From: Thalassospira sp. TSL5-1
GTDB lineage: Bacteria; Pseudomonadota; Alphaproteobacteria; Rhodospirillales; Thalassospiraceae
Assembly: GCF_001907695.1 (NCBI RefSeq)
Contig: NZ_KV880638.1
Location: 186,882-250,881, forward strand
Direction of reading: 5' to 3'
Length of the DNA stretch: 64,000 bases
Part shown: positions 1 to 64,000 of the stretch, one piece after another
How positions within the stretch are numbered: the first letter of the stretch is position 1
How the letters are laid out: every line of letters begins with the position of its first letter
Translations under genes and position numbers: made by a program
The notes under the pieces: generated by a model
Databases searched by the model: none
What the model saw: only the letters and a program-made list of their open reading frames with translations
Told to the model about the DNA's origin: nothing

Positions 1-111
1 TGACTTTTCTTTAGATATTTTTGATTGATCAAAAACCGAGAAATTTTAGTGCTGTTTATGCGATAAAAGGCCGATTAACATCCAGTTTTGGGCATTTCAA
101 CGCAGATTGAT
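1..111. other. Window edge, no gene seen
   Basis: Short AT-rich stretch at the left edge. It holds no convincing reading frame or hairpin. It lies downstream of the minus-strand alkyltransferase gene, so it is probably intergenic. Confidence 0.5.
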
Positions 112-609
112 TTATAGATTAAAGGTATCCTGCCTTTGGTCTTTTACCGGGTGGTAAAGATCAATTCCTTCGAGCTTTAGCAGCATTTCCTTGGTTTCCA
201 GCCCGCCATCGCCGGAATATCCGCCAGGTTTGCCGCCGGTTGCCAGCACACGATGGCAGGGGATCAGGATGGGAATCGGGTTTTTGCCGCATGCCATACC
301 AACGGCCCGAAATCCCTTGGGGGACCCGGCAGCACGGGCCAGTTCCTGATATGTCGCTGTTTGTCCCAGCGGAATGTCGCGGATTGCGGCCCATACGGCA
401 GCCTGAAATGCGGTACCGCCCGGCGCGAGGGGCAGGTCAAACCGGTGCAGTTTTTTGGCAAAATAGGCGTTGATCTGCGCCTTGGCCTCGTCTAGCACGG
501 GGCTGGTTTCCATTTCTTCGACAAAACCCCAGTCCAGCGAGACAATCTGGTCGTCAAATTCAAAAATGGTCAGCGCACCAACTGGGCTGTTGATTGAAAT
601 TTGGGGCAT
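112..609 (-). CDS. ogt: Methylated-DNA--protein-cysteine S-methyltransferase
   Basis: Repairs O6-alkylguanine in DNA by a suicide transfer of the alkyl group to its own cysteine. The active-site motif PCHRV is at residues 117-121, with Cys118 as the acceptor, and the preceding GxACGKNP segment and following GGYSG loop are typical of the Ogt/MGMT catalytic domain. At 165 residues it has the usual single-domain bacterial length. The frame stays open upstream to 684, but the ATG at 609 starts a protein that begins directly with the family's N-terminal fold, so I chose that. It lies 90 bp downstream of the oxidoreductase gene on the same strand. Whether Ogt or the Ada C-terminal type fits better is not certain. 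Confidence 0.9.
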   Translation of the reverse strand: MPQISINSPVGALTIFEFDDQIVSLDWGFVEEMETSPVLDEAKAQINAYFAKKLHRFDLPLAPGGTAFQAAVWAAIRDIPLGQTATYQELARAAGSPKGFRAVGMACGKNPIPILIPCHRVLATGGKPGGYSGDGGLETKEMLLKLEGIDLYHPVKDQRQDTFNL

Positions 610-699
610 GGTGCTCTTCCAATATGGCAAAGGGGACAAAGGCATTGTTGTCCCGTTATGCGGCGTTTTTCCCCACGACTGCAAGTCTTTTGCGATAGC

Positions 700-1371
700 T
701 CACGGCAGCTTGACGCCCCCTGGATGGAGTGTATCGCGATCGGTCTTGTCCAATACGGTTTTTAGTTCTGGCAGGGTCATTGGCACGCAATAAGCCGGTG
801 TACCGCGTTCAAATCGCCAGCTTTCCTCAAGACTGCCGGTATCAAGCGCATCAAAGCCAAATTCTTCTGTCAGTTGAATGGCGATGTCGCGGGCAAGGGG
901 ATCATTTGCCGCAATTGGAAGGGCCCGGCGGCCTGGTGTGCGGGCCGGTTTGCCATCCATTTCAAAGTCGGACATTTTAATGGCGTTAAACGCCTTGGCG
1001 ATGCGCACAGTGTTGCCAGCTGTGCTGAGATGGGCGGCAAGAAGGCCCGTGGTAGTTGCCTGTTTTTGGTCAAGTGCTTCAATTCTGCCATCGCGTTCCG
1101 GGGCGTAATTACCGGTATCTATCACAACTTTGTTCGCCAGCGCGCGTGCCGGGAGAGACGGGTAGGCATGATAGGGAATGGCAATGACCACGACATCGCC
1201 AAATTCAATGGCATCCTCGCGCGTGCCAGGGGTGCAACCAAGCTCTGCTGCCAGGTTTGAAAGCGTATTAACAGAGCGCGAATTGCAGATCATGACCTGA
1301 TGGCCCGATTTTATCGCGTGCTTTGCCACGGCACGGCCGACATAGCCCGCACCAATGATCCCGATTTTCAT
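700..1371 (-). CDS. NADP-dependent oxidoreductase, F420-reductase-like
   Basis: Rossmann-fold protein of the NADPH-dependent F420 reductase/NpdG-like family. The N-terminus reads MKIGIIGAGYVG, the GxGxxG dinucleotide-binding loop, followed by CNSR, which suits binding of the NADP 2'-phosphate. The start at 1371 places this loop at the very N-terminus; five extra codons are possible from 1386. About 223 residues, normal for the family. It is transcribed divergently from the LysR gene at 1491, so that regulator probably controls it. The substrate cannot be named: many such proteins in bacteria lacking F420 act on unknown substrates. Confidence 0.75.
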   Translation of the reverse strand: MKIGIIGAGYVGRAVAKHAIKSGHQVMICNSRSVNTLSNLAAELGCTPGTREDAIEFGDVVVIAIPYHAYPSLPARALANKVVIDTGNYAPERDGRIEALDQKQATTTGLLAAHLSTAGNTVRIAKAFNAIKMSDFEMDGKPARTPGRRALPIAANDPLARDIAIQLTEEFGFDALDTGSLEESWRFERGTPAYCVPMTLPELKTVLDKTDRDTLHPGGVKLP

Positions 1372-1412
1372 TTTTTGCTCCGCCAAATGGGTTGGTCCTG
1401 TGGCAGAATTTT

Positions 1413-1457
1413 AATTCAACCTGAATTGGCGAAAAATGGTTAGTATGAAGGTATACT
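1413..1457. promoter_or_regulatory. Divergent promoter region with two palindromes
   Basis: Between the oxidoreductase and LysR genes lie AATTCA-ACC-TGAATT (1413-1427) and AGTAT-GAAGGT-ATACT (1442-1457). Interrupted dyads of this size are common LysR-type operators, so these are candidate sites for the adjacent regulator. The functional assignment is inference. Confidence 0.45.
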
Positions 1458-1490
1458 CAACACTGTTGGTAGGGAATAGGCAGGGAAAAG

Positions 1491-2435
1491 ATGGATCGTT
1501 TAACCAGCATGGCGGTTTTTGTCCGCGTTGTTGAGCTTGGATCTTTTGCCGCTGCGGCAAAGGATTTGGGCCTTTCGCCGCAAATGGTGGCCAAGCATGT
1601 TGTCCATCTTGAAAATCGGGTCGGGGCAACACTGCTGCATCGGACCACGCGGCGTCAAAGCCTGACGGACCTGGGCCGTGCCTATTTTGACCAATGTAAA
1701 CGGGTTATTGCCGAAGCCGACATGGCCGATGCCCTGGCCGATGAGGTTCGTACCCAGCCAAGTGGCCGTTTGCGTGTGGCAGCACCCGTGACGTTTGGGA
1801 CAAGCCAATTAGCCCCGTTTATCGCGGATTATTTGCGCGATTTTCCCAATATGCAGATCGACTTGATCTTAAATGATCGAATTGTTGATCCGCTTGAGGA
1901 AGGGGTGGATGTGGTGATCAGGATCGGGGCGCTTGAAGATAGCCGTTTGATTGGCAAGCCATTAGCACCCTATCGGCTTATCGCCTGCGCCGCGCCGGAT
2001 TATCTGGCACGGCACGGAACACCAAAAGTTCCGCAGGATCTGATTGCGCATAATTGTTTGGGATTTGCCTATTGGTCGCCATCCCTGTGTTGCCAATGGA
2101 CATTTTCCAATGATGACCGCTTTGAAACGGTGAATGTCACCGGTACGTTTCGCAGCAATAATTGGGCGGCATTATTGTCGGCCGCGATTGCCGGGGCAGG
2201 GATAACTCTGGGCCCGGAAATCGCCCTGCATGAAGCCCTGGCATCTGGCCGTTTAGTGCAGGTATTGGCCGATTATCAGGGGCCGCACCGCCCCTTATAT
2301 GTGCTTTATCCTGCCAATCGGCGGCCAACAGCCAAAATGCGCCACTTCATCACGGCAATGAAAGACGCATTTGGCCCAAATCCCGCGTGGGATGCCCTGC
2401 TTGATGTGCAGGTGCCTGATGATGCGCTGGCGTGA
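1491..2435 (+). CDS. LysR family transcriptional regulator
   Basis: 314-residue LysR-type regulator. The N-terminus MDRLTSMAVFVRVVELGSF opens the winged helix-turn-helix (residues 1-60), which continues with AKDLGLSPQMVAKHVVHLE and the wing TRRQSLTDLG. Residues about 90-295 form the periplasmic-binding-protein-like effector domain, in the subgroup whose members often repress or activate a divergent oxidoreductase. The gene is divergent from the F420-reductase-like gene, its likely target. Its TGA stop abuts the stop codon of the convergent YyaL gene with no base between them. The effector is unknown. Confidence 0.92.
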   Translation: MDRLTSMAVFVRVVELGSFAAAAKDLGLSPQMVAKHVVHLENRVGATLLHRTTRRQSLTDLGRAYFDQCKRVIAEADMADALADEVRTQPSGRLRVAAPVTFGTSQLAPFIADYLRDFPNMQIDLILNDRIVDPLEEGVDVVIRIGALEDSRLIGKPLAPYRLIACAAPDYLARHGTPKVPQDLIAHNCLGFAYWSPSLCCQWTFSNDDRFETVNVTGTFRSNNWAALLSAAIAGAGITLGPEIALHEALASGRLVQVLADYQGPHRPLYVLYPANRRPTAKMRHFITAMKDAFGPNPAWDALLDVQVPDDALA

Positions 2436-4478
2436 TCAGGCTGGTTTTTCATCAAGACCGGAAAGCAATTTCACCAGGTCTTCGGATGATGTGACGGGGG
2501 CAGAGCAAACCGGCCCCTGACAGACATAAGCCGTGGCTTTGTCATCGATACGGGTTTTGCCAAAGGCAGGATGGCTTTCGGGCAGGGTGTTGTCGCCTGG
2601 CAGGATTGTCATTGCCCGGTTGGGCAGATAGGCGGCAAACACGGCCCTGCGCATGTCATATAAATCGGCACTACCCATAGGGGCCAATATCACGATCTGG
2701 AGCGGATTTTGCAGCATTTCCGCACCCAGCAGCAGGCTTGGCATGGCCGGAAACTGGTCACGCAGGCGCCCGGCAAAGCAGGCAATGGTGGTTTCGGCCC
2801 GGGTTTGATAGTGCGCGTTGCCGGTCAGACTATAAAGCTTGGCCAGGTTTTGCACCATAATGCCGTTGCCCGATGGTACCGCCCCATCGGTAATGGGTTT
2901 GCTGCGCACGACAAGGTCGCTGCTATCGATTGCGGATTGGAAATATCCGCCCAGGCGCGGGTCGGAAAACTGTGTTTCAACCTGTTCGGCCCAGTTTTCA
3001 GCATCGCGCAGATACGGCATTGAACCGGAAATTTCAAACAGTCGCAGGGCCGCGCGGATCATATGGGCGTAATCTTCCAGCATTCCGGCATGCTGGGAAC
3101 GACCGGCACGATAGCTGTGCAGTAATTTCTCGTCCTGGCCCAGATTGCGCTTGATGAAATTATAGGCCAGGCGGGCATAATCCAGCCATTCCGGGCGACG
3201 AAACACCATTGCCGCATCGCACAGGGCGGCGATTGTCATGGCGTTCCAGTCGGTCAGGACCTTGTCATCCCAGCCCGGGCGGACCCGTTTATCCCGTTTT
3301 GCCAGCAAAATTTGCCGCATATCGGCAAGAGCGGCCTCTGTTTCATCATCGGCCAGGGATAAACCGGACTGCGTGCGGTTCGGGATATTGTGGCCTTCCC
3401 AGTTGCCTGCCGCCGATATGTCGTAATATCGGGCAAACAGGGCGGCATCGCTGGTCAGGTTTTTTTCGATTTCTGATTGGTCCCAAACGTAAAAACGGCC
3501 TTCTTCTCCCTCGCTATCGGCATCCAGGCTGGCGGCAAAGGCCCCGCCCGAAACCCGCATTTCGCGCAAAATCCAGTCAATCGTTTCCTCGACCCGCTGG
3601 CGATAAAGCGGGTTTTTGCTGACACGCCAGGCATCGGTCAAAAGGTCGATCAGCTGGGCGTTGTCATAAAGCATCTTTTCAAAATGCGGGACAAGCCACT
3701 GGTCATCGACACTATAGCGGGCAAAACCGCCGCCCAGATGGTCGTAAATGCCGCCTTGAGACATGCGATCAAGGGTCAGCTTTACAGTGTCTTCAAGGGC
3801 CTCGTCATGGGTGCGCATGGCACAACGCCATAAAAACGATAACAGGGCAGGCTGGGGAAATTTGGGTGCGCCCTGGGTGCCACCATTGGTCAAATCCATC
3901 ATTTGCAGGCAGCTTTTGCCAAATTCATCGATGGTTTCGGGCAGGGGAATATCGCCGCTTTTGGTATTGTTTAAGCGTAGCAGCGCATTGTTGATCTGCT
4001 TGACATTGTGGGCGACGTTTTCTGGCTCGTTGTTATAGATTTTGGCAATGGATTGCAAAACATCGCCAAAACCCGGCCGTCCATATTTGGCCTGTTTGGG
4101 GAAATAGGTCCCGCCCCAGAAAGGTTCGCCTTTGGGGGTTAAAAACATGGTCAGCGGCCAGCCCCCCTGTTGTCCCAGCAGGGCCAGGGCATTTTGATAC
4201 AGGGCATCCAGATCGGGGCGTTCTTCGCGGTCCAGTTTGATATTGATGAACAACTCGTTCATCAGACCGGCAATTTCGTTATCCTCGAAACTTTCATGGG
4301 CCATGACATGGCACCAGTGACAGGCGGCATAGCCGACCGAGAGTAAAATCGGCTTGTTTGCCTGCTGGGCAGCAGCAAGAACATCCGGGGACCAAGGCTG
4401 CCAGTGGACCGGGTTTGTCTGGTGCTGCAAGAGATAGGGGCTGGTTTCCTGCCCCAGATTGTTGCGTCCAAGATCCAT
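2436..4478 (-). CDS. Thioredoxin domain-containing protein, YyaL/DUF255 family
   Basis: About 680 residues. The N-terminal thioredoxin-like domain (DUF255) shows NxLxxETSPYLLQH, then the redox motif CHWCHVM with cysteines near residues 53 and 56. The rest resembles an (alpha/alpha)6 barrel of the N-acylglucosamine epimerase/glycosidase type, with GGIYDHLGGGFARYSVD and WLVPHFEKMLYDNAQL, which are family hallmarks. The family (spermatogenesis-associated protein 20, YyaL) has no settled biochemical role. I prefer the ATG at 4478 over a TTG at 4496. It is convergent with the LysR gene, stop codons abutting. Confidence 0.88.
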   Translation of the reverse strand: MDLGRNNLGQETSPYLLQHQTNPVHWQPWSPDVLAAAQQANKPILLSVGYAACHWCHVMAHESFEDNEIAGLMNELFINIKLDREERPDLDALYQNALALLGQQGGWPLTMFLTPKGEPFWGGTYFPKQAKYGRPGFGDVLQSIAKIYNNEPENVAHNVKQINNALLRLNNTKSGDIPLPETIDEFGKSCLQMMDLTNGGTQGAPKFPQPALLSFLWRCAMRTHDEALEDTVKLTLDRMSQGGIYDHLGGGFARYSVDDQWLVPHFEKMLYDNAQLIDLLTDAWRVSKNPLYRQRVEETIDWILREMRVSGGAFAASLDADSEGEEGRFYVWDQSEIEKNLTSDAALFARYYDISAAGNWEGHNIPNRTQSGLSLADDETEAALADMRQILLAKRDKRVRPGWDDKVLTDWNAMTIAALCDAAMVFRRPEWLDYARLAYNFIKRNLGQDEKLLHSYRAGRSQHAGMLEDYAHMIRAALRLFEISGSMPYLRDAENWAEQVETQFSDPRLGGYFQSAIDSSDLVVRSKPITDGAVPSGNGIMVQNLAKLYSLTGNAHYQTRAETTIACFAGRLRDQFPAMPSLLLGAEMLQNPLQIVILAPMGSADLYDMRRAVFAAYLPNRAMTILPGDNTLPESHPAFGKTRIDDKATAYVCQGPVCSAPVTSSEDLVKLLSGLDEKPA

Positions 4479-4770
4479 AAAAGCGTGCTGTCCCAAGCTG
4501 TTCTGATTGCGTTTCGCGTTCCTGTCGTCTTTGGCATTGATTGTGCCGTACGGGGACGAAAGGGGTAAATTCGCAAATTCTTATCTTCTCAAAATAGGGC
4601 GAAAACTATTGAAAAGAAAGAGAAATGCTTTGACCAATTGCCATAGCGCATAAATGGGACAAAGATGGCAGATCGGATAAAGCCGTTAGAATGCGGAAAA
4701 TGACGCGGCTTTCAGAATTTATACATTGCTCATGTTATAAAATAATAATGATCAGAGAGGAGGTCTGGCT

Positions 4771-5019
4771 ATGAAAATTTCTGTTGATGTCGATTGCACA
4801 CCCGAAGAGTTGCGCACATTTTTCGGATTACCGGATGTCCAGCCCATGCAGCAGGCTTTGATGAAGGATATTGAAGACCGCATGAAAGCCAATTTGCAGG
4901 CAATGGACCCGGAAACAATGTTGAAAACCTGGCTGCCGCAGGGCATGCAGAACTGGGAACAGATGCAAAAGGCATTTTGGAACCAGTTCAATAATGGCGC
5001 AACGATGAAAAAGGATTGA
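4771..5019 (+). CDS. DUF6489 family small protein
   Basis: An 82-residue protein beginning MKISVDVDCTPEELRTFFGL and ending in a charged, aromatic tail. It resembles the small alphaproteobacterial family DUF6489, of unknown function; the residue pattern (CTPEE, FFGLPDV, then a helix with Met/Gln/Trp) also recalls phasin-like helical proteins. A strong ribosome site, GAGGAGG, sits 8 bases before the ATG. It is followed immediately by the ferredoxin-like gene and probably forms an operon with it. No signal peptide or membrane segment is seen. Confidence 0.75.
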   Translation: MKISVDVDCTPEELRTFFGLPDVQPMQQALMKDIEDRMKANLQAMDPETMLKTWLPQGMQNWEQMQKAFWNQFNNGATMKKD

Positions 5020-5355
5020 TTGCGGGTGACAACGACAGAGCATTTTTACCAGTCGCACGTATTTGTGTGTCAAAACGAGCGACCGGAAGGGCACCCGCGG
5101 GGCTGCTGCCAGGCTGCCGGTGCCACGCGCTTGCGCAATTACATGAAGGTGCGGGTCAAGGAGCTTGGCCTTCCTGCAACGCGGATCAATACGGCAGGAT
5201 GCCTTGATCGCTGCGAATTGGGGCCGGTAATGGTGATTTACCCGCAGGGGACCTGGTATCGCTATGAGAGCCAGGATGATATTGAAGAAATTCTTCAGAC
5301 TCATCTGATAGAAGGCAAAATTGTCGAAAGGCTGCAATTGCAGCCGGATCAATAA
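5020..5355 (+). CDS. (2Fe-2S) ferredoxin domain protein, thioredoxin-like
   Basis: 111-residue thioredoxin-fold [2Fe-2S] protein of the Clostridium pasteurianum-type/NuoE-like ferredoxin group. Cysteines lie in VFVCQNE, RGCCQA and AGCLDRCELGP, the last followed by the typical VMVIYPQGTWY strand. It would act in electron transfer, partner unknown. Translation starts at TTG 5020 directly after the preceding stop, or at GTG 5026; AAGGA upstream serves either. It closes the two-gene unit with the DUF6489 gene and ends before an intrinsic terminator. Confidence 0.85.
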   Translation: MRVTTTEHFYQSHVFVCQNERPEGHPRGCCQAAGATRLRNYMKVRVKELGLPATRINTAGCLDRCELGPVMVIYPQGTWYRYESQDDIEEILQTHLIEGKIVERLQLQPDQ

Positions 5356-5393
5356 AACGGCTGCTGGTGCAGCCCGGTCAGTAAAACAGTTCC

Positions 5394-5417
5394 GGCCGCC
5401 CATTGGCGGCCCTTTTT
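5394..5417 (+). terminator. Intrinsic terminator after ferredoxin gene
   Basis: Perfect 7-bp stem GGCCGCC/GGCGGCC with a CATT loop, followed by CTTTTT. It separates the ferredoxin gene from mnmE. Confidence 0.85.
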
Positions 5418-5445
5418 ACACTGCCAGAAGAACGGATTTAAGGTT

Positions 5446-6834
5446 TTGTACGGCCATTCTGATACCATCTTTGCCCTCTCAAGCGGTGCCGGTCGCGCGG
5501 GTGTTGCGGTTATTCGCCTCTCGGGCCCGCGTTCGTTGCCGGTTTTATGTGCGCTTCTGGGCCGCGAAAACCCGCCCAAGCCGCGTGTTGCCGTGTATGC
5601 CCCTATTGCCGATCCGCAAAATGGCGAACGGCTGGATGATGCCATTGCCCTTTATTTTCAGGCACCGGCAAGCTTTACCGGCGAAGATGTGGTTGAACTC
5701 CATGTGCATGGTGGCCGGGCGGTGATTGAAGGGGTGCTGGAATGCCTGGGGCGTCAATCCGGCCTGCGCCTGGCGGAACCGGGGGAATATAGCCGGCGTG
5801 CCTTTCAGAACGGCAAAATGGATTTGACCGAGGCCGAAGGCATTGCCGATTTGATTGATGCCGAAACCGCCGCCCAGCGCCGCCAGGCCGTGCGCCAGAT
5901 GGCCGGGGAACTGGGCCGGTTATATGAGGATTGGCGATTACGGCTGATGCGCGCCCTGGCCCATATTGAAGCCGATATTGATTTCCCCGACGAAGACTTG
6001 CCCGATGGTATTGTTGCCGTCTTGCGCGATGATTTGCAGCGTATTGGGAGTGAGATTGGCGGGCATCTGGCCGATAACCGGCGTGGTGAACGCCTGCGTG
6101 AAGGGTTTCAGATTGTTATTCTCGGTGCGCCAAATGCCGGTAAATCCAGCCTGTTGAATCGTTTGGCGCGGCGGGATGCAGCGATTGTTTCCGATATTGC
6201 CGGGACAACGCGCGACACGATTGAAATCCACCTCGATCTGGGCGGCTTTCCGGTAACAATGGTGGATACGGCAGGCCTTCGCGAATCAGGGGATGCCATT
6301 GAGACCGAGGGCGTGCGCCGGGCTGCTGCGCGGGCAGAGAATGCCGACCTTAAACTGGTGGTGATTGACCGCACCGATTGGCCCCAAATTGACGGCGAAG
6401 CAAAACGCCTGATCGACCAAAAGACCCTGATTTTGGTGAACAAGGCTGATCTGGGGGGAAATGATGTTTTGTCGCATGCTGGCGAGACATCAACCTGGTC
6501 TGGTCAGGACGGGCAGGGGAATGCGGTGGAGCTACCAGTTTTGGCCATATCGGCTATGACGGGGGCCGGGATGGAAAGCCTCTTGCAACTGCTCGAAACT
6601 CGCGTAAAAGAGGGGCTCGATTTTGCCGGGCCGGTTCCGTTAACACGGATGCGCCATCGCCGTGCACTTGAGGATGCCCTGGGGCATTTGCAGCGCGGTT
6701 TGGCGACAGACATTGCAGAGCTGGCTGCTGAAGACATTCGATTGGCGGTTCGGGAAATCGGCAAGATTACCGGTCGCGTTGATGTTGAAGATTTGCTCGA
6801 CATCATTTTTGGCGATTTCTGTATTGGAAAATAG
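5446..6834 (+). CDS. mnmE: tRNA uridine-5-carboxymethylaminomethyl synthesis GTPase MnmE
   Basis: With MnmG it installs the carboxymethylaminomethyl group on U34 of certain tRNAs. The N-terminal formyl-tetrahydrofolate-binding domain (SGAGRAGVAVIRLSG) leads into a helical domain and an inserted G domain: P-loop GAPNAGKS at residues 227-234, AGTTRD, DTAG and NKAD. The C-terminal CIGK with its catalytic Cys459 is intact. 462 residues, the family norm. The start is TTG at 5446; no in-frame ATG or GTG lies nearby and AAGG lies just upstream. It stands alone after a terminator and is followed by a parS site and mnmG. Confidence 0.97.
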   Translation: MYGHSDTIFALSSGAGRAGVAVIRLSGPRSLPVLCALLGRENPPKPRVAVYAPIADPQNGERLDDAIALYFQAPASFTGEDVVELHVHGGRAVIEGVLECLGRQSGLRLAEPGEYSRRAFQNGKMDLTEAEGIADLIDAETAAQRRQAVRQMAGELGRLYEDWRLRLMRALAHIEADIDFPDEDLPDGIVAVLRDDLQRIGSEIGGHLADNRRGERLREGFQIVILGAPNAGKSSLLNRLARRDAAIVSDIAGTTRDTIEIHLDLGGFPVTMVDTAGLRESGDAIETEGVRRAAARAENADLKLVVIDRTDWPQIDGEAKRLIDQKTLILVNKADLGGNDVLSHAGETSTWSGQDGQGNAVELPVLAISAMTGAGMESLLQLLETRVKEGLDFAGPVPLTRMRHRRALEDALGHLQRGLATDIAELAAEDIRLAVREIGKITGRVDVEDLLDIIFGDFCIGK

Positions 6835-6847
6835 GCTCAATTAAATG

Positions 6848-6863
6848 TGTTTCACGTGAAACA
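6848..6863. promoter_or_regulatory. parS: parS site 1, downstream of mnmE
   Basis: Perfect 16-bp palindrome TGTTTCACGTGAAACA, identical to the widely conserved bacterial parS consensus bound by ParB. It lies in the mnmE-mnmG intergenic region about 3.7 kb before parB. Binding is inferred from sequence identity. Confidence 0.93.
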
Positions 6864-6978
6864 TTTCGCCTTCCGATAACAGATTTATACCTGACTAAAC
6901 GAAACATATATGCGGTCTCTGGATGATTGTTGCCGGGGATTTGCACGTTTGAACGCCCGTTAGGGGCATGAGGAACTG

Positions 6979-8865
6979 ATGTCACAGAACCGTTTTGATG
7001 TGATTGTTGTCGGTGGTGGACATGCCGGCAGCGAGGCTGCTGCTGCGGCGGCCCGCATGGGTGCGCAAACCGCCCTGATTACCCACCGTGCCGACCGGAT
7101 TGGCGAAATGTCCTGTAACCCGGCCATTGGTGGTTTGGGTAAGGGGCATATGGTGCGCGAGGTTGATGCACTGGACGGTGTGATGGGCCGGGCGATTGAC
7201 CGTGCCGGTATTCAGTTTCGCATGCTCAATCGCTCCAAGGGACCGGCTGTGCGTGGGCCACGCGCCCAGGCGGACCGCAAGCTGTATCGTCAGGCGGTGC
7301 AGGATATCCTGGCAGAACAGGAAAATCTGTCGATTATTGAAGCGGCCGTCGAAGACCTGATCATTGATGAAAACAATCGTGTTGGCGGTATCATCACCGG
7401 CGAGGGGATTCGTTATACCGCTGGTGCCGTGGTATTGACCACCGGGACGTTTTTACGTGGTGTTATTCACATTGGCGAAGAAACAATGGCCGCAGGCCGG
7501 ATGGGCGATGCCCCATCGATGGGCCTGTCGGAAACATTGGGGAAATATGAGTTTTCCCTGGGAAGGTTAAAAACCGGAACGCCCGCCCGGTTGGATGGCC
7601 GCACGATTGAATGGCATCGCCTGGTCGAGCAGCCGGGCGATAATCCGCCAGATCCGTTTTCGTTCCTGAATGATAAAATTACCGTTCCGCAGATCTCGTG
7701 CTATATGACGCACACGACGGAGGAAACGCATAAAATCATTCGCGATAACCTGCATCGTGCGCCTATGTATAGCGGCCAGATCAGCAGCAGCGGCCCGCGT
7801 TATTGCCCCTCGATCGAGGATAAGGTGGTCCGGTTTGCCGATAAATCCGAGCATCAGATTTTCCTGGAGCCGGAAGGGCTGGATGATCATACCGTTTATC
7901 CGAACGGGATTTCGACATCCTTGCCCAAGGATGTGCAGTTGGCCTTGCTGGCAACCATTCCCGGATTGGAACGGGTGGAAATCTTCCGTCCCGGTTATGC
8001 GGTTGAATATGATTTTGTTGATCCGCGAGAGCTGCGCCATACGTTGGAAACCAAAAAAGTTGCAGGTCTGTTTTTTGCCGGGCAGATCAACGGCACCACT
8101 GGCTATGAAGAAGCCGCCGGGCAGGGGCTGATTGCCGGGGTCAATGCCGCCCTGGTGGTGGATGGTGGCGAGCGCCAGTTTGTGCTGGACCGTGCCGATG
8201 CCTATATCGGTGTGATGATTGATGACCTGGTAACGCAGGGAACGCGCGAACCTTATCGTATGTTTACCTCGCGGGCTGAATATCGGTTGATGCTGCGGGC
8301 GGATAATGCTGACCAGCGTTTGACGGATCGGGGCCTGGCGGTTGGATGTGTGGGGTCACATCGTCGGGATATGTGGGGCGCGAAACGTGATGCGTTGCAG
8401 GCGGCAAAATCGCGCATTGGTGATCTTGCCGAAACGCCCAATCAGCTCATCAAACATGGTATTCGCGTCAACCAGGATGGGGTTCGGCGCAGTGCTTTTG
8501 ACTTGCTGGCCTATCCCGACATCTCGTTTGACCAACTGGTTCAGGTCTGGCCCGATCTGGCCGATGTTGCACCTGCCATTCGCGATCAGCTTGCCATTGA
8601 TGCGCAATATAAGGGGTATCTGGACCGTCAGGCCGCAGATGTTGCTGCCTTTCGTCGTGACGAGGAACTGCGTTTACCACGGAATCTTGATTATGATCAG
8701 GTTGGCGGGCTTTCAACGGAAATCCGTTTGAAGTTACAGCAGATCATGCCGGAAACAATTGGTGCGGCATCGCGTATTCCCGGTGTAACGCCCGCAGCAA
8801 TTACCGCCCTCTTGGGGCATATCCGGTCGCATAGGCATCAGGCAGTTAATCGTAAAACTGCGTAA
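6979..8865 (+). CDS. mnmG: tRNA uridine-5-carboxymethylaminomethyl synthesis enzyme MnmG
   Basis: FAD-dependent partner of MnmE in U34 modification of tRNA. The N-terminal FAD-binding loop [10 protein letters not shown] is at residues 12-21, followed by the family signatures [12 protein letters not shown] and [13 protein letters not shown]. The [11 protein letters not shown] and [17 protein letters not shown] motifs are present, and the C-terminal helical MnmE-binding domain ends near residue 628, the usual length. ATG at 6979 follows GAGGAACTG. The gene is isolated between parS site 1 and a terminator that itself contains parS site 2. Confidence 0.98.
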
Positions 8866-8957
8866 AACTGGCTGCGTTTTGCAATGTTGCGCTCTGTTTA
8901 ATGGTGTGACGGTCGGAACTAACCCTGGTCATTAGACGATTTTCGGACGTTAAATAA

Positions 8958-8999
8958 AGGTCATCCGTGTTTCACGTGAAACATGGGTGGCCTTTTTTT
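8958..8999 (+). terminator. mnmG terminator built around a parS site
   Basis: The flanks AGGTCATCCG (8958-8967) and TGGGTGGCCT (8984-8993) pair with three G-U wobbles and extend the parS palindrome between them into an 18-bp stem. Seven Ts follow (8993-8999). This has the form of an intrinsic terminator whose upper stem and loop are parS. Confidence 0.8.
8968..8983. promoter_or_regulatory. parS: parS site 2, within the mnmG terminator
   Basis: Perfect TGTTTCACGTGAAACA. It forms the distal part of the terminator hairpin, and lies about 170 bp before parS site 3. Predicted ParB loading site. Confidence 0.93.
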
Positions 9000-9086
9000 G
9001 ATAAATTTTGCCCAATTCGCATAAAAAGCCGCCTTGTTATCAAAACAACGCTGGCGAAGGATGCGTTCCAGATTTATAAGAAAATC

Positions 9087-9728
9087 ATGCACACAAATAC
9101 AAACGCCGTAAAAAACTGGTTCGAGACAGAACTTGATGTTTCACGTGAAACAATGTCTCGCCTTGAGCTTTATGCCGATCTGGTTGTGAAGTGGCAGCCC
9201 CGTATTAATATTGTTGGCGCCAGCACCACCGAAGACGTTTGGGCACGTCATTTACAGGATTCGGCGCAGATTTGGCCGCATCTTGCCGAAATCGCCCAAA
9301 AAGAAGAGACGAAAATCGTTGATTTTGGATCCGGTGCTGGTTTTCCCGGCATTGTTTTATCCATTCTGGGGGCGAGTCACGTTACGATGATGGAAAGCGT
9401 GACGAAAAAGACGGTGTTTTTGATGGAAGCGGCGCGTGTTTGCGGTTGCCTGGCAAAAACTCGGATCGCCCGCGAGCGAATAGAAGCCGCGGAACCGGAA
9501 AATGCGGATATTATTACGGCCCGCGCTTTCGCGCCCTTGCCCAAACTGCTGGAGATGGGGCAGCGCCATTTAAAGGCTGGCGGAAAATATGTGCTGCTGA
9601 AGGGCAGGGCATATCAGGCTGAACTGGCGGATGCGCGGGATGCAGGCTGGAAATTCTCTGTGACGACCTTCCCCGGGATTGTTGACCCGGATGGTGTGGT
9701 GATGATCCTTGAGGGAGTTGAGCGATGA
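9087..9728 (+). CDS. rsmG: 16S rRNA (guanine(527)-N(7))-methyltransferase RsmG
   Basis: Methylates N7 of G527 in 16S rRNA. The SAM-binding loop IVDFGSGAGFPG lies at residues 77-88 and is followed by ESVTKKTVFL and ARAFAPL, as usual for RsmG/GidB. The frame is open back to 8967, but that would start inside the terminator and parS hairpin; ATG at 9087 gives 214 residues, near the E. coli length. parS site 3 is read in frame as DVSRET (residues 17-22). The stop overlaps the parA start (ATGA), so translation is probably coupled to parA and parB. Confidence 0.95.
   Translation: MHTNTNAVKNWFETELDVSRETMSRLELYADLVVKWQPRINIVGASTTEDVWARHLQDSAQIWPHLAEIAQKEETKIVDFGSGAGFPGIVLSILGASHVTMMESVTKKTVFLMEAARVCGCLAKTRIARERIEAAEPENADIITARAFAPLPKLLEMGQRHLKAGGKYVLLKGRAYQAELADARDAGWKFSVTTFPGIVDPDGVVMILEGVER
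9137..9152. promoter_or_regulatory. parS: parS site 3, inside rsmG
   Basis: Perfect TGTTTCACGTGAAACA within the rsmG coding sequence, translated as VSRET. The coding frame accommodates the full palindrome. Predicted ParB site. Confidence 0.93.
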
Positions 9729-10540
9729 GTGATGTGATTGAGTTGGCCGCAAATAGCGGTGGAAAGCGCCCACGTATTATCGCCATTGCCAATCAGAAGG
9801 GAGGCGTTGGCAAAACCACCACGACCATCAATTTGGCAACTGCACTTGCGGCGGTCGATCAGCGCGTGTTGATTGTTGATCTGGACCCGCAGGGCAATGC
9901 TAGTACCGGGTTGGGATTACGCTCTTCTGAACGGGATATCAGTTCTTATGACGTCTTGATCAATGGGGCCAGTTTGATGGAGGCGCGGCGGCCAACCGCC
10001 ATTCCGCGCCTTCAAATTGTGCCTTCCGGTATGGATTTGTCCGGTGCGGAAATTGAACTGGTCGATTTTGAACGTCGGGAAATGCAGCTCAAGGAATCGC
10101 TGTCGCGTCTTCCGCAAGATGTTGATTACGTGCTGATTGACTGCCCGCCCTCGCTGGGTTTGCTGACCCTGAATGCGTTGGTCGCATCGGATGCGGTTTT
10201 GGTGCCCTTGCAATGCGAATTTTTCGCCCTTGAAGGGGTGAGCCACTTGGTGCGCACCATTAAGCGCGTCAAGAAGGCGTTTAACCCCAATCTGGAAATC
10301 CAGGGCATCGTGTTGACGATGTATGACAAGCGCAATAATTTGTCGGCTCAGGTTGCCAGTGACGTGCGCGATTATTTTGGTGATGTTGTTTATCGCACCG
10401 TTATTCCGCGCAATGTTCGCGTGTCGGAGGCACCCAGTCACGGCGCGCCGGTGCTGGTTTATGACATTAAATGTCCGGGGTCGCGGGCATATTTGAATTT
10501 GGCAAGTGAAGTCCTGAAACGCGAAGGAGTGAAGGCATGA
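9725..10540 (+). CDS. parA: Chromosome partitioning ATPase ParA
   Basis: Walker-type ATPase that moves ParB-parS complexes and so segregates the chromosome origin. The deviant Walker A motif KGGVGKTTTT begins at residue 25, the Walker A' segment VDLDPQGNAS follows, and DCPPSLGLLTLNAL is the Walker B region. 271 residues, typical of chromosomal ParA (Soj). The first 16 residues are a short variable leader. It overlaps rsmG by four bases and parB overlaps it by four bases, giving an rsmG-parA-parB operon. Confidence 0.97.
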   Translation: MSDVIELAANSGGKRPRIIAIANQKGGVGKTTTTINLATALAAVDQRVLIVDLDPQGNASTGLGLRSSERDISSYDVLINGASLMEARRPTAIPRLQIVPSGMDLSGAEIELVDFERREMQLKESLSRLPQDVDYVLIDCPPSLGLLTLNALVASDAVLVPLQCEFFALEGVSHLVRTIKRVKKAFNPNLEIQGIVLTMYDKRNNLSAQVASDVRDYFGDVVYRTVIPRNVRVSEAPSHGAPVLVYDIKCPGSRAYLNLASEVLKREGVKA

Positions 10541-11772
10541 GTGAGACAAAAAAGCGCGGTTTGGGACGGGGGCTTTCGGCTCTGTTGGGTGAAGAGGATG
10601 ATGAAGTCGGTGCTGCCGTTAGTGGTGGTTCTGTTGGTAGCGGCGAAGTAGCCCATCCTGGTCCAGGTGGAACAACACAGCTGGTTGCGATTAGCGATCT
10701 TGCGCCGTCACCCTTTCAGCCACGCAGCAATTTTGACGATGAAGCAATCGATGATCTGGCGGCATCGATTCGCCAGAAGGGTATTATTCAGCCCATTTTG
10801 GTTCGTGCGTCGTCAACGGGCGATACCGTTTATGAAATTATCGCGGGTGAACGGCGCTGGCGCGCGGCGCAGCGGGCCCAGCTTCATGAAGTGCCGGTGT
10901 TGGTACGCGAGTTTGACGACCGCGAAACGGCCGAAATTGCGCTGATTGAAAACCTTCAGCGTCAGGATCTTTCTGCCCTGGAAGAGGCAGAGGGGTATAA
11001 TCGCCTGATGGCCGAGTTTTCTCATACCCAGGAAGCGCTGGGTCAGGCACTGGGCAAGAGCCGTAGTCATATTGCCAATAGTTTGCGCCTGTTGTCTTTG
11101 CCGTCACCGATAAAGCAGATGCTGACAGATAAGGTACTGAGTGCAGGCCATGCGCGCGCTTTGCTGGGGGCTGAAAATGCGGTCGAACTGGCGACACAGA
11201 TCGTTAAAAAAGGCCTGAATGTGCGCCAGACGGAAAAGCTTGTTAAAACCGACGGTGGCAAGCTTTCCCGGACCAAAAAGGAAAAAACAAACACGGCAGC
11301 GCAAAAGGACCCGGATACTGTTTCGCTGGAACGCGATCTCAGCAACATGCTTGGCTTGGCGGTCAGCATTGATTTTGACGGGGCAGGCGGGCGTTTGACG
11401 GTCCGTTATGACACGCTCGAGCAACTTGATGATATATTGCAACGCTTGACACATGGCCGTGCGGAAAGTGTGGCGGCTGATACTGCCGGGTCAGCGTCCG
11501 ATTTTGATGTTGCCGAAGACGACAACGAATTTGATTCGATGTTTTTGGACGATTCGTCGGATATTGGCGATAATGAAGACGAGAATTCCGAGGAAATCAC
11601 TCGCGAACTCGAGTCGATTGCTGATACGTCGGGGATTATGCTTGATCTGAGCTCGGATGAAGAATCAGACGAGGAACACAGCCCCGAAGCTGATGCTCCG
11701 GTTTCGAGCGATGCAGTTGACGAGACGGTTTTCGCCGATGTGTTTGCCGACGAGGATAAAAAACCGTCCTGA
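10537..11772 (+). CDS. parB: Chromosome partitioning protein ParB with long acidic tail
   Basis: CTP-dependent clamp that loads at parS and spreads. The conserved N-terminus KRGLGRGLSALL binds ParA. The N-domain has GERRWRA (residues 104-110, CTP binding) and ENLQRQDLSALEEAEGY, followed by the helix-turn-helix that reads parS (LGQALGKSRSHIANSLRLL). The dimerisation domain ends near residue 307 (LDDILQRLTHG). Unusually, another 104 residues follow, with about 37 Asp/Glu and only four Lys/Arg; typical chromosomal ParB proteins end near 280-300. The tail is in frame with no sign of frameshift. Confidence 0.96.
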   Translation: MSETKKRGLGRGLSALLGEEDDEVGAAVSGGSVGSGEVAHPGPGGTTQLVAISDLAPSPFQPRSNFDDEAIDDLAASIRQKGIIQPILVRASSTGDTVYEIIAGERRWRAAQRAQLHEVPVLVREFDDRETAEIALIENLQRQDLSALEEAEGYNRLMAEFSHTQEALGQALGKSRSHIANSLRLLSLPSPIKQMLTDKVLSAGHARALLGAENAVELATQIVKKGLNVRQTEKLVKTDGGKLSRTKKEKTNTAAQKDPDTVSLERDLSNMLGLAVSIDFDGAGGRLTVRYDTLEQLDDILQRLTHGRAESVAADTAGSASDFDVAEDDNEFDSMFLDDSSDIGDNEDENSEEITRELESIADTSGIMLDLSSDEESDEEHSPEADAPVSSDAVDETVFADVFADEDKKPS

Positions 11773-11806
11773 CGTAGGGCAGATTTTATGTTGCATTGCA
11801 ATAAAA

Positions 11807-11832
11807 GCCGATCCCTCAAGGTCGGCTTTTTT
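11807..11832 (+). terminator. parB intrinsic terminator
   Basis: Stem GCCGATC/GGTCGGC (one wobble) with loop CCTCAA, followed by six Ts. It ends the rsmG-parA-parB unit and faces the convergent holA gene. Confidence 0.85.
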
Positions 11833-11894
11833 GTTGAGCAGTATGATTGCGACTCGTTGATTTTTGAATATTTTTGGTTGCCGTTGGGAAGATC

Positions 11895-12926
11895 TTAGCG
11901 ACGTCCCTGTTTTTGCCGTGCAACCGTGACTTTGATCATGGCGCGATGGGCCAGGGTTTCTGGAATGGCAAGGCCGCTTTTGCAGTCTTTTTCCGCTTCC
12001 AGAAAAATTTGCAGGGCACGCTGAATATGGGCGAGCGGCCAATAATTCAAGTTTGCCTTGAACTGATCTGCTGCTTTGAAAAACAGCGGCGGTCGCAAGG
12101 ATTTCATTGCCTGATCGACAGATGTTCCCTGTGCCACCTGGCCTTTGACCAGATGCAGTTTTTGAAAATAGCCAATCATCATGCGTAGCGCACCCACCGG
12201 ATTAAGGCCTTCCTCGACCAGCCGAGTTAAGGCGAGATCCAGATTGGCAACATTGCCCGCCGAAACCGCCTGAAGCACATCATCATAATGACGGGCGGAG
12301 CTGTCGCCGATACAGGCCATCGCATCGCTGAGCGAGACGCGCTGCTGGTTTAAGGCATAAAGTGCGAGTTTTTGTAGCTCGTTGCGGGAAATCATGCGGT
12401 CACTGCCCAGATTTGCAACAAGATAGCGCACGGCATCACTCTCAATGGCAAGGCCATGTTCTTCCATTACCGACCGGATCAGACCCTCTAGGTCGCGACC
12501 CGAATCGGCATAACAGGGCAGGGCCATGCCATTGCCGGCCTTTTCCACGGCCTGACGCAGCTTTGAGCGTGCCGGCAGGCTCCCCGACTCGCAAATGATC
12601 AGGGCGTCTCCTGCCGGGTGTTGCAGGAAGTCTGCAATCACAGGCGCCTGGGCATCGCCAATATCGCGCAGGCGGACAACACGCCGACCGCCGCCAAAGC
12701 TGATGGCAGCGGCTTCGTCACGCAGGCGACTCCCGTCTTCCTTTAAGTGTGCCGGGCCCAGTTCAACAACGCGGAACGGGTCTTTGAGATCCTCAACAAC
12801 GGTTTTTGCCAATTGTGCGCCACGCTCGCGCACCAAGCCTTCGTCTTCACCATAGATAAGGACGAGCTGTGCCTTTGCGTCCGGAGACCGCAGAAAGGAA
12901 TCGACCTGGGCTGCTTTGAGTTTCAT
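11895..12926 (-). CDS. holA: DNA polymerase III subunit delta
   Basis: The delta subunit of the clamp loader opens the beta sliding clamp. The 343-residue sequence shows the HolA pattern: KLKAAQVDSFL, LVLIYGEDEGLVRERG at the degenerate AAA+ nucleotide region, then a helical domain with VRYLVANLGSDRMISRNELQKLALY and the C-terminal collar. Delta lacks a working P-loop, as here. It is the last gene of the minus-strand run DUF3576, leuS remnant, lptE, holA, 18 bp after lptE. Confidence 0.93.
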   Translation of the reverse strand: MKLKAAQVDSFLRSPDAKAQLVLIYGEDEGLVRERGAQLAKTVVEDLKDPFRVVELGPAHLKEDGSRLRDEAAAISFGGGRRVVRLRDIGDAQAPVIADFLQHPAGDALIICESGSLPARSKLRQAVEKAGNGMALPCYADSGRDLEGLIRSVMEEHGLAIESDAVRYLVANLGSDRMISRNELQKLALYALNQQRVSLSDAMACIGDSSARHYDDVLQAVSAGNVANLDLALTRLVEEGLNPVGALRMMIGYFQKLHLVKGQVAQGTSVDQAMKSLRPPLFFKAADQFKANLNYWPLAHIQRALQIFLEAEKDCKSGLAIPETLAHRAMIKVTVARQKQGRR

Positions 12927-12944
12927 GGCGTCCCGGTTTCAAGT

Positions 12945-13454
12945 TTATTCTGCGCTACGAATGCCTATGGCGACCTGATTGGAGATTTGTCGGGCGAGGT
13001 TCCTCGCGGCGTCTTCCTGTGCGGTTGATTTTGCTTCCAGGCTGGCAAAGTCGGATTGAACGATATTGTAGCTTGTTCTGGCGCGGACCTTACCTTTGCG
13101 CAGAATTTTGGTATCCGAAATCCGAATCAGCTGATAATTGCCCGTCAGGATATAGTCCGAAACGGTTGCTTCATTTTGTTTGGTAAAACCAAGATCGACA
13201 TTTGTTTCGTCAAGATCAACCTTGAGTTCATAAAGCGGAGCCTGGTTTTGGCTTTCTGATCTCAGGTTTTCCAGCAGGATATTGCGTGTCAATTGCCCGA
13301 CACGATTTTCCATCATGTCAACCTGGACGGCCGCAAGAGGATCCGTGCCGGTTTCTCCGACCTGATTTTTCGCATAGAGCGGCTGAAAACCACATGCCCC
13401 CAGGGCCGGGAGGGCAAGGCACAAAAACAACGTCATGATCGGGCGCAGCAACAT
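12945..13454 (-). CDS. lptE: LPS assembly lipoprotein LptE
   Basis: Outer-membrane lipoprotein that plugs the LptD barrel in lipopolysaccharide export. From the ATG at 13454 the protein opens with a signal peptide ending in the lipobox LGAC, with the lipidated Cys21, then GFQPLYAK, the usual LptE opening. GGAG lies about ten bases before the ATG, which also sits only four bases after the stop of the upstream gene. The frame is open to 13514 but would add a charged leader before the signal. 169 residues. Family members are poorly conserved; the holA neighbour supports the call. Confidence 0.9.
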   Translation of the reverse strand: MLLRPIMTLFLCLALPALGACGFQPLYAKNQVGETGTDPLAAVQVDMMENRVGQLTRNILLENLRSESQNQAPLYELKVDLDETNVDLGFTKQNEATVSDYILTGNYQLIRISDTKILRKGKVRARTSYNIVQSDFASLEAKSTAQEDAARNLARQISNQVAIGIRSAE

Positions 13455-13458
13455 TAGG

Positions 13459-14001
13459 TCAGGACTCCGTTTGATCCGGCGATTTGATAGCTCCATAGCG
13501 ATACAATAATTCATGCCCGATGTAAGGACAAAATAGCCTCAAAAGTTCAATAAAGCACAACTGTAGCGGATTTTGCCGATTCGCGGGTGATTTTCGCAAA
13601 TATTGAAACATCTTGCGCAATTCAGCCAGTGCGATGTTAAAGCGGTATTGGTCTATTTGCCGGGTGACGGCCAAGACCCTGTTTGATCGGACCGCCGATG
13701 CAACATCAAAGATATCGTCTTTTGCGTTGTTTGCCTTTTCGGTTTTTTCCGGTTGGCAAAAATGTGACCAAACCAGCCGTAACCAGCGCCATTGTGCAAC
13801 AAGGTCTTCCAGTTCCAGATGCCTTGGCCGGTAAACTGGTACATCGGCAAGAACGGCAAGGGCGAGAACGTCTAGACCGACCTCTTTGGCGAGATCATCA
13901 AGGCCTGATATTTCGTCAGGCAACAGAATAGGGGCTGTTTCTGGTGCTGCAGGTGCCGGGTCTAGATCACCTGCCTTGGCATCGCTGATTTTGACAGGCA
14001 T
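13459..14001 (-). CDS. Remnant of leucyl-tRNA synthetase C-terminal region
   Basis: An open frame of about 180 codons that looks like the last quarter of LeuS in decayed form. In order: KISDAKAGDLDP at residues 4-15, where KMSKSxxNxVDP would stand; GLD and LADVP (42-55), where GAD and LSDSPP occur; QWRWLRLVW (70-78) for AWRFxxRxW; TRQIDQYRFNIAL (113-125) and ELLRLFCPYIGHEL (152-165) of the anticodon-binding domain. The HIGH motif, editing domain and about 600 N-terminal residues are absent. It lies between DUF3576 and lptE, the slot of leuS in related genomes as I know them. The frame continues to 14223 across a terminator. No good ribosome site precedes the ATG at 14001. Cannot be an active synthetase; it may be a relic or a repurposed domain. 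Confidence 0.65.
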   Translation of the reverse strand: MPVKISDAKAGDLDPAPAAPETAPILLPDEISGLDDLAKEVGLDVLALAVLADVPVYRPRHLELEDLVAQWRWLRLVWSHFCQPEKTEKANNAKDDIFDVASAVRSNRVLAVTRQIDQYRFNIALAELRKMFQYLRKSPANRQNPLQLCFIELLRLFCPYIGHELLYRYGAIKSPDQTES

Positions 14002-14136
14002 GGGGGGGATGGCCGGGAAGGCAAGAAATGAGTGCTGAAAGTCGGTATGTATCGATTTTACCAATTGTGAACGGAAGATTTGCGTCTGCCGGTTTGGATT
14101 TTGTCCGTTTGGCAGAGGGTTTAAAATCCGGTCGGT

Positions 14137-14176
14137 AAAAAACAATCCCCATCGCTGCGAGAGCGAATGGGGATTG
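14137..14176 (-). terminator. Terminator of the DUF3576 gene
   Basis: Stem CAATCCCCATCGC (14143-14155) against GCGAATGGGGATTG (14163-14176) with one unpaired base. Six As at 14137-14142 give a U-run on the minus strand. It lies inside the extended frame of the LeuS remnant, arguing that the remnant starts downstream of it. Confidence 0.85.
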
Positions 14177-14231
14177 TATGTCGGTGAGGTATAGCGTGTG
14201 TGCATGACAGGCACAAAAGCCATTCCCGAAA

Positions 14232-14795
14232 TTACTGGTTATTGGCGCTATCAATACGCAGCTGACGTGCACGGGTCAGAATGGAATCTTCCATTGCTGT
14301 TACGGTTTTCGGGTCAACCACAGCATTGGCCCATTCATTACCGCCGGCACGGACCTGACGGAAAATCGAAACCTTGATGGCATCAGAGCGCAAAGCCGTA
14401 CCCAGAATATAGCCGGTAATTTTGAACCGCTCATTGGGGGTTTCAGCCGGGCTGTACCAGTCGGTAATAATGACACCGCCAAACGGATCCGCAGAATTGA
14501 GCGGCATGAAAGACAGGGTATCCAGTGTTGCGCGCCACAAATAACTGTTCACACCAATGCCTGAACCACCCTGCTGCTTTTTGCTGTCGCTGCCAAACAG
14601 GTTGAGACCTTCATCTCCGAAAATGCCGCCCTGTTTTTTCATATCTGCACGGGTGGCGGAACGACCGAGAATACGTTCATTGCCGGGTGCTGACCCCGGA
14701 TAATTGTCATAGTCAGATTGGGATGCACCGCTGCAGGCTGCAAGTGTTGTAACCAGGGTGCAGGCGGCGATGATTTTCAATTTTGAAACAGACAC
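14232..14795 (-). CDS. DUF3576 domain-containing lipoprotein
   Basis: 187-residue protein with an N-terminal signal peptide and lipobox LAAC (Cys21), so a lipoprotein exported to the periplasm. The mature part contains NSYLWRATLDTLSFMPL, a segment characteristic of DUF3576, then a beta-rich region and a C-terminal helix. DUF3576 proteins occur in alphaproteobacteria, usually beside leuS; their role is unknown. It is followed by a strong terminator, so it is probably its own transcription unit. Confidence 0.85.
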   Translation of the reverse strand: MSVSKLKIIAACTLVTTLAACSGASQSDYDNYPGSAPGNERILGRSATRADMKKQGGIFGDEGLNLFGSDSKKQQGGSGIGVNSYLWRATLDTLSFMPLNSADPFGGVIITDWYSPAETPNERFKITGYILGTALRSDAIKVSIFRQVRAGGNEWANAVVDPKTVTAMEDSILTRARQLRIDSANNQ

Positions 14796-15041
14796 GTTGT
14801 ACGGCCTTCTGATCTGTCAATGGCAATGCTGAGCGCACTATAAGCAGCAATTGCCAGGAGAGCAAAGAAAACAAGTGTGTCCTTTTAGCCACAGCGGAGC
14901 AAAAATGTTACATCGTCGCCACAGTTTGGTTGACGGGATGGCAAAATGCTGGCTCCATAGCGTCGAACCGGGCGGCAGGAAATTGTCGTTCACACTTCAA
15001 ATAACCGCTTAAGCGGGTTGAAGAAGACGTTGAGGGAAAAG

Positions 15042-16112
15042 ATGAAAAAGATTCTTATCGCGACCAGCGCACTCGTCGCTGTTGCAGCTGCAGGCCAGGC
15101 ACAGGCCTCAGAACCGATTAAATTGTCGGTTGGCGGTTACATGGAACAGTGGGCAGGCATTGCCTCCCAGGATGATGGCTTTGACAACATCAATGCTTTC
15201 CAGTCTGATACCGAAGTTTATTTCTCGGGTTCGACCACCCTGGACAACGGCATCGAAATCGGTGCGATGATCCAGCTTGAAGGTGAAACCTCGCAGGACC
15301 AGATCGACGAACAGTACCTGTACGTTAATGGTTCTTTCGGTCAGTTCCGTATTGGTGAAGGCGATGGCGCTGCTGCTGCTATGGGCATCACCGCTCCGGC
15401 AGTTGGCCCGGTTGGCGTTAACGATGGTGACCTGTCAAACTGGGTTTCTGTCTCCATGCCGGATACCGTTTTTGATGATGGCGATGCACCGAAGGTAACC
15501 TACTACACCCCGTTCATGGCTGGCTTCCGCGTTGGTGTTTCTTACACCGACAGCGACCAAGCTAAAAATGACGGTTCGGCTGGTACGACTGCTAAGCCGA
15601 AGACCGCTGGTCAGAACACGACCACTGGTATGCCGGTTACCTCGCTTGGTCTTGAATACCGTGGTGATTTTGATGGCGTAAGCCTCGGTCTCTCCGCTGT
15701 TGGCGAGCATAAAGGTGAAGGTGAATGGTTCAGCATTGGTACCAATGTTGGCTTCGGTAACTTCACCGTTGGCGCATCTTATGGCCAGAAAGACAAAGAC
15801 TACGGCGTTAACGAAAACGTCACCGGTAAAGCTGATGACACCACCGGCTTTGACATCGGTGTAGCATATTCGATGGATGCCGCTCAGGTTTCCCTGTCTT
15901 ATGCACATGGTGACATCGTAACCAACACGCAGGGCGCTGCTTCAACCGGTTCCGACATCGACACCGTCGACCTCGGCCTGCGTTATCAGCTTGGTGCTGG
16001 CGTGAGCTGGAGAACTTCGGTTTTCTGGTTTGACAGCGATGATAAAGCTGCTGGCGGTGCTAACGACAATGATGGTTTCGGTGCTGTTACCGGTCTCCGT
16101 CTAGACTTCTAA
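15042..16112 (+). CDS. Outer-membrane porin 1
   Basis: General diffusion porin of 356 residues. MKKILIATSALVAVAAA with a likely cleavage after residue 22 (AQA/SEP) is a Sec signal peptide. The mature part has alternating beta strands, the conserved opening IKLSVGGYMEQWAG, and the C-terminal GAVTGLRLDF ending in Phe, the mark of outer-membrane barrels. The start is ATG 15042 with GAGGGA five bases before it. It is paralogous to the porin 410 bp downstream. The codon choice (GGT, CTG, ACC, GTT) looks like that of a highly expressed gene. Confidence 0.93.
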   Translation: MKKILIATSALVAVAAAGQAQASEPIKLSVGGYMEQWAGIASQDDGFDNINAFQSDTEVYFSGSTTLDNGIEIGAMIQLEGETSQDQIDEQYLYVNGSFGQFRIGEGDGAAAAMGITAPAVGPVGVNDGDLSNWVSVSMPDTVFDDGDAPKVTYYTPFMAGFRVGVSYTDSDQAKNDGSAGTTAKPKTAGQNTTTGMPVTSLGLEYRGDFDGVSLGLSAVGEHKGEGEWFSIGTNVGFGNFTVGASYGQKDKDYGVNENVTGKADDTTGFDIGVAYSMDAAQVSLSYAHGDIVTNTQGAASTGSDIDTVDLGLRYQLGAGVSWRTSVFWFDSDDKAAGGANDNDGFGAVTGLRLDF

Positions 16113-16137
16113 TCATCAGATTAGATCATCGATTTGG

Positions 16138-16168
16138 GAAGGGAGCGTTTTGCGCTCCCTTCTTTTTT
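16138..16168 (+). terminator. Terminator of porin 1
   Basis: Perfect 10-bp stem GAAGGGAGCG/CGCTCCCTTC, loop TTTTG, followed by six Ts. It makes the two porins separate transcription units. Confidence 0.92.
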
Positions 16169-16262
16169 GTTTTGAGTAAATCTATTTTTCTATTTTATGA
16201 TTTTTATCAGCCTTTAAGAGAATGCCTAATTTTTCAGACTGAGATCATATATGGCAAAAAAG

Positions 16263-16275
16263 TGACCAATGGTCA
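16263..16275. promoter_or_regulatory. Upstream operator-like palindrome of porin 2
   Basis: TGACC-AAT-GGTCA, a perfect interrupted dyad. The same arms recur at 16431-16443; the centres are 168 bp apart. The region 16169-16527 has no gene and is AT-rich, acting as the long regulatory leader of porin 2. The binding protein is unknown. Confidence 0.5.
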
Positions 16276-16373
16276 TTAATAGAACACTTTCTGATTTTCG
16301 AGCTTCATTTCTAATGGTTCTTTGTCTGAATTTCAGATCATTTTCTCGAGTAAATAGCCTTTGATAATGTAAT

Positions 16374-16393
16374 GTGTGATTTTTTTATCACAC
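16374..16393. promoter_or_regulatory. Inverted repeat in porin 2 leader
   Basis: GTGTGAT and ATCACAC separated by six Ts. It resembles a Crp/Fnr-type dyad, but the spacing between TGTGA and TCACA is eight, not six, so a Crp site is doubtful. Confidence 0.4.
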
Positions 16394-16429
16394 GGCAGGC
16401 AAAAACATCACATTTTCGATGTCTTTTAA

Positions 16430-16458
16430 TTGACCGAAGGTCAGTTATCGGGTTAATT
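16430..16458 (+). promoter_or_regulatory. Predicted promoter of porin 2 with overlapping operator
   Basis: TTGACC (-35, 16430-16435), 17-bp spacer, TTAATT (-10, 16453-16458). The second dyad TGACC-GAA-GGTCA (16431-16443) covers the -35 box, the usual position for a repressor. The 5' leader to the ATG would be about 60 nt. Confidence 0.5.
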
Positions 16459-16527
16459 GGCTCTCAGCAAACAGAAAGATGTTCTGCTAACCAACGCCAA
16501 CAGCGTTCGTTTTCAATGAGGGAAAAG

Positions 16528-17595
16528 ATGAAAAAGATTCTTGTTGCGACCACGGCACTTGTCGCCGTTTCCGGTTTCGCCGTTTCTGCCAGCGCGTCCG
16601 AAAAAATCAAACTTTCGGTCGGTGGTTACATGGAACAGTGGGCCGGTATCACCAAGCAGGATGACGCATTCGACAATAAGAATGCTTTCCAGTCCGATAC
16701 CGAAATTCACTTCAAAGGTGCAACCACCCTTGATAACGGCATCGAAGTTGGTGCGGTTGTTGAGCTCGAAGGTGAAACCTCGACCGACCAGATCGACGAA
16801 CAGTACCTCTATATCAATGGTTCGTTCGGTCAGATCAAATTGGGTGAAGACGACAGCGCAGCTGACGACATGGGCATTACTGCTCCGTCTGTTGGTCCGG
16901 TTGGTGTGAACGATGGCGACCTGACCAACTGGGTTGACGCTTATCTGCCCGATACCGTGCCGAGCTCGGGTGATAACCCCAAAGTCACCTATTTCACCCC
17001 GGTTATGGGTGGTTTCCGCGCTGGTGTGTCTTACACCGACAGCAACGAATCCAAAAATAATCTTTCCGGTGGCGTTAACAACCGTCAGAGCACAACCGAA
17101 GGTAAACCGGTTGTTTCCCTTGGTCTGACCTATGACCATGACTTTGATGGTGTTGCTTTGGGTCTGTCCGCTGTTGGCGAACATGCCGGTGAAGGTGCAT
17201 GGTATGGCCTTGGTGCCAATGTCGGCTTTGGTAACTTCACCGTTGGTGGTTCCTGGGGCCATATTGAAGACGATTATAACCGCACTTCGCGTGACGGTAA
17301 GGGCAACGAAACCGACACCTATGACATCGGCGTAGCCTACGCAATGGATGCGGCCAGTGTCTCTCTGACTTACGCATATTCCGATTACGGTAACCGTTCG
17401 ACCTCTGCTATGAGCAACGGCATTTCCCCGGCATCAACCGGTAAAATGAACACGGTTGACCTTGGCCTTGCCTATCAGCTGGGTGCTGGCGTTGCATGGA
17501 AATCGTCGATCTTCTGGTTCGATGATGACAATGACAACAATGCTGCTGACAATGACGGTTACGGTGCTGTTACCGGTCTGCGTCTCGACTTCTGA
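16528..17595 (+). CDS. Outer-membrane porin 2
   Basis: 355-residue porin, paralogue of the preceding gene. Signal peptide MKKILVATTALVAVSGFAVS with cleavage likely after ASA (residue 23), mature start SEKIKLSVGGYMEQWAG, conserved DQIDEQYLYINGSFGQ and C-terminal GAVTGLRLDF. ATG 16528 with GAGGGA upstream; the frame is open back to 16372 but those codons are regulatory DNA. The surface-loop stretches after residues 145 and 250 differ most from porin 1, as expected for loops. Independent promoter and terminator. Confidence 0.93.
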   Translation: MKKILVATTALVAVSGFAVSASASEKIKLSVGGYMEQWAGITKQDDAFDNKNAFQSDTEIHFKGATTLDNGIEVGAVVELEGETSTDQIDEQYLYINGSFGQIKLGEDDSAADDMGITAPSVGPVGVNDGDLTNWVDAYLPDTVPSSGDNPKVTYFTPVMGGFRAGVSYTDSNESKNNLSGGVNNRQSTTEGKPVVSLGLTYDHDFDGVALGLSAVGEHAGEGAWYGLGANVGFGNFTVGGSWGHIEDDYNRTSRDGKGNETDTYDIGVAYAMDAASVSLTYAYSDYGNRSTSAMSNGISPASTGKMNTVDLGLAYQLGAGVAWKSSIFWFDDDNDNNAADNDGYGAVTGLRLDF

Positions 17596-17624
17596 TCAGT
17601 TAAAAGATCAGCAATCGCGAGAAA

Positions 17625-17651
17625 GAGGGTGCTTCGGCGCCCTCTTTTTTT
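17625..17651 (+). terminator. Terminator of porin 2
   Basis: GAGGGTGC/GCGCCCTC stem with a TTCG-type loop and seven Ts. Confidence 0.9.
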
Positions 17652-17673
17652 ATGAAAACACCATCGTTTTTTA

Positions 17674-18924
17674 TTACAAACGGGCAGGGAGCGATCTTGC
17701 TTTGAAATCATCCCCTAGAAATGCCCCGAAGCGGTTAAAATCGGTGCAAAGATGCCGGACACATGGCACTGGATCGGTAATTGAGGTTTTTTCGACAAGT
17801 TCCGGGTCGCGACGATTGGGAAGGTTCACCAGCTTGTCCCTTGTCACCCTCAAGCTCCCCATACATCCGATTTGGCCATTTTCGGTGGCGTGCATTTTTG
17901 CAAGACCACAGGGGGCCGCGCAGTAATCCCCGCTAAAACTGCTTTGCCAGGCTTTGATATTTTGGAAACGCCCGTGCAGCACGTCTGCCGAAGCGGATGT
18001 ATAAACCCCGACTCCGGAAATGCCGAAAAGCTTGGTGATATGGGCCGGTCCGCTATCGGCAACAAGAACATAGTCGCACCTGCCAATAAATGTGACCAGT
18101 TCGGCAATTGTTTTGAATCCGTCAATTAACTGGATATTGTCGCTGGCCGTCATAGGGCCAAGGGCAGCTTTATAGGCCTCTTTAACGCCCTGATAGGCGT
18201 TAAGGACGACACTGATATGGCCCGTTTTCCCGGTTTTTTGCTGCAGGACCTTGATGCTTTTGGAAACAAATTCCGGCGGTAGGGTGCGCAGTGGCGAGGA
18301 TGCCAGCGGCAGAATGCCGATTTGCAGGGTTTTGCCTGTTTGTGTGGTCTTTTGCGGCAGGGGAATCGGTGAAATGTCAAATTCCTGGCATAAAACACCT
18401 TCGCAATCTACCGGTGCGATCGCGATATCTTTCCAGCCAGCCATTTCTGACAGATCAATACGGACATCAAATCGCTTAAGCATATTGGCCGAAATAAAGA
18501 GCTGAAATATTTCCACATTTTGCAATTCGGCAAAAATATCGCTCGCACGGCCGGTATTGAGAAGGCCGATTTTGCACTGTGGATAGGCTGCCTGAAAGGC
18601 ACGTAAAAACATTGTCATGCCCACACAGTCGCCTAACGCATCTGCCGGGATCAGAAACAGCACCCGTTTACGCTCAAAGGATTGTGACCAGTGTTCCTTG
18701 GGCAAAACATCGAGATGAATATCATCTGAAACAATTTTAACCGATGCAGCCCGGGGCAGGACCTGCTGGCGTAAAAGCGAGGAGACGCGGGTCAGATAAC
18801 TGACACTGCCATCTGATTTTTGGCTGATGGCGGCGGCAACATTGGGCAGGCCAAATTCAAAAGGCTGCTTTGTTTTAAACCGGGTGAAACGGGCGCGGGA
18901 CGGATGCACATTGCGGGAGGCCAA
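17674..18924 (-). CDS. Glycosyltransferase family 9-like protein
   Basis: 416-residue protein of the heptosyltransferase (GT9) type, GT-B fold. The N-domain begins after about 85 residues of leader with VLFLIPADALGDCVGMTMFLRAF, the usual IGDxVxTxP-type loop. The C-domain has CDYVLVADSGPAHITKLFGISGVGVYTSA, the donor-binding signature of GT9. The long N-terminal leader and the cysteine-bearing C-terminal part (CAAPCGLAKMH, GCMGS) are less usual. It may add a sugar to LPS or another glycan. It is convergent with porin 2. Donor and acceptor cannot be told. Confidence 0.75.
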   Translation of the reverse strand: MASRNVHPSRARFTRFKTKQPFEFGLPNVAAAISQKSDGSVSYLTRVSSLLRQQVLPRAASVKIVSDDIHLDVLPKEHWSQSFERKRVLFLIPADALGDCVGMTMFLRAFQAAYPQCKIGLLNTGRASDIFAELQNVEIFQLFISANMLKRFDVRIDLSEMAGWKDIAIAPVDCEGVLCQEFDISPIPLPQKTTQTGKTLQIGILPLASSPLRTLPPEFVSKSIKVLQQKTGKTGHISVVLNAYQGVKEAYKAALGPMTASDNIQLIDGFKTIAELVTFIGRCDYVLVADSGPAHITKLFGISGVGVYTSASADVLHGRFQNIKAWQSSFSGDYCAAPCGLAKMHATENGQIGCMGSLRVTRDKLVNLPNRRDPELVEKTSITDPVPCVRHLCTDFNRFGAFLGDDFKARSLPARL

Positions 18925-18993
18925 AGCGGGAATCCTGTGGAAATAAACAATTTGCCATTATCAGATGATGGCGCATCACCAGAGCGGCTGACA

Positions 18994-19617
18994 TTAAGTG
19001 GCGAAGCCGATTCCGGCAATACCGCAAATTGGTTTTTGATCCAGCCGTTGTAAATGTGCAAAATCAATGCCGCCCATCGCATAAACGCCAATTTGGTTAC
19101 GGGCTGCCAATTGTGCCATTCGTCCAAAGTCTTTGGCGGATAAATGCGGTGCCCCGGGGTGGCTTTGTGTTGCAAAGACGGGCGAGATAATGGCGGCGTC
19201 AATCCTGTTTTGCATTGCGATCATATGGCGCAATTGGGCCATGTCATGGATGGCAGCACTGACCAGAAGATGGTGCTTTTTTGCACACTCAAGCAGGGTT
19301 TTGCCCGTTTTCCGGGTGTAGCCGGGCATATGTAAACCATCCGCCTTCAGGCGGAGGGCCAGAGTCATATCGGCCGCAACAAAAAATAGGTGGCCCAGCT
19401 TGTGGCACAGCCGACGTAATGCCAAGGCCTGTTTGTCCCGGTCGGGGGCATGATAATGGCGGAAAACAAGGCTGCTGCCCAGGGGGAGTTTTTGGAGGGC
19501 CGGGGCTGGATCTGGCAGTCTTTTATCGTCGCTCATCACCATAACAGGCGACAGTCGGTGATTTGGCGCGTTACGTAAATTGAGTTGCCAGGCGAGCTTT
19601 GCTAGTTTGGGCTCCAT
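18994..19617 (-). CDS. Thiamine phosphate synthase-like (ThiE/TenI) protein
   Basis: TIM-barrel protein of the ThiE/TenI family, 207 residues from the ATG at 19617 (AAGGACG upstream). It shows ADGLHMPG where ThiE has DGVHLGQ, then AIISPVFATQSHPGAPHLSAKDF, matching the GPxFxTxTKxxxxPxG loop only loosely, and YAMGGID near the phosphate-binding end. The departures at substrate-contact motifs make true ThiE activity uncertain. It is divergent from the PLP homeostasis gene with 46 bp between the starts. Confidence 0.7.
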   Translation of the reverse strand: MEPKLAKLAWQLNLRNAPNHRLSPVMVMSDDKRLPDPAPALQKLPLGSSLVFRHYHAPDRDKQALALRRLCHKLGHLFFVAADMTLALRLKADGLHMPGYTRKTGKTLLECAKKHHLLVSAAIHDMAQLRHMIAMQNRIDAAIISPVFATQSHPGAPHLSAKDFGRMAQLAARNQIGVYAMGGIDFAHLQRLDQKPICGIAGIGFAT

Positions 19618-19663
19618 TATGTTGTAACGTCCTTTTGGGCACTGAACCGGAATTTCGCATATC

Positions 19664-20377
19664 ATGAGCGATCATAACGAGTCATCTGGCGATGTCGATA
19701 TCGCTGCCAATCTTGCCACGATCCAGCACAATATCGATGAAGCGGCTGCTGCCGTGAATCGTCAAAGTGCAGATATAACGCTGGTTTGTGTGAGTAAAAC
19801 CCATGATGCCGCGCATGTTCGAGGGGCCCTTGAAGCGGGGCGGCGGGTTTTTGGCGAAAATCGTGTTCAGGAAGCGGCTGAAAAATGGCCGGGCCTGAAA
19901 CAGGATTTCTCCGATGTGGAATTACACCTTATCGGCCCGCTGCAAAGCAATAAGGCGCGTGAGGCCATGCGCCTGTTTGATGTGATCGAGACACTGGACC
20001 GGCCCAAACTGGCACGAACATTTGCCCGCCTTCGTGATGAAACCGGTCATTGCCCGGAATTGTACATTCAGATCAATATTGGCCAGGAACCGCAAAAGGC
20101 CGGTATCGACCCGGCGGATGCCGATGCCTTTATTCGGGAATGTATCGAAGACTTGGCCTTGCCCATAACAGGCCTGATGTGCATTCCCCCGGTAGACGAG
20201 GAACCAGCTCCGCATTTTGCCCTGCTGGGTAAAATAGCCGATCGGCACGGTTTAAAGGTCCGCAGCATGGGCATGAGCGGGGATTATGAATGCGCCATTC
20301 GCATGGGGGCCACCCATGTGCGTGTCGGGACCGCTATTTTTGGTCATCGCGCCTACAATATTGGCGAAAATGCCTGA
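19664..20377 (+). CDS. PLP homeostasis protein, YggS family
   Basis: Single-domain pyridoxal-phosphate-binding protein of the YggS/PROSC family, which buffers PLP and affects amino-acid balance. CVSKTHDA carries the PLP-lysine, then GENRVQEAAEKW, HLIGPLQSNK, and the C-terminal phosphate-binding MGMSGDYECAIRMGATHVRVGTAIFG, all hallmarks. 237 residues, normal. ATG 19664. The first 20 residues are a variable leader. Divergent from the ThiE-like gene, another vitamin-cofactor protein. Confidence 0.95.
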   Translation: MSDHNESSGDVDIAANLATIQHNIDEAAAAVNRQSADITLVCVSKTHDAAHVRGALEAGRRVFGENRVQEAAEKWPGLKQDFSDVELHLIGPLQSNKAREAMRLFDVIETLDRPKLARTFARLRDETGHCPELYIQINIGQEPQKAGIDPADADAFIRECIEDLALPITGLMCIPPVDEEPAPHFALLGKIADRHGLKVRSMGMSGDYECAIRMGATHVRVGTAIFGHRAYNIGENA

Positions 20378-20565
20378 ATTTGGGCTGAAACTGCTTCGTT
20401 ATAGGCTTGAATCGTTGATTTTGGCTGATATGACGCTGTTTTAAAGCCAGTCTATAAATTGGCAAATAGCCCTAGGGGCAAAGCAGGTTTTCTGCCAACG
20501 TCAATATGACGGCGCAACAGAGCTTTTGTGACGTTATTTTTTATGTGGGGCGGATTTTTATTGCA

Positions 20566-20602
20566 GGGCAGGAAAAGGATGGCTTTTCCTGCCCGAATTT
20601 TT
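20566..20602 (+). terminator. Terminator-like hairpin after YggS gene
   Basis: Perfect 12-bp stem GGGCAGGAAAAG/CTTTTCCTGCCC, loop GATGG, then GAATTTTTT. It lies 190 bp beyond the YggS stop. Confidence 0.75.
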
Positions 20603-20644
20603 GCCAGTCATCATTGGCGGGTTATCTCGCACGAATGATGATAA

Positions 20645-20674
20645 AACCGGGCAGGGGATAAGGTCTGCCCGGTT
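20645..20674 (-). terminator. Hairpin downstream of the response-regulator gene
   Basis: Stem AACCGGGCAG/CTGCCCGGTT with loop GGGATAAGGT. On the minus strand only a short TTTTAT tract follows, so termination is plausible but weak. Confidence 0.5.
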
Positions 20675-20695
20675 GGCATCCTTTTTTAAGGGTGC

Positions 20696-21391
20696 TCAGG
20701 GGACCAGTTTGTAACCGCCTGGTTCCGTTACCAGAATCGTGGCATTTGACGGGTCTTTTTCAATTTTCTGCCGCAGACGATAAACGTGCGTCTCCAGGGT
20801 ATGAGTTGTCACCCCGGCATTATAGCCCCAAACCTCGTCGAGCAGGGTTTCACGTGAAACCGGTTTGTCGCCAGCACGAAACAGGAATTTCAGGATCGAG
20901 GTTTCTTTTTCCGTCAGGCGAATTTTTTTGTCGGTTGCGGTTTCTACCAGAATTTTGGCGCTGGGCTGAAAACTGTAGGGGCCGATGACAAAAACGGCGT
21001 CTTCGCTTTGTTCATGCTGGCGAATGTGGGCACGAATACGGGCCAGCAGCACATTGAGGCGAAACGGCTTGGTAACATAATCATTGGCGCCGGATTCAAG
21101 ACCCAGAATAGTGTCCGAATCACTATTGGCCCCGGTCAGCATGATCACTGGCGTTTTAACACCTGCCCGGCGCATCAGTTTGCACACATCGCGGCCATCC
21201 ATGTCGGGTAGGCCAACATCAAGCAGGATGACATCAAAATAGGTGTCCTTGACGGCCTCAAGGGCTTCCTGGCCGCTATGGGCAACGACACAATCGAATT
21301 CCTCGTGAAGGCGAAGTTGTTCGGTTAATGACTGGCTTAACGCCGCATCATCTTCCACCACCAAAACCTGTTTACCTGTCGTCATTGCCAT
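20696..21391 (-). CDS. OmpR-family response regulator
   Basis: 231 residues. The receiver domain has VLVVEDD at the N-terminus with acidic pair, the phosphoacceptor Asp in DVILLDVGLPDMDG, MLTGAN and the Lys in YVTKPF. The C-terminal winged helix (residues 135-230) has LTEKETSILKFLF and THTLETHVYRLRQKIE. No histidine kinase is adjacent, so it is an orphan in this window. A parS-like palindrome is read in frame as PVSRETLL. Targets unknown. Confidence 0.92.
   Translation of the reverse strand: MAMTTGKQVLVVEDDAALSQSLTEQLRLHEEFDCVVAHSGQEALEAVKDTYFDVILLDVGLPDMDGRDVCKLMRRAGVKTPVIMLTGANSDSDTILGLESGANDYVTKPFRLNVLLARIRAHIRQHEQSEDAVFVIGPYSFQPSAKILVETATDKKIRLTEKETSILKFLFRAGDKPVSRETLLDEVWGYNAGVTTHTLETHVYRLRQKIEKDPSNATILVTEPGGYKLVP
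20846..20861. promoter_or_regulatory. parS: Possible distal parS site inside response-regulator gene
   Basis: GGTTTCACGTGAAACC, a perfect palindrome matching 14 of the 16 consensus bases; only the outermost pair is changed. It is 11.7 kb from parS site 3. VSRE is common at this spot in OmpR proteins, so part of the match may come from coding constraint. Confidence 0.65.
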
Positions 21392-21618
21392 CCCTTGCTG
21401 GTCCCTAAATTCCGTCTATATTCAGGCCCTGTTCTTGTTTTTGGCAATTCGAGTGCATTGCCTGTTTGCAATATAGCCGACTCTCACACTCAAATCGTCC
21501 CTTTTTCAAGAACAAACTGTTTTGGCTTTAGACATTGACGAATGAATGATCCAGCCTCATACCGACCTGATCGCGATCTTGTGATCGTGTTGGCCCCAAA
21601 TCGGTAATAACATTAAGT

Positions 21619-22761
21619 ATGACGATGACCACGTCCAAAAGCTTTTCGGCAGAATCCGAAATTTCAACAACCGAGCTGATTTCGGTTTCCCGTGCCGTTG
21701 CCGACCTGCGCCGTGGCGAGATGATCCTGATCAGGTCTGACAATACGGCCATCGCCGCCATTGCAACCGAACCCTTATCGGATCACGGGTTGGCACGTTT
21801 GCGTGCGATTGCCATTAATGCTGATGATATTGCCCTGATATTGCCGCGTGTGCGTGCCCGCGCCTTGGGGCATGAAGATGCCAGCAACGGTTTTTGTGCC
21901 CTTCAGCCGGCAAATCCCGGCCAGATTGATGGCACAACATTTGGCATTTGGGCAAACCCCCTGCTTGATATGGTCGCGGCACCCTCGGCAAGCTGGCGCC
22001 AGACTGAAGCGGGCGAGGATGCCGCCATTCGCCTGGCAAAGCTGGCGCGTTTGCTCCCGGCGATTGTGACGGTGCCTGTCGATGCAGCCCGGGTCGCGGA
22101 ATTTGCCGCCGCTGAAAACCTGTTGTTGCTGGAGGCAGGCATTATTAACGGATACGAAGACGCCGCCGCCGGTTCCCTACGCCAGGTTAGCGATGCCCGC
22201 GTGCCGCTGGAAAATGCGGAAAATACCCGTGTGGTGGCCTTTCGCCCAGCGGATGGCGGGCAGGAACATATCGCCATCATTATCGATGAACCTGCCGCTG
22301 ATGAACCTGTTTTGGTGCGTCTGCATTCGGAATGTTTTACCGGCGATCTGATTGGGTCGCTGCGCTGTGATTGCGGCCCGCAATTGCGCGGAGCCATTGC
22401 CGAAATTTCGGCTGGCGGCAAAGGTGGCATTGTTTTGTATTTGCGTCAGGAAGGGCGCGGCATTGGCCTGGTCAATAAATTACGTGCCTATGCCCTGCAG
22501 GATCGTGGCTTTGATACGCTTGATGCCAATGAAGAACTTGGTTTTGATGCCGATGAACGGGTTTATCGCCCGGCAGCCGAAATGTTGCGCCAGCTTGGCT
22601 ATTCCACCGTTCGGATTTTGACCAATAACCCCGAAAAGATGCGCGGTCTGGAAAATTGGGGCGTGAGCATCCGTGAACGTGTACCCCACAAATTTCCGTC
22701 TAACGGCCATAATGCGTTTTATCTGAAAACCAAAAAAGATCGGGCAGGGCACCTGTTTTAG
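21619..22761 (+). CDS. ribA: GTP cyclohydrolase II with degenerate RibB-like N-terminus
   Basis: Opens GTP in the first step of riboflavin synthesis. The C-terminal half (from about residue 180) is canonical RibA: RLHSECFTGDLIGSLRCDCGPQL with the three zinc cysteines, YLRQEGRGIGL, and NNPEKMRGLENWG. The N-terminal 170 residues align with the outline of the RibB (DHBP synthase) domain, as in bifunctional RibBA, yet the DDEDREN-type catalytic acidic motif is missing (RRGEMILIRSDNT instead). So only the cyclohydrolase activity is expected. 380 residues. Divergent from the response regulator. Confidence 0.93.
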   Translation: MTMTTSKSFSAESEISTTELISVSRAVADLRRGEMILIRSDNTAIAAIATEPLSDHGLARLRAIAINADDIALILPRVRARALGHEDASNGFCALQPANPGQIDGTTFGIWANPLLDMVAAPSASWRQTEAGEDAAIRLAKLARLLPAIVTVPVDAARVAEFAAAENLLLLEAGIINGYEDAAAGSLRQVSDARVPLENAENTRVVAFRPADGGQEHIAIIIDEPAADEPVLVRLHSECFTGDLIGSLRCDCGPQLRGAIAEISAGGKGGIVLYLRQEGRGIGLVNKLRAYALQDRGFDTLDANEELGFDADERVYRPAAEMLRQLGYSTVRILTNNPEKMRGLENWGVSIRERVPHKFPSNGHNAFYLKTKKDRAGHLF

Positions 22762-22797
22762 ATCATCCCTGATGGTTTTTTACGGAACGATTTTTCC

Positions 22798-22829
22798 CAT
22801 CCCGGCAGCTTCTGCCGGGATGTTTTTTT
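22798..22829 (+). terminator. ribA terminator
   Basis: Perfect 11-bp stem CATCCCGGCAG/CTGCCGGGATG, three-base loop, seven Ts. Confidence 0.92.
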
Positions 22830-22953
22830 GCCAGCAGCCCTCGCGGCATTGTCAGCTTAAAAGGACCCGTATTTTAGCGATTTTTTGCCTGAAAACAGCC
22901 AGAATCAATTTTGGCATCCTGATTGCATACCTATTGGCAAGAGGAGGACTGCG

Positions 22954-24411
22954 ATGTCGATAGGTGCAGATTGGCGGCAAATTTCGCCCGGTGCGGGGGC
23001 GCAAACGGCAAATGGCGCGCAACAGGGCGCAGCCAAAACCGGTGGCGTGGCCCAAAAAACGGCAGAAAAGGAGGATTCCGGCGGGTTCTCCAGCTTCCTG
23101 TTTGGCGAAGACGGCTTTGATTTTGGTGACATCATTGATGTGATCAATCCGCTGCAACATATTCCTGTTGTCGGCGCGCTCTATCGTGAATTGACCGGGG
23201 ATCAGATCGGTAATGGGGCCCGTGTTGTTGGCGGGGGCCTGTTTGGCGGTATTTTTGGTCTGGCGGGTGCTGCTATTGACGCCGCCGTTGACGGTTTTAC
23301 CGGCGAGGATACCGGCGCGCACGTTCTGGCCCTGTTTGAAGGTGATGACGATAAGACTGACCCGGCTGCCGCAACTGCGGTTGCGCAAAATGACAGCGCC
23401 AATCCTGGCGCATCTGGCACGGCCAAAGATGGCAGCACTGGTAACGGTTTGATTTTCCCCTGGTCGGTGGGGGATACATCACTGGCGTCGGTGATGGCCG
23501 AGGATGAGACAACGGCGCAAAATACCGTGGCAACGGCATCCTCCCTGCCGTTTGATACGGCAAATTCCGGCCGCAAAAGTGTGGCGGAAAATATTGCCCA
23601 ATCGGCACCCGCAGTCTCAAATGCCGCAGGGATAGCACCGACACAGACTTCATTTGCGCGCGCGTCTGCTGTGCAGTCAGTGCAGGAAAATACGCCGGAA
23701 CCCGAAAACCCGTTTGAAAAAGGGGCTGTTCGCGCGGCTCAAACGGCAGACCCGGCAGAACTTGCCGTGACCCTGGCCCGCGCCGGGCATAGCGATTACG
23801 CATCGCGTCTGGCAGCGAAGCGCGACACAGGGACTGTTTCGTCGCGTTCGGCCGGCAGTGTTCATGTCAATTACGCCAAGGGGGCAACCGTTTGGCAACG
23901 GGCGGAAAATAACGGGCGTGTTTCAGGCCCGTCCTTTGGCGGGGATATTCAGGGTGAGTTGATCCAGGCGCGTTCCCAGCAGGATAGAGCCAGCGCTGAA
24001 AACATGAACCCGGCCCTGATGACAGATGCCGCGATGCGTGATGATCTTCAGTCTGGTCCGGTTCTTTCACCTGCGGAAATGGCGGCACGGTTTAATTCGG
24101 CCCTGGGTCTGGCACCGGCTGGTACCGGTGGTGAAACCAGCGCGTCATCCTATAAGGCAAATGGCAATAATCGCGTTTCGGCCAATGCGGCAAATCGGGT
24201 GGGGGCTGATCATATCTCGCAAGATATTGCATCTGATAACGCGGCATCCAAAAATGTTGCCACGGCCGAAGAACATCCGCTTGTTCGCGAAGCCGAACAG
24301 CACAATGCCGGTCAGGCCCCGGTGGGGGCATGGTTTAGCCAGACCATGATGGATGGTTTGCAGAAATATCAGGCCATGCAAAAACGCCAGCATAGCCAGG
24401 GTTCGATTTGA
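22954..24411 (+). CDS. Unrecognised 485-residue protein with glycine-rich hydrophobic domain
   Basis: I do not recognise a named family. The ATG at 22954 has an ideal GAGGAGG seven bases before it. Residues 1-45 are polar, Ala/Gly/Gln-rich; 50-130 form the only ordered-looking part: FGDIIDVINPLQHIPVVG, YRELTGDQIG, then a glycine-zipper hydrophobic stretch (GGGLFGGIFGLAGAAIDAA) and FTGEDTGAHVLALF. Residues 130-450 are low-complexity, Ala/Ser/Asn/Asp-rich and probably disordered; the C-terminus is an amphipathic helix (WFSQTMMDGLQKYQAMQ). No signal peptide. I recall similar INPLQHIPVV segments in other alphaproteobacterial hypotheticals, but this is memory, not a search. Monocistronic between two terminators. 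Confidence 0.8.
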   Translation: MSIGADWRQISPGAGAQTANGAQQGAAKTGGVAQKTAEKEDSGGFSSFLFGEDGFDFGDIIDVINPLQHIPVVGALYRELTGDQIGNGARVVGGGLFGGIFGLAGAAIDAAVDGFTGEDTGAHVLALFEGDDDKTDPAAATAVAQNDSANPGASGTAKDGSTGNGLIFPWSVGDTSLASVMAEDETTAQNTVATASSLPFDTANSGRKSVAENIAQSAPAVSNAAGIAPTQTSFARASAVQSVQENTPEPENPFEKGAVRAAQTADPAELAVTLARAGHSDYASRLAAKRDTGTVSSRSAGSVHVNYAKGATVWQRAENNGRVSGPSFGGDIQGELIQARSQQDRASAENMNPALMTDAAMRDDLQSGPVLSPAEMAARFNSALGLAPAGTGGETSASSYKANGNNRVSANAANRVGADHISQDIASDNAASKNVATAEEHPLVREAEQHNAGQAPVGAWFSQTMMDGLQKYQAMQKRQHSQGSI

Positions 24412-24463
24412 TCCGAAATGCCAATGGTCTTGGGATAATACAAATCTGAAGAGCCTGGATACA

Positions 24464-24500
24464 AAAATGGCCCGGTTCCGCAAGGAGACCGGGCCATTTT
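24464..24500. terminator. Bidirectional terminator
   Basis: 13-bp stem AAAATGGCCCGGT/ACCGGGCCATTTT. The A- and T-rich bases allow it to serve both the unrecognised gene (plus) and trpS (minus). Confidence 0.9.
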
Positions 24501-24514
24501 CGATTTAAGGCAAT

Positions 24515-25516
24515 TTAACGGTTCAGAAAACCGACAACTTCCTTCACATCACGCAGGATCGGCTGGGCGATGGCATCGGCGCGTTCTGCCCCCTTCGCCA
24601 GAACCGCATCGATATAGGCCGGATCGTTTTTCAAGCGGGCCATTTCTTCGGTAATCGGGGCCAGTTTATCAACCACCACATCGGTCAGGGCCTGTTTGAA
24701 ACCCGAAAATTGTGTCCCGCCATGCTCGGCCAGAACGTCCGCCACCGGCTTGTCGAGCAGGGCGGCATATATGGTCACCAGGTTGCGGGCTTCCGGGCGG
24801 CCTTCAAGGCCATCTGCTTCGGAAGGAAGTGGTTCGGCATCGGTTTTGGCTTTGCGGATTTTTTTTGCCAGCGTGTCGGCATCATCGGTCATGTTGATGC
24901 GTGCCATATCCGAGCTGTCGGATTTTGACATTTTCTTGGATCCATCACGCAGCGACATCACGCGGGTTGCCGGACCCAGAATCAGCGGTTCGGGCAGGGG
25001 GAAGAAATCTTCTGCCTCGAAATCATTATTGAATTTCACCGCAATGTCGCGGGTCAGTTCAAGATGCTGTTTCTGGTCTTCGCCAACCGGCACATGGGTG
25101 GCCTTATAGGCCAGAATGTCGGCTGCCATCAGGCTGGGATAGGCATAGAGACCAAGGGACGCGTTTTCGCGATGCTTGCCCGCCTTTTCCTTGAACTGGG
25201 TCATGCGGTTAAGCCAGCCGATACGGGCGACACAGTTGAAAATCCAAGCCAGTTCGGCATGGGCGGAAACCTGACTCTGGTTAAACAGAATGTGTTTTTC
25301 CGGATCAATGCCCGCGGCAATCATGCTGGCGGCCAGTTCGCGAATATTGGCGCGCAGTTCATTTGGCTCCTGCCAGACGGTGATGGCATGCAGATCGACG
25401 ACGCAATAGATGCACTCAAAGTCGTTCTGAAGCGAAACCCAGTTGCGGATTGCGCCAAGATAGTTGCCAAGATGAAGATTACCGGTGGGCTGTGCGCCCG
25501 AGAAAACACGTTGCAT
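24515..25516 (-). CDS. trpS: Tryptophan--tRNA ligase
   Basis: Class I synthetase charging tRNA-Trp. The HIGH-like motif is [13 protein letters not shown] (HLGN at residues 15-18) and KMSKS stands at residues 195-199. [15 protein letters not shown], typical of TrpRS, lies at 145-159. 333 residues, normal. ATG 25516. It is last in the minus-strand series mutS, glnD, murJ, trpS, separated from murJ by 179 bp without a clear terminator. Confidence 0.97.
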
Positions 25517-25695
25517 GTGTATCGTCCATTTCAGGAATGTTCACAAAAAATCCGCATGCTCCGCCAGGTTGTGGACACCCGCCGGCGGACGAGCATACGA
25601 ACAGACGCGCGGAGTTAAGCCCCCGAAGGCGAACAGGTCAAGCAGCTTGTCGTATATCTGGCAAATTTGCCGTCCTGGGGACGGGCTCATTGGCC

Positions 25696-27246
25696 TCAGG
25701 CCGCGTTGCCGCGCTTCAGGGTTGATTTAAGTTCGCGAAAGCTGGTGGCACCGCTTAACTGGGCAATCACGGCATACACAATCATGCCGGTGATGACGAT
25801 CCCGGCCATCACGGCGGTCCGCAGGATGGCATCGTAACCGGCATTCCAGAAAAAGACGATTGCGGCCCAAAGAACAAGCCCCATCAGGATCGATGACAAA
25901 ATGATGCGCGGCACCCGGCGTTTAAGCCGGTTATCCAGGGTTAAATGGTTGCGTTTGCGCAAAATCGTCGCCAGCGACAGGGCGTTGATCCAGGATGACA
26001 CCGCCGTTGCCGCCGCAATGCCCAGATGACCAAAAAACGGCATCAGAACAACGATCATGCCGATATTGAGCAACATGCAGATAATGCCAATACGGATGGG
26101 GGTTTTGGTATCTTCCCGGGCAAAAAAGCCAGGGGCCAGCACCTTGACCAAAACCGATGCCGGAAGCCCGCAGGCAAAAATCGTGAGCGCCATGCCCGTG
26201 GCACTTGTTTCGGTTGCGGTAAAGGCACCACGCTGAAACAGGACATTAATGATTGGCGTTCCCATAACCGCCAGGGCAATGGCCGCTGGCATGGTCAGCA
26301 GCAGGGCAATTTCGATGCCGCGATTTTGGCTATACATCGCAACAGACGGGTCCTTGCCCTGTAACTGGCGCGACAGGGTGGGCAGCATGGCGGTACCAAT
26401 GGCAATGCCAATCACACCCAGCGGCAATTGATGTACCCGGTCGGCATAATAAAGCCAGGAAACCGCCCCGTCGGACACCATCGAGGCCAGCATTGTATCG
26501 ATCAGCAGGTTCAGCTGATAAACGCCCACCCCGATCATGCCGGGGATCATGCGTTTGCCCAGCAGTTTGACCTTTTCGTCAATACGCGGCAATTGCCAGC
26601 GAATGGCGAAGCCTGCCCGTTTGCACGCAATCACCAGCCAGACAAATTGTCCGATTCCGGCCAGTAACACCCCCCATGCCAGGGCATGGGACGGGGTTTC
26701 GGTAACGGGGGTTAAGCCCAGCAAGGCGCCGATCATGAAAATGTTCAAAACCACCGGGGCGGCAGCGGCGGCGGCATAACGATGCAGGGTATTTAAAATG
26801 CCCGACATCAGGGCGACTGCCGAAATAAAGGCCAGATAGGGGAATGTAATGCGCGAGAGTTCGATGGCCAGTGCGAATTTTTCCGGATTTTCGGAAAAAC
26901 CGGGCGCAAAAACCAGCATCGCCCAGGGCATGATGATTTCGATCAGGGCGACCAGAAACCCGGTAATCACCACCAGGATTGACAAGGCATTGGCGGCAAA
27001 ATCGCGCGCTTCCTCGATTCCGCGTTTTTCAATGTCGCCTGCCAAAAGCGGAATGAAGGCGACGGAAAAGGCCCCTTCGCCAAATAGACGGCGGAACAGA
27101 TTGGGAAATTTGAAGGCGACAAAAAAGGCGTCCGCCATGCCGCCAGCCCCCAGCATGGCCGCAATCAGAATATCGCGGGCAAATCCCAGCAACCGGGACA
27201 GCAGGGTAAAGCCACTGACAGTGGCAATCGAACGCACAAGTGACAT
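25696..27246 (-). CDS. murJ: Lipid II flippase MurJ
   Basis: Inner-membrane flippase (MVF/MOP superfamily) that moves lipid II outward for peptidoglycan synthesis. 516 residues with about 14 hydrophobic segments. The N-terminus has TVSGFTLLSRLLGFARDILIA, and PNLFRRLFGEGAFSVAFIPL is the MurJ signature loop; RGAFT at about residue 340 is also conserved. ATG 27246. A 346-bp region with dyads and a possible structured RNA separates it from glnD upstream. Confidence 0.96.
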   Translation of the reverse strand: MSLVRSIATVSGFTLLSRLLGFARDILIAAMLGAGGMADAFFVAFKFPNLFRRLFGEGAFSVAFIPLLAGDIEKRGIEEARDFAANALSILVVITGFLVALIEIIMPWAMLVFAPGFSENPEKFALAIELSRITFPYLAFISAVALMSGILNTLHRYAAAAAAPVVLNIFMIGALLGLTPVTETPSHALAWGVLLAGIGQFVWLVIACKRAGFAIRWQLPRIDEKVKLLGKRMIPGMIGVGVYQLNLLIDTMLASMVSDGAVSWLYYADRVHQLPLGVIGIAIGTAMLPTLSRQLQGKDPSVAMYSQNRGIEIALLLTMPAAIALAVMGTPIINVLFQRGAFTATETSATGMALTIFACGLPASVLVKVLAPGFFAREDTKTPIRIGIICMLLNIGMIVVLMPFFGHLGIAAATAVSSWINALSLATILRKRNHLTLDNRLKRRVPRIILSSILMGLVLWAAIVFFWNAGYDAILRTAVMAGIVITGMIVYAVIAQLSGATSFRELKSTLKRGNAA

Positions 27247-27339
27247 GGTCTATCTGATCCGAAATTGCAGCACTTTGGCCGCGAGATTGCCAGTGGAAGG
27301 TGAAAGAAACGGTAATTTTTGGTCGTTCCGGGCCTTGGA

Positions 27340-27376
27340 CATCACAAATTATTTATGCTTTGTGATGGCTGTCACA
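27340..27376. promoter_or_regulatory. Crp/Fnr-type dyads upstream of murJ
   Basis: TGTGA-TGGCTG-TCACA (27361-27376) matches the classical Crp pattern with a six-base centre. It overlaps a wider repeat, CATCACAAA (27340-27348) with TTTGTGATG (27359-27367). The position, 94-130 bp before the murJ ATG, fits a regulated promoter. Binding is inference. Confidence 0.5.
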
Positions 27377-27449
27377 GGCCTTTGCCGGTGATTTGGGCAA
27401 TTTTGGTGTCTCCAGTTTTTGTTGGGACACGAGCTTCTGGAATTTGACG

Positions 27450-27550
27450 GACGAGAGCATAAAAAGGGCCCCCACCCTGTAAGGCCAAGAGCAAGGCCGA
27501 TCCGGTCAGAATAGACCGACAGGGCTGGTGGAGATATCCTCGCTCTCGTC
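27450..27550 (-). ncRNA. Candidate structured RNA in the glnD-murJ gap
   Basis: A closing 9-bp perfect stem GACGAGAGC (27450-27458)/GCTCTCGTC (27542-27550) encloses a second helix CCCTGT (27475-27480)/ACAGGG (27519-27524), extended by CCA/TGG. This in turn encloses two hairpins: GGCC-GGCC (27483-27498) and CGGTC/GACCG (27503-27518). The nested multibranch layout looks designed. It would lie in the 5' leader of murJ on the minus strand. It matches no RNA family I can name. The rest of the 27247-27592 gap has only the dyads listed separately. Confidence 0.4.
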
Positions 27551-27592
27551 ACATGATCAATGAACCGCGTTTGGTCGGGAAATTGCCTGACC

Positions 27593-30340
27593 TTAACGCG
27601 GATCATGTTTGCTTAAAACATCGATCAGGCTTTCCTTGATCTGGACAAACTTTGTCCGGCTATCAATTTTCAGGCCAAAAACATCCTTCACGTAAAAAAC
27701 GTCCACTGCGCGTTCGCCAAAGGTGGAAATGCGGGCCGAGGCAATTTGTAGCGACAGGTCGCGCAAAACACGGGTGATGTCATACAGCAGGCCCTGGCGG
27801 TCCCGTGCAGTCACTTCGATCACGGTGTGGGTACGGCTGGCCTTGTTATCGATAATGACATTGGGTTCCACCCTGAACACCGCCGTGCGGGCCTTGTTAT
27901 CCACCACCTGGCGCTTTTTGATTTCGCCACTGGGGCGCAACTGCCCGGAAATGACTTCCTCCAGGGTTTTGCGCAGTTTGTTGAGCCGCCCCTTGTCGTT
28001 AAACGCTTCGCCATTGGCATCCTGAATCCAGAAGGTATCAAGCGCCATGCCGTCGCTAAGGGTCAGGATTTTGGCATCGACAATGCTGGCTCCACATACC
28101 GCCATGCCCCCGGCAATTTGCGAAAACAGACCGGGATGGTCGGTGGTGTGAACCGTGATTTCGGTGGCATCCATATCGGTTTCAATCCGGGTATGGATGG
28201 TAATATCTGCACCGGATTTTTTGGCATCCCGGGTCAGTTCGGCATGGCGCAACTGGGTTTCGGTATCAAAACTCAGCCAATAGGACGGATAGCCGCGCGC
28301 GATGAAATCCTCGATATCCTGCTCGTTCCAGTCGGTCAGGGCCTCGCGTACTTTTTGCTGGGCACGGGCCACACGGGAATCGCGGTTATCGGCATTCAAA
28401 CCGCCCGACAGCAAATCATCGGTGGCGTAATAAAGCTCGCGCAGAAGCGATGCCTTCCAGCCATTCCAGATATTGGGGCCAACGGCACGAATATCGGCCA
28501 CCGTCAGGCATAACAGCAGGCGCAGGCGTTCCTGCGATTGCACCAGGTCGGCAAAGGCACGAATGGTGGTCGGGTCATTGAGGTCGCGTTTAAACGCAGT
28601 GGCACTCATCCACAAATGCGCCTTGACCAGCCAGGCGACGGTTTCGGTATCGGCCGGGTTAAGGCCCAGGCGCGGGCAGAGTTTTTCGGCGACTTCGGCC
28701 CCCAGTTCGGAATGGTCGCCGCCACGCCCCTTGGCAATGTCATGCAGCAGGACGGCCACATATAAAACCTGGCGCGATATCACCTTGTGGACCACCGATG
28801 TTGCCACCGGGGCCTCTTCGGCAAGGTCGCCACATTCGATCTGGTTAAGGATGCCAATGGCGCGGATGGTATGCTCGTCCACGGTGTAGGTGTGGTACAT
28901 GTCATATTGCATCTGGGCCACGACACGGCCAAAATCGGGCACAAAACGGCCCAAAACCCCGGCTTCGTTCATTTTGCGCAGCGGAATATCCGGTGTGATT
29001 TTGTGGGACAAAATTTGCAGGAAAATGGCGTTTGCCGCCGGGTCCTTTTGCAAATTCTGGTCAATCAGTTGCAGGTTTTGTGTCACCCAGCGCAGGCTTT
29101 CAGGGTGAATACCAACCCCGTTTTGATGGGCGACCAGAAACAGGCGCAGCATCTGGATCGGGTCGTCGCGAAATACATCGCGGCTTTCAACGGCCAGCCG
29201 GTCATTGCGCAGCTGAAAGCCGTCAATTTCCTTATTGCCGAAAAACCGGGCCGGAAAACGGATCAAGGGGCGGCGCTGATGGCGTTCCTCAAGGGCGGCG
29301 CAGAAAATGCGGGTCAGATTGCCCACATGTTTGACCATCAGGTAATAGTGCTTCATGAAGCGTTCAACGCCAATGGTCCCGGCATGGTCGGTATAGCCAA
29401 GGCGGGTGGCGATATCGCGCTGCATGTCAAATGTCAGGCGGTCTTCGGGGCGGTCCGACAGGTAATGCAGCCAGCAGCGCACCGACCATAAAAAATTCTG
29501 TGCTTTTAAAAAGCCCTGGGCTTCCTTTTTGGTCAGGACACGCTGGTCCACCAGTTCCATGGGTGTGTTCACACGGTACAGATATTTGCCAATCCAGAAC
29601 AGGGTGTGCAAATCGCGCAGGCCGCCTTTGCCATCCTTGACGTTGGGTTCCACAACATAGCGCGAATCGCCCATACGGATGTGGCGTTCGTCGCGTTCGT
29701 TCAGCTTGGCTTCGATAAATTCCAGGCCGCTGCCCTTGACCAGTTCATCCATGAACCGGGTACGAAACTGGTCGTAAATGGTTTCATCGCCCCAGACAAA
29801 CCGGCTTTCAAGCAGGTTGGTACGAATGGTGATGTCCTGGCGCGCCATGCGCAGGCAATCCTCGACCGAGCGGGTGGCATGCCCCACCTTCAGGCCCAGA
29901 TCCCACAGCATATACAGGATATATTCAACAACCTGTTCGCCATGTGCGGTTTGTTTGTAGGGAAACAGAAACAGAATATCGACATCCGAATGCGGTGCCA
30001 TATCCCCCCGGCCATAGCCCCCCACGGCCACCACCGACATGCGCTGTTCCTTGGTCGGATTATGCAGGGGATAAACAAATTCGACAGCGTAATCATGGAT
30101 CAGCCGCACGATCTGATCGATCAGGAAGCTGTAGGAAAAGACCGCATCATGGCCGGAATTGCTGGCTTCAAACCGCGTGCGGATTTCGGCCCGCCCGTGT
30201 TGCAGTGTGTCCTTCAGGCAGCGCAAGACTGCCGCACGCTGCTTGAGGGGTTTTAAATCACCATCTTTGCCAATGTTGCCAAGTTCGGTGAAAACTTTGC
30301 GACGGTCGATAATATCACGCTGATTCTTGACTTTAAGCAT
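27593..30340 (-). CDS. glnD: Bifunctional [protein-PII] uridylyltransferase/uridylyl-removing enzyme
   Basis: Senses glutamine and adds or removes UMP on PII proteins, controlling nitrogen metabolism. About 915 residues. The nucleotidyltransferase domain has VGGYGRGDMAPHSDVDILFLF near residue 110; the HD domain for deuridylylation has LLHDIAKGRGGDHSELG near 528; two ACT domains (VHTTDHPGLFSQIAGG and VTARDRQGLLYDITR) end the protein. ATG at 30340 is preferred over the TTG at 30406. It follows mutS by 256 bp. Its partner logic fits the rpoN and ptsN genes near the right end. Confidence 0.96.
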   Translation of the reverse strand: MLKVKNQRDIIDRRKVFTELGNIGKDGDLKPLKQRAAVLRCLKDTLQHGRAEIRTRFEASNSGHDAVFSYSFLIDQIVRLIHDYAVEFVYPLHNPTKEQRMSVVAVGGYGRGDMAPHSDVDILFLFPYKQTAHGEQVVEYILYMLWDLGLKVGHATRSVEDCLRMARQDITIRTNLLESRFVWGDETIYDQFRTRFMDELVKGSGLEFIEAKLNERDERHIRMGDSRYVVEPNVKDGKGGLRDLHTLFWIGKYLYRVNTPMELVDQRVLTKKEAQGFLKAQNFLWSVRCWLHYLSDRPEDRLTFDMQRDIATRLGYTDHAGTIGVERFMKHYYLMVKHVGNLTRIFCAALEERHQRRPLIRFPARFFGNKEIDGFQLRNDRLAVESRDVFRDDPIQMLRLFLVAHQNGVGIHPESLRWVTQNLQLIDQNLQKDPAANAIFLQILSHKITPDIPLRKMNEAGVLGRFVPDFGRVVAQMQYDMYHTYTVDEHTIRAIGILNQIECGDLAEEAPVATSVVHKVISRQVLYVAVLLHDIAKGRGGDHSELGAEVAEKLCPRLGLNPADTETVAWLVKAHLWMSATAFKRDLNDPTTIRAFADLVQSQERLRLLLCLTVADIRAVGPNIWNGWKASLLRELYYATDDLLSGGLNADNRDSRVARAQQKVREALTDWNEQDIEDFIARGYPSYWLSFDTETQLRHAELTRDAKKSGADITIHTRIETDMDATEITVHTTDHPGLFSQIAGGMAVCGASIVDAKILTLSDGMALDTFWIQDANGEAFNDKGRLNKLRKTLEEVISGQLRPSGEIKKRQVVDNKARTAVFRVEPNVIIDNKASRTHTVIEVTARDRQGLLYDITRVLRDLSLQIASARISTFGERAVDVFYVKDVFGLKIDSRTKFVQIKESLIDVLSKHDPR

Positions 30341-30596
30341 GGCGAAATGCGGTGTCCTTGTTGTCGGGACGTGGATGCCGGGTTTGAGGGCCAGGCATTG
30401 AAGCAACGGGCAAATATGGTGGCCTTAATATACGGGCAGCTGGCGCACACAGGAGCGCAGGGCGCGATTTTTGCGTGCCGCCCCCCTGATTACCAGTAAA
30501 ATATTTACCACCGGCCTGATTTATATATCTGGCCCAAAACCGTTTTTTCCAGTGTCGCCGGGCAATGGCGATACCGGTTCTTCCAAAAGGCTGGCG

Positions 30597-33326
30597 CTAG
30601 TTTTCTGCCTGGCGTTTTAAATCGCGCAGGCGATATAGCGCATCAAGTGCCTCGCGCGGGGACATGTCGTCAGGGTCAAGCGACCCCAGGGCGTCAAGCA
30701 GCGATCGTTGCTCCGCGCTCAGGCTGGGGGCGGCGGCCTGTTCTTCCTTTTCCACCTGGGCCATTGCAGCAGCAAAAAGCGGCAAATCGTCGGCCAGTTT
30801 GGAAACGGCACCGCCCTGTTGGCCCTTTTCCAGGGTTTTCAAAACCTGTTCGGCCCGTTTGATCACCGCCTTGGGCAATCCGGCAAGCTGGGCTACATGA
30901 ATACCATAAGACCGGTCCGCACTGCCGGGGCCAACTTCGTGCAAAAACACCACCTCATTCTGCCATTCCTTGATCAGCATGGTATGGCAGGAAAGATGTG
31001 CCAGCTTGGCGGCAAGGGCGGTCAGTTCATGGTAATGTGTGGCAAAAAGCCCCCGGCATTTATTGACCTCATGCAGGTTTTCCACCACCGCCCAGGCAAT
31101 GGACAGGCCATCAAAGGTGGCGGTACCACGCCCGATTTCATCCAAGATAACCAGCGAGCGGTCGGTCGCCTGATTGATAATCGCGGCGGTTTCCACCATT
31201 TCGACCATAAAGGTTGATCGCCCGCGCGCCAGGTCATCCGCCGCACCAACGCGCGAAAACAACCGGTCAATGGCACCAATATGGGCCGATTGCGCCGGGA
31301 CAAATGCGCCGATTTGCGCCAGCACAGCAATCAGCGCGTTCTGGCGCAGGAAGGTGGATTTACCCGCCATGTTGGGGCCGGTAATCAGCCACAGTTTTTG
31401 TTCGTCTTCCAGGCGGCAGTCATTGGCAACAAAGGGCGATTCGCCGGCATTTTGCAGGGCGGCCTCGACCACCGGGTGGCGGCCACCGCGAATGTCAAAG
31501 GACAGGCTGTTATCAATGACCGGGCGAATGCAGCTTTGCTCGCGTGCCAGTTCGGCAAGGGAGGCGGAAACATCCAGCCCCGCCAGCGCCTGGGCGCAGC
31601 GGGCAATCGGGTCGGCATGAGCCAGCACCGAATTGACCAGATCGGCAAACAGTTCCAGTTCCAGCGCCATCGCCTGGTCGCCTGCTTTCGAGACCTTGCT
31701 TTCCAGCTCCGATAGGGCAACGGTGGTAAAACGCACGGCATTGGCCATTGTCTGGCGGTGAATGAATTCATCCACCTCCATCATCTTGTCGGCCTGTTTG
31801 GCCGGAACTTCGATAAAATAGCCCAGAACGTTATTATGTTTGACCTTCAGGCTGGAAATGCCGGTTTGTTCGGTATAGCGCGCCTGCAAATTGGCAATCA
31901 GTTTTTTGCTTTCGCTTGACAGCATGCGCAATTCATCAAGTGGCGGGTGATAGCCACTGGCGATAAAGCCACCATCACGCGCCATCAAAGGCAGGCTGTC
32001 CGAAAGCGCCCGGCGCAACAAATCCACCAGGTCGCCATGATGGCCCATTTCCGTCAAATGGTTATTCAGGGCAGCGGGCAGGGCATCCAGGCTGTTATCG
32101 GCCGGGTGGTCCAAAAGGTTGCGAATGGCAAAGGCACAGGCCAGGCCATCGCGCAATGCGGCCAAATCACGCGGGCCGCCCCGGCCAATCGACAGGCGCG
32201 AAAGGGCGCGTTCAATATCGGGGCATTCCGACAGGGCATTGCGCAAATCACCCCGCAAATCGTCATGGTCATGAAAATAACTGACCAGATCAAGCCGCTG
32301 GTTAATTGCCCCGGCATCGGTTAACGGGGCGGAAAGACGGGCGGCCAGCAAACGGGCGCCGGCCCCGGTGCGGGTGCGGTCAATCACTGATAACAGCGAC
32401 CCTTTGCGCTCCCCGCTTTGGGTTTGGGTCAGTTCCAGGCTGCGCCGGGTGGCGGCATCAATTTCCATTGCCGCCCCCTGCGCCATGCGCATGGGCGGCG
32501 ACAGGCGCGGCATCTGGCCCTTTTGGGTCAGCTCGACATAATCAATCAGCGCGCCGGCGGCCGAAAGCTCGGCGGTTTCAAACCCGCCAAAGGCATCAAG
32601 GGCGGCCACATCATACAGCTTTTTCAGGCGCAGTTCGGCATTGGCCGAATCGAACCGCGCCGCGGGCTGCGGCGTGATGATATTTTTATATTCGTTATAT
32701 AAATCAAACATTTCCGACCGGTTTAACAAACGATCGGAAATCAGGATTTCACCGGGATCAAGCCGGGCGATGGCGGCACTCAGGCCCGTATTTGCACAGG
32801 GCTGGACGTAAAAATCGCCCGTTGAAATATCCAGCCAGGCAACCCCCATTTTGCCACGCACATCGGCAATCGCGGCCAGATAATTATGGCGTCGCGCATC
32901 GAGCAGGCTGTCTTCGGTGAGTGTGCCCGGCGTGATCAGGCGCACTACATCGCGTTTGACAACCGATTTAGCACCCCGTTTTTTGGCTTCTGCCGGGTCT
33001 TCCATCTGTTCGCAAACCGCGACGCGAAACCCTTTGCGAATTAAACGCTGCAAATAGGTTTCGTGGCTATGGACAGGAACACCGGCCATGGGAATATCGT
33101 TTCCCTGATGTTTGCCTCGCTTTGTCAGGGCAATATCAAGGGCTTCGGCGGCTTTGACGGCATCGTCAAAGAACAGCTCGTAAAAATCGCCCATCCGGTA
33201 AAACAGCAGGCAATCCTGATACTGTTCTTTCAGTTCAAGGAACTGAACCATCATCGGGGTTGCGCCGTCGCGGTTAAAATCGGGTGTGGTCATGGTTTTT
33301 TCAGAAGATCCGGGCATCTTGTTCAT
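30597..33326 (-). CDS. mutS: DNA mismatch repair protein MutS
   Basis: Recognises mismatches after replication. The N-terminal mismatch-binding domain reads [30 protein letters not shown], with the Phe-x-Glu of the mismatch wedge. The ABC-type ATPase has Walker [10 protein letters not shown] near residue 650, and [17 protein letters not shown]. 909 residues, the common length for alphaproteobacteria. ATG 33326. First gene of the minus-strand run, divergent from the 172-residue gene at 33454. Confidence 0.98.
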
Positions 33327-33453
33327 GCAAGCCTTGATAGCAAACCCGGCGGGACTTGGCGAGGGGGGCCGTTATTTTGCCCTAAAGTTTTGCAATATAT
33401 GATAAAATACTTTTGTTGAATGTTATCGGACCAGTGACCGAGGAGAAAAAACA

Positions 33454-33972
33454 ATGACTGAAGAACACATCACAGCCCAGGTTCCGGAACTGGTCGGCTT
33501 GTTTGATACCAAAGAATCTTTTGATGCGGCAGTAAAGGCGCTTACGGCGGCGGGTTTTTCCCATACGGATCTTTCCGCGCTTAGCACCCATGAAAGCATC
33601 GATGTTGCCGGCAAGGAAGGCCAGTCCTGGAGCGACGTGCTGACCGCGATGTTTGGCGAAGTCAAATACGAAGTCCCCTTGGTGGCATCGGGGGCGATTG
33701 CCCTGTTTGGCGGGGCGGCAACGGCGGCGCTTGCGCTCGCGATTGGGGCCGGGGTTGGCACAATGGCCCTGACCGATTTTATCGATAAGGTCACATCCAC
33801 CCCCCATACCGAAGATTTCGCAAAGGCGATCAAGGATGGTTCGGCGGCCCTTTGGGTGCGCCTTGACCCGGCAGACCCGACCAAAGAAGCCAAAGCCCGT
33901 GAGATTTTTGCGCTGAATAACGCGCATAATGTTCATATTCATGAGCCGGTCAAACCGGCAGATGATGCCTGA
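33454..33972 (+). CDS. Unrecognised small protein with hydrophobic middle, stress-protein-like
   Basis: 172 residues. The N-terminal part ELVGLFDTKESFDAAVKALTAAGFSHTDLSAL has the outline of the YflT/general-stress fold, in which a cofactor-free ferredoxin-like domain precedes a membrane hairpin. Residues 85-112 are a Gly/Ala-rich hydrophobic segment (SGAIALFGGAATAALALAIGAG). The C-terminal third, FAKAIKDGSAALWVRLDP, resembles the second half of the same fold. ACCGAGGAGAAAAAAC gives a good ribosome site before ATG 33454. Monocistronic with its own terminator. Function unknown; the stress link is a guess from fold outline. Confidence 0.75.
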   Translation: MTEEHITAQVPELVGLFDTKESFDAAVKALTAAGFSHTDLSALSTHESIDVAGKEGQSWSDVLTAMFGEVKYEVPLVASGAIALFGGAATAALALAIGAGVGTMALTDFIDKVTSTPHTEDFAKAIKDGSAALWVRLDPADPTKEAKAREIFALNNAHNVHIHEPVKPADDA

Positions 33973-33998
33973 TTATGGGCTGTTAACGGATTGCCTCA

Positions 33999-34033
33999 AA
34001 GGCACCCTGCTTGCGCGCCGGGTGCCTTTTTTT
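33999..34033 (+). terminator. Terminator after the 172-residue gene
   Basis: AAGGCACCC/GGGTGCCTT stem with a 12-base loop and seven Ts. Confidence 0.9.
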
Positions 34034-34241
34034 ATTGGTGTAATTGAAATCCTCTGTTCCGATGTGATGATGTTGCGATGCAACATACGGAAAATGCAGG
34101 AAAAATTGCAATTTTCATCAACTGGTCCTTTGACCGGCGTGCGGAACCCTGATTTATTACGGGGTTCCCCTTGGCAGTCCCACAACCTGTCTTTGGGTTC
34201 ACCGCTTTTCTCACCCACCATGCAAGCGTCAGTGAAGACAT

Positions 34242-36509
34242 ATGGAAGAAAAAGAAATTAAGGTTCGTGACCGCGAAGCACTGCTGTTCCATTCCAGCGG
34301 CCGCCCCGGAAAAATCGAAATTACCGCCTCCAAGCCGCTGACCACCCAGCGCGATCTTTCCCTGGCCTATTCGCCGGGTGTGGCAGTTCCCTGTCTTGAA
34401 ATCGCGAAAAACCCGGCCACTGCCTATGATTACACCTCCAAGGGTAACATGGTGGCGGTTATTTCCAACGGGACTGCCGTTTTGGGCCTGGGGAATTTGG
34501 GCGCGCTGGCCTCCAAGCCGGTGATGGAAGGCAAGGCGGTTCTGTTCAAACGTTTTGCCGATGTTGACGGCCTTGATCTTGAAGTTTCCACCGAGGATGT
34601 TGACGAATTCGTCAATTGCGTTCGTTTTCTGGGCGCGACCTTTGGCGGCATCAACCTTGAAGACATCAAGGCACCGGAATGCTTTATCATTGAAAGCCGC
34701 CTGCGCGAGGTGATGGATATTCCGGTTTTCCATGATGACCAGCATGGCACCGCAATTATCGCTGCTTCGGGCCTGATTAACGCCTGTGATTTAACGGGGC
34801 GTGACCTGGCCGACATTAAACTGGTGGTGAATGGGGCAGGGGCTGCTGCCATTGCCGTTGCCGCCCTGGTGAAAAGCATGGGTGTGACGCCTGATAATGT
34901 CATCATGTGCGATTCTCGTGGCGTTATCTATAAGGGCCGCGAAGATGGCATGAATCAGTGGAAATCGGCCCATGCCGCCGATACCGATGCCCGCACCCTG
35001 GAAGATGCCATGAAGGGGGCAGATGCGGTTTTTGGCCTGTCGGTCAAAGGGGCGATTACCCCCGCGATGGTCAAAAGCATGGCCAAACGGCCAATCATTT
35101 TTGCAATGGCCAACCCGGACCCTGAAATTTCCCCCGAGGAAGTCGCCGAAATTCGCGATGATGCAATTTGTGCCACCGGCCGGTCGGATTATCCGAACCA
35201 GATCAACAACGTGCTGGGCTTCCCCTATATCTTCCGGGGCGCGCTGGATGTTCAGGCATCGACCATCAATGAAGAAATGAAAATCGCGGCCGCCCATGCG
35301 GTGGCGGCACTTGCGCGTGAAGACGTGCCTGACGAGGTCGCAGCGGCCTATTCCGGCCGTCGGCTGCAATATGGCCCGGAATATATCATTCCCGCGCCGT
35401 TTGACCCGCGCCTGATTATTGCGGTGCCCAAGGCGGTGGCCCAGGCGGCAATGGATAGTGGTGTTGCCCGCAAACCGATTTTTGATATGGGCGAATATGA
35501 AAACCAGTTGCGCAGCCGTTTGGACCCGACAGCGGCCCATTTGCAACTGATTTCCGATTATGTCCGTGCCCACCCCAAACGCATCGCCTTTGCCGAAGGC
35601 GAAGAAGAAACCGTGATCCGCGCGGCTGCGGCCTTCCGCAATTCGGGCTATGGCACGCCCATTCTGGTGGGCCGTGAAGACCGTATTTTGCACACGGCAA
35701 AGCAGCTGGGTATTGAAAGCCTGGAAGGGGTGGAAATTACCAATGCCGCCCTGTCCCATGACAACCGCAAATATGCCGAGTTCCTGTATGAACGTTTGCA
35801 GCGCAAAGGTTATTTGTGGCGGGATTGCCAGCGCATGGTAAATCAGAAACGCAATGTGTTTGCTGCCACGATGGTGGCAATGGGCCAGGCGGATGGCATG
35901 ATTACCGGCTTGACGCGGAACTTTAACCGCAGCTTTACCGATATCAGTTCCGTGATCGATGCCAAGGATGGCGAAATTCCGATGGGGCTGTCGATTGCCA
36001 TTGCCAAGGGTCGCACGGTGTTTATCGCCGATACCCGCGTGCATGATGTGCCCGATGCCGAACAATTGGCCGAAATTGCCATTCAGGCGGCAAAGAAGGC
36101 TCGTCAATTGGGGCATGAACCACGTGTCGCCATGATTTCGCATTCGACCTTTGGCAATCCCTGGACCGAGGATACCGACCGTATTCGCGAGGCGGTCTCG
36201 ATCTTGGAAAATTCGGATGTCGATTTCGAGTTTGATGGCGATATGAGTGTCGATGTCGCGCTTGATACCGAACTTCTGAAGCTGTACCCGTTCTGCCGCC
36301 TCTCTGGCCCGGCCAATGTGCTGGTGATGCCGGCCCTTCATGCCGCAACCACGGCATCCAAGCTTTTGGGCAAACTGGGCGGTGGCACAGTGATTGGCCC
36401 GGTCATGATTGGCTTGGCCAAACCGGCCCAGATTACGCAAATGGGGGCAACCGTGAACGACCTGGTCAATCTGGCAGCCCTTGCCGCGCATGAGGCGGAA
36501 CACGGTTAA
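34242..36509 (+). CDS. maeB: NADP-dependent malic enzyme, MaeB type
   Basis: Decarboxylates malate to pyruvate with NADP reduction. The 755-residue protein has the two-part MaeB design: malic enzyme domain (residues 1-410; SPGVAVPC, VFHDDQHGTAII, GAGAAAIAVA, FAMANPDPEI) fused to a phosphotransacetylase-like domain (430-755; RIAFAEGEEETVIRAA, NFNRSF, SHSTFGNP). In known MaeB proteins the second domain lacks transacetylase activity and binds acetyl-CoA as an allosteric inhibitor. ATG 34242. It stands alone, ending before a long hairpin. Confidence 0.96.
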   Translation: MEEKEIKVRDREALLFHSSGRPGKIEITASKPLTTQRDLSLAYSPGVAVPCLEIAKNPATAYDYTSKGNMVAVISNGTAVLGLGNLGALASKPVMEGKAVLFKRFADVDGLDLEVSTEDVDEFVNCVRFLGATFGGINLEDIKAPECFIIESRLREVMDIPVFHDDQHGTAIIAASGLINACDLTGRDLADIKLVVNGAGAAAIAVAALVKSMGVTPDNVIMCDSRGVIYKGREDGMNQWKSAHAADTDARTLEDAMKGADAVFGLSVKGAITPAMVKSMAKRPIIFAMANPDPEISPEEVAEIRDDAICATGRSDYPNQINNVLGFPYIFRGALDVQASTINEEMKIAAAHAVAALAREDVPDEVAAAYSGRRLQYGPEYIIPAPFDPRLIIAVPKAVAQAAMDSGVARKPIFDMGEYENQLRSRLDPTAAHLQLISDYVRAHPKRIAFAEGEEETVIRAAAAFRNSGYGTPILVGREDRILHTAKQLGIESLEGVEITNAALSHDNRKYAEFLYERLQRKGYLWRDCQRMVNQKRNVFAATMVAMGQADGMITGLTRNFNRSFTDISSVIDAKDGEIPMGLSIAIAKGRTVFIADTRVHDVPDAEQLAEIAIQAAKKARQLGHEPRVAMISHSTFGNPWTEDTDRIREAVSILENSDVDFEFDGDMSVDVALDTELLKLYPFCRLSGPANVLVMPALHAATTASKLLGKLGGGTVIGPVMIGLAKPAQITQMGATVNDLVNLAALAAHEAEHG

Positions 36510-36600
36510 GCATGCCTTTCCCGGTTTCTTGTTGACCGGGTTATGATGCCGTTCACTTTGGCGGTTTTGTCCTTTGGGCGGTAAAAACATCATCTGATAG

Positions 36601-36644
36601 GATATGGCGGAAACGGGAGACCCGATTTCCGCCATATCTGTTTT
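36601..36644 (+). terminator. Long hairpin terminator after maeB
   Basis: GATATGGCGGAAACGGG (36601-36617) pairs with CCCG-A-TTTCCGCCATATC (36621-36638) over 17 bp with one bulged A, loop AGA; CTGTTTTA follows. A smaller CCCGGT/ACCGGG dyad lies at about 36519-36540. Confidence 0.75.
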
Positions 36645-36694
36645 ATAATGTGGCGTAAATTGACCACGGATCGACGAAAGAAGGATCGAACCTG

Positions 36695-37147
36695 ATGCAG
36701 CGCCTTGTCGCTATTTTTGCTTTTTTGCTGATCGTGCCGGTTTTATCGGCCTGCAATGACGAGGTCAGCGCTGAACCCAGTGCGGATGAAATTACCACAG
36801 CCGTGATCGAGCGTTTTCGCAACGATCCCTATGCCCGTGTCGCCCATGTGGAGAATGTGCATAAAACCAACAGCGTGCCCGAAGGCGACGGTGTAGTGAC
36901 GGTGATGGTCAGCTATGACATGGTTTTTGACCGCAGCATTGCCGAGTTCGCCGATGATGTGATGGAGCAGGGCGCACAGGCCGGAAACCTTGACGCAGCG
37001 GGTGAGGCCGCCCGCGATGCGGTGGATGTTTTCAAAATGAAAATGCTGGCCCTGAAGGAAGGTGGCTTTACTGTTGGCGATCGACGTGGGATCAGCAATG
37101 AAATTCGGCTGGTAAAATCGGAAAAAGGCTGGATTTATCGACCTTAG
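36695..37147 (+). CDS. Putative lipoprotein of unknown function
   Basis: 150 residues with a lipoprotein signal peptide: MQRLVAIFAFLLIVPVLSAC, the lipobox LSAC placing the lipidated cysteine at residue 20. The mature part has a helical stretch (ADEITTAVIERFRNDPYARVAHVENV) and then a beta-rich part ending RLVKSEKGWIYRP, recalling small periplasmic NTF2-like or Lys-rich lipoproteins. I recognise no family. GAAAGAAGGATCG gives a weak ribosome site. It lies alone between terminators and is convergent with the Bax-like gene. Confidence 0.8.
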   Translation: MQRLVAIFAFLLIVPVLSACNDEVSAEPSADEITTAVIERFRNDPYARVAHVENVHKTNSVPEGDGVVTVMVSYDMVFDRSIAEFADDVMEQGAQAGNLDAAGEAARDAVDVFKMKMLALKEGGFTVGDRRGISNEIRLVKSEKGWIYRP

Positions 37148-37170
37148 CGTCTTTAAGCCGGACGATAAAA

Positions 37171-37206
37171 AAAAAAGGGGTGTCCAAACAAGGGCACCCC
37201 TTTTTT
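37171..37206. terminator. Bidirectional terminator between convergent genes
   Basis: Stem AAAAAAGGGGTGTCC/GGGCACCCCTTTTTT, one wobble, loop AAACAA. It can end both the lipoprotein gene and the Bax-like gene. Confidence 0.93.
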
Positions 37207-37225
37207 CGTCATCTGATTTGCCGGT

Positions 37226-38215
37226 TTAATCCTGCAACGATGCCAGAAGGTTTGGTGGCGGCGGTACATCCTCGGCGGCAAACTTCATGCCATCGAGGTC
37301 ATCAAGATTATTGGCCCGCATGATGGCATGCAGGGATTCGACATAATCTTCGCCCCGTTCGGAATATTTCAGCAGCGTATTGGCCAGTTCCCAGCCCGTG
37401 ATGCTGTCGCCTTCGGCACGCAGACGGGCGCGTTCTTCACGCAGGGACTTGTATGCCGGGTGGGAATTGATGTTTCGCGCATAGGCCCGCACGGAATCCA
37501 TCAGGGTGTCAAACGCCTTGATCACATGGGTTTTACCCTCTTCGCGATCTTCGGGGACAATGCCTTCTTCCTCGTTATAGGCCCACTGGCCAAACAGGGC
37601 ATTGCCCTTGCGGACAAAACGCGAGGTTCCCCAGCCGCTTTCTTCTGCCGACTGCGCCAGAATCAGCGAGGGCGGGATAATATCAATGCGTTCAAGCAGG
37701 GCCGAAATACCGCCGCTTTCGACGCGGTAGCGTTTCATCATTTTTTCGACCCATTTTTGCTGGGTCGGTGTTGCTGGCACACCGGCATATTCGTTGCTTT
37801 GAATGGACAGCAACCGGTCACGCCGGGCGGTAATTTCTTCGTTGACCCGCAGGGCAAGCGGCAAAATGATGCGCAGGAAAATCTGTTTGCGTTCCGCAAC
37901 CGAGCTTAAATCGCGCAGGCCTTTGGGGACACGCTTGATATAAACACGGGGAATGGCATCAGAATTACCCAGTTTATAGTCGATGCTTTTGAAATACTGA
38001 TCAAGCGCGACCACTTCCGGGTCCCGCTGATAAAGCTTTTTAACCTTCGGTTTTTCCGGCTTTACCGGCACAACGACCGAGGCATCAATCACCATGCCAG
38101 CCGGTTTCGGGGCAATATCAAAGTCGCCAAACATCAGCGCATATTGCAAGCCTACTGCGCCGATTAACGACGCAAGTGCGACTTTTGTAAATGTCGTCTG
38201 GTTTGCGCTACTCAT
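37226..38215 (-). CDS. Glucosaminidase domain protein, Bax-like
   Basis: 329 residues. One N-terminal membrane anchor (residues 10-29) leads to a periplasmic lysozyme-fold glucosaminidase domain similar to the E. coli Bax protein. The motif AQSAEESGWGTSRFVRKGNALFGQW carries the presumed catalytic Glu, and YSERGEDYVESLHAIMRANNL is the family's C-terminal part. It probably cuts peptidoglycan glycan strands. Between anchor and domain lies a Pro/Lys-rich linker (VPVKPEKPKVKK). ATG 38215 after AGGATC-type sequence. Role in shape or turnover not shown. Confidence 0.85.
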   Translation of the reverse strand: MSSANQTTFTKVALASLIGAVGLQYALMFGDFDIAPKPAGMVIDASVVVPVKPEKPKVKKLYQRDPEVVALDQYFKSIDYKLGNSDAIPRVYIKRVPKGLRDLSSVAERKQIFLRIILPLALRVNEEITARRDRLLSIQSNEYAGVPATPTQQKWVEKMMKRYRVESGGISALLERIDIIPPSLILAQSAEESGWGTSRFVRKGNALFGQWAYNEEEGIVPEDREEGKTHVIKAFDTLMDSVRAYARNINSHPAYKSLREERARLRAEGDSITGWELANTLLKYSERGEDYVESLHAIMRANNLDDLDGMKFAAEDVPPPPNLLASLQD

Positions 38216-38694
38216 TCATCTCTCTCCAGGATCATTGAACCTGTTAGTTATCCGCGCCCAATTACCTATGACCGGCCCGGGAAAGCGGTGCAATCGGAAA
38301 AAAAACAACGCACGGTCAAACCCCCGCTAATGCTTGCGTTCCGCACAATGGCACAAACGCATCACGAACCCGAAAGATCGCGACGGGGCTTTAAAAAGTT
38401 ACGAATCGGTTAATGGTGGTTGTTTCCACCCATTCTTGTCGGGGCGGAATGGCCTTTTCCAAACCCGTATAACTGCCGCAGGATCCGGTATTTATGGCAC
38501 AACCATACTTTATGTGGTGTGCAATTGTGATGTACGGCAATACATCATGTGGAAAGGGCATTCAAGCGTACAATGCCGTAAATCGCGCCGAGATCCTGCC
38601 AGCCGGTTTATCCGTTGGAAAACCGATAGCGGATGATTCCGGCGCGATTATGAAAAGATCGTGGTCATAGCATGAGGTGGCATTTTGCCACCAA
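38216..38694. other. 479-bp intergenic region without a supported gene
   Basis: Between nfuA and the Bax-like gene, both minus strand. A 100-codon frame (38334-38636, plus) has no ribosome site and Arg/Cys/Ser-rich composition unlike a protein. A weak dyad GGTTTATCCG...GCGGATGATTCC lies near 38602-38640. No tRNA is seen. Confidence 0.5.
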
Positions 38695-39267
38695 TCAGTA
38701 TTCCGCCATTACCGGTTCAACGGCCTGCACTTCGGGCACATAATAGCGCAGCATGTTTTCGATACCCATTTTCAGGGTTGCGGTGCTGCTGGGGCAGCCA
38801 GAGCAGGCGCCGTGCATTTCCAGATAGACAACACCATCTTCAAATTTGTGGAAAACGATGTCACCGCCATCCTGGGCGACGGCCGGGCGTACACGGGTAT
38901 CAAGCAGTTCCTTGATCTGGCTGACCAGTTCGTCATCCCCTTCAGAGGCGGAACTGGTTGCCTTGGTGGCATCGCTGCCCTGATCGAGAACAGGCTGGCC
39001 GGAGGTGTAATGCTCCATGATCCCGCCAAGGATTTGCGGCTTTAAGGTTTGCCAGTCACGGCCCTCTTCCTTGGTGATGGTGATAAAGTCACCCCCAAGA
39101 AAGACACCGGTAATACCGTCAACTTCAAACAGCTTGCGCGCCAGCGGCGATTTCACATGTTCATCGTTGCTGGTGAAATTGGCCGTTCCCTGGCGGCCCA
39201 TAACTTCTTCACCCGGAAGAAATTTAAGGGTGGCGGGATTCGGGGTTGGTTCGGTTTGTATGAACAT
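38695..39267 (-). CDS. NifU family Fe-S biogenesis protein, NfuA-like
   Basis: Carries and hands over Fe-S clusters. The N-terminal NFU-N domain starts FIQTEPTPNPATLKFLPG; the C-terminal NifU-like domain has DTRVRPAVAQDGGDI and the cluster motif CSGCPSS (Cys155, Cys158). 190 residues from ATG 39267, preceded by AAGGA at ten bases; a TTG three codons upstream is less likely. An acidic linker (GSDATKATSSASEGDDE) joins the domains. It is the NFU1/NfuA group common in alphaproteobacteria. Monocistronic as far as seen. Confidence 0.94.
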   Translation of the reverse strand: MFIQTEPTPNPATLKFLPGEEVMGRQGTANFTSNDEHVKSPLARKLFEVDGITGVFLGGDFITITKEEGRDWQTLKPQILGGIMEHYTSGQPVLDQGSDATKATSSASEGDDELVSQIKELLDTRVRPAVAQDGGDIVFHKFEDGVVYLEMHGACSGCPSSTATLKMGIENMLRYYVPEVQAVEPVMAEY

Positions 39268-39417
39268 TGTCACCAAGTCCTTTTTCTGTGGCGCCGCACG
39301 TATGGCTCCGGGCGGCAGCCCTCATGTCTTTCGCTTTGGTCTCTAAATGGGCCAATTTTTCAAAAAGATCAAGTCCGACTATGCAACTCGGGTATTCATC
39401 AAAATACCATATTGCGC

Positions 39418-40392
39418 CTAGCGTTGCAGGATACTGATGATTTCATTCATCTGGGTGCGGGCCCGCAGAAGGTAAAAACCCAGACCGGCAAGATGGTTGG
39501 GCAGAATGATACCATCGGCCGATCCGTTAATTACCACCAGCGGGTCCAGTTTTGCGGCCGACTGCAAGGATGCAACCATTTCCGCCCAGATCTGGCTGAC
39601 CTGGCGTTCATTGAGGATATTCTCGAAATCGGTGCCAAGGTCCCGCAGGATCAGGCTATAGGTGTAAAGCCTGCCCTTGGTGGCGTAAAATACGTCATCT
39701 GCCGTGGTATCGAAAATCGACGGGTGGGCCACCTTGTTGTCAATCAGGGCCGATGCCGACCCCAGATCATTGGCAATGCGTCCCAGGGTTTCCTGTAAAT
39801 TGTCCGCACGGCGTTCAAAAACCGCATTGCCGGCGGCCAGCCGTTCGTTATAGCGCAACAGGGCAGAAATGGCCTGGCGGTATTGCTGTTCGGACGATAC
39901 ACCGGGCAGAAGCGAGATGCTGGGATCAAAGACCCATTTGTCACCACGGAATTTTAACGCACCGGCAGCGTTATCAAGATCACTGTCAACCTGGCTGGAT
40001 CCGCGTGCCCGGCCAATCTGGTCGGACATTTCGATGGCGAATCGCGACAGGGCGTAAATAATGCCGGTTTGGTAATTCGGCATATTGTCTAGCGCGGCAC
40101 CGGGCATAAAGAACGGGTCATTTGCCGTCCAGTCATGCTGGTTAACCTCGCGGTCAATCAGGGCTGCAGCGGTGGCAACGGCATGGCTGCCCCCCTGATA
40201 ATTCCCGGTAAAATCGGTATTATCGTCGATATTTTGCACGATGATCATGCCGACCGGATAATAAATCAGCGCGAGAACAACAATCACGGCAAATGCGCGA
40301 AGCCAGAAACGGCCGCTTGTGAAAAAGCCGCGCAATTTTGCACCAAAACCCTTGATGCCGCCTTTGTTGTATAGGTAATCGTCTTCGATCAT
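39418..40392 (-). CDS. DUF2333 family membrane-anchored protein
   Basis: 324 residues. One transmembrane segment at residues 30-52 (FWLRAFAVIVVLALIYYPVG) and a mostly helical periplasmic domain. The segment GGSHAVATAAALIDREVNQHDWTANDPFF and ending RARTQMNEIISILQR match the DUF2333 outline. The family's function is unknown. ATG 40392 is preceded by GGAACAGGAC. It lies 70 bp after the L,D-transpeptidase gene on the same strand, so a link to the cell wall is possible but unproven. Confidence 0.82.
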   Translation of the reverse strand: MIEDDYLYNKGGIKGFGAKLRGFFTSGRFWLRAFAVIVVLALIYYPVGMIIVQNIDDNTDFTGNYQGGSHAVATAAALIDREVNQHDWTANDPFFMPGAALDNMPNYQTGIIYALSRFAIEMSDQIGRARGSSQVDSDLDNAAGALKFRGDKWVFDPSISLLPGVSSEQQYRQAISALLRYNERLAAGNAVFERRADNLQETLGRIANDLGSASALIDNKVAHPSIFDTTADDVFYATKGRLYTYSLILRDLGTDFENILNERQVSQIWAEMVASLQSAAKLDPLVVINGSADGIILPNHLAGLGFYLLRARTQMNEIISILQR

Positions 40393-40461
40393 GTCCTGTT
40401 CCGGTCTGATGAATGTACGATGATCAAACTAGGGTCTTGGCGGTTTGGCCGCAAGGATATG

Positions 40462-41016
40462 TTAGGCCTGATCTGATTTCCCGGCCTTGATACAAAGTCG
40501 TGTTGCCGTGTCGCAGCCTGCCAGAATCTCATAAAGATCATTGCGGGCAAGGGCAATGCAGCCTTCTGTGCCTTCGTAGTTGGGGCGTGCAATATGGATG
40601 AAAATGGCCGATCCCTGTCCTGTCACGGCTGGGCTGTCATTATGGTCCAGGGTGATAATCACGTCATATACAGGGTCGTCGCGCCAAAGCTTCTCGTGGC
40701 TGGCGTCAAAGGGCAGGCGCACCGGGCGGTTATAATGGCTGTTTGACGGAGCGTCGCACCAGCCGTCCTCGGGCGTAATAATGTGGGTGGGCAGGCCGGT
40801 TTTGGGGGCCGGGACCCTGTCCGCCCGATACATCACGTAACGCAGCTTCCATTCGCCAATCGGGCTGGCCCCGTCGCCTTCGCTTTTATGGGGGGTCATG
40901 CCCGCCTTGCCAATTGCGGCGCGGTATTTTTTTCCCATAAAGGTCAGTTTACCGGTTTCATCAACCGTGATCCGTGGCGCTGCAGTGCCGGACTTCGCGC
41001 TTTTCTGGTCGGCCAT
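40462..41016 (-). CDS. L,D-transpeptidase (YkuD domain) without signal peptide
   Basis: 184-residue YkuD-fold protein. The catalytic region reads FIHIARPNYEGTEGCIALARNDL, with His in HIARPNY and the nucleophilic Cys in EGCIAL. Such enzymes form 3-3 crosslinks or attach proteins to peptidoglycan in the periplasm, but neither start offers a signal peptide. The frame is open to 41154, yet that part crosses the ppa terminator, so ATG 41016 was chosen. It is downstream of ppa and upstream of DUF2333. Confidence 0.83.
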   Translation of the reverse strand: MADQKSAKSGTAAPRITVDETGKLTFMGKKYRAAIGKAGMTPHKSEGDGASPIGEWKLRYVMYRADRVPAPKTGLPTHIITPEDGWCDAPSNSHYNRPVRLPFDASHEKLWRDDPVYDVIITLDHNDSPAVTGQGSAIFIHIARPNYEGTEGCIALARNDLYEILAGCDTATRLCIKAGKSDQA

Positions 41017-41120
41017 GATGGTAAAATTCCCTGGTTGTATTCTGTTTTTTGGGATGCGGTGTTGATCGCTGCCATTAAATGACGGGAATTTGGCATGGCA
41101 ATGACGGGGTATGAAAATGA

Positions 41121-41148
41121 CAACGCCCCGCAACGTTGCAGGGCGTTG
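41121..41148 (-). terminator. ppa terminator
   Basis: CAACGCCC(C)GCAAC/GTTGC(A)GGGCGTTG dyad with almost no loop beyond the centre; TCATTTT follows on the minus strand. Confidence 0.7.
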
Positions 41149-41203
41149 TATCATATCGGTCTGAATATTGCTGTTATCGTGATGACAGCAAAACCATTAA
41201 GGT

Positions 41204-41728
41204 TTATTTCGCAAAACGTTTGATTGCGGCTTCGATCAATTCGGCGGCGGTTTCAGAACCTTTCCAGCCGGTTACTTTGACCCATTTGCCTTTTTCAAGG
41301 TCTTTGTAACGCTCGAAGAAATGCTGGATCTGGTCGCGCAGGATTTCCGGCAGGTCTTCGTGCGATTTGATGTCTTTGTAGTAAGGATCGACCTTTTCGT
41401 GCGGCACGCAGATCAGTTTTTCGTCCATGCCCGCTTCGTCTTCCATCATCAGCACGCCAATCGGACGGGCCCGAATGACAGAACCGGCAACCACCGGCTC
41501 GCGGAACATGACCATTGCGTCGACCGGGTCGCCATCTTCGCCAAGGGTGTTGGGAATGAAGCCGTAATTGACCGGATAATACATCGAGGTATGCAGGAAA
41601 CGGTCCACGAACAGCGCCCCTGAATCCTTGTCGACTTCGTATTTGATCGGCCCGCCCTGCGGGATTTCAATGACAACGTTAACGTCCCAGGGAACGTCTT
41701 TACCAACCGCAATCTTGCTGAGGTCCAT
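41204..41728 (-). CDS. ppa: Inorganic diphosphatase
   Basis: Hydrolyses pyrophosphate and pulls biosynthetic reactions forward. Family I soluble enzyme, 174 residues. Metal-binding acids lie in the signature EDGDPVDAMV (D-x-D-P-V-D), and YGFIPNTLGEDGDP, KYEVDKDSG and GWKGSETAAELI are conserved. ATG 41728 follows AAGGGTGTTACCCG. Cytoplasmic; it needs Mg2+. Single gene ended by a hairpin at 41121. Confidence 0.97.
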   Translation of the reverse strand: MDLSKIAVGKDVPWDVNVVIEIPQGGPIKYEVDKDSGALFVDRFLHTSMYYPVNYGFIPNTLGEDGDPVDAMVMFREPVVAGSVIRARPIGVLMMEDEAGMDEKLICVPHEKVDPYYKDIKSHEDLPEILRDQIQHFFERYKDLEKGKWVKVTGWKGSETAAELIEAAIKRFAK

Positions 41729-41890
41729 CGGGTAACACCCTTTCGCATATGCTTCAGATCACCCGTTGCCGGGCGTGGTTATGGGATTCATTTGGCACCT
41801 TGATTGAGGCGACAAAAATGATGCCGCCCTTTTATCGCGAAATGCGCAATGTTCCAAGAACCTGCTTGTTCACCCTTGGTCGCGGTGGCG

Positions 41891-42739
41891 TTATTCCGCT
41901 GCTTCCGGCGGTAAAAACATGCTTTGTACAGGATGAAAGCGTTGTTTTTCAGCTTCCAGGGTGCGAAAGAGCAAGCCGTTATCGCTGGCACCGGAATGGC
42001 GCTGGGCTATTTTGCGAGCATGGAAAAGATGCAAAACAGGCGAGCTGTATTCCAGGTTTTTGCGCCGAATACCTGCCCGGATCAAACGGAGGATAAAGTC
42101 AGAATCCTCCAGGCCGTGGCTTTGATAGGCTTCGTCAAAACCGGCAACTTTATCAATGTCTTCGCGGAAAACGGCCAGATTACAGGCCTGGGCCTTTTTC
42201 CACGATGTTTCATATTGCCACATGCTTTTGTGTGATTGCGGCAGGGGCATAAACTGGAACGGCCGATTGCATTGCCCGGTAATGCCAAGTCCAAATAAAG
42301 CAGCCCGTGGCCATTTATGGAACGCGGGCTGGTTGCGCATGACGAATTCGGTAAAGCGGCGCTTTAAAAAGACGCGCTTGCCGGTGACAAAACAGCCCGG
42401 GGTCGCTGCCGCCCGGTGTTTGGCGATAAAATCGGGCATGACACAGCAATCGCCATCAATAAAGATCGTCAGGTCTCCCCGTGCGAGCTTAAGCGCGCCA
42501 TTTCTGACCTCGGACAGGCGAAATCCCCTGTCTTCCTGCCAAAAATGCCGGATCGGAATGTCACTTTGATTGGCAAAACGGGCGATGAGGTCGCGGGTTT
42601 CATCTTTGGACCCGTCATCCGCGACAATGATTTCAAAATGCCGGTCTTTTTGATCCAGCAATGATTTCAACACCATTGCAAGCGCTGTCGGCCAGTTGTA
42701 AGTGGCGACAATCACCGAAACGAGACTGGATTTCGACAT
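41891..42739 (-). CDS. Glycosyltransferase family 2 protein
   Basis: GT-A fold glycosyltransferase, 282 residues. The N-terminal nucleotide-sugar region SVIVATYNWPTALAMVLKSL and EIIVADDGSKDETRDLI is followed by the metal-binding DxD-type motif FIDGDC. The C-terminal part, GFDEAYQSHGLEDSDFILRLIRAG, is the galactosyltransferase-C-like region (GLED). Such enzymes build LPS core or capsule sugars. It is a lone minus-strand gene; the acceptor cannot be told. Confidence 0.9.
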   Translation of the reverse strand: MSKSSLVSVIVATYNWPTALAMVLKSLLDQKDRHFEIIVADDGSKDETRDLIARFANQSDIPIRHFWQEDRGFRLSEVRNGALKLARGDLTIFIDGDCCVMPDFIAKHRAAATPGCFVTGKRVFLKRRFTEFVMRNQPAFHKWPRAALFGLGITGQCNRPFQFMPLPQSHKSMWQYETSWKKAQACNLAVFREDIDKVAGFDEAYQSHGLEDSDFILRLIRAGIRRKNLEYSSPVLHLFHARKIAQRHSGASDNGLLFRTLEAEKQRFHPVQSMFLPPEAAE

Positions 42740-42840
42740 CTTTCCCCCGATACAAGATCACATCCCTCATTATTGCCCCTTAACAATAATGTGATTGAAA
42801 GTTGTACATAGGTGGGGAAGTCGGGGCAATAGCCAGATGG

Positions 42841-43770
42841 TTACAGATCGGTATTTTCGTACACTTCACGACCAATCAATTGGCGAATCCAGTCTGCTGC
42901 GGCCATGACGGCCGGGTCGCGTTCACGCGAGGGGCGAATGAGAAGCCGATACCACCAGCTGGACATGAAATCAGGAAAATTCAGCATGACCAGTTCTCCG
43001 CGATCAACATATTTGCGCGAGATCACATCGGTGCTGGCAACAATGCCATGTCCTTCGCGTGCGGCCTCCAGTGCCCAGATATGGTGGCTGAAGGTCCAGC
43101 AGTCCGACAGGGAAAAGCGGGTATTTTCAAACCAGGACGTGATTTGGGCAAACTGTTCGCTGTCACTGTCAATGAGCAGAATATCGCGGGGTTCCAGCTT
43201 GGTGACGTCAACACTGGTCCGGTCAAATCCACGGTGTTCCAGCCATTGCGGGGCAACCAGCGCGTGATAGATTTCCGGCGTTAACAGTTCCATCGTCCAG
43301 CCTTCCGGGCCAGACAGGTCCCTGGGGGCGATTTGCAGGGCCAAGTCAATTTCAAGTGGGTCAAGATCGTCATCAAACTCGATCTTGCGAAATTGTACGG
43401 GAATATCTTCGGGAATGACGGCACGCAGGCTATCGAGTTCCTCGATCAGAATGCTGAGCGCCGGGGTTGCCAGGGCGCCAATGCGAATGGCGCCGCCCTT
43501 GTCGGGGCCGATTTCCCCGGTAATGCCGGAAATATCATCCAGGGCAGCGGTCAGGCGGGGCAAAAGCTGGCATGCCGATTTGGTCAGCGACAGGCCCCGT
43601 CCCTTGCGCATGAACAATACCACACCCAGGCTTTCCTCAAGTTGGCGCAACTGATGGCTGATCGCACTTTGGGTGACGTTCAGTTCCTCGGCAGCATCTT
43701 TGACGCTTTGATGCCGGGCAGTGGCTTCAAAGGCGACAAGGGCGCGTAAGGGTGGCAATTTGCGACGCAT
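42841..43770 (-). CDS. LysR family transcriptional regulator, GcvA-like
   Basis: 309-residue LysR-type regulator. The opening RRKLPPLRALVAFEATARHQSVKDAAEELNVTQSAISHQLRQLEESLG is the helix-turn-helix of the GcvA-type subgroup, and residues 90-300 are the effector-binding part. It is divergent from the EamA transporter gene at 44092 with a 321-bp gap holding a long dyad, so it may regulate that transporter. Ligand unknown. Confidence 0.93.
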   Translation of the reverse strand: MRRKLPPLRALVAFEATARHQSVKDAAEELNVTQSAISHQLRQLEESLGVVLFMRKGRGLSLTKSACQLLPRLTAALDDISGITGEIGPDKGGAIRIGALATPALSILIEELDSLRAVIPEDIPVQFRKIEFDDDLDPLEIDLALQIAPRDLSGPEGWTMELLTPEIYHALVAPQWLEHRGFDRTSVDVTKLEPRDILLIDSDSEQFAQITSWFENTRFSLSDCWTFSHHIWALEAAREGHGIVASTDVISRKYVDRGELVMLNFPDFMSSWWYRLLIRPSRERDPAVMAAADWIRQLIGREVYENTDL

Positions 43771-43986
43771 TCCAGTAAATCCGCTAATATGTATTGCAGG
43801 ACGATCCTGTTTATCAGCACAGGTCTTTTATTTCGTACAAAATTTTCTCATCGGTCGCTGAAAACTCTTCATTCGTTTTTTTGAATGGTTCCGGGCAAGA
43901 TAATGAACGAGAGGGTTTCCAGGCCCAATTGTCTCCTTGCGCCACCCGCAGTATTGGACTGATCCAGGCTTTGGAAACTCCCTCTT

Positions 43987-44061
43987 TAGGGTTCAGACCT
44001 GTTAATATGGGCATGCTGATCAATCAGATCCGTGCTGATATTAATCGTTCTGAACCCTAAT
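43987..44061. repeat. 75-bp dyad between LysR and transporter genes
   Basis: TTAGGGTTCAGA (43987-43998) and TCTGAACCCTAA (44050-44061) are perfect inverted copies; inside them TTAATAT (44003-44009) and ATATTAA (44039-44045) also pair, each four bases from its outer arm. The centre holds CTGAT-CA-ATCAG (44017-44028). The rest of the 43771-44091 gap shows no gene. It may be an operator, an RNA hairpin or a small repeat element. Confidence 0.7.
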
Positions 44062-44091
44062 CCTTTTACATCCAAAACGGGAAGAATAGCG

Positions 44092-45054
44092 ATGGACAGG
44101 ACGCCGATGCGCCTGAGCGGAAATTTGCGCGGTGTTCTCTGGATGACCGGGGCGATGGCCTCGGGCGTTTTTGTTGATGTCTGTGCCAAAATGGTGTCGA
44201 CTGACGTGCCGACAGCCCAAATTCTTGCCATGCGCGCCATCATCACGGTGGTGATTTTTCTTGCAGTGCTCAAATTTGTCGGTGTGGATCAAATTCGCAC
44301 CCGTCGTCCCTATGGTCATTTGCTGCGTGGCGTCATCTGGTACAGCTCGCTGTTTTGCATCTTTTTTGCCCTGCGGCAAATGAGCATCAGCGAGGTAAAC
44401 GCCTATCTGTTCATCGAGGCATTGCTGACGGTTTTGCTCTCCGTGGTGTTCCTGGGGGAAAGGCTGACGGCCCGCAAACTGGGCGCAACCCTGCTGGGTC
44501 TTGGTGGCGTCTGGATCATGTGTGTGCCGAAAATGGATGGTTTTGGCGTGCCATTGGGTGTTGCAGCCGCGCTGGTCGGGGCGTTTTGTTTTTCCGCACA
44601 AACCATGTTGGCCAAGGTGCTGACCCGGACAGAAACCAATTTTTCCATGCTGTTCTGGCCGCAAATTGTGGCCGTGGTTATCTGGGTACCGGTTGGTATC
44701 ATGCTGTGGCAGCCTGCCGCACTGTCGGACTGGCTCTTTTCTGGTGGTGCCGGGTTTTTTGCCATGCTGACCAATTATTTGGTGCTGCGCGCGGTGCGTG
44801 TGGCGGATGCCAGTGTCATTTCGCCAGCAGCCTATATGGCGTTGCCATTTTCGGTAGCAATGGACCTGGTCTTTTTTGATGTGCTGCCGATGCCGATTGT
44901 TTTTGTTGGTGCGGGGGTGGTGCTTTTTGCTGTCATGATGCTGGATTTCAAAGGCACGTCCAAACCGGCCCCGTCACCGGATCTGGCTGAGGGCGAAGAC
45001 GAAAACCTTGCCGCGCCAGTGACATCGGACGAACCCGCCGAGGTCCGCACATAA
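44092..45054 (+). CDS. DMT-superfamily (EamA) transporter
   Basis: Ten-helix drug/metabolite transporter made of two EamA halves, about 320 residues. Each half ends with a typical pattern: SEVNAYLFIEALLTVLLSVVFLGERLTARKLGATLLGLGGVWIM and SPAAYMALPFSVAMDLVFFDVLP. Inner membrane. The C-terminal 30 residues are polar and acidic. ATG 44092 with GGGAAG upstream was preferred over 44032, which lies inside the 75-bp dyad. Substrate unknown. Divergent from a LysR gene. Confidence 0.9.
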   Translation: MDRTPMRLSGNLRGVLWMTGAMASGVFVDVCAKMVSTDVPTAQILAMRAIITVVIFLAVLKFVGVDQIRTRRPYGHLLRGVIWYSSLFCIFFALRQMSISEVNAYLFIEALLTVLLSVVFLGERLTARKLGATLLGLGGVWIMCVPKMDGFGVPLGVAAALVGAFCFSAQTMLAKVLTRTETNFSMLFWPQIVAVVIWVPVGIMLWQPAALSDWLFSGGAGFFAMLTNYLVLRAVRVADASVISPAAYMALPFSVAMDLVFFDVLPMPIVFVGAGVVLFAVMMLDFKGTSKPAPSPDLAEGEDENLAAPVTSDEPAEVRT

Positions 45055-45087
45055 GATTTTTCAAGTTGCTGATTAAGCTGTCTTTTG

Positions 45088-45118
45088 CCCGGACCCGATA
45101 TGGGGTCCGGGTTTTTTT
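45088..45118 (+). terminator. Terminator of the EamA transporter gene
   Basis: CCCGGACCC/GGGTCCGGG perfect stem, then seven Ts. Confidence 0.92.
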
Positions 45119-45124
45119 AGGTTT

Positions 45125-45472
45125 TCAGGCGTCGTGACGGGCTTGAGAATCCTTGGGCACATCGCCTCGGCTGGTCATGCCATAGTCGCGCAACACATCG
45201 GCCACCCGCAGGCGGTAATCCCTGAAAATGCGGGCTCGCCCCTGTGACTGTGCGGCGCGATGTTCTTCAAGGGTGCGCCAGGCTTTCACCGCTTCTTCAT
45301 CCCGCCAAAAGGAAAGCGACAGGATCTTGCCAGGTGTGGTGATGCTCTCAAATCGTTCGATCGAGATAAAACCGTCAATTTCATCGAGCAAAGGGCGCAG
45401 CGTGCCTGCAATGTCGAAATAGTCGGATTTATGTTCGGGCTGGGGCAGGGCCTCGAAAATTACCGTAATCAT
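45125..45472 (-). CDS. Antibiotic biosynthesis monooxygenase (ABM) domain protein
   Basis: 115-residue ferredoxin-like dimeric ABM-fold protein. ITVIFEALPQPEHKSDYFDIAGTLRPLLDEIDGFISIERFES and the following LSLSFWRDEEAVKAWRTLEEHRAAQ are typical. Members range from quinone-forming monooxygenases to haem-degrading enzymes; no specific activity can be assigned. The ATG overlaps the stop of the NIPSNAP gene (ATGA), so the two are translated together. A divergent ArsR-type gene at 45905 probably controls both. Confidence 0.85.
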   Translation of the reverse strand: MITVIFEALPQPEHKSDYFDIAGTLRPLLDEIDGFISIERFESITTPGKILSLSFWRDEEAVKAWRTLEEHRAAQSQGRARIFRDYRLRVADVLRDYGMTSRGDVPKDSQARHDA

Positions 45473-45801
45473 GGTTCGATCCTTTGCGCATGCGGGCCTG
45501 ACGCCAGCGTGTAAAACTGCCGTTCCTCGCGGCGAATAAACTGTTCCTTTTGCGCGAATCGGTAGTTTTCCTGGCCTAACGGGTCAGCCATCAGGCGGGC
45601 GCGATAAGCTTCATAGGCTGCAAGGCTGGGCAGGGTATAAACCCCATAGGCGGTGGTGGTTGTGCCTTCTTGCGGGGCAAAATAACCGATCAAATCCGCC
45701 CCACAGCGCGGAATCGCCTGGCCCCAGTTGAGAGCATATTCGGTAAACGCATCTTTTTTATAGGGATCGATTTCATAGCGAATAAAACAGGTTAGCATCA
45801 T
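45469..45801 (-). CDS. NIPSNAP family protein
   Basis: 110-residue dimeric alpha/beta-barrel protein. MLTCFIRYEIDPYKKDAFTEYALNWGQAIPRCGADLIGYF and PLGQENYRFAQKEQFIRREERQFYT fit the bacterial NIPSNAP domain. Bacterial functions are mostly unknown. It overlaps the ABM gene by four bases and shares that gene's fold class, suggesting a paired or heteromeric role. ATG 45801 or 45798. Confidence 0.85.
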   Translation of the reverse strand: MMLTCFIRYEIDPYKKDAFTEYALNWGQAIPRCGADLIGYFAPQEGTTTTAYGVYTLPSLAAYEAYRARLMADPLGQENYRFAQKEQFIRREERQFYTLASGPHAQRIEP

Positions 45802-45904
45802 GATTCTCTATGTTCCAAGTTTTGCTGCGGGGTTGGGGTTTGAACCCGGTGATGCGCCCATTATCGCGATTGTTTGGCGTGAATGTTTCGATTAAGATCG
45901 AACT

Positions 45905-46600
45905 ATGAAAGAAGGACCGGATATTGCCCGTGTGGCAGCTTTGATTGGTGATCCGGCACGGGCCAATATGTTGACCGCGCTGATGTCTGGTCGTGCCTTA
46001 ACCGCAACCGAGCTGGCCCTTGAAGCCGGTGTTACGGCCCAGACGGCTAGTTCCCATCTGGCAAAATTGCATGAAGGCGGGATTGTTGCCGCCCGCAAGC
46101 AGGGGCGGCATCGTTATTTCACCCTTGATAATCCCGATATTGTCGAACTTCTGGAAAATCTGATGGGGATTGCCCAGCGTACCGGGCATAACCGGGTGCG
46201 CACCGGCCCGCGTGACCCCGCCCTGCGCAAGGCCCGCATTTGTTATGACCATCTGGCAGGTGAAATGGGCGTTGCCCTGTTCGAGAATTTACAACAGCGG
46301 CAGTTTATCGTTTTTGACGATATGGGCGAGATGCGTATCAGCGAACAGGGCGCGGCCTTTATCGGAGATTTTGGCCTGGATTTGGCACAGATGCGTCAAT
46401 TGCGCCGCCCCCTGTGCCGGGAGTGCCTGGACTGGAGTATGCGGCGGTCGCATTTGGCAGGTGCCTTGGGGGCAGGGTTGTTGCAGCGGATGTTTGATCT
46501 TGGCTGGGCCAGAAAATCAAACGAGTCGCGCGTGATTGATTTTACCCCGACCGGGGAACAGGCCTTTTACGACCTGTTTGCCCCGCTGCCCAGTAATTGA
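45905..46600 (+). CDS. ArsR-type winged-helix regulator with long C-terminal domain
   Basis: 231 residues. The N-terminal 95 residues are an ArsR-like DNA-binding domain: VAALIGDPARANMLTALMSGRALTATELALEAGVTAQTASSHLAKLHEGGIV. No ArsR metal-binding cysteine motif (ELCVCDL) is present. The extra C-terminal 130 residues contain a Cys pair in RRPLCRECLDWSMRRSHLAGALGAGLL, as in the group of larger ArsR-like repressors in alpha- and betaproteobacteria. Probably controls the divergent NIPSNAP-ABM genes. Its 3' end overlaps the sirtuin gene by 34 bp, convergently. Confidence 0.9.
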   Translation: MKEGPDIARVAALIGDPARANMLTALMSGRALTATELALEAGVTAQTASSHLAKLHEGGIVAARKQGRHRYFTLDNPDIVELLENLMGIAQRTGHNRVRTGPRDPALRKARICYDHLAGEMGVALFENLQQRQFIVFDDMGEMRISEQGAAFIGDFGLDLAQMRQLRRPLCRECLDWSMRRSHLAGALGAGLLQRMFDLGWARKSNESRVIDFTPTGEQAFYDLFAPLPSN

Positions 46601-47328
46601 TCAACAAAAGCGGGTACGGTTTGGGTGGCCGGACCATAAATCGCATGATCAAACAGGCTGGCCCCGTCACTGGGTTCCAGATTGATCTCGATGGTTTCGG
46701 CCTGGGCGTGATGATGGGCAATTTCCACAAACCCTGCCGCCGGATAAACATTGCCCGATGTGCCGATGGAAACAAACAGCCCGCAATTTTCCAGGGCCTG
46801 ATAAATCCGCCCCATTTCCAGCGGCATTTCGCCAAACCACACCACATGGGGCCGCAGCCCGCCGGTTTTGCCGCAGGCCGGGCAGGTGTCGGTTGTACCT
46901 AAATCATCCTGCCAGGGTGAAATCGCCTCGCAGTGATTGCAGCGTATTTTCAGCAATTCGCCGTGCATGTGAATCAGGTTCTTGCTGCCCGCCCGGCCAT
47001 GCAGGTCATCGATATTTTGCGTTACCAGCAACACATCCCCGGGCCATTCCTGTTCCAGGCGGGCCAGAGCCAGATGGGCGGCATTGGGAATGACAGCCGC
47101 ATCATGCAAAATTTTGCGCCGGTCATTGTAAAACGACTGAACCAGGTCGGGGTTGGTGATGAAGGCTTCGGGGGTGGCCACTTCGGAAATGTCATATTTC
47201 GCCCAAATGCCATCCGGGTCGCGAAAGGTGTGCAAGCCGCTTTCACGCGAAATGCCAGCCCCGGTTAAAATAACAATCGGTGCGGCTTCATCGCGCAATA
47301 TATCGGTTAATGCCTTGGAAATCGTCAT
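46567..47328 (-). CDS. cobB: NAD-dependent protein deacylase, sirtuin
   Basis: Removes acyl groups from lysines using NAD. 253 residues. GAGISRESGLHTFRD and TQNIDDLHGRAG form the NAD pocket, His122 in MHGE is catalytic, and four zinc cysteines (130, 133, 149, 152) are present. Tyr67 and Arg70 in FYNDRR form the Y-x-x-R pair that in class III sirtuins (E. coli CobB, human SIRT5) binds acidic acyl chains, so desuccinylase activity is likely as well as deacetylase. ATG 47328. Confidence 0.94.
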   Translation of the reverse strand: MTISKALTDILRDEAAPIVILTGAGISRESGLHTFRDPDGIWAKYDISEVATPEAFITNPDLVQSFYNDRRKILHDAAVIPNAAHLALARLEQEWPGDVLLVTQNIDDLHGRAGSKNLIHMHGELLKIRCNHCEAISPWQDDLGTTDTCPACGKTGGLRPHVVWFGEMPLEMGRIYQALENCGLFVSIGTSGNVYPAAGFVEIAHHHAQAETIEINLEPSDGASLFDHAIYGPATQTVPAFVDQLLGSGANRS

Positions 47329-47480
47329 CTTTGCCCCGGAAAATCATCTGGCTTGGTCTGTCTGGTGGCAGTTTACAGGATTTAACCGGTACGAGAAACA
47401 ATGCGAATCGCCATAAAAATGGCCCCGGGCGGATGTGCACGGAGCCATTTTGCTTATTTTCTATCGGCGATATCGGATGA

Positions 47481-48131
47481 TCAGGCCGAGGTATCGACAT
47501 TGCTGCCCGGTTCGTCTTTTGCATCCGGGGTCGTGTTGCCACCCTTGGCAACACCGACCATTGCCGGGCGCAATAGGCGACCCTTAAGGACGTAACCGGC
47601 CTGCATCACCTGGGCGACATGGCCGTCGGGATGTTCAGCACTGGGCATTTCAAACACGGCCTGGTGTTTGTTGGGGTCCAGTTTTTCGCCCAGCGGCTCA
47701 AGCTTTTCGATGCCGTTTTGCTCGAACGATTTCAAAAGCGTGCGTTCGGTCATTTCAACGCCTTCGATCAGCGTTTTCATCGCGTCATTCTGCTGCGAAC
47801 CATCGCCAGCGGCCTCAAGGGCGCGGCGCAGGTTATCGCCAACATCAAGCAGATCGCGGGCGAATTTGGTAATGGCGTAATTGGCCGAATCCTCGACATC
47901 CTTTTTGGCCCGGCGACGGATATTTTCCGCTTCGGCTGCGGTGCGCAGCAGGCGGTCTTTCAGTTCGGCATTCTCGGCCTGCAGGGCGGCAATAACATCA
48001 TCTGGCGTGCTTGCGCCTTCAGCCTGATCCTGTGCCACGTCTTCCTGTGCGGCTTCCTCGGCGGCAACCTGTTCGGCCGGGGAGGCGTCCTGCATTTCTT
48101 CTTCGGTGGTGTTTTTTGCGGTTTCCGTCAT
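47481..48131 (-). CDS. grpE: Nucleotide exchange factor GrpE
   Basis: Releases ADP from DnaK. About 216 residues from ATG 48131, with GAAGGTAG about ten bases before it; the frame's extension to 48191 is not needed. An acidic, disordered N-terminus (60 residues rich in Glu, Asp and Ala) leads to a long coiled coil (ALQAENAELKDRLLRTAAEAENIRRRAKKDVED) and the C-terminal beta domain with FDPNKHQAVFEMP and GRLLRPAMVGVAKG. It follows hrcA by 52 bp in a heat-shock operon, the usual alphaproteobacterial order. Confidence 0.96.
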   Translation of the reverse strand: MTETAKNTTEEEMQDASPAEQVAAEEAAQEDVAQDQAEGASTPDDVIAALQAENAELKDRLLRTAAEAENIRRRAKKDVEDSANYAITKFARDLLDVGDNLRRALEAAGDGSQQNDAMKTLIEGVEMTERTLLKSFEQNGIEKLEPLGEKLDPNKHQAVFEMPSAEHPDGHVAQVMQAGYVLKGRLLRPAMVGVAKGGNTTPDAKDEPGSNVDTSA

Positions 48132-48183
48132 TGTTGGACTACCTTCATTTGTTGTGTGGCCTGACACGCAGCGCCACATAAAA

Positions 48184-49242
48184 TTAACCAATCAGTCGCC
48201 CGACCAGCTTGGCGGTATAGTCGACCAGCGGAATTATGCGGGCATAATTGATCCGCGTCGGTCCGACAACCCCGATTGCACCGACAATGCTTCCTTCGGC
48301 GTTCTGATAGGGCGATATCACCATCGACAACCCCGATCCACCAAACAGCTTGTTTTCGGTTCCGATAAAAATCTGAACCCCTTCCGCTTCCGATGTCACG
48401 TCCAAAAGCTCGATCATCTGATCACGCGCCTCCAAAACGTTAAACAGCCGCCGGACGGTTTCAAGCTGCTCGATCGTGGCAATATTCTCCAATAGCTGCG
48501 ATTGACCCTTGATGATCAGTGACGAATCTTTTACTCCGCCCGCCCAGGTTGCAATACCTGCATCAATCAGGCTGGCGGAAAGAACGTCAAGTTCCGTCTG
48601 GATACGTTCGCGTTCGCGCGCGACCAGAAGGCGTGCATCATCAAGTGTTTTTCCAGCTAGCTGCGTATTTAGATAATTCGCCGCCTCTGTCAATGCCGAG
48701 GTCGGCATATTGGTGGGCACATCAACGATGCGGTTTTCCACACTGCCATTTTGCGCCACCAGTACAGCCAGCACTTTGCCTGGCGAAAGTGGCACGAATT
48801 CGATTTGTTTCAGGCGCAGCCCGTCGGTTTTGGGTGCCACAACCAGCCCGGCACAACGCGACAGGCCGGAAAGCATGCTGGTGGCTTCGCCCAGCATTTC
48901 ATCAAGCGAATATCCCGCCCGTTCGCAGTTTTTTGTCAACTGGTCGCGTTCGGCATTGGGCAGGTCGCCCACTTCCATCAGCGCGTTGACAAAAAGCCGC
49001 AATCCCTTTTCGCTGGGCAGGCGACCAGCCGAAATATGCGGGGCGACCAAAAGCCCCTGGTCTTCCAGGTCGGCCATGACATTGCGCACGGTTGCTGCCG
49101 AAAGCTTTTCCGACAGACGCCGGGCAATGGTGCGTGATCCGATGGGTTCACCGGTTTCGACATAGGCATCAACGATCTGACGGAACACCTCGCGGGACCG
49201 TTCGTTCAGATCGCCCAGCATTGTGTTGTCCAAAAGTGTCAT
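48184..49242 (-). CDS. hrcA: Heat-inducible transcriptional repressor HrcA
   Basis: Represses groESL and related genes by binding CIRCE elements, with GroEL as a cofactor. 352 residues. The N-terminal winged helix has LNERSREVFRQIVDAYVETGEPIGSRTIARRL and SAATVRNVMADLEDQGLL; the rest is the GAF-like dimer domain ending SMVISPYQNAEGSIVGAIGVVGPTRINYARIIPLVDYTA. No CIRCE sequence lies upstream of it here. A sigma-70-like promoter lies at 49288-49316. Confidence 0.96.
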   Translation of the reverse strand: MTLLDNTMLGDLNERSREVFRQIVDAYVETGEPIGSRTIARRLSEKLSAATVRNVMADLEDQGLLVAPHISAGRLPSEKGLRLFVNALMEVGDLPNAERDQLTKNCERAGYSLDEMLGEATSMLSGLSRCAGLVVAPKTDGLRLKQIEFVPLSPGKVLAVLVAQNGSVENRIVDVPTNMPTSALTEAANYLNTQLAGKTLDDARLLVARERERIQTELDVLSASLIDAGIATWAGGVKDSSLIIKGQSQLLENIATIEQLETVRRLFNVLEARDQMIELLDVTSEAEGVQIFIGTENKLFGGSGLSMVISPYQNAEGSIVGAIGVVGPTRINYARIIPLVDYTAKLVGRLIG

Positions 49243-49287
49243 CTTAGATCTAAAACCTTGTCATATACGGTTTTGTGCGATCCTGAG

Positions 49288-49316
49288 AATTTAGACAGCC
49301 CCCGGCGTGCCGTCAA
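49288..49316 (-). promoter_or_regulatory. Predicted hrcA-grpE promoter
   Basis: On the minus strand TTGACG (49316-49311), a 17-bp spacer and TAAATT (49293-49288). It precedes the hrcA ATG by 45 bp. Confidence 0.65.
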
Positions 49317-49510
49317 TTGCAGGCTCAAAATACGCTGGCGATAACAATTTGTCTTTTCGGGACTGGCGGGGTGTTTCAGTCTGATCAAACCGGCAAGAAA
49401 CCGGGGAAAAGGCTGGACCTTTGTGGGGCGGAGCATTAGCTTGAGGCCATTCTCGATCTGGCCAGGCCTGATGCCAGCCGATTTATTCATTTTCTTACGA
49501 GGTTTCCTTT

Positions 49511-50227
49511 ATGCGTCCTTCCGGTCGTTCCCTTGATCAGCTTCGCGATGTCACCATTGAAACCGGTGTCAGCAAATATGCCGAAGGCTCCTGCCTGATT
49601 AAATTTGGCGATACCCATGTTCTGTGTACTGCCACGGTCGAAGACAAGGTTCCGGGCTGGATGCGCAATTCGGGCAAGGGCTGGATCACGGCGGAATATG
49701 GCATGCTGCCGCGTGCCACCGATTCGCGCATGCAGCGTGAAGCCACGCGGGGGGGGCAGTCTGGCCGCACCCAGGAAATTCAGCGCCTGATCGGGCGCTC
49801 CATTCGTGCCGTGACCGACCTTAAGGCGATGGGCGAAATGCAGATGCGCCTGGATTGTGATGTCATTCAGGCCGATGGCGGCACGCGCACGGCCTCCATT
49901 ACCGGTGCCTATGTTGCTGCCCATCTGGCCTTTCAGGGGGTACGTCGCCTGGGCCTGATCAAGGAAATTCCGCTGACCCAGGCCGTGGCGGCCATTTCGT
50001 GCGGTATTTACAACGATACCCCGGTTCTTGACCTGGATTACGCCGAAGACAGCAATGCCGGGGCCGATGCCAACTTTGTTCTGGCTGGCAATGGTGGCCT
50101 GGTTGAAATTCAGGCCACTGCCGAAGATGTGCCGTTTGAACGCGCTGCGTTCGATCAGATGCTGGAACTGGCGCGCAAGGGCTGTGACGAGCTGTTTGCC
50201 AAGCAGCGCCAGGCCCTTGGCTTGTAA
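49511..50227 (+). CDS. rph: Ribonuclease PH
   Basis: Phosphorolytic 3'-5' exoribonuclease that trims tRNA 3' ends. 238 residues, the full length of active enzymes (no truncation such as in some E. coli K-12). [53 protein letters not shown] and [19 protein letters not shown] are canonical. ATG 49511 follows ACGAGGTTTCCTTT. Divergent from hrcA; followed by rdgB and hemW on the same strand. Confidence 0.97.
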
Positions 50228-50300
50228 GGCCGGGATTTCGGTTATTGATTGACCTTGATTGTCACTGACAAAGCCACAGGCGAGAAAACAGGCAAAAAAA

Positions 50301-50897
50301 ATGGTACGTCGCTTTACCGAAAAGAAACTGGTGATCGCCAGTCATAACAAAGGCAAGATCGTCGAAATTGCCGAACTTTTGGCTCCCTTCGGGATCGAGG
50401 TTGTCTCGGCCGGGGATCTTGGCCTGCCGGAACCCGAAGAAACCGAAAATTCCTTTATTGGCAATGCGCAGTTAAAGGCGCTTGCCGCGGCGCGTGCGGC
50501 CAATCTTCCGGCCCTGGCCGATGATTCGGGCATGGCGGTTTCGGCGCTCGATGGGGCACCGGGCATTTATTCCGCCCGCTGGGCCGGGCCGGACCGCGAT
50601 TTTGATATGGCAATGGAAAAGGTCAACAAGGCGGTGGGCAACCACCCCGACCGGCGGGCGGAATTTGTTTGTGCCCTGTCGCTGGCCTGGCCCGATGACC
50701 ATGTTGAAAATTTTGAAGGCCGGATTGAAGGTGATCTGGTCTGGCCCAAACGGGGTAAATATGGCTTTGGCTATGACCCGATGTTTCAGCCGCGTGGTTA
50801 TGAGCAAACTTTTGGTGAAATGACACCGGCCAAAAAACATGAAATCAGCCATCGTGCCCGGGCGTTTGACCTTTTGGTAAAGGCCTGTTTCGCATAA
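50301..50897 (+). CDS. rdgB: Non-canonical purine NTP pyrophosphatase, RdgB/HAM1 family
   Basis: House-cleaning enzyme that hydrolyses dITP, ITP and XTP to monophosphates. 198 residues from ATG 50301: [14 protein letters not shown] (SHNxxK substrate loop), [24 protein letters not shown] and [10 protein letters not shown] are family signatures. A longer frame from 50259 adds basic residues with no conservation. It is 73 bp after rph and 127 bp before hemW; the order rph-rdgB-hemW is common in alphaproteobacteria. Confidence 0.96.
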
Positions 50898-51024
50898 GGA
50901 TTTTTTGGGTTTCCCCTGAAATTTCCGGTTTTGGGCACCGTCGGTTGATATCGTCGGTGCCTGAACTTTTTCGCCCGCATCGGAAGATCGGGTTTTGCGC
51001 AAATTTGAAAGAACATTCCCGTAA

Positions 51025-52209
51025 ATGACGCCCGAAACCGTCCCCTTTGGCATTTACATTCACTGGCCGTTTTGCCTGTCGAAATGCCCTTATTGCGATT
51101 TCAACAGCCATGTTGCCAACCATGTGGATCATCATCGCTGGCGGGCGGCCCTGCGGGCGGAACTGGCCGCAGGCGCGGCCCGCCACCCCGACCGGGTGGT
51201 GGGGTCAGTGTTTTTTGGCGGGGGAACACCGTCCCTGATGGATCCGGAAACGGCGGGGGCGCTGATTGCTGATATCCGCAGCCATTGGCGCATGGCCGAT
51301 GATGTGGAAATCACGCTGGAGGCCAATCCCGGCACGGTCGAGATTGATCGCTTTTCCGCCTTTGCCGCCAATGGCATCAATCGGGTGTCGCTGGGCATTC
51401 AGGCGCTCAATGATCGTGATCTGGAATTTTTGGGCCGCGTTCATAACGCGACCGAGGCCCGGCGTGCCCTTGATGTTGCCGCCAGTGTGTTTGACCGGTT
51501 TTCCTTTGATCTGATTTATGCTCGCCCCGATCACGACCCGCAGGCCTGGCGCCGTGAATTGCGCGAGGGGCTCGATATTGCCCGCGGGCATATCTCGCTT
51601 TATCAGTTAACCATCGAACCGGGCACACGGTTTTACACCCTGCATCAACGTGGTGAATTGAAGGTGCCGGGCGAAGATTTGGCCGCCGAACTTTATGACA
51701 TCACCCAGGAAGAAACCGAACGGGCCGGTTACCATTGTTATGAAGTCTCCAACCATGCCCGGCCAGGGCAGGAAAGCCGCCATAACCTGGTTTACTGGCG
51801 TTATGGCGATTATCTGGGCATTGGCCCCGGCGCACATGGCCGCGAGGCCGTGGTGGGCGGTGACGGCCACATCACGCCCATGGCGGTACGCCGTCACCGG
51901 GCGCCGGAAATCTGGCTGGACCGGGTGGAAAAGCTGGGCCACGGCACGCAGGAAGAAGTGTCTTTGGATGCTGACGAACGCCTGATCGAAATGGTGATGA
52001 TGGGCTTGCGCCTGAATGAACCGATTCCCCTGGCCCGGTTTGACCGCATTGGCGGGGCGGGGCCGCGCGATCTGCTTGATTCGGAACGGCTGGAAACCCT
52101 GATTGCCTCGGGCGATTTGGTGTGTGATGAACGCGGTTTGCAGGCCACCCAGCAGGGACGCAATCGCCTGAATGCTGTTCTCGGCTATCTTTTTGAGCCC
52201 GTGGTTTAA
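51025..52209 (+). CDS. hemW: Radical SAM family heme chaperone HemW
   Basis: Inserts haem into respiratory proteins; often misnamed coproporphyrinogen oxidase. The radical-SAM cluster motif is CLSKCPYC (Cys17, 21, 24), with PFGIYIHWPF before it. FFGGGTPSLM and EANPG are SAM-binding parts, and the C-terminal HemW domain ends LNAVLGYLF. 394 residues. As in HemW, the HemN N-terminal extension and the catalytic fourth cysteine pattern of HemN are absent. ATG 51025. Last of the rph-rdgB-hemW group. Confidence 0.95.
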   Translation: MTPETVPFGIYIHWPFCLSKCPYCDFNSHVANHVDHHRWRAALRAELAAGAARHPDRVVGSVFFGGGTPSLMDPETAGALIADIRSHWRMADDVEITLEANPGTVEIDRFSAFAANGINRVSLGIQALNDRDLEFLGRVHNATEARRALDVAASVFDRFSFDLIYARPDHDPQAWRRELREGLDIARGHISLYQLTIEPGTRFYTLHQRGELKVPGEDLAAELYDITQEETERAGYHCYEVSNHARPGQESRHNLVYWRYGDYLGIGPGAHGREAVVGGDGHITPMAVRRHRAPEIWLDRVEKLGHGTQEEVSLDADERLIEMVMMGLRLNEPIPLARFDRIGGAGPRDLLDSERLETLIASGDLVCDERGLQATQQGRNRLNAVLGYLFEPVV

Positions 52210-52301
52210 CAGGGGCAGGGGCCGAAATGGCGGATTTGCGTCATTTTTTCAGGCCTGTCAGAAAACTGCAAAAAGAAGCGCAAAAACTTTGAAAAAGTTT
52301 G

Positions 52302-52329
52302 TTGACACTTGTTTGTCAGCGCGTATATT
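52302..52329 (+). promoter_or_regulatory. tRNA-Leu promoter
   Basis: TTGACA (52302-52307), 16-bp spacer and TATATT (52324-52329), about 48 bp before the tRNA. A strong consensus promoter. Confidence 0.85.
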
Positions 52330-52376
52330 CCGCCCCGTTCCGGACGACAAGTTCGGAGCAACCAACTAGCCCCTAA

Positions 52377-52463
<87 letters not shown>

Positions 52464-52502
52464 TACCCCAGTACATCTTCTGATGTGCTGGGGTATTGTT
52501 GT
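52464..52502 (+). terminator. tRNA-Leu terminator
   Basis: 14-bp stem TACCCCAGTACATC/GATGTGCTGGGGTA with loop TTCT and the tract TTGTTGTTT. It begins at the base after the CCA. Confidence 0.85.
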
Positions 52503-52680
52503 TTCGGGTCCAATTTTCAGTTCGTTTTAACGTGAACGGCTTTGATAAGGGAATTCAAACAATACCCTTCATGATAAGCTTGGTGAAATTGCCATTCTGT
52601 CTGACTTCAATCCCAAATTCTCTTTTTGATTGAATATTTCTTCTTAGAAAACTCACAGCATGTATTTAAGATTGTAAGTG

Positions 52681-53367
52681 ATGTTTTTTGGGAGCGATGT
52701 TGTGCGCAAGAGTCGGGTTTGGGTCCTTATTTTAGCTATTTGTTCCGTTACATTGATGGTCTATGAGGCAAAAACCACGTATCTGGGCATGATCCCTTCC
52801 AGGCAGTGGCCGCCTGCCGTCGGTTATGGCCTTGCACCCTGGCTGGTTGGCCTGATGGTCGCTGCAATCAAAGAGGGCTGGGCCCGCATCAGAAAACGGA
52901 ACCACCGTTTTGGCAGAAGTTTGCTATGGGCGACGGGTGTTTTCATGGTCATCATGGTTTTTGCGACAATAATGTCTGCTGTTCGATCCGGCGATCAGGT
53001 GGAAATCCGTAATGATGCAATGCAGTTGATGGGCGCTTCTGTCTGGGTGCCCGGCATAGCGGCTTATTGCACTAAATATGTAGAAGCTTCGCCGGAAATG
53101 ATTGAAGAGGCAGCATCCTGGAGCCGACGGCATGACAGGGATTTGCGCAAGATTATCGCTGTAATCAAAGCGACTGGCGGTTTATCAAAAGATGAAAAAA
53201 TTCAAATTGATCAGATGGCGATGCAGGCCTTGAAAGCTAAGGTCAACTCGCAACAAGATAAAAAAGGGTACTGTAAACAGGTGGAAATGAACCTGCAGCA
53301 GGGACTGTTTGATCTGGATAATCGTGCAGACATCGCGTCTGCCTTGAAGCGTATTCGTGATTTTTAG
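52681..53367 (+). CDS. Unrecognised membrane protein next to tRNA-Leu
   Basis: 228 residues, no recognised family. Three hydrophobic segments near residues 12-28 (VWVLILAICSVTLMVY), 45-62 and 80-98 (LLWATGVFMVIMVFATIM), then a cytoplasmic helical tail from about residue 125 with KAxGGLSKDEKIQIDQMAMQALKA; the LSKDEKIQID pattern recalls the tellurite-resistance TerB-like helical fold, a tentative idea. Codon use looks more AT-rich than its neighbours. ATG 52681 (GTG 52678 possible). It sits alone between the tRNA and the GT2 gene, a usual place for acquired genes. Confidence 0.75.
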   Translation: MFFGSDVVRKSRVWVLILAICSVTLMVYEAKTTYLGMIPSRQWPPAVGYGLAPWLVGLMVAAIKEGWARIRKRNHRFGRSLLWATGVFMVIMVFATIMSAVRSGDQVEIRNDAMQLMGASVWVPGIAAYCTKYVEASPEMIEEAASWSRRHDRDLRKIIAVIKATGGLSKDEKIQIDQMAMQALKAKVNSQQDKKGYCKQVEMNLQQGLFDLDNRADIASALKRIRDF

Positions 53368-53520
53368 ATATCTGAGGATCGTCGTGGCGGATAATCAGGT
53401 AGCCTTTGATTTGTGTCTTACATTGCCGTTTGGGTAATTTGAGAAGATATGTGCTCCACACTTTTTGTCTTTGCAGGGGCTCGGTGATACCGCTAGAACG
53501 GTTCAGCACGAATTTGGCAA

Positions 53521-54450
53521 ATGGGGGCGCGGGTGCCAGATATCAGTTATGTTCTGCCGGTTTATAACAAGGCGGCTGTTTTGCCGTTTTTTATCCGGTC
53601 CCTGCGCCAGCAAACAGGCGATTTTTCTGCGGAATATATTTTTGTTGATGATGCGTCGTCTGATGATTCGCTTTCGGTTTTGCGTGCCGAAACGGCCGGG
53701 ATTGCTGATGTGCAGATCGTTGAAAATACGGATAATAAAGGCCCTGCGGTTCGCCTGAATCAGGGGGCGAAGGTCGCGACCGGCGAATTTTTGGTGCTGT
53801 TTGATTGCGATGAAGTGATTGCGCCCAATGCCGTTGCCACTCTGCTTGGGCTGGCACGCCGCCACGGGGCGGACATGGTGCATGGCAAATGGCACAAAAC
53901 CGGCGATGCGATTGCCGATATTCACGCCCGCGAAATCCCGGCTGATATTGCCACACAGGTGCATGAAAATCCGCTGAAGCGCGCCTTGGGAAAGGGCCTG
54001 GTGCGCATGACCTGGCTTGTGGAACGCGGCCTGTTTGCCAAGGCAGGGGGCTGTGATGAGGGTGTTTTTATTCAGGATGAATCGCTGCCCTTGCGCCTGG
54101 CCGCACAGGCGCGCTGCTTGCTTGATACCACCGCCGTGGTGACATGGGTGCCCGATGAAGGCAGCCATCTGTCGGATAATAAAATTCAGCAGCATCATGA
54201 TCGCTTCATGACTTTTTATCACTTTTTGCGCCAGCATCCGCAGCTTGACGCGACCTATCGCCAGAAGCTGGGGCAAAAATGTATTTCTGCCGCCCGCAAG
54301 GCCTTGCGCGATGGCTATGCCATGCCGGGGCTGAAGCTGCAATTTGCCTATTTCGCTGCCAAGTTGGGCCTGTTTAAGGCTGATGGCGCGTTTCTCGATG
54401 CGCTTTACACGGCGTTCAAGATGATACCCGCGGTCCGGAGGCCCGATTAA
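53521..54450 (+). CDS. Glycosyltransferase family 2 protein
   Basis: GT-A glycosyltransferase of 309 residues. ISYVLPVYNKAAVLPFFIRSL and EYIFVDDASSDDSLSVL form the nucleotide-binding side; LFDCDEVIAPNAV carries the DxD metal motif. The middle and C-terminal parts (IQDESLPLRLAAQA) hold the catalytic base region. It is two bases before the O-antigen ligase gene and surely cotranscribed, so it probably adds a sugar to LPS. ATG 53521; the ribosome site is weak. Confidence 0.9.
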   Translation: MGARVPDISYVLPVYNKAAVLPFFIRSLRQQTGDFSAEYIFVDDASSDDSLSVLRAETAGIADVQIVENTDNKGPAVRLNQGAKVATGEFLVLFDCDEVIAPNAVATLLGLARRHGADMVHGKWHKTGDAIADIHAREIPADIATQVHENPLKRALGKGLVRMTWLVERGLFAKAGGCDEGVFIQDESLPLRLAAQARCLLDTTAVVTWVPDEGSHLSDNKIQQHHDRFMTFYHFLRQHPQLDATYRQKLGQKCISAARKALRDGYAMPGLKLQFAYFAAKLGLFKADGAFLDALYTAFKMIPAVRRPD

Positions 54451-54452
54451 CA

Positions 54453-55736
54453 GTGACGAACTTATCTGCCGCCTTGCCTTACGGCGAAAAAATTGAAGCC
54501 CGCCTGCGCGCCACCGCCTTGGTGTTTTTGTGTCTGATCCCGGTTTTGTTGTTATTTGCCCGGGGGCCCGCAGATGTCGCGCTGTCGCTGGTTGGTATTT
54601 TGTTTCTGGTGCGCAGTGCGCTGCGGCGTGACTGGGCTTGGGCGCGCGAGGCTGATATTCTGGCCCTGTTGGTGGCTTTGTTGATGTTGGTGGCGATTGC
54701 AGCGCCATTTGGCGAGTATCCGGGCAAAAATTTCACCCGCGGGCTGATATGGGTGCGTTTTGTGGTGTTTTATGCCGCGGCAACGCGCTGGTTGATCTCG
54801 GATCGAAAAGTCGTAAAGCTCCTGTGCTGGGTGGTGTCTGCCGCATTGCTGCTGGCGGCACTGGATGCGCTTTTTCAGTTCGTAACGGGATATTCGTTGC
54901 TCGGCGGGCAGAAAATGGCGAGTTTCGCGGGGCGCCTGACCGGCCCGCTGGATCGTCCGAATATTGGCAGTTATATGTCCAAGCTGGCTTTTGCCGTGAT
55001 GGCGCTGGCCTTTGTTGCCCGTCAGGTGTTTGAGGAAAAAAAGGCATTTGCCTTTAGTGCCTTGGTCATGCTGCCGGTGTTGGCCGTGATCTTTTTAAGC
55101 GGCGAACGTACCGCCAGTGTTTTGACTCTTGCCGGGATTGTGGCGGTTGTGATCGGGCTGTTTTTGGTCGGCGGGCGTGCCCGATTGATTTCCATCGGGC
55201 TTGGCATTGCCGGGGCTGCTGGAATTGGGGCTTTGCTGACATTCAGCAGCCGTATTGCCGGGCGTTTGGCTGATTTGGAACATATCGTATCGGATTATGC
55301 CGCCTCGATTTACGGGCAATTGGCCCTGATGGGCTGGCGCTTTTTTACCGAGCATCCCCTGACCGGCATTGGTATGGGCAGTTTCGAGAAAGTCTGTAAG
55401 GCAGAAATGCCGCCGGAAGCCCTGGAATTTGGCTGTTATCCGCACCCGCATAATATTTATATGGAATGGCTTTCGAGCAGCGGTTTGGTTGGGACATTGC
55501 CTTGGCTGGTTTTTGTTGTGCTCGTGGTTTGGGCCGGGTTGCGGATGATACGGCTTGGCAAACAGCAGACCGTGCTGGTCGCCCTTTATCTGGCGACATT
55601 GAATGTCAGCCTTTTTCCCTTTGCTGCGACCCAGAGCGCGTTTTCCAACTGGCCGGCGATCCTGACCTGGATGTCGATTTCCTGTGCCGTGGCCGCGTTA
55701 AAAGTTTTTAAGGATTCCAAGGCACTTGCCCGTTAG
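54453..55736 (+). CDS. O-antigen ligase family membrane protein
   Basis: 427 residues, about 10-12 membrane helices with the large periplasmic loop near the C-terminal half (FTEHPLTGIGMGSFEKV ... CYPHPHNIYMEWLSSSGLVG), the Wzy/WaaL signature containing the conserved H-x-x-N-x-x-x-E pattern. Such proteins join O-antigen to lipid A-core or polymerise glycans in the periplasm. GTG start at 54453, two bases after the GT2 stop. Which polymer it handles cannot be told. Confidence 0.88.
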   Translation: MTNLSAALPYGEKIEARLRATALVFLCLIPVLLLFARGPADVALSLVGILFLVRSALRRDWAWAREADILALLVALLMLVAIAAPFGEYPGKNFTRGLIWVRFVVFYAAATRWLISDRKVVKLLCWVVSAALLLAALDALFQFVTGYSLLGGQKMASFAGRLTGPLDRPNIGSYMSKLAFAVMALAFVARQVFEEKKAFAFSALVMLPVLAVIFLSGERTASVLTLAGIVAVVIGLFLVGGRARLISIGLGIAGAAGIGALLTFSSRIAGRLADLEHIVSDYAASIYGQLALMGWRFFTEHPLTGIGMGSFEKVCKAEMPPEALEFGCYPHPHNIYMEWLSSSGLVGTLPWLVFVVLVVWAGLRMIRLGKQQTVLVALYLATLNVSLFPFAATQSAFSNWPAILTWMSISCAVAALKVFKDSKALAR

Positions 55737-55872
55737 GTGGGGGGCATCATGCCTGCTAGGCCGGGAGATGCGGAAATCGTGGATTTAATGGGGGTAAAAA
55801 GGCGTCTTTTGCATCGCGGGCGCGGCCTTGCTGTGTTAAGACAAGGCCAAACTTTCTGACCGGAGACGCGCG

Positions 55873-56484
55873 ATGACAAATTACCTCCATCACGGCGATC
55901 TGCCCGACGGGCTGGATCTTGGCAAAATTGTTGCAATTGACAGTGAAACGATGGGGCTGAACCCGCATCGGGACCGCTTGTGTGTCGTGCAATTGTCCGC
56001 CGGTGATGGCGATGCCCATCTGGTCAAATTTGACGGGGCGGATTATAGCGCGCCCAACCTGAAAAAAATGCTGGCCGACCCGGACGTCCTGAAGCTGTTT
56101 CATTTTGGCCGTTTTGATATTGCGGTGATGGATGCTTATCTTGGTGTGCGCTGTGCCCCGGTTTATTGCACCAAAATCGCCTCCAAACTGGTGCGAACCT
56201 ATACCGATCGGCACGGCCTGAAAGATCTGGTGCGCGAATTGGTGGGTGTCGAAATTTCCAAACAGCAGCAAAGCTCCGACTGGGGGGCGGCCGATCTGTC
56301 ACCTGAACAGATTGCCTATGCCGCCAGCGACGTTCTTTATTTGCATAAAATGAAAGAAGAACTGGATCGCCGCCTGGAGCGGGAAGGTCGCATGGAAATT
56401 GCGAAGGCCTGTTTTGATTTCCTGCCGACCCGTGCCAGCCTGGACCTTGCGGGATGGGCAGAAACAGACATCTTTGCTCATTAG
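55873..56484 (+). CDS. Ribonuclease D-like 3'-5' exonuclease
   Basis: 203 residues, DEDDy exonuclease fold: IDSETMGL (Asp23, Glu25), HFGRFDIAVMDAYLG (third Asp) and YAASDVLYLHKM with the Tyr and fourth Asp. Only the nuclease domain is present, without the C-terminal HRDC domains of E. coli RNase D, as in the short alphaproteobacterial type. It trims 3' ends of tRNA or other RNA. ATG 55873. Stands 104 bp before kdsD. Confidence 0.93.
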   Translation: MTNYLHHGDLPDGLDLGKIVAIDSETMGLNPHRDRLCVVQLSAGDGDAHLVKFDGADYSAPNLKKMLADPDVLKLFHFGRFDIAVMDAYLGVRCAPVYCTKIASKLVRTYTDRHGLKDLVRELVGVEISKQQQSSDWGAADLSPEQIAYAASDVLYLHKMKEELDRRLEREGRMEIAKACFDFLPTRASLDLAGWAETDIFAH

Positions 56485-56587
56485 AACGTCTTGACTGTGC
56501 CTGAGTGGTCAGGAACCCGGTTCTTGCCACATTTTTGCGCCAGTGACCCCGGTTGTTAGCGTATAACAACCGGACTGCATCCGACGG

Positions 56588-57580
56588 ATGACCATGAAGA
56601 ACGCCATGACAGTTAGCGAAACGGAACAAAAAGACATTGCTGTAGCCCGCAAGGTGCTTGGGATCGAAGCCGCTGCCCTGGAGGAGCTGGCACAGTCGCT
56701 GAATGGCGATTTTTGTCGTGCGCTGTCCATGATCGAGGGGCTCAAGGGGCGGCTGGTTGTGACCGGCATGGGCAAAAGCGGCCATATTGCCAAAAAGGTC
56801 GCGGCGACCTTTGCATCCACCGGTACGCCATCGTTTTTTGTTCATCCGGCCGAGGCCAGCCACGGCGATTTGGGCATGATCGGCCAGGATGATGCGGTTC
56901 TGGCGCTGTCCAATTCGGGCGAAACCCCGGAACTTTCCGATATTATCGCCTATACGCGGCGCTTTCATATTCCGCTGATCGGCATGACCCGCCGGGCTGA
57001 AAGTTCGCTGGGCTCGCAATGTGATTATCCATTGGTTCTGCCCAACAGTGCCGAAGCCTGCCCCAACCGCCAGGCGCCAACCACATCGACCACGGCCATG
57101 CTGGCCCTGGGGGATGCGCTGGCCGTTGCCCTGATGGAACGGCGCGGCTTTAGCGCCGATGATTTCCGCACCTTCCACCCCGGGGGCAAGCTGGGGCAGC
57201 GGTTGTTGCATGTGCGCGAGGTGATGCACGGGGCGGACCAGTTGCCGCTTATTTCCGAGGCGGCACGCATGTCCGATGCGCTGATGGAAATGACGGGTAA
57301 ATCCTTTGGCTGTGTCGGTGTAACCGATGATGATGCCAAGCTGGTCGGCATTGTGACCGACGGCGACTTGCGCCGCCATATGGGCGATGATCTGGTCTCA
57401 AGGCCGGTTGCCAATGTCATGACCCGCAATCCCAAGGCCATCACCCCGGACCTTTTGGCCGTCGAGGCGCTGGCGATCATGAATGATCGCAGCATCACGT
57501 CGCTGTTTGTGGTCGATGATCAGGGGCTGCCCTGTGGCCTTGTCCATATCCATGACCTGCTGCGTCTGGGGGTTGCCTGA
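56588..57580 (+). CDS. kdsD: Arabinose-5-phosphate isomerase, KpsF/GutQ family
   Basis: Converts ribulose 5-phosphate to arabinose 5-phosphate, first step to Kdo of LPS. The SIS domain has VVTGMGKSGHIAKKVAATFASTGTPSFFVHPAEASHGDLGM and LSNSGETPEL; two CBS domains follow (SFGCVGVTDDDAKLVGIVTDGDLRRHM and ITSLFVVDDQGLPCGLVHIHDLLRLG). 330 residues. ATG 56588 (another Met at codon 3). First of the tight kdsD-lptC-lptA-lptB run, which feeds LPS export. Confidence 0.95.
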   Translation: MTMKNAMTVSETEQKDIAVARKVLGIEAAALEELAQSLNGDFCRALSMIEGLKGRLVVTGMGKSGHIAKKVAATFASTGTPSFFVHPAEASHGDLGMIGQDDAVLALSNSGETPELSDIIAYTRRFHIPLIGMTRRAESSLGSQCDYPLVLPNSAEACPNRQAPTTSTTAMLALGDALAVALMERRGFSADDFRTFHPGGKLGQRLLHVREVMHGADQLPLISEAARMSDALMEMTGKSFGCVGVTDDDAKLVGIVTDGDLRRHMGDDLVSRPVANVMTRNPKAITPDLLAVEALAIMNDRSITSLFVVDDQGLPCGLVHIHDLLRLGVA

Positions 57581-57582
57581 GC

Positions 57583-58302
57583 ATGAGCGCCGATAAATCC
57601 GATACCCCGTCACCGCAAGCGCCCCGGACGCCCGGGCCGCGCTCGCGGGACCGGTTGTCCGAAACGCGGCGCGATGTCAGGATCAATCCCTTTCGGCGCA
57701 GCATCGTTTTGATGCTAAAACTGATGCTGCCCCTGATTGCGGCGGGGTTGCTGGCACTGGTGGTCTTGTGGCCCCAGATCGAACAGGTGCAGGAAAGCGG
57801 ATTTCATCTTGGCTTTTCCAGTTCACCCGACGATTTGATGGAAAATGTTGCCATGAGCAATCCGCGCTTTTTTGGTGTGGATACCAAGCGCCAGCCTTTT
57901 ACGGTGACAGCGACCGAAGCCATCGAGCAGCGCAAGGATGGCGAAGGGGCGATGGAACATGTGATGCTGGAGCAACCGCAGGCCGATATGACCATGACCG
58001 ATGGCAGCTGGGTTGCCCTGACGGCAAACAAGGGGTTTTATACGGAAAGCAAAAGCAGGCTTGATCTGAATGGTGCGGTGAACATGTATCACGACAAGGG
58101 GTTCGAGATTCATACCAACAGTGCCGAGATCAAACTGAAAGACGGTAATGCCAGCGGGACGGAGCCGGTTGACGGGCAGGGGCCGTTTGGCACGATTAAA
58201 TCGGATTCAGGGTTTGAGCTGGAAAATAAGGGGTCTGTTATTCATTTTCTGGGCAAATCCAAACTCAAGGTATTTGAAAAGGCATTGAAAGGGAAATCAT
58301 GA
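57583..58302 (+). CDS. lptC: LPS export system protein LptC
   Basis: Bitopic inner-membrane protein that receives LPS from LptBFG and passes it to LptA. One membrane helix at residues 46-65 (LMLKLMLPLIAAGLLALVVL); the periplasmic part has beta-jellyroll repeats (ENVAMSNPRFFGVDTKRQPFTVTA, LDLNGAVNMYHDKGFEIHT). 239 residues, slightly long because of a 40-residue Pro/Arg-rich cytoplasmic leader. ATG two bases after kdsD; overlaps lptA by four bases. Confidence 0.9.
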   Translation: MSADKSDTPSPQAPRTPGPRSRDRLSETRRDVRINPFRRSIVLMLKLMLPLIAAGLLALVVLWPQIEQVQESGFHLGFSSSPDDLMENVAMSNPRFFGVDTKRQPFTVTATEAIEQRKDGEGAMEHVMLEQPQADMTMTDGSWVALTANKGFYTESKSRLDLNGAVNMYHDKGFEIHTNSAEIKLKDGNASGTEPVDGQGPFGTIKSDSGFELENKGSVIHFLGKSKLKVFEKALKGKS

Positions 58303-59168
58303 TCAGAACGCCGCGCGGGGGTGGATTGTTGGTTGCGGCGACGCTTGTGATGGGGCTTGCCTGCTTTTCGTTGACGCATGGCGCATCGGCCGCATCGCTG
58401 GGCCTGACCCAGCAGGGTGCAGGCGGGCTGGATGTTGAATCGGATAACGGTATTGAATGGCGCCGCAACGACAATGTGTTGATTGCGCGCGGCAATGCCT
58501 TTGCCCGGCGTGGCCAGTCCGAGATACATGCCGATGAATTGCGCGCCTTTTACCGCGAAACCAATGGCCAGACCGAGATTTACCGGATCGAGGCGCATGG
58601 GCATGTAAAATTATCGACAAATACCGATACCGCCACCGGGGATTTGGCAATTTACGACATTGACCAGGCCGTTGTGGTTTTGACCGGCAAAAACCTGAAA
58701 TACAGCACACCGACCGAAACCCTGACCGCCAAGGATAGCCTGGAATATTGGGAAGCAAAACGCATGGCGGTGGCGCGTGGGGATGCGGTGGCGATTTCAC
58801 AGGGGCGCAAGCTGAAGGCTGATGTCTTGACGGCCCGTTTTATCTCCTCGCCAAAGGGGGAGAACCAGTTGGAACGTATTGACGGTTATGGTCATGTCAC
58901 CATTGAGACTCCGACGGATTATGTCGTTGGCAATCAAGGCGTTTATGACGCGAAAACGGGTATCGCCACATTGACCGGATCGGTTAAGATCACGCGCGGC
59001 AAAAACCAGCTGAATGGTGATCGGGCCGTGGTTGACCTTAAAACCGGTATCAGCCGCCTGATGGCAGATAACAAGGGTGATGGCAAATCGCGGGTGCGCG
59101 GCCTGCTGGTACCTGAAAACCAAAAGAAACCCAAAACCGGTGGCGATGCTGCTGGCAAAACAAACTGA
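58299..59168 (+). CDS. lptA: LPS transport periplasmic protein LptA (OstA-like)
   Basis: Periplasmic bridge carrying LPS between membranes. A Sec signal peptide covers residues 1-28 ([20 protein letters not shown]); the mature part is the OstA jellyroll: [42 protein letters not shown], and [23 protein letters not shown]-type repeats. 289 residues, longer than E. coli LptA (185), as is common in alphaproteobacteria. Overlaps lptC (ATGA); lptB follows 14 bp on. Confidence 0.92.
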
Positions 59169-59182
59169 CGAAGGGTCGGATC

Positions 59183-60004
59183 GTGTTCTGGTCTCGGAAA
59201 AGCACAAAAAGTAACGGTGCGGATGCACCATTTGTCATGGCGGACACCGATAGTGCCGGTGGTCCGCGACTGGTAAGTGCGAATAAGGGGCTGGTGGCAC
59301 ATAATCTGGGCAAAAGCTTTAAAAAGCGCCCGGTTCTGAAGGATGTTTCAATTTCGGTCCAGCGCGGTGAGGCTGTTGGTCTGCTGGGCCCGAATGGGGC
59401 GGGTAAAACCACCAGCTTTTATATCATTACCGGGCTGATTTCGCCTGATCGCGGTACCATTTCGCTGGATGGCAACGACATCACCATGATGCCAATGTAT
59501 CAGCGTGCCCGCATGGGCATTGGCTATTTGCCGCAGGAAGCCTCAATTTTTCGCGGTATGACGGTGGAACAGAACATCATGGCCGTGCTTGAGGTGATTG
59601 AAGGCGACCGCATCAAGCGCGAGCAAAATCTGGAAGACCTGCTGGCTGAATTTGCCATCGAGCATTTGCGCCGCACCCCGGCCCTGGCCCTGTCGGGCGG
59701 GGAACGCCGGCGCTGCGAAATTGCCCGTGCACTTGCTGCCCACCCCAATTTTGTGTTGCTCGACGAACCCCTGGCCGGGATTGATCCGATTGCCGTTGGG
59801 GATATCCGTGATCTTGTCCGTCACCTGAAAGACCGGGGCATCGGGGTTCTGATTACCGATCATAATGTGCGCGAGACCCTTGATATTATTGACCGGGCTT
59901 ACATTTTGCACGATGGTCGGGTATTGATGGAAGGCGGCCCGGACGAGATTGTACGCAATGTCGATGTTCGCCGCGTCTATCTGGGTGACAGATTCAGCCT
60001 TTAG
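59183..60004 (+). CDS. lptB: LPS export ABC transporter ATP-binding protein LptB
   Basis: ATPase that drives LPS out of the inner membrane with LptFG. Walker [10 protein letters not shown] at residues 69-77, Q-loop [10 protein letters not shown], signature [10 protein letters not shown], Walker [12 protein letters not shown] and H-loop ITDHN are intact. 273 residues, with a 35-residue variable leader. GTG 59183 has AAGGG upstream; the next ATG at 59237 has no ribosome site. lptF and lptG are not in this window. Confidence 0.95.
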
Positions 60005-60225
60005 AACAAGACCGTTTCATATTTGGCTGTTCCTGTCTTTTTCAGACTGATAACAATAGATTTAACGGTTGGCCGTGTGTCTGGAAGGGCTGTTCGCGGT
60101 AGGGTTGTTTTGTCATGAGGGTCTGTTGATCTGATACCGCATCGTCAAAGAAATGTGGATCAGTCATAAAAGTAAATGAGGCAGGAAAATGGGGGAAAGC
60201 GGATTGATACGGGGTAGGTACTGAT

Positions 60226-61794
60226 ATGGCCCTGAAGGCAAGGCTTGATCTTCGTCAGTCACAGTCTCTTGTCATGACGCCGCAATTGCAGCAGGCGATT
60301 AAGCTGTTGCAATTTAACAATATCGAGCTTTCCAACTTTATCGACAGCGAACTGCTGGAAAATCCGCTTCTTGAACGGGCGGAGCCGGGGCAAACTTATG
60401 CCGAAACCGGTGATGATGCCGTGGGCAATGGGGAGCAGGGCCTGGATGCCCGCGCGATTGACGATTTCCGGGATCGCGAGGATTTGCGGGGGACAGACCG
60501 TCTGGCGAGCAGCGACAGCATGGGCTCTGAAACCAGTAGCCCGCTCGATTGTGCCAGTGACGCCCTTTATGATGGCGAAGGCGAAATTACCCCGGATGGC
60601 GCGCCGGTTGGCGCGGGACATGATTATTCGCTGCCCTATAGCGGCGGTGGCATGGGCGGGGCCGATGGCGATGAATTGCCCGGGCTGGAGCAAACCCTTG
60701 CCGATACTCAAACCCTGCGCCAAAGCCTGGATGACCAGCTTAATCTCGCTTTTTCATCGCCGGTCATGCGGATGATCGGCAGCTATCTGATCGATATGCT
60801 TGATGATAATGGTTATGTCAGCGGGGATTTGGCCGAAGTATCCGATGCCCTTGGCTGTGATTTGGCCGATGTCGAGGCGGTTTTGAGTCAGATGCAGGGA
60901 TTCGAGCCGGTCGGGATTTTTGCCCGCAATCTGGCGGAATGTCTGGAACTGCAATTGCGGGACCAGAACCGTTATGATCCGGCAATGGCTGCGCTGGTAA
61001 ATAACCTTGAATTGCTGGCACGGCGAGAGTTTGATCGCCTGCGCCGGATTTGTGGTGTTGATGGTGATGACCTGGCCGATATGATTGCCGAGATTCGCAC
61101 GCTTGATCCCCGTCCGGGGCGTACCAGTGATGGCGAACCGGCAACACCGGTTATTCCCGATGTGCTGGTCCGTGCCGGGTCGGAAGGCAGTTGGATGATC
61201 GAGCTGAACAGCGATGCGTTGCCGCGTGTTTTGGTCAACGAGGAATATGTTGCCGAGATCAGCAGCGGGATTCGCGACCGTGAAGAAAAAACCTTTATCA
61301 ATGAGCGTTTGCAAACTGCAAACTGGCTGGTTAAGGCCCTGCACCAGCGCGCGACCACGATTCTCAAGGTCGCAACCGAAATCATTCGCCAGCAGGACGG
61401 ATTCTTTACACATGGGGTCTCGCATCTGCGACCGCTTATTTTGCGCGATATTGCCGAAGCCATCAGCATGCACGAAAGTACGGTGTCGCGGGTGACCAAC
61501 GGCAAATTCATGGCGACCCCGCGTGGCATATTCGAGCTGAAATACTTCTTCACCACGGCAATTTCATCGGCCGATGGGGGGGATTCCTATTCCTCGGAAT
61601 CAGTACGTCACCGGATTAAGTCATTGATTGATGCGGAAAATCCGAAAAAGATTCTCTCCGATGACAAACTTGTCGAGCTTCTGCAAAAGGAAGGGATCGA
61701 CATTGCCCGTAGAACAGTGGCAAAATACCGTGAGGCAATGCGGATTCCGTCGTCCGTCCAAAGGCGGCGCGAGAAAAAAGCACAGGCCAGATAG
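60226..61794 (+). CDS. rpoN: RNA polymerase sigma-54 factor
   Basis: Alternative sigma factor for -24/-12 promoters, active with enhancer-binding ATPases. 522 residues: region I is Gln-rich (LRQSQSLVMTPQLQQAIKLLQ), region II acidic (residues 65-150), region III has the core-binding and DNA-binding parts, HTH GVSHLRPLILRDIAEAISMHESTVSRVTNGK, and the RpoN box ARRTVAKYR starts at 494. ATG 60226. A 221-bp gap from lptB without a clear terminator. With ptsN and hpf it makes the classical rpoN cluster. Confidence 0.97.
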   Translation: MALKARLDLRQSQSLVMTPQLQQAIKLLQFNNIELSNFIDSELLENPLLERAEPGQTYAETGDDAVGNGEQGLDARAIDDFRDREDLRGTDRLASSDSMGSETSSPLDCASDALYDGEGEITPDGAPVGAGHDYSLPYSGGGMGGADGDELPGLEQTLADTQTLRQSLDDQLNLAFSSPVMRMIGSYLIDMLDDNGYVSGDLAEVSDALGCDLADVEAVLSQMQGFEPVGIFARNLAECLELQLRDQNRYDPAMAALVNNLELLARREFDRLRRICGVDGDDLADMIAEIRTLDPRPGRTSDGEPATPVIPDVLVRAGSEGSWMIELNSDALPRVLVNEEYVAEISSGIRDREEKTFINERLQTANWLVKALHQRATTILKVATEIIRQQDGFFTHGVSHLRPLILRDIAEAISMHESTVSRVTNGKFMATPRGIFELKYFFTTAISSADGGDSYSSESVRHRIKSLIDAENPKKILSDDKLVELLQKEGIDIARRTVAKYREAMRIPSSVQRRREKKAQAR

Positions 61795-61853
61795 GTCATG
61801 ATGCTCGAAAACAATGCCTAAGGTATTGAAACATATTGGTTAACACCCAAATG

Positions 61854-61908
61854 TTGACTTGGCATTGGCGACGGAATATGGTGCCGCCACCTGATTGAGG
61901 GGCACCAT
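61854..61908 (+). promoter_or_regulatory. Predicted hpf promoter and leader hairpin
   Basis: TTGACT (61854-61859), 17-bp spacer, TATGGT (61877-61882). The dyad ATGGTGCC (61878-61885)/GGCACCAT (61901-61908) overlaps the -10 and could form a 5' hairpin. Confidence 0.5.
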
Positions 61909-61954
61909 CGTTCGCAGATGTACTGGAAGTCACTCAACTGGGGATAGGCGATCC

Positions 61955-62551
61955 ATGCAGATTACAGTTATTGGCAAGCAACTTGACGTTGGCAACGCTT
62001 TGCGTGAACACGTCGTCGAGACCTTGGACCTTGCGGTAGAGAAATATTTCGATCATGCGATCGAAGCCACGGTAACAATTACCAAACAGGCACATCTTTA
62101 TCACACACAGATATCGGTCCATGTCGGCAAAGGCATGCTGGTTCAGGCAAAAGCATCCGCGGATGAGGTTTATCCGGCCTTTGATGCTGCTTGCGATAAG
62201 GTGGCGAAACGGTTGCGCCGGTATAAACGGCGCCTGCGTGATCACCACACCAACCGTGATCAGTATGAAAATGCTTTGCTGGATGCGCGTCATTACGTGA
62301 TCCAGCAGGAAGACGAAGACCATTCTGACGACGAACAGGACAAGGGCTTTGACCCGCTGATCGTGGCAGAAACACCTGATCGCATTGATACGCTCTCGGT
62401 AGGGGAAGCGGTCATGCGTCTCGATTTGGGGGATATTCCGGCCCTTATGTTCCGGAATGGCAAACATGGCGGATTGAACGTCGTGTATCGTCGGGCCGAT
62501 GGTAATATCGGCTGGCTTGACCCGGCTGATGAAAAAGCTGGTGCAGCCTGA
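61955..62551 (+). CDS. hpf: Ribosome hibernation promoting factor, long form
   Basis: Binds idle 30S subunits and pairs ribosomes. The N-terminal domain (residues 1-100) has MQITVIGKQLDVGNALREHVVETLDLAVEKYFDHAI and RLRRYKRRLRDHH; the C-terminal dimerisation domain (140-198) has IDTLSVGEAVMRLDLGDIPALMFRNGKHGGLNVVYRRADGNIGWLDP. 198 residues, the long (100S-forming) form. ATG 61955 with GGGGATAGG upstream. It lies between rpoN and ptsN, as in other alphaproteobacteria. Confidence 0.95.
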   Translation: MQITVIGKQLDVGNALREHVVETLDLAVEKYFDHAIEATVTITKQAHLYHTQISVHVGKGMLVQAKASADEVYPAFDAACDKVAKRLRRYKRRLRDHHTNRDQYENALLDARHYVIQQEDEDHSDDEQDKGFDPLIVAETPDRIDTLSVGEAVMRLDLGDIPALMFRNGKHGGLNVVYRRADGNIGWLDPADEKAGAA

Positions 62552-62589
62552 CGGGCGCGACCTCTGGTCCAAACAACGCAACGCGAAAG

Positions 62590-63054
62590 ATGGACATTTC
62601 AACAATTCTCTCCCCGACAGGGGTTATTCCGGCATTGCGTTCCGGCGCCAAGAAGGCTGTTCTCGAGGAACTTGCAGAAAGAGCCGCCGAGGTTACGGGA
62701 CGTGATGCAGGGCAGATATTCTCTGTTTTGCTTGACCGCGAAAAGCTGGGCAGCACCGGTGTCGGTGGTGGTGTAGCTATTCCACATGGCAAATTGGGCG
62801 ATCTGGACCGGCTTTATATGGTGTTTGCCCGGGCACAGAACCCGATCGAATTTGATGCTGTCGATGAGCAGCCTGTCGATCTGTTCTGCATGCTTGTCGC
62901 ACCGGAAGAAGCCGGAGCCGACCATTTGAAAGCTTTGGCACGTATCTCGCGGTTGCTGCGCAATCAGGGCATGTGTGAAAAGCTGCGCGGGGCTGCATCG
63001 GCCGATGCAATCTATGCGTTGCTGACCCAGGACGAGGCCGAACAGGCTGCCTGA
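62590..63054 (+). CDS. ptsN: PTS IIA-like nitrogen-regulatory protein PtsN
   Basis: Phospho-acceptor of the nitrogen PTS, a regulator rather than a sugar transporter part. 154 residues: the phosphorylated His is His66 in GVAIPHGKL, within the EIIA-Ntr signature VLLDREKLGSTGVGGGVAIPHG. The VDLFCMLVAPEEAGADHLKALARISRLLR region is also typical. ATG 62590 is 36 bp after hpf. NPr and EI-Ntr partners are not in this window. Confidence 0.96.
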   Translation: MDISTILSPTGVIPALRSGAKKAVLEELAERAAEVTGRDAGQIFSVLLDREKLGSTGVGGGVAIPHGKLGDLDRLYMVFARAQNPIEFDAVDEQPVDLFCMLVAPEEAGADHLKALARISRLLRNQGMCEKLRGAASADAIYALLTQDEAEQAA

Positions 63055-63098
63055 AAAACATGACATTGCCCGGTTTGTGAAACCATATCGGGTGACGA

Positions 63099-63126
63099 AA
63101 AACCCCGCAATTTTTGCGGGGTTTTT
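63099..63126. terminator. Bidirectional terminator after ptsN
   Basis: AAAACCCCGCA/TGCGGGGTTTT perfect stem, loop ATTTT. It ends the rpoN cluster and can also serve the minus-strand methyltransferase. Confidence 0.9.
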
Positions 63127-63241
63127 GTTTGATCTTAATATGGGTGCCATTGTGACGGACCCGTTTTTAAAAATCGATGTTACTGATGACATCACATGAT
63201 TGGGCGACCAGAAGCCGCTTGATCTGAGTTTGGCACGAATA

Positions 63242-63988
63242 TTATCGCGCCATTAGCGCAAAGACGCCCCATCCCACGTATTCACGTGTATATGAGGCGT
63301 AGCGCACGGGGGCTGACGACAGATGGCGCCGTATGTCTTGCGCGAAGTCTTCGTCGGGATTTTCTTCGAGCCAGCGCCGCATGGTGAGCCATTTGGCGGC
63401 TTCGTACCTGTCCCACCCTTCGAGATCTGCCAGAACCATTTCCACGACGTCGTAACCAAGATCGCCGAAACACGCGAGAAGCTCTGGAAGCATGAGAAAA
63501 TCCGAGAGCGCCCCGGATCCGCACGCTTTGATTGCCTCCTCGCTTTGCGGTTGCTTGTGCCAATAAGGCTCGCCGATGAGAATGATCCCGTTCGGCACAA
63601 GGCTTTTTGACAGAAGCTCTATGGACCCTGTAACGCCCCCGCCAATCCATGTGGCTCCAATACAGGCGGCGACATCGACCTTTTCCTTTGCGACATAACC
63701 GGTCGCGTTGTCATGAAGGAAACGAACCCGCCCTGCGACACCGAGTTCTTCGGCGCGGCGTTTCGCCTGATCGGAAAACAGTTGGCTCATGTCGATGCCG
63801 GTGCCTGTAATTCCGAAATCGCGCGCCCAGGTGCAAAGCATTTCACCCGAGCCACTGCCGAGATCGAGTACGCTGGCCCCTGGTTCCAGACGAAGCACCC
63901 GCCCGAGCGTGTCATACTTGTCGGGGGTGAATGGATTATGAATCCGGTGTTTGCTTTCCGTGATGTTGAAAATACGTGGGATATCCAT
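63242..63988 (-). CDS. Class I SAM-dependent methyltransferase
   Basis: 248 residues. The SAM loop VLDLGSGSGEMLCTWARDFGITGTGIDMS is at residues 40-68, and the acidic residue GID that binds the ribose is present. Substrate unknown. The C-terminus (SYTREYVGWGVFALMAR) is aromatic. Codon choice (GCG, CGC, GAC, GTC and TCG in place of the neighbours' usage) looks somewhat different, so recent transfer is possible. The ATG at 63988 is 12 bp from the window edge, so the upstream region cannot be read. Confidence 0.85.
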   Translation of the reverse strand: MDIPRIFNITESKHRIHNPFTPDKYDTLGRVLRLEPGASVLDLGSGSGEMLCTWARDFGITGTGIDMSQLFSDQAKRRAEELGVAGRVRFLHDNATGYVAKEKVDVAACIGATWIGGGVTGSIELLSKSLVPNGIILIGEPYWHKQPQSEEAIKACGSGALSDFLMLPELLACFGDLGYDVVEMVLADLEGWDRYEAAKWLTMRRWLEENPDEDFAQDIRRHLSSAPVRYASYTREYVGWGVFALMAR

Positions 63989-64000
63989 TGTTTAAGTTCC

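Follow-up and report, generated by a model that had tools for sequence, protein, structure and literature searches.

The DNA analysed here, referred to as the window, is a stretch of 64,000 nt from Thalassospira sp. TSL5-1 (GCF_001907695.1, contig NZ_KV880638.1, positions 186,882 to 250,881 of the forward strand). On its minus strand, a short gene related to leucyl-tRNA synthetase (LeuS), which we refer to as the remnant, lies between a DUF3576 gene and the lptE-holA pair. The genes and the elements within the remnant are as follows:

14232..14795, minus strand: DUF3576 gene (PF12100, E = 7.3e-43)
13459..14223, minus strand: remnant leuS gene, 254 codons plus stop, with a homolog in 29/29 genomes of the genus
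14140..14193, minus strand: conserved motif YTSPTYNPHSLSQRWGLF near the N-terminus, probably homologous to the start of LeuS (Thermus EKYNPHAIEAKWQRFWEEK), with which it is collinear; pN/pS of its YxSPEY part 0.12
14143..14176, minus strand: terminator-like hairpin CAATCCCCAT...ATGGGGATTG, lying within the coding sequence
14137..14142, minus strand: run of six T directly behind the hairpin
13969..13992, minus strand: KMSKS-like relic KISDAKAG; consensus of the relatives AKVTTD, signature lost
13768..13884, minus strand: protein core EVGLDVLALAVLADVPVYRPRHLELEDLVAQWRWLRLVW, corresponding to the YGADT..LSDSPP..AWRF region of LeuS; strongest protein-level selection
13606..13647, minus strand: anticodon-binding-domain helix YRFNIALAELRKMF, placed by profile alignments
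13492..13545, minus strand: final LeuS-like stretch LLRLFCPYIGHELLYRYG, which overlaps the promoter-like block
13503..13531, minus strand: promoter-like element TTGTCC-N17-TATTGT, facing lptE-holA
12945..13454, minus strand: lptE, assigned by position and homology; start taken as ATG 13454, 4 nt past the remnant stop
11895..12926, minus strand: holA (DNA polymerase III delta; TIGR01128, E = 3.7e-56), in conserved order

The holA product scores 190.8 bits on TIGR01128 (cut-off 80). The lptE product has only a sub-threshold match to Pfam LptE (E = 0.014) and is homologous to the ORF behind leuS in 20/20 relatives. The remnant is tightly packed between its neighbours. Its start, ATG 14223, lies 8 nt past the DUF3576 stop in the window's genome, and the first possible start lies 1–31 nt past that stop among the 29 genus genomes. 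At the other end, the remnant stop and the lptE start share ATGA in 21/29 genomes and TGATG in 1/29, abut in 2/29, and are separated by 4 nt in the five genomes of the window's own clade. Upstream of DUF3576, at 15018–16112 and 16372–17595 of the window on the plus strand, the ORFs read as two similar porin-like genes in tandem; a porin likewise lies upstream of DUF3576 in Cereibacter.

The original prediction placed a 180-codon frame directly ahead of lptE, without naming the strand, which is minus. The frame is open, ends at 13459 and reads through the peptides quoted, but 14001 is an inner ATG: the minus-strand frame stays open up to ATG 14223, with an alternative start at ATG 14205 giving 248 codons. 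In the homolog alignment the stretch ahead of 14001 holds the conserved residues YxSxxYNPHSLxRxWG. The earlier reading overlooked this conserved N-terminus as well as the hairpin and the promoter-like block.

Descent from leucyl-tRNA synthetase

The LeuS landmarks previously read in this frame were borne out by HMM, profile-profile and structure searches. The window protein matched NCBIfam leuS_bact with E = 6.6e-6 (24.5 bits, profile positions 618–759 of 843). In a scan of 23 members that contained it, 22 matched at E ≤ 1, the best with 4.7e-7. Pfam returned nothing better than E = 0.13 for the window protein, and thus no significant family; SRP19, an RNA-binding family, was matched at chance level by two of the 23 members (best E = 0.065). 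HHalign of the remnant against native-LeuS profiles gave a probability of 97.1 and E = 4.9e-11 over 135 columns. When a profile of the 29 homologs was searched against PDB sequences, LeuRS entries were matched (best 2.1e-8, Thermus), and the sole two other matches had E-values of 1.1 and 1.5. Pairwise identity to native LeuS is 20–29% by BLAST, which found the relationship in 19 of 20 loci.

Predicted structures point the same way. Two AlphaFold models, the first of them of the window protein, had a mean pLDDT of 78.5 and 84.7 and a pTM of 0.79 and 0.84, and are confident for the protein core. In Foldseek searches against the PDB at E ≤ 0.001, all six matches of the window model and all 18 of the second model were LeuRS entries, from the Thermus, E. 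coli and Neisseria enzymes. The top matches had E-values of 2.6e-4 and 2.8e-4 with query TM-scores of 0.41 and 0.43 over 147 and 157 columns; query TM-scores overall reached only ~0.4–0.5, mostly over ~150–160 columns. Judged by these profiles and models, the remnant is derived from the native alphaproteobacterial leuS.

The original prediction further held that about 600 N-terminal residues, with the HIGH and editing parts, were missing. The HIGH signature and the CP1 editing domain are indeed absent, the alignments spanning the part from KMSKS to the anticodon-binding domain and, weakly, the N-terminus; the remnant is, however, probably no plain N-terminal truncation. Since residues 2–20 and 651–791 of Thermus LeuRS align in order, as two segments of the same PDB profile alignment, some 630 residues would be missing internally. 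We grade the N-terminal homology as probable because that segment scores 3.9 bits by itself. The Y-N-x7-W spacing at the very start of the remnant equals that in native leuS genes, and native LeuS profiles did not recover the N-terminal segment of the remnant.

The C-terminal domain of LeuS is likewise missing, and the KMSKS signature is absent, the window reading KISDA and the consensus of the 29 homologs AKVTTD. The remnant therefore resembles native bacterial LeuS (TIGR00396) in operon position, in the region from KMSKS to the anticodon-binding domain and probably in an N-terminal YN...W helix, but it lacks HIGH, CP1 editing, KMSKS and C-terminal domain and measures ~205–258 residues rather than ~850. 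It missed the curated TIGR00396 cut-off (24.5 bits vs 548.4). The remnant is no functional leucyl-tRNA synthetase, and we file it as a synthetase-derived non-catalytic protein rather than as LeuS; without HIGH and KMSKS, tRNA charging should be impossible for it.

The native leuS slot and the working enzyme

We examined the slot in 20 genomes of the order where the remnant profile matched native LeuS. Homologs of lptE and holA follow native leuS in 20/20, and DUF3576 precedes it in 19/20 (it was not found in L080), so that the order DUF3576-leuS-lptE-holA, expected from related genomes in the original prediction, was found in 19 of the 20; annotation gives the same gene order in Cereibacter. 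Slot synteny and LeuS descent agree that the native leuS was gutted in place.

The prediction that the cell must carry LeuS elsewhere, perhaps acquired, also held. Only one LeuS in the genome lies above the family cut-off: it has 1007 codons, is located on another contig and groups with an actinobacterial LeuS. At E ≤ 1e-40, every one of the 29 genus genomes has a single LeuS locus; all are of the long type, and 28 score above the cut-off; in G020 the gene is interrupted by a contig end and falls below it. Across the class, the long type is matched at E ≤ 1e-100 by 12 of 289 genomes. Strong matches outside the genus come from five genomes of 0.6–1.4 Mb in two alphaproteobacterial families, f52 and f48. 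The two plasmid records that match it best are those of Nocardia and Tsukamurella (47–48% identity over 98–99%).

A LeuS tree was built from 48 rows, among them 12 Thalassospira rows (two being one gene), 21 native rows and one actinobacterial row. Thalassospira and native rows fall on opposite sides (SH-aLRT 100 each), and Thalassospira LeuS joins f52 and f48, then Tsukamurella (SH-aLRT 99). By these sequence affinities, the working LeuS is of a foreign, Actinomycetota type; since the tree has one actinobacterial row, donor and direction of transfer are given no more finely than that. That Thalassospira and the f52 and f48 genomes (L127–L131 and L137; G413, G185, G181, G312, G316) share the long LeuS may reflect one transfer or several. 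None of these five genomes, which are 83–88% complete, gave a remnant-size match: four had nothing at E ≤ 1, and the match in the fifth lies inside the long LeuS frame. The remnant therefore does not simply follow the enzyme.

A leuS of 839 codons is also carried by plasmids of Rhizobiaceae, L140 (Sinorhizobium sp. B11) and L150 (Agrobacterium tumefaciens G3/79), and the Sinorhizobium copy groups with non-native LeuS in the tree. Immunity to agrocin 84 is conferred by a second LeuS, and by analogy these plasmid genes are possibly of that immunity type.

Constrained elements at the two gene ends

Synonymous change is suppressed at two places in the remnant, one near each end. The first is the hairpin, which coincides with the codons for NPHSLxRxWGF, lies 29–67 nt past the DUF3576 stop and is formed in 29/29 genus genomes, with an energy of -22.7 kcal/mol in the window and -18.8 to -24.2 kcal/mol across the genus. 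Its pS is 0.089 vs ~0.5 in the core. Under synonymous resampling its z-score ranged from -3.05 to -5.08 (p ≤ 0.005 in 29/29), while the lowest mean z among the other resampling windows (at least 10 gap-free genes) was -1.4, in one that overlaps the hairpin. Its codons are Pro CCC in 29/29 and Gly GGG in 24 or GGA in five, all minority codons. Support from covariation is thin, as it comes down to a single C-G to U-A double change common to five genomes, which may be one inherited event, and six of the 12 stem pairs are invariant. Only in L009–L013, the window's clade, is the hairpin succeeded by five to seven T in a row; the other 24 genomes have weaker T-rich tails. A stock terminator scan, which gave five terminator-like sites, does not list the hairpin; a bulge may hide it. 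An Rfam search of 12900–15000 found nothing within the gene and a single match at chance level (E = 1.3) elsewhere in that range.

The hairpin is not a repeated element, the exact pattern having a single match in its own genome, the site itself. Nor was it inherited from native leuS: it is absent in 19 native starts, where energies range from -0.1 to -10.6 kcal/mol. In five of 19 loci with intact leuS (L071, L072, L075, L078, L081), the most stable hairpin in the DUF3576-to-leuS interval was 2 to 4 sd beyond shuffles, in a comparison that favours the observed sequence, scanned in finer steps. Given such hairpins in some relatives with intact leuS, DUF3576 may have been insulated before the remnant arose.

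The second element is the promoter-like block in the last codons (pS 0.149). TTGYCC and a 17-nt spacer are present in 29/29 genomes, followed by TATTGT in 27, TATCGT in L014 and TGTTGT in L036. Compared with the sigma-70 -35 and -10 hexamers, the block has four of six letters in each, with a spacer of 17 nt where 16–18 nt is usual. A CCT codon of usage 0.17 recurs in 17/17 representatives, and synonymous resampling yielded the motif in ~1.3% of draws in each of the seven genes tried, among them L036, which has no exact motif. With one further exact match in its own genome, vs two for a reversed control pattern, the motif is by itself unspecific, and the case for this putative promoter lies in its conservation. 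A stock promoter scan that wants at least 9 of 12 letters does not list the block, which has 8. We rejected inheritance of a promoter from native leuS, finding no copy with fewer than two mismatches in the stretch scanned at 20 loci. An lptE frame extended into the remnant was also rejected as the source of the low synonymous change at the 3' end, as that longer frame occurs in 6/29 genomes and the block in all. Part of the conservation seen in ELLRLFCPYIGHEL may be due to the promoter-like block.

Retention, selection and proposed function

The remnant frame is intact in 29/29 genus genomes, one per species (a search of the family returned the same 29), with 214–290 codons from stop to stop and proteins down to 30% amino-acid identity to that of the window. 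In a search of 317 genomes of the order, all 29 of the genus and 64 of the 288 others matched. All 64 matches lie inside frames of 637–1086 codons, so that no remnant-size match was found outside the genus; 224 genomes gave no match, and a very diverged copy could escape. Plasmid records held no remnant. The original prediction had left a choice between recent loss and a retained, repurposed domain. Recent loss is not supported and was rejected, along with sequencing error, on the strength of the intact homologs in 29/29 genomes, while retention agrees with the proposed check for purifying selection: pooled dN/dS over seven close pairs was 0.325 (95% 0.27–0.39), well under 1. The neighbours gave 0.145 (DUF3576) and 0.103 (LptE), the remnant evolving 2–3 times faster.

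We propose that a replaced housekeeping gene has been kept as a small non-catalytic LeuS-fold protein with insulating gene ends, a reading to which we assign a probability of about 0.55. An ancestor of Thalassospira would have gained an Actinomycetota-type leuS at another locus, and leucine charging would have passed to it; the native leuS in its DUF3576-leuS-lptE-holA operon would then have lost the catalytic, editing and C-terminal domains and not been erased. We infer this order of events, as we do RNA binding, termination and promotion below. What is left is a protein of ~205–258 residues, probably a LeuS-like N-terminal helix and, after it, the segment that starts at the dead KMSKS strand and takes in the first anticodon-binding-domain helices.

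In cis, the hairpin would end DUF3576 transcripts and a promoter in the last codons would drive lptE-holA, both genes being essential in other bacteria, and the remnant gene would thereby insulate DUF3576 from lptE-holA. On the sequence evidence, we think termination at the hairpin and a restart for lptE-holA somewhat better than an even bet. In trans, the product would be a small helical protein that binds RNA, most likely tRNA. In its ancestral role this part of LeuS binds tRNA or other RNA, and we advance such binding by a non-catalytic LeuS-fold protein tentatively, at rather less than even odds.

If the DNA or RNA alone mattered, as DUF3576 terminator, translational coupling to lptE and lptE promoter, the protein could be idle. 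The nucleotide-level constraint at both gene ends would fit this, as would the tight coupling (a start 1–31 nt past the DUF3576 stop, the lptE ATGA overlap in 21/29) and linkers almost free of constraint. We nevertheless consider it unlikely. Regional pN/pS values, from 13 partly non-independent pairs, were 0.12 for YxSPEY, which lies ahead of the hairpin, 0.12 for EVG..HRP and 0.09 for LHL..WRWLRDVW, compared with 0.35 for the AIA helix, 0.57 for the KMSKS-like stretch and 0.62 and 0.71 for the two long linkers. The 40-codon core between the two elements thus combines a pN/pS of 0.09–0.12 with a normal pS of ~0.5, which is best explained by selection on the protein, and it is also the part that is confidently modelled.

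The remnant might instead be a partner of the acquired LeuS, binding tRNA-Leu or the enzyme and supplying a local tRNA-binding part for host tRNAs. Long LeuS and remnant do coincide in 29/29 genomes, and LeuRS-I and LeuRS2 are described as binding tRNA-Leu without normal charging (PMC9437257); the five f52 and f48 genomes with the same LeuS type and no remnant-size match, at 83–88% completeness, make a partnership improbable. A further idea, to which we give slim odds, is that the remnant protein binds the hairpin of its own message, or weighs the hairpin against tRNA-Leu, thereby controlling how much transcription reads through from DUF3576 into lptE-holA. Such an autogenous circuit, if true, would have protein, terminator and downstream promoter encoded within the same few hundred bases.

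Decay of a pseudogene whose frame is open by chance we hold to be very improbable. Fast evolution and unconstrained linkers speak for it, as do pairs inside L020/L025/L029, with dN/dS of 0.83–1.6 across two methods; L020/L025 gave 0.86 (95% 0.43–2.17), compatible with no constraint, and this clade may be losing constraint. Against it, the frame is broken in 0/29 genomes down to 30% identity, the other forward frames hold 6–16 stops each in the four genes counted, and the pooled dN/dS is not near 1, its interval lying below 0.4. That a helical protein not derived from LeuS converged on class I synthetase landmarks is barely credible: low pairwise identity to native LeuS (20–29%) would allow it, but profile, synteny and fold searches all give LeuS first. 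No defence family was matched.

Several known systems resemble parts of this arrangement. The DALR type of anticodon-binding domain is that of ArgRS and CysRS. Human DALRD3, a DALR anticodon-binding domain protein that helps to target tRNA-Arg for methylation (PMC7237682), employs a synthetase-type anticodon-binding domain outside charging, as proposed for the remnant; it differs in being human, of DALR type and with its role on tRNA-Arg shown. LeuRS-I of Sulfolobaceae, which still makes leucyl-adenylate, and LeuRS2 of haloarchaea, which charges weakly, both bind tRNA-Leu (PMC9437257), and haloarchaeal LeuRS forms are described as duplicated and non-canonical (PMC3436685). These too are second, non-canonical LeuS-derived proteins next to a working LeuS, but they keep the catalytic domain and tRNA-Leu binding, whereas the remnant retains only part of the tRNA-binding body, with putative binding. 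The gene for GluQ-RS, finally, lies downstream of dksA behind a terminator (PMC3542578), and so is a synthetase-derived gene in the transcription unit of another gene, comparable to the remnant with its putative terminator; unlike the remnant, GluQ-RS stems from the catalytic domain, and its terminator stands between genes, not in frame. Among the papers searched, none mentions both leucyl-tRNA synthetase and Thalassospira, and at title and abstract level we found nothing on the remnant gene.

That a foreign synthetase can displace the resident one is known; how the old gene fares afterwards has, to our knowledge, rarely been observed. In this case an intermediate has become fixed throughout the genus, with the catalytic body lost, a fragment of the tRNA-binding body under selection and gene ends that resemble control elements. 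In culturable marine bacteria, it offers a clean test of whether a synthetase fragment can persist as a non-catalytic protein.

In some close pairs among L020, L025, L029, L022 and L031, dS of DUF3576 (14232–14795 in the window) greatly exceeds that of the remnant and LptE: 0.57 vs 0.06 and 0.04 in L020/L025, and 1.1 vs 0.12 and 0.27 in L022/L031. This excess suggests that recombination has occurred, the breakpoint separating DUF3576 from the remnant.
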